Shown in pieces: positions 1 to 10,564 of a DNA stretch of 10,564 bases (position 1 is its first letter; each line of letters starts with the position of its first letter). A program made the position numbers and the translations under genes. Under the pieces are notes generated by a model that was not told where the DNA came from, made no database searches, and saw nothing but the letters and a program-made list of their open reading frames with translations. The DNA comes from an uncultured Lachnospiraceae bacterium. Lineage in GTDB: Bacteria; Bacillota; Clostridia; Lachnospirales; Lachnospiraceae. Location: NCBI GenBank assembly GCA_905236545.1, contig CAJOQO010000294.1:1-10564 (forward strand). The letters are read 5' to 3'.

Positions 1-2145
1 GATATGGCTGATCGGATTCTCCTTGATGGCACCAAGCCGGTCGGTCCTGGCGGAGAACTCTCCGAAGAATTCCTCACCCTCCAGATCCGCGATCGTCTTT
101 CCGCTCTCCAAGGCATGCTTCAGCTTCTCTCCGACCCTTCTTGCCGCCTCACCCGTCATCACCGTCTGGCGGGATGCCGTGGACGTTCCCGCATCCGGCG
201 TCCGGACCGTATCGGATGCTTCAAACACAAACAGCGCAGGATCCAGTCCTGTCACATGGCAGATCTCCGTCAGCACCATCTGACCGATTCCCTGTCCCAT
301 ACAGGCGGCCGAGGTACGGATATGAATCCTTCCCTGCTCCACCGAGAGCAGCACCCTGCCGATATCCTTCTTTCCCATGCCGGTGCCCGAATTCTTGAAT
401 CCGCACGCGATTCCCGCATACGGATGGGCATAAAACACATCCTTTACCGCGTCCAGACATGCTTCCAGATTGGTATCCGCCTCCGCTCTCTGCCCGTTGG
501 GAAGAATGTCTCCCGGCTTAATCGCGTTGCGCCGCCGGATCTCCCAGGGATCGAGCCCCGCCATCTCAGCCAGGAGATTGATATTCATCTCCGTCGCAAA
601 ACAGCTCTGCGCTACGCCGAATCCGCGGTAAGCGCCCGAAACCACATTGTTGGTGTAGACCGACATGCCGAACACATCGATGTTCTGATAATTGTACGGA
701 CCGGCCGCATGCGTGCAGGCCCGGTGCAGCACAGGTCCGCCAAGGGACGCGTAGGCTCCCGTATCCGCGATGATAACGCCCTTCATGGCAGTCAGGATCC
801 CGTTCTCATCACAGGCAGTCGTGAATTCCATCTCCATCGGATGACGTTTGACATGATAGTCCAGGGATTCCTGCCTGGTGTACTTCATCTTGACCGGCCG
901 CTTCGTATACCAGGCCATCAGGGCGGCATAGGGCTGGACACTCATATCTTCCTTCCCGCCGAAGCCGCCGCCCACAAGCGCGGCCCGCACATGAACCTTC
1001 TCCGGAGGCAGGCCGAGCATCTTAGAGCATTCCCGCTGTACGTCGTAGACAGACTGGCTCGAAGTATAGATCAGCAGGCCGTCGCCGCCCTCCGGAAGCG
1101 CAACCGCGCACTCGGGTTCCATAAAGCCATGCTCCTGCCACGGTGTCTTATACTTGCGGGTAACCACATACTTTGCGTTCCTGATCGCTTCATCCGCATC
1201 GCCCCGGACCAGGTTCGCCCGGCTCATGACATTGCCGTCCTCATGGATCAGCGGCGCGTCGCCCCGGAGCGCCTCAAAGGGGCTTGTGACAGGCTTCAGC
1301 TCCGTATAGTCCACCTCGATCAGATCCAGAATCTCCTGCAGGGACTCCGGCTTTTCGGAGGCAGCCACGGCCAGGACGTTGCCGACGTACCGGGTGATAT
1401 CCCCGACGCCCATCATCACATCCCAGTCCTGCTTGATATGTCCGATCTTATTGCACGGAACGGATTCCCTGGTCAGGATCCTCACGCAGTCCGGATGCTG
1501 CACAGCCTTCGAGATGTCGATCCTGTCGATCCTTGCGCGCGGATACCTGGAATACAGTGCCGCGGCATAAAGCATGCCCTCCACATAGATATCATCCGTA
1601 TAGATGCCGGTTCCGTTCACCTTTTCCTTCGCGTCGATCCGCTGGGCATGTTCATTCATATGAAGCGTCTTCGGACGGGGCGGAACCGGACGCTTCTCGC
1701 GGAAGAAATCAGCCGCCATCAGGATCGCGTCCTCAATCTTCTTATAGCCGGTACAGCGGCACAGATTTCCCCGGATCGCTTTCTTAACCTCCTGCCTCGA
1801 AGGCGTCAGCGTCTGGTCGAGAAGGCTCTTCGCGGAGATAATCATGCCCGGGATGCAGAAGCCGCACTGCACCGCGCCTGCCTCGGCAAAGCAGTGCTCA
1901 TAGACTTTCATCTCCTCCGGCCGGATCCCCTCAACCGTCAGAACCTTCCTGCCGGCCAGCCTGCTCAGAGACACCGTGCATGCTTTTGTCTTCTTCCCGT
2001 CAACAAGCACCGTACAGGTTCCGCACACGCCCTCCGAGCAGCCGTCCTTTGCGGCTGTCAGATGAAGATCATCTCTCAGAAAACGCAGCAGTTTCTTATC
2101 CTGCTCCGATTCATAGTCCTTCCCATTGATGTTCACAGTAAACAT
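1..2145 (-). CDS. Xanthine dehydrogenase-like molybdenum hydroxylase, fused [2Fe-2S] and molybdopterin domains (partial, 3' end off window)
   Basis: The minus-strand frame is open for 715 codons from 2145 to the left edge, where the gene runs off. Residues 1-75 form a plant-type ferredoxin domain (C36, C41, C44, C56). Residues 85-145 form the second [2Fe-2S] domain (CGFC at 94-97, CRC at 129-131). From about 165 on it matches the aldehyde oxidase/xanthine dehydrogenase large subunit: VNGTGIYTDD near 177-186, GGGFGGKED at 392-400, GAYRGFG at 504-510, CMGQG at 615-619 and TASRQT at 656-661. There is no FAD domain between the iron-sulfur and molybdenum parts, as in the selenium-dependent XDH family of clostridia, whose members are about 850 residues. 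About 130 residues are therefore missing, including the catalytic glutamate region. Expected role: cytoplasmic hydroxylation of xanthine, hypoxanthine or a related purine. A start at 2145 is preferred over the ATG at 2151 because GGAG lies 6 bases upstream of it. The substrate is inferred; another N-heterocycle is possible. Confidence 0.93.
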   Translation of the reverse strand, partial: MFTVNINGKDYESEQDKKLLRFLRDDLHLTAAKDGCSEGVCGTCTVLVDGKKTKACTVSLSRLAGRKVLTVEGIRPEEMKVYEHCFAEAGAVQCGFCIPGMIISAKSLLDQTLTPSRQEVKKAIRGNLCRCTGYKKIEDAILMAADFFREKRPVPPRPKTLHMNEHAQRIDAKEKVNGTGIYTDDIYVEGMLYAAALYSRYPRARIDRIDISKAVQHPDCVRILTRESVPCNKIGHIKQDWDVMMGVGDITRYVGNVLAVAASEKPESLQEILDLIEVDYTELKPVTSPFEALRGDAPLIHEDGNVMSRANLVRGDADEAIRNAKYVVTRKYKTPWQEHGFMEPECAVALPEGGDGLLIYTSSQSVYDVQRECSKMLGLPPEKVHVRAALVGGGFGGKEDMSVQPYAALMAWYTKRPVKMKYTRQESLDYHVKRHPMEMEFTTACDENGILTAMKGVIIADTGAYASLGGPVLHRACTHAAGPYNYQNIDVFGMSVYTNNVVSGAYRGFGVAQSCFATEMNINLLAEMAGLDPWEIRRRNAIKPGDILPNGQRAEADTNLEACLDAVKDVFYAHPYAGIACGFKNSGTGMGKKDIGRVLLSVEQGRIHIRTSAACMGQGIGQMVLTEICHVTGLDPALFVFEASDTVRTPDAGTSTASRQTVMTGEAARRVGEKLKHALESGKTIADLEGEEFFGEFSARTDRLGAIKENPISHI

Positions 2146-2271
2146 ACGCATCTCCAATCTATCCGGCTGCAGTCCCTGCCGGACGGTCCGCACCGCCTCA
2201 TTCGCCGCCCTGTCAGCGGCATTTCGCTCAGCTCAGGTCCTTACACGATGCCCCCTGGATCAGGCGCCTGG
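2146..2271. other. 126-bp gap between the permease-kinase gene and the XDH-like gene
   Basis: The gap contains a 10-bp perfect palindrome at 2261-2270 just after the kinase stop codon and a short inverted repeat at 2180-2190 (CGGAC/GTCCG, one-base loop). Neither is followed by a T-run. I see no -35/-10 pair on the minus strand. The XDH-like gene could therefore be read from the same transcript as the permease-kinase gene. The only clear signal is GGAG, 6 bases before the ATG at 2145. Confidence 0.45.
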
Positions 2272-5200
2272 TCAGGGAGCCTTTCTCCTTCGGATCAGCT
2301 CAACCATCGTTTCATACAGGCGCTCCGGCTCGACCGGCTTTGACAGATGGGCATTCATGCCGGCCTGCAGGGAACGCTCTACATCTTCATCGAACACATT
2401 TGCCGTCATGGCGATGATCGGTACCGTCCGTGCGTCCGCGCGTTCCATGGCACGGATCGCCCGCGTCGCGCTGAGCCCGTCCATTACCGGCATCCTTACA
2501 TCCATAAGGATCACGTCGAAATAACCCTCTTCGCTCTCTTCAAAGATCTTCACGGCGATCTCGCCGTTTATTGCGTGGGTTGCCAGAATGTCTTCCAGAT
2601 TGAGCAGATCCTCCAGAATCTCCGCATTCTGCTCAACGTCCTCCGCCATCAGAACCTTGCATCCGGACAGAATCTGATGGATCTCTTCCCTGGAAGCATC
2701 CCGATCCCCATCCTCCGGCACTGCCCCGCCGGTGCGCCGCTGCACAACCATATGGATCACCCGGAGCAGGCTGTCGGAAAACAGCGGTTTGGCCACGATG
2801 CCGTCCACGCCGTCCTCTCTCGCCTCCTCGTCGATGATATCCCAGTTGTATCCGGTCAGCATGATCACATTCGTCTTCCCGCCGTCGAAAGAGCGAAGGC
2901 TGCGCACCAGCTCCAGTCCGTTCATTTCAGGCATCTTGTAGTCTGTAAGAAGCAGATCGTAGGGTTCTTCCCTCCGGACGGCATCCCTCAGCTTCTGAAG
3001 TCCCTGCTGTGAATCCGTCACTGCCTCCGCCGGGATTCCGAGACTGCGCAGGACCATCTTCGTATGCTCGCAGGCAATCTCATCATCATCCACCACGAGG
3101 GCGCGCATTCCCTCCGGAAGGGAGATTCCATGCTCGTCTCTGGCACTCCGGTCAGAAGCCGTAAGGGTAACGGTAACCGTGAAGGTCGATCCTTCGCCCT
3201 TTTTGCTTTGTACATCGATCTCCCCGTTCATCATCTGCACAAAGTTCCGGGTGATGGACATGCCCAGCCCGCTGCCGCCATATTTGTTGGTAGTGGTAGC
3301 GTCCTCCTGCGAAAATGCGTCGAAGATCTTCGGAATGTATTCCTCATCCATTCCGATTCCGGTGTCCTTCATGACAAAGCGCAGCGTACACATGCCCTCG
3401 AACCGGTTCACCTGCTCCGCGGTCAGCGTGACCGTTCCGGGCGCTTCCGTAAACTTGACCGAATTGCCGAGAATGTTGATCAGAACCTGCTTGAGCTTCA
3501 TCTCATCGCCGTAATAGTAGTCAAGAACCGATCCGATAATCTGGCATTCATAGTGAAGTCCCTTTTCCTGACACTGCCCGTTGATGATGATATTGATCTG
3601 ATCCAGGAATTCCCGGAAGGAAAACTCCTCATTTTTCAGCACCATCCGGCCCGACTCGATCCGGCTCATATCCAGAATATCATTGATCAGGCCCAGCAGA
3701 TGCCCGGCGCTGGCGCCGATCTTCTCCAGATGCTCCCTTGTTCGCGGGGACAGATCCGGATCGCGCAGCGCGATGTTGTCCAGTCCGATGATCGCATTCA
3801 TCGGTGTCCGGATCTCATGGCTCATGTTGGACAGGAAGCTGGTCTTGGCGCGGCTGGTCTCCTCCGCCAGCGCCTTCTCCACTTCGATCTGCTTCTCCCT
3901 CTTCTGCATCTGATGATAAATATCAAGAAGGATCAGCAAAGCCGCGATGATCAGAACCGCCTGCACCAGATTGATCAAAGCGACGGAACGGTCCACAGAG
4001 CGCAGCATCTCCTTCAGGCCCTGCGGCGTCTCCTCCGAGATAAACTTCGTCACCGACTGATCCACCCTTGCTGTCGTTGTCTGCAGCACCCAGACGCCCG
4101 AAGTAAAGATGATCAGTCCGAGCAGAACGATCCAGGCAACAATGGAGCGGCCAAGCCTGCGCTGCTTGTCCGAGCCCAGAACGAGACGGAATACCGCAAA
4201 GCCGAGGATTCCCCATGCGGCAAGGATCAGGTAGGACTCGGTCGACAGGGTTTTCACCGAGGTAAGATTCGGAATCAGGAATTCCAGGGCAAACAGAACG
4301 GAGATGGCAAGGCCGGCAAGGCCGGCTGCAGCCATTCCCCTGTTCCCCTCCTTCCGCGCCGTCTTCCATGCCGAAGCGGAGGCAAACGCGTAGGCGATGG
4401 TGGCCCCGACCGTAGTCACATCAACGATCCAGCTGATCGCCGTCCTGCCGAAAAACGGAAGAATAACCGAGACGCCGAGAATCGCGTAGATCGCATGAGT
4501 CGGCGCTCCTTCCTCGTTCCTGACGCCAAGCGACTCCGGAAACAATCCATCCTCCGCGAGGGAAGCGATCAGTCTGCTCAGGGCGATATAGTGGCCGACG
4601 AGCCCCGTAAGAATCCCGCAAAGCGCCGCGCATCCAAGCAAAGCGGCTCCCGCCCTTCCCATCGAGGCAAACGCCGCGAAGAAAGTCGGCTGGGATTCCA
4701 CGCCGGAATACTCGCCCAGGTTCGCCACATAATCCGCCCATGAGGAACACCCCTCCGGCTGGATGCTGGCGCCAAGCAGGGCCAGAGCCGTGTAGGCAGC
4801 CGCAGCGGCCAGGAGCGACAGGGCAAGGATGCGGAAAACGCGGCGCGGGGAAAACTTCATCTCCGCGGCAGAATGAGAGATCGATTCGAATCCCACATAA
4901 GCCCACGGGGCCAGCGCAAAGATGATAAATGTGCCTCCGGCCGGGCTTTTGCCCGGGGCAAATGCCGGTTTCAGGGCTGAAAGATCCCCCCTGATAAAGA
5001 TCATTGCCGCGATAAAGCAGACAAGCACTCCGACAAGCAGAAGCACCGCCGTTATGATCTGCATGATCTCTGCCACACGTCTTCGCAGGCAGATGAGAGC
5101 CGCAAGGAACAGGGAGCCGACCGCAATGAGGATCTCTCCCAGATAGACGTGGAACCCGGCGATCTCGTAGTCAAAGCCAAACTGAAAGAGGCTTCCCAGA

Positions 5201-5574
5201 AGGGTTCTTGCGATCAGCGGCAGGGCCGTCGCATTGGCCCAGATGATCGCGATGTAGGTCAGGATCAGAAACCATGCGCTCAGAAATCCATGATCATAGC
5301 CAAAGCTGTTTTTGGTATAGGTATACGTCCCGCCGCCATCCTGATAACGGTTCATCAGGTAGTGATAGTTCACGGCAAGCACCAGCATGACAAGAGCGCC
5401 CGCGATGATTCCGATCGCCGTTCCCGCACTGCCGGCCAGCGGCAGAAACGTCGTTCCGGGCATGACAAATGCCCCCCAGCCCACACTGCATCCAAACGCG
5501 AGCGCCCACGCTCCGGGCGCGGACAGATAGGGGGATATTCTGCGTGCTCCCGTATTCGCTGTATTCTGAGTCAT
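2272..5574 (-). CDS. APC-superfamily permease fused to hybrid sensor histidine kinase (APC-2TM-HisKA-HATPase-REC-REC)
   Basis: This is one 1100-residue reading frame. Residues 15 to about 465 resemble a 12-helix APC amino acid transporter: the broken-helix-1 motif GWGAFVMPG is at 32-40, and the helix 6 stretch PWAYVGFES (223-231) is followed by an AEMK sequence typical of the family. Two further helices (about 477-497 and 532-551) bracket an outer loop of roughly 35 residues. A basic, coiled-coil-like linker leads to HisKA with SHEIRTP (H586), then HATPase_c with N700/N704, DTGIG at 737-741 and GGSGLG at 766-771. Receiver 1 starts near 823 (DDD at 829-831, acceptor D878). Receiver 2 has acceptor D1025 and a KP motif near the C terminus. 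All kinase and receiver key residues are present. The protein is probably a membrane sensor whose transporter domain detects or moves a solute, by analogy with CbrA-type transporter-kinases, which use a different (SSS) transporter fold. The ligand is unknown. The start is fixed by a Shine-Dalgarno sequence (AGGAG, 11-base spacer) lying within a tandem duplication. Confidence 0.95.
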   Translation of the reverse strand: MTQNTANTGARRISPYLSAPGAWALAFGCSVGWGAFVMPGTTFLPLAGSAGTAIGIIAGALVMLVLAVNYHYLMNRYQDGGGTYTYTKNSFGYDHGFLSAWFLILTYIAIIWANATALPLIARTLLGSLFQFGFDYEIAGFHVYLGEILIAVGSLFLAALICLRRRVAEIMQIITAVLLLVGVLVCFIAAMIFIRGDLSALKPAFAPGKSPAGGTFIIFALAPWAYVGFESISHSAAEMKFSPRRVFRILALSLLAAAAAYTALALLGASIQPEGCSSWADYVANLGEYSGVESQPTFFAAFASMGRAGAALLGCAALCGILTGLVGHYIALSRLIASLAEDGLFPESLGVRNEEGAPTHAIYAILGVSVILPFFGRTAISWIVDVTTVGATIAYAFASASAWKTARKEGNRGMAAAGLAGLAISVLFALEFLIPNLTSVKTLSTESYLILAAWGILGFAVFRLVLGSDKQRRLGRSIVAWIVLLGLIIFTSGVWVLQTTTARVDQSVTKFISEETPQGLKEMLRSVDRSVALINLVQAVLIIAALLILLDIYHQMQKREKQIEVEKALAEETSRAKTSFLSNMSHEIRTPMNAIIGLDNIALRDPDLSPRTREHLEKIGASAGHLLGLINDILDMSRIESGRMVLKNEEFSFREFLDQINIIINGQCQEKGLHYECQIIGSVLDYYYGDEMKLKQVLINILGNSVKFTEAPGTVTLTAEQVNRFEGMCTLRFVMKDTGIGMDEEYIPKIFDAFSQEDATTTNKYGGSGLGMSITRNFVQMMNGEIDVQSKKGEGSTFTVTVTLTASDRSARDEHGISLPEGMRALVVDDDEIACEHTKMVLRSLGIPAEAVTDSQQGLQKLRDAVRREEPYDLLLTDYKMPEMNGLELVRSLRSFDGGKTNVIMLTGYNWDIIDEEAREDGVDGIVAKPLFSDSLLRVIHMVVQRRTGGAVPEDGDRDASREEIHQILSGCKVLMAEDVEQNAEILEDLLNLEDILATHAINGEIAVKIFEESEEGYFDVILMDVRMPVMDGLSATRAIRAMERADARTVPIIAMTANVFDEDVERSLQAGMNAHLSKPVEPERLYETMVELIRRRKAP

Positions 5575-5630
5575 GCTTTGTCAGACTCCTCCCGTATTCG
5601 CTGTATTCTGAGTCATGTTCTGTCAGACTC
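5547..5630. repeat. 42-bp tandem duplication of a translation-initiation region
   Basis: Two adjacent 42-bp copies, 5547-5588 and 5589-5630, match at 40 of 42 positions; the differences are at 5575/5617 and 5577/5619. Each copy carries an ATG and the first codons of the permease-kinase gene. On the coding strand the outer edges share the short sequence ATACGG(A/G)AG, present upstream of the second copy (near 5631-5639) and at the gene-internal end, which fits duplication by replication slippage. The junction creates the GGGAGGAG ribosome binding site used by the main start. Confidence 0.93.
5581..5616 (-). CDS. Upstream ORF / leader peptide of 11 codons before the permease-kinase gene
   Basis: A short ORF reads MTQNTANTGGV and stops at TGA 6 bases before the ATG of the permease-kinase gene. 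It has its own Shine-Dalgarno AAGGAG at 5628-5633 (11-base spacer), the same spacing as the downstream start. It is in the same frame as the large gene, and its first 9 residues are identical to that protein's N terminus, because both lie in copies of a 42-bp tandem duplication. The Shine-Dalgarno of the large gene lies inside this uORF. Translation of the uORF could therefore couple to, or compete with, the main start. Whether it is translated or functional is not known; it may simply be a by-product of the duplication. Confidence 0.45.
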   Translation of the reverse strand: MTQNTANTGGV

Positions 5631-5704
5631 CTTCCGTATCCTCAGCACCTGTACCCGATCCACTCCCTGCACATCCTGCCGGAGGCTCTGAGGGAACACT
5701 GACA

Positions 5705-5732
5705 GAACCAGCGTCTTCTCAGAAGGCTGTTC
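5705..5732 (-). other. Imperfect inverted repeat (possible mRNA hairpin)
   Basis: Arms 5705-5708/5729-5732 (GAAC/GTTC), 5710-5712/5726-5728 (AGC/GCT) and 5715-5719/5721-5725 (CTTCT/AGAAG) can pair, with one unpaired base at 5709 and two at 5713-5714. The innermost pairs must open to make a loop. No T-run follows on either strand, so it does not look like an intrinsic terminator. It lies about 30 bases after the Hpt stop codon and could be a processing or mRNA stability element, or chance. Confidence 0.3.
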
Positions 5733-5759
5733 CTTATTGTGCCCCCTGTAACAACGATT

Positions 5760-6134
5760 TCAGACGCCGGATCCCTCATAGGCCTCGATTCCATCCTTTA
5801 TCTTCCGGTATGCCGCGGCAATCTCCTCCAGAATCCGGTCCACCTCCGCGTCGCTGAGGCTGCGCGCATGGCCCTCGCGGTATTCCTCCGCAAGCAGCGA
5901 CGCCGATTCGGAGAGCCGCTTCAGGCCAAGATTCCCGCTGACGCCCTTCAGCGCGTGGGCGCTTTCAAACATCTCTTTCGGATCCTTCGCCTTTCCGGCC
6001 TCGAGAAGCCTCTCCACGACACCGTTCTTCGAGAACTTCCGGATATGCTTATCCATCAGCTTCTCGATCCTCAGAACGCTCACCGCCTGTTCGTAATCTC
6101 CATCAATCCTCTGATACAGTTCCTTAAGTGTCAT
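5760..6134 (-). CDS. Stand-alone Hpt (histidine phosphotransfer) domain protein
   Basis: This 124-residue soluble, mostly helical protein carries the Hpt signature AHALKGVSGNLG, with the phospho-accepting histidine at H60, conserved K63 and G64, and the glycine-asparagine turn at 67-68. Its length is typical of a single Hpt domain. Hpt proteins accept a phosphoryl group from the receiver of a hybrid kinase and pass it to the receiver of a response regulator. The neighbours supply both sides: two hybrid kinases (one upstream, one downstream) and a REC-EAL regulator whose stop lies 46 bases upstream. GAGGAG at 6144-6149, 9 bases before the ATG, sets the start. Co-transcription with the regulator is likely. 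Which kinases it serves is inferred from position. Confidence 0.93.
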   Translation of the reverse strand: MTLKELYQRIDGDYEQAVSVLRIEKLMDKHIRKFSKNGVVERLLEAGKAKDPKEMFESAHALKGVSGNLGLKRLSESASLLAEEYREGHARSLSDAEVDRILEEIAAAYRKIKDGIEAYEGSGV

Positions 6135-6180
6135 CGTGACGCACTCCTCTCTTCCGGCAGCCTGGCTCCGGTCAGTTTTT

Positions 6181-7881
6181 TCAGTTTCTCTGTTCTCTCT
6201 GTGTCGAAAGCTCCGCTTCGATCAGTTTCTCAAACTCTTCCGGCGGTACCGGCCTCGAAAAATAATATCCCTGGACAAGGTCGCATCCGGCTTCCTTCAG
6301 GAGCTCGAGCTGTCTTGAAGTCTCCACGCCCTCGGCCACAACCTGGAGGCTGAGGTACTTCGCGATATCCAGGATCAGCTTTACCAGCCTCATGTCCGTC
6401 TCGCTGGACTCGATATTGCGGATGAACTTCATATCCATCTTCAGCACATCGATCGGCATGTCGGAAAGCATATTGAGGGAAGAATAGCCCGTCCCGAAGT
6501 CATCCATCTCGATCTGAAACCCAAGCTCCCTCAGCCGGGTCACAATATCCAGAAGATCCTTCGCCTTATCGGTGTAGGCGGATTCCGTGACCTCCAGCTT
6601 GATGGCACCCACATCAAGGCCATTGTCCCGCACCAGGCAGAGCAGACGGTCCACCAGCGTCGGATCAAACACATCCGCGCGGGAGAGATTCACGGAAACC
6701 GGAAGCAGAAAGCCATACTTCTTTTTCCACTCCGAAATCTGGCATGCGGCCTCCTTCCAGACAAAGCTGTCTACGATGCTGATCAGGCCGTTCCCCTCCA
6801 GAAGCGGGACAAAGTCTCCCGGAAAGATCATCCCGAGCTCCGGATGGTTCCAGCGGATCAGCGCTTCCGCGCTGCTCAGCCGGGGCGGATCGCACTGGAT
6901 ATCGTACTTTGGCTGATAGAATACCTGCAGCTGCCGCTCGCTGGCAGCGTTATTCAGGTCATTCAGAAGCCTCTGGTTCAACAGCTCCCTCGCATACATG
7001 TTATCATCGTAGAGCATCAGAGGATTCTGATAGTCCCCGCGTACCATGTTGCAGGCCGCTCTTGCCTGGTCAAAGGTCAGGACCGGATCGGAACCCTCCC
7101 GCCACGGCATAACCCCCATCCGAAGATGGATGCTGACATTCGGTGAGAGCCTGTTGACCTTGTCCTGAAAAGTCTCCAGGAGATTCGTGTAGCCCGTCTG
7201 ACTGATGCAGTAAATGTCAAAGCTGTCCGCCTCAATGCGGCTGGCGATGCCTTCCGTCTGCGCCAGGAACGCGCGGATCTCATCGCCGATCAGCCGGAGC
7301 ACCACATCGCCGAAGTCCCGTCCGTTCACCGCGTTAATGGAATGGAACTGGTCGATGTTGATAACGATCGAGTCCATATGCATCTCGGGATGATACTGAA
7401 ACAGCCTCTTCGCATACTCAAAGAAGAAATTCCGCGTATAAAGGCCGGTGAGCCGGTCGTGCTCCGCCGCGGAGATCAGCTGTCTGCCCTCGCTCAGCTC
7501 CAGGATCCTGGCGACTCTGGTCTGTATGATCTCCGGCATGTTAAACGGTTTGGTGATAAAGTCCGCCGCGCCCATCTGGAGCGCCTTGAGCTCCGCGCTT
7601 GTATCCGCCGTCAGGACAATCACCGGGATATGGTTCACACGGTCATCCGCGCGAAGCTTTTCCATGACCTCAAAGCCGGTCATAACCGGCATGTTCAGGT
7701 CAAGCAGAAGCATCGACAGATCATCCACATGCCGGTAGATCTCTTCCATTGCCTCAGCACCGTTCTGCGCTTCGATGATCTGGTATTTCTCCTCCTCCAG
7801 AATCGCACTCAGAGCGTCCCGGTTGAGCTCCTGATCATCTACGACCAGAACCAGTTTCGGACGTACAATCTTATCAGTCAT
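6181..7881 (-). CDS. Response regulator with REC, degenerate GGDEF and EAL domains (probable c-di-GMP phosphodiesterase)
   Basis: The protein is 566 residues and has no membrane segments. A receiver domain occupies 8-128 (D15, D16, acceptor D61, T91, K111). A GGDEF-like domain spans about 138-290, but its signature is EADSF (217-221) instead of GG(D/E)EF, so diguanylate cyclase activity is not expected. The EAL domain (about 305-555) keeps its catalytic set: E339 in EAL, N398, E430 and E433 in LEVTES, D460/D461 in DDFGTGYS, K481, E517 and Q537. It should hydrolyse c-di-GMP to pGpG, controlled by phosphorylation of D61. It is the only effector among the four signalling genes here. Start choice is uncertain: ATG 7881 lies 13 bases from AGAGAGGA (7895-7902), while a TTG at 7887 has a better 7-base spacing and would add two residues. 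An ATG at 7908 and a TTG at 7956 lack a good ribosome binding site. Confidence 0.93.
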   Translation of the reverse strand: MTDKIVRPKLVLVVDDQELNRDALSAILEEEKYQIIEAQNGAEAMEEIYRHVDDLSMLLLDLNMPVMTGFEVMEKLRADDRVNHIPVIVLTADTSAELKALQMGAADFITKPFNMPEIIQTRVARILELSEGRQLISAAEHDRLTGLYTRNFFFEYAKRLFQYHPEMHMDSIVINIDQFHSINAVNGRDFGDVVLRLIGDEIRAFLAQTEGIASRIEADSFDIYCISQTGYTNLLETFQDKVNRLSPNVSIHLRMGVMPWREGSDPVLTFDQARAACNMVRGDYQNPLMLYDDNMYARELLNQRLLNDLNNAASERQLQVFYQPKYDIQCDPPRLSSAEALIRWNHPELGMIFPGDFVPLLEGNGLISIVDSFVWKEAACQISEWKKKYGFLLPVSVNLSRADVFDPTLVDRLLCLVRDNGLDVGAIKLEVTESAYTDKAKDLLDIVTRLRELGFQIEMDDFGTGYSSLNMLSDMPIDVLKMDMKFIRNIESSETDMRLVKLILDIAKYLSLQVVAEGVETSRQLELLKEAGCDLVQGYYFSRPVPPEEFEKLIEAELSTQREQRN

Positions 7882-7968
7882 TACCAAAGCGGTATCCTCT
7901 CTTCCCATCAGATTACGGCGATTATTGATACCGTTATATCCGGCATTCAGACACAACAGTCTGTGCGG

Positions 7969-9462
7969 CTACTCTCTTCTTGCCGTATGGATCCATTTAT
8001 TCAGTTCCGCGTAAAGCCGGTCCGCGTCGATCGGTTTTGACAGGTGTTCATTCATCCCCGCGTTCAGCGAGTTGCGGATATCACTCTCGTATGCGTTGGC
8101 CGTCAGCGCGATGATCGGAACAGATCCCGCGTCAGGACGCTGCATGGCCCGGATCCTTTCCGCCGCCTCCAGTCCATCCATCACCGGCATACGCAGATCC
8201 ATCAGAATCGCGTCATATTCATACGGAGCAGACTTTCTGAAAAGCTCCACGCCGGCCAGGCCGTTTTCCGCCCGGACGCTTACAGCGCCCTCCAGCTCCA
8301 GAAGATCCGACACAATCTCCGCATTTTCCGCAAGATCCTCCACGATCAGAATACGGCACCCCGACAGGATCAGCTGCCCATCCTCCTTCTCATCCCCGTG
8401 TTCCGGCTCCGGCTGATCTTCTTCCGGGAGCGGCATAAACGGAAGAATCACGACAAAGGTGGATCCCTCTCCCTTTTTGCTTGCCGCTTCGATCCGGCCG
8501 CCCATGCCCGTAACCATTCTGTGGGCAGCCGCCAGGCCGGTTCCGGTTCCGCCGTATCGGTTCGTGAAACTCGAGTCCTCCTGCACAAACGGCAGAAACA
8601 GCTTCGGAAGAAACTCTTCATCGATCCCGATTCCGGTATCCGAGACGGTGAACCGAAGCTCTGTACAGGTATCCTCTTCCTTTTCGAGGTCCACCGTAAA
8701 ACGCACCCGCCCGGGGGCGTCCGTGAACTTGACCGCATTGTCCAGAAGGTTGATCAGCACCCGCTTCAGCTGCGCGGAATCACCGGAATAATGGCGCATC
8801 ACGCCCGCAGCGAACGAGGTTTCATAGGCCAGCCCTTTTTCCCTGCACATGACGGAGATCACCGCATCGACCTGTTCCAGCGCTTCTCTCATGGAAAACG
8901 GTTCTTTGCGGATGATCAGCGTGCCTGCCTCCATCTCCTGCAGATCCAGAAGATTGTCGATCAGGCCCTTCAGATGAACCGCGCTGTATCCGATCTTCTC
9001 AAGCTGGTCTCTGGTCTGCGGGGACAGATCGGGATTCTTCAGCGCCAGGGTATCCATCCCCAGAATGACATTCATGGGGGTGCGCATCTCATGGCTGATG
9101 CTGGCAAGAAAGCTTGTCTTCGCACGCTCCCCCTCTTCCACGGCCAGAAGCTCCGCCTCCAGATGCTCATTCTCCGTGAGCCGCCTCACGATATCGCTCA
9201 GCATCCGGCCCATGACGAATACAAAGATACTTCCGCCGAACAGAATGCCGGCCATGATGATATCCGGTTTTCCAAACAGGCCGATGAAGAGGTAGCCTGC
9301 CAGAAAAAACACCAGCAGCACAGTCGGGACCAGAAGGATCATATCCCCCCTGTCCCAGGACTTTCTTCCTCTGACAAACCGGCCGAACCTCACAAAGCAC
9401 ACGATGTTGTAAACCATCAGGGCACTTCCCAGAAAAACCATGCTGTCAATCACATATTTCAT
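7969..9462 (-). CDS. Membrane hybrid sensor histidine kinase (3 TM-HisKA-HATPase-REC)
   Basis: The protein is 497 residues. Three predicted membrane helices (about 3-25, 41-63, 68-88) have almost no external loop and no PAS, HAMP or CACHE domain, so it probably senses within the membrane or through a partner. HisKA has SHEMRTP with H124. HATPase_c has N238/N242, DTGIG at 275-279 and GGTGTGL at 304-310. An acidic linker (about 345-363) leads to a receiver with E375/D376, acceptor D422, T454 and K476. All key residues are present. A start at 9462 is chosen over an in-frame ATG 16 codons upstream because GGAGGA (9472-9477) sits 9 bases before it, and an extended -10-like sequence overlaps the upstream start. 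The kinase core closely resembles that of the permease-kinase in this cluster, so the two probably share ancestry. It is expected to phosphorylate its own receiver and then the nearby Hpt protein. Confidence 0.94.
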   Translation of the reverse strand: MKYVIDSMVFLGSALMVYNIVCFVRFGRFVRGRKSWDRGDMILLVPTVLLVFFLAGYLFIGLFGKPDIIMAGILFGGSIFVFVMGRMLSDIVRRLTENEHLEAELLAVEEGERAKTSFLASISHEMRTPMNVILGMDTLALKNPDLSPQTRDQLEKIGYSAVHLKGLIDNLLDLQEMEAGTLIIRKEPFSMREALEQVDAVISVMCREKGLAYETSFAAGVMRHYSGDSAQLKRVLINLLDNAVKFTDAPGRVRFTVDLEKEEDTCTELRFTVSDTGIGIDEEFLPKLFLPFVQEDSSFTNRYGGTGTGLAAAHRMVTGMGGRIEAASKKGEGSTFVVILPFMPLPEEDQPEPEHGDEKEDGQLILSGCRILIVEDLAENAEIVSDLLELEGAVSVRAENGLAGVELFRKSAPYEYDAILMDLRMPVMDGLEAAERIRAMQRPDAGSVPIIALTANAYESDIRNSLNAGMNEHLSKPIDADRLYAELNKWIHTARRE

Positions 9463-9471
9463 TACAGCCAG

Positions 9472-9477
9472 TCCTCC
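9472..9477 (-). promoter_or_regulatory. Ribosome binding site GGAGGA of the hybrid kinase gene
   Basis: GGAGGA on the minus strand lies 9 bases before the ATG at 9462. It is the only good Shine-Dalgarno near the 5' end of this gene, so it decides the start in favour of 9462 over the upstream ATG at 9510. Confidence 0.75.
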
Positions 9478-9510
9478 GAATATGGTTAAACAGGATCGTG
9501 TTGTAAACAA

Positions 9511-9519
9511 ATATTAGCA
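9511..9519 (-). promoter_or_regulatory. Candidate extended -10 promoter element (TGCTAATAT)
   Basis: The gap of about 75 bases between the ABC permease stop and the kinase start is clearly A+T-richer than its surroundings. It contains TGCTAATAT on the minus strand, an extended -10-like sequence (TGn plus TAATAT). No good -35 box lies 16-18 bases upstream. Transcription would begin near 9504, leaving a leader of about 40 bases with the ribosome binding site. If real, the signalling genes have their own promoter separate from the ABC transporter operon. Support is motif-only. Confidence 0.35.
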
Positions 9520-9536
9520 TAACTGAAACAAAAATC

Positions 9537-10496
9537 CTATCTCTTACTCTGATCCCAGGGCTGTCCGCTTGCCGCGGGCGGGTGGTTCCGCTTTGAAAAA
9601 AAGATCAGAAGAAGCATCGTCAGGATATACGGCAGCATATTGAACAGATCCGTATAGTTTCCCGCCAGCTTCATCGCGATGCACAGCTGCTGCCCGCCCG
9701 CCTTCGCGAGTCCGAAGATCAGGCACACTCCTGTCGTCGCCAGGATGCTCCAGTTGCCGAAGATCATCGCCGCGATCGCCAGATATCCGTATCCCATGTA
9801 GATCGACGGCGAGAAATTCGCCATGATCGAATAGGCAAAGCAGATCCCGCCGATTCCGGACAATGCGCCGGAGATAATCACCGCGATCCAGCGGGTCCTC
9901 ACAACATTGCCTCCGGCCGCGTCCAGCGCCTGCGGATTCTCGCCGCACGCCCTCAGCCGCATGCCGAAGCGTGTCCGGTACATCACATACCAGAAGAGAA
10001 TCACCAGAGCGATGATGATCCATTCAAAGGGATACATCTTCTGAAACAGGCCGCCGATCCATGGAATCTTCGAGAGAACCGGAATCGTATAGCGGTTTGA
10101 GACGCCAAGGATAAACTTGTTGGATGCGGTATTGGTCAGTGCGCTGTTGGCCGCGCTGGTAAAGAAGGTGGTCAGGGCAACCGCCAGTATGTTGACAACC
10201 ACGCCGCTGATCACCTGGTTCGCCTTGAAATTGATGCACAGAAGCGCATGAATGCAGGCATAGATGCCTCCGCCGACGGCGGCAGACAGCATCGCGATAT
10301 AGATCGGAATCTGTGAGGTCTTCGCAAAGTACGGCATCACCAGAATCGCGGCAAGGGCGCCTGCAAATGCGCCGAATCCCTGAAATCCTTCTATTGCCAG
10401 GTTCGTCACGCCGCTCTTCTCCGAGTAGATCGCGCCCACAGCCATGATCAGCAGCGGAAGGGCAAACGATAAACCATCCGTGAATAATTTCGTCAT
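9537..10496 (-). CDS. ABC transporter permease, NupQ/YufQ-like (BMP-type nucleoside or simple-sugar importer)
   Basis: This 319-residue, strongly hydrophobic protein belongs to the BPD_transp_2 permease family. The N-terminal SEKSGVTNLAIEG (about 25-37) matches the family's conserved E-(K/R)-SGV-N-x-x-EG element. The cytoplasmic loop GENPQALDAAGG matches the coupling-helix region that contacts the ATPase. NupQ/YufQ proteins usually form a heterodimer with a NupP-like permease, served by a NupO-type ATPase and a BmpA/PnrA-like lipoprotein that binds purine nucleosides. The start at 10496 has AGGAGG at 10506-10511 with a 9-base spacer and overlaps the stop of the upstream gene (ATGA). The hydrophilic C-terminal tail is rich in P, S, K and R. 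Purine nucleosides are the likely substrate from family knowledge and from the XDH-like gene in the same window; sugars remain possible. Confidence 0.9.
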   Translation of the reverse strand: MTKLFTDGLSFALPLLIMAVGAIYSEKSGVTNLAIEGFQGFGAFAGALAAILVMPYFAKTSQIPIYIAMLSAAVGGGIYACIHALLCINFKANQVISGVVVNILAVALTTFFTSAANSALTNTASNKFILGVSNRYTIPVLSKIPWIGGLFQKMYPFEWIIIALVILFWYVMYRTRFGMRLRACGENPQALDAAGGNVVRTRWIAVIISGALSGIGGICFAYSIMANFSPSIYMGYGYLAIAAMIFGNWSILATTGVCLIFGLAKAGGQQLCIAMKLAGNYTDLFNMLPYILTMLLLIFFSKRNHPPAASGQPWDQSKR

Positions 10497-10564
10497 CTGT
10501 TCGTCCCTCCTTTCCCGGAATGCGCCTCTGTGCCCGCAGATGCCGCCTCACTGTCCGCGGCAGC
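10493..10564 (-). CDS. C-terminal end of an upstream gene, probably the partner ABC permease (partial)
   Basis: The minus-strand frame from the right edge is open for 23 codons and stops with a TGA that overlaps the ATG of the NupQ-like gene as ATGA, a usual sign of translational coupling. The visible tail is rich in A, S, G, E and K (AAADSEAASAGTEAHSGKGG), a flexible hydrophilic C terminus with no domain. In NupOPQ-type operons the gene before nupQ is its partner permease nupP, so that is the best guess. Another frame stops at 10548-10550 and cannot be excluded; the assignment rests on the overlap and gene order. Confidence 0.55.
   Translation of the reverse strand, partial: AAADSEAASAGTEAHSGKGGTNR

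Follow-up and report, generated by a model that had tools for sequence, protein, structure and literature searches.

The window, i.e. the whole stretch of 10,564 nt of DNA from an uncultured Lachnospiraceae bacterium that was analyzed here, contains a single uninterrupted ORF (2272–5574, minus strand, 1100 aa, ATG start) in which a permease domain of the APC family is joined to a hybrid histidine kinase (HK). This fusion is a member of a real and widespread family, and we consider it probable that the protein is a transporter-derived receptor, which drives a phosphorelay into c-di-GMP turnover. The domains of the fused protein and the neighboring genes are as follows:

4141..5541, minus strand: APC permease-fold domain, residues 12–478 (conserved motifs and predicted fold)
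3907..4140, minus strand: extra two-helix hairpin, residues 479–556, comprising TM13, the outer tip (499–536) and TM14 (predicted helices)
3649..3906, minus strand: signalling helix and HisKA, residues 557–642, with the phospho-accepting H586 (codon 3817–3819; Pfam)
3163..3510, minus strand: HATPase_c, residues 689–804 (Pfam)
2734..3114, minus strand: receiver 1 (REC1), about residues 821–947, with D878, optional in the family (Pfam Response_reg)
2308..2655, minus strand: receiver 2 (REC2), residues 974–1089, with D1025 (Pfam Response_reg)
5760..6134, minus strand: Hpt phosphotransfer protein, 124 aa, with HALKG at H60, directly upstream (Pfam Hpt, 7.2e-10)
6181..7956, minus strand: REC-GGDEF(degenerate)-EAL protein, 591 aa (Pfam and motifs)
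7969..9510, minus strand: second hybrid histidine kinase (HisKA, HATPase_c, REC), 513 aa (Pfam)
9537–10496: ABC permease, ahead of the hybrid kinase in the order of transcription
1–2193: selenium-dependent xanthine dehydrogenase, after the APC-kinase in the order of transcription, cut by the window

The Pfam analysis identified AA_permease_2 (PF13520) at residues 22–432 (E 9.6e-29, 101 bits against a cut-off of 27) and, likewise above the curated cut-offs, HisKA (576–642, E 3.1e-17), HATPase_c (689–804, E 3.4e-27) and two stretches of Response_reg (E 1.8e-41 for the whole protein). The permease core exhibits the conserved motifs G32-W33-G34 (TM1), W112-A-N114 (TM3), P223-W-A-x-V-G-F-E230 (TM6) and R377..D385 (TM10), and its predicted structure is of the LeuT-type APC fold; the profile match and the predicted fold place the protein in the APC family, with a putative function in solute transport. 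It is likewise a hybrid kinase by its motifs (HisKA with the histidine, the HATPase_c boxes and receivers with the aspartate), with a putative kinase activity. The first-pass annotation, which had proposed a single-frame fusion of an APC permease and a hybrid kinase and had named H586, D878 and D1025 as the key residues, was thus right on the frame, the N-terminal domain and all three positions. Conservation of these motifs was counted over 195 aligned HK fusions longer than 900 aa. H586 is a histidine in 195/195 of these rows, which were chosen by a motif spanning this very position (H, S or N permitted), while one fusion found when rows were chosen without the motif (L064) has R at the phospho-histidine site. 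N704, D737, G739, G741 and G769 of HATPase_c are invariant (195/195), D1025 is conserved in 192/192 fusions with REC2 and D878 in 111/111 with REC1. REC2 is present in 192 of the 195 fusions, the other three (L080, L055 and L115) being cut off by the ends of their contigs, and 111 fusions contain REC1, so that REC2 looks like the constant element of the relay and REC1 like an optional extra; the earlier suggestion that the two receivers serve as separate phosphate sinks therefore holds in part.

Since the source genome is a fragmented MAG (349 contigs, 72.49% complete), a chance or artefactual joining of two genes had to be considered. We regard it as ruled out for practical purposes, because among the best 80 of at least 587 stretches encoding relatives in the GTDB genome collection, 76 loci, mostly from other assemblies, contain an ORF with both the APC and the kinase parts, although this set favors kinase forms, as the first row of the search module is this kinase fusion, and some of its loci (e.g. 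L080 and L055) are contigs that were also fetched separately, so that these two sets are not fully independent of each other. They include three named strains, namely Eubacterium ruminantium FB3002 (L117) and Butyrivibrio sp. WCD3002 and MB2005 (L151 and L155). Of the remaining four loci, two (L093 and L116) reach the contig end, one (L142) encodes an APC-GGDEF protein and one (L105) a complete APC ORF of 553 aa without a kinase in frame. A search with residues 1–560 against 5.8 billion proteins gave 1661 matches at E<=1e-3 among 7990 candidates scored; HisKA and the permease domain occur together in 120/120 of the matches listed, and one source name, 'signal transduction histidine kinase/L-asparagine transporter-like permease', reveals that the combination has been noticed by automated annotation. 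Titles of the best 80 loci mention Lachnospiraceae, Clostridia, Coriobacteriaceae, Atopobiaceae, Erysipelotrichaceae, Oscillospiraceae and Selenomonadaceae, and many of them refer to ruminant gut samples (goat, sheep, roe deer, yak, water buffalo). The distribution of the APC module is patchy: matches at E<=1e-60 were found in 24/299 genomes sampled from its family and in 8/398 genomes across the phylum, with the genome of the window included in both counts. Some of these matches are not fusions: in the phylum sample, only frames of 473–532 aa were seen for G323, G390, G553 and G426 (the last one interrupted by two stops). Frames of this short kind are also all that was seen in the family sample for G760 (474 aa), G761 (495 aa) and G784 (545 aa, interrupted by one stop), while G632 has one fusion and one short frame.

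In the AlphaFold model (mean pLDDT 85.7) the permease helices are followed by two helices, 479–513 and 517–603, the second of which is predicted to form one continuous rod from TM14 into the dimerization/phosphotransfer (DHp) helix; the coupling itself is beyond the reach of a model of the monomer. The two extra helices had been noticed before, but the part between them, described then as a short outer loop, is a mostly helical hairpin tip of about 38 residues (499–536). The hairpin is present in both HK and GGDEF fusions, and its second helix continues into the output domain, while 11 stand-alone APC relatives with ends read (450–500 aa) terminate soon after TM12 and lack it. The proposal of the first-pass annotation that the APC fold acts as a sensor, with the helix pair as the coupler, has thus gained indirect evidence, since the hairpin is confined to the fusions among the relatives examined and leads into the output; it may be a natural coupling element between the APC core and the kinase.

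The same APC module is fused also to GGDEF and to GGDEF-REC-GGDEF-EAL enzymes, one of which is encoded by the genome of the window. A careful 55-row tree separated 43 fusions from 12 stand-alones at 100/100 and placed the 18 GGDEF-type rows in one clade at 95/84, while the 25 HK rows were paraphyletic upon rooting on the stand-alones. The simplest reading of this tree would be that the receptor originated once, with a kinase as its output, and that a single switch to GGDEF followed later. Rows were thinned at 68% identity for all trees, and the long-branch L168_SA, L171_f, L074 and P0230, together with every second remaining HK row, were left out of the 55-row tree. In a first quick tree P0144 stood apart from the other GGDEF rows; in a second one, with six related rows added and nine rows left out, the GGDEF rows joined with a support of 22; and in a third one, without P0133, P0159 and P0207, two changes were again needed for the GGDEF fusions. 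Two independent origins of the GGDEF fusions were not upheld by the careful tree, with its one clade. The rows were labelled by motif patterns (regular expressions), which left 38/382 rows unlabelled and then five in the set of the first tree, three of which (P0283, L111 and L064) are members of the family. The other two of the five, L170 and L172, are APC-alcohol dehydrogenase fusions from outside the family. A search with residues 1–470, whose length window of 258–822 aa shut out most full-length kinase fusions, revealed only permease domains in 57/120 proteins among the matches listed, and 42 of these 57 begin near residue 1, with the matching part ending before residue 500. Most of the 57, which were left out of the trees, seem to be fragments, because many end in the middle of a helix or carry unrelated tails and several are named 'partial'; genuine stand-alones within the family may exist among them.

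The pattern of conservation among 41 HK fusions (thinning at 68% identity; threshold: at least 90% of rows) hints at where the signal may be sensed. TM1-2, 3, 6, 8 and 10 are the pocket helices of the LeuT fold. They contain 80 conserved positions out of 189, compared to 15/120 in TM4, 5, 7, 9 and 11, 8/24 in TM12, 5/20 in TM13 and 2/20 in TM14; TM8 alone (9/35) is not above TM12 or TM13. Kinases with two TM helices commonly sense by the part between these helices, and in such a case the outer tip (499–536) would be the sensor and the APC domain merely an anchor. However, none of the 38 positions of the tip is conserved, its mean top-residue frequency of 0.36 is below that of every TM segment counted, and in 16 GGDEF-type rows the tip has no conserved position either (0/46). 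The pattern favors the permease pocket over the tip as the site of sensing, and we regard a sensor in the tip as unlikely. This difference between the pocket helices and the tip was missing from the first-pass annotation.

The fusions and the stand-alones differ at several positions of the core: at 112 there is P in 14/17 stand-alones and W in 66/66 fusions, at 230 there is D in 14/17 stand-alones and E in 66/66 fusions, and in the fusions 234 has changed to H (58/66), 233 to S (55/66) and 328 to N (54/66). These five diagnostic positions are all within the pocket helices, while others are not: in residues 1–470, 9/14 fusion-specific and 9/17 stand-alone-specific positions are in the pocket helices, compared to about 5.6 and 6.8 expected by length. 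With such a mild tilt on recount, the diagnostic changes are weakened as a proof of a rebuilt pocket. The GWG of TM1 was rejected as a hallmark of the receptor, as it is found, like most pocket glycines, in the stand-alone relatives too; the fused core may thus have kept some residual transport. Or perhaps the protein could be a bifunctional transceptor, whose APC core still imports its substrate and whose kinase reports on flux or occupancy? Apart from the core glycine/proline motifs shared with the stand-alones and the mild concentration of the diagnostic changes, the best-known analogue points in this direction, as CbrA, an SLC5 transporter joined via a STAC domain to a kinase, transports histidine (PMC13022988, PMC7096432). 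On the other hand, positions 112 and 230 of the pocket helices differ between the classes, and Ks-Amt5, an ammonium transporter joined to a kinase, provides a precedent for a loss of transport, since it is described as binding ammonium but not transporting it efficiently (PMC5764959). We find continued import conceivable, but less probable than the reading as a transporter-derived receptor. As to the substrate, the APC matches in NCBIfam were all far below their cut-offs, and a PDB sequence search with the APC part gave weak matches to xCT (1.3e-6) and LAT2 (1.1e-5), as well as potassium-channel rows at E 0.03 or worse. W224, which we take to be the equivalent of AdiC W202, is aligned by phmmer with the phenylalanine of the LAT2 motif S-F-A-Y-G-G-W.

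The genomic neighborhood suggests the output. The genes are transcribed in the order hybrid kinase (with an N-terminus that appears hydrophobic by eye), REC-GGDEF-EAL, Hpt and, as the last one, the APC-kinase, so that an Hpt and a terminal receiver protein are co-encoded with the hybrid kinase. The REC-GGDEF-EAL protein, which shares 45% identity over 549 columns with the tail of the APC-GGDEF paralogue, has a degenerate GGDEF motif and a full set of EAL motifs (EALIR, NLS, EVTE, DDFG, LKMD, AEGVE, QGY), and with the catalytic roles that we assume for these residues, it is predicted to be a c-di-GMP phosphodiesterase. Hpt genes in the best 80 loci were detected by an HMM for which 49 Hpt proteins from these loci had been used. 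On the same strand and no more than 600 bp upstream, an Hpt is present for 52/71 assessable APC-kinases, with none detected directly upstream in the other 19, and for 0/53 other assessable kinases. An EAL protein is encoded within 2.5 kb upstream of 39/59 APC-kinases and of 2/50 other kinases; the 59 control kinases come from the same loci, include the first kinase of the cassette and are, with two exceptions, within 5 kb of an APC ORF. An EAL gene is found downstream of 30/51 other kinases, as expected of the first kinase of the cassette. The full order kinase > EAL > Hpt > APC-kinase was observed for 30/50 APC-kinases with at least 4.5 kb upstream and is incomplete or absent in the other 20; several loci without the four-gene form instead carry genes for a GGDEF protein and a further hybrid kinase on the downstream side, with GGDEF downstream in 10/51. 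The first-pass annotation had noted neither the partner proteins (Hpt and REC-GGDEF-EAL) nor the fusions of this module to GGDEF/EAL nor the precedent of Amt5. Only one other neighbor family within 8 kb was present in four or more loci (in five, mostly on the opposite strand), and the ABC transporter and the xanthine dehydrogenase therefore look incidental; a link to purines via these two genes was considered, and it does not recur beyond close relatives. As gene content outside the signalling cassette varies, it indicates neither the ligand nor the regulon. No Rfam match was found within the window.

Taken together, we propose that the LeuT-fold core recognizes a small solute from outside the cell, probably an amino acid or an amine, and that the open/closed motion of this core would be passed to the added TM13-TM14 hairpin and, via the rod that carries H586, would alter the geometry of the DHp helix. 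Based on gene order and motifs, phosphate would be transferred from H586 to D1025 of REC2, then to the stand-alone Hpt and the receiver of the REC-GGDEF-EAL protein, with REC1 as an optional modulator, and the EAL domain would lower c-di-GMP; the neighboring hybrid kinase may feed the same Hpt, making a relay with two inputs. The sister proteins would bypass the relay, having the same module fused to GGDEF or to GGDEF-REC-GGDEF-EAL (second GGDEF degenerate). In this scheme the fold and the continuous TM14-DHp rod are predicted, and we infer the ligand binding, the direction of control, the phosphate path and the c-di-GMP output. On a broader scale, the fusions may constitute a superfamily of APC-fold receptors, which arose once from GWG-type permeases by addition of the TM13-TM14 hairpin and diagnostic substitutions, several of them in pocket helices (P112W, D230E, Q234H, F328N), and were later combined with different outputs in turn (hybrid kinase, diguanylate cyclase, cyclase-phosphodiesterase). 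A single type of solute sensor would in this way control c-di-GMP in gut and rumen bacteria both directly and via a conserved phosphorelay. We lean slightly towards this reading, with a confidence lowered a little because of the mild tilt of the diagnostic changes.

The transporter domain of SLC5 proteins has a LeuT-type fold. The SLC5-STAC kinases CbrA, CrbS and RpuS likewise comprise a transporter and a histidine kinase in one chain, and a conformational coupling is proposed for them as well (PMC13022988, PMC7096432, PMC9100948). They differ, however, in the transporter part (SLC5 versus APC), in the linker, which is a cytosolic STAC bundle (with PAS in CbrA) rather than a TM hairpin that runs on into the DHp helix, and in the partner, which is the response regulator CbrB in the case of CbrA and an Hpt with a c-di-GMP enzyme here. 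Ks-Amt5 is likewise an uptake transporter recruited as the sensory module of a kinase, but has the Amt rather than the APC fold, and the parts of that paper considered here mention neither GGDEF sister fusions nor an Hpt cassette (PMC5764959). Neither the SLC5/SSF and STAC domains nor the ammonium transporter domain had a Pfam match at E<=1e-3 in the fused protein, which has AA_permease_2 instead; it is neither an SLC5-STAC nor an Amt kinase, and we infer the likeness in the way of working. A transporter-related membrane fold with modular outputs (HK, hybrid HK, GGDEF, EAL) is described also for the 5TMR-LYT receptors, but this is the S-component fold; in that paper the term APC is absent and 'amino acid permease' appears in reference titles only (PMC11109136). 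Yeast Ssy1 is eukaryotic and is reported to signal via Ptr3/Ssy5 proteolysis without an enzyme fusion (PMC12958826), and the structurally solved amino acid transporters AdiC, LAT and CAT are plain transporters without a fused kinase.

A sensor kinase review mentions that some kinases are fused to transporters, with Ks-Amt5 as the example, and the words permease, APC, CbrA and symporter are absent from it (PMC8534201). Among the papers listed by full-text searches of the open-licence literature, none dealt with APC-kinase or APC-GGDEF proteins as judged by its title or the beginning of its abstract, and an earlier mention may exist. The use of a transporter as a sensor is a known principle, to which the APC scaffold, the linker, the exchange of outputs and the relay cassette are new. 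Transporter-kinase proteins are termed rare in the CbrA preprint (PMC13022988). Few bacterial examples bear on the open question of how the motion of alternating access becomes a signal, and here many natural proteins join one APC core to either of two unrelated outputs; the conversion of a transporter into a receptor is directly testable, as natural fusions, stand-alone controls and named strains exist. For anaerobes of the ruminant gut, the proposed route would tie c-di-GMP to an extracellular nutrient, and the family, which is large and well represented in this habitat, appears to have made a transporter fold into a plug-in sensor of c-di-GMP signalling in bacteria.

Reading by eye of the start region of the APC-kinase gene revealed a tandem duplication of the gene start (window 5545–5645, minus strand), in which a second ATG at 5616, upstream of the true ATG at 5574, begins a copy whose first nine codons are the same as those of the gene. 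The mini-ORF opened by the ATG at 5616 ends, again as read by eye, six bases ahead of the true ATG, and its GGAGGAG may serve as a ribosome-binding site. The window also contains:

1–2193, minus strand: selenium-dependent xanthine dehydrogenase, cut by the window end; the TIGR03311 profile exceeds its cut-off here, scoring 1048 bits.

A xanthine dehydrogenase homolog is encoded a few kb beyond three APC receptors that lie inside about 12 kb in a relative's genome, G002 (L058:8767–20000 and L069:1–5790), namely APC-HK, APC-GGDEF-REC-GGDEF-EAL and APC-GGDEF. The genome of the window itself encodes a further hybrid kinase (L022:6360–9440, 1026 aa), whose kinase half is 56–64% identical to that of the window APC-kinase, while its N-terminal ~500 residues show no Pfam match.

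APC permeases are also found joined to iron-containing alcohol dehydrogenases in two other genomes of the same order (L170:1483–3699 and L172:1477–4110); these permeases fall outside the APC-kinase family.

Within the family, the fusion at L064:8787–11702 has its phospho-accepting histidine replaced by R and is possibly a signalling pseudokinase. The APC-kinase-receiver protein at L065:7966–13308 (1780 aa) is extended by ~800 residues that match no Pfam family at E<=1e-3. Finally, two genomes from another family of the same phylum possess tandem pairs of APC-kinases (L189:393–5382 and L190:3504–8406) of 810–838 aa, with divergent H-boxes and no receiver found by BLAST; the two kinases of each tandem may act as a pair.
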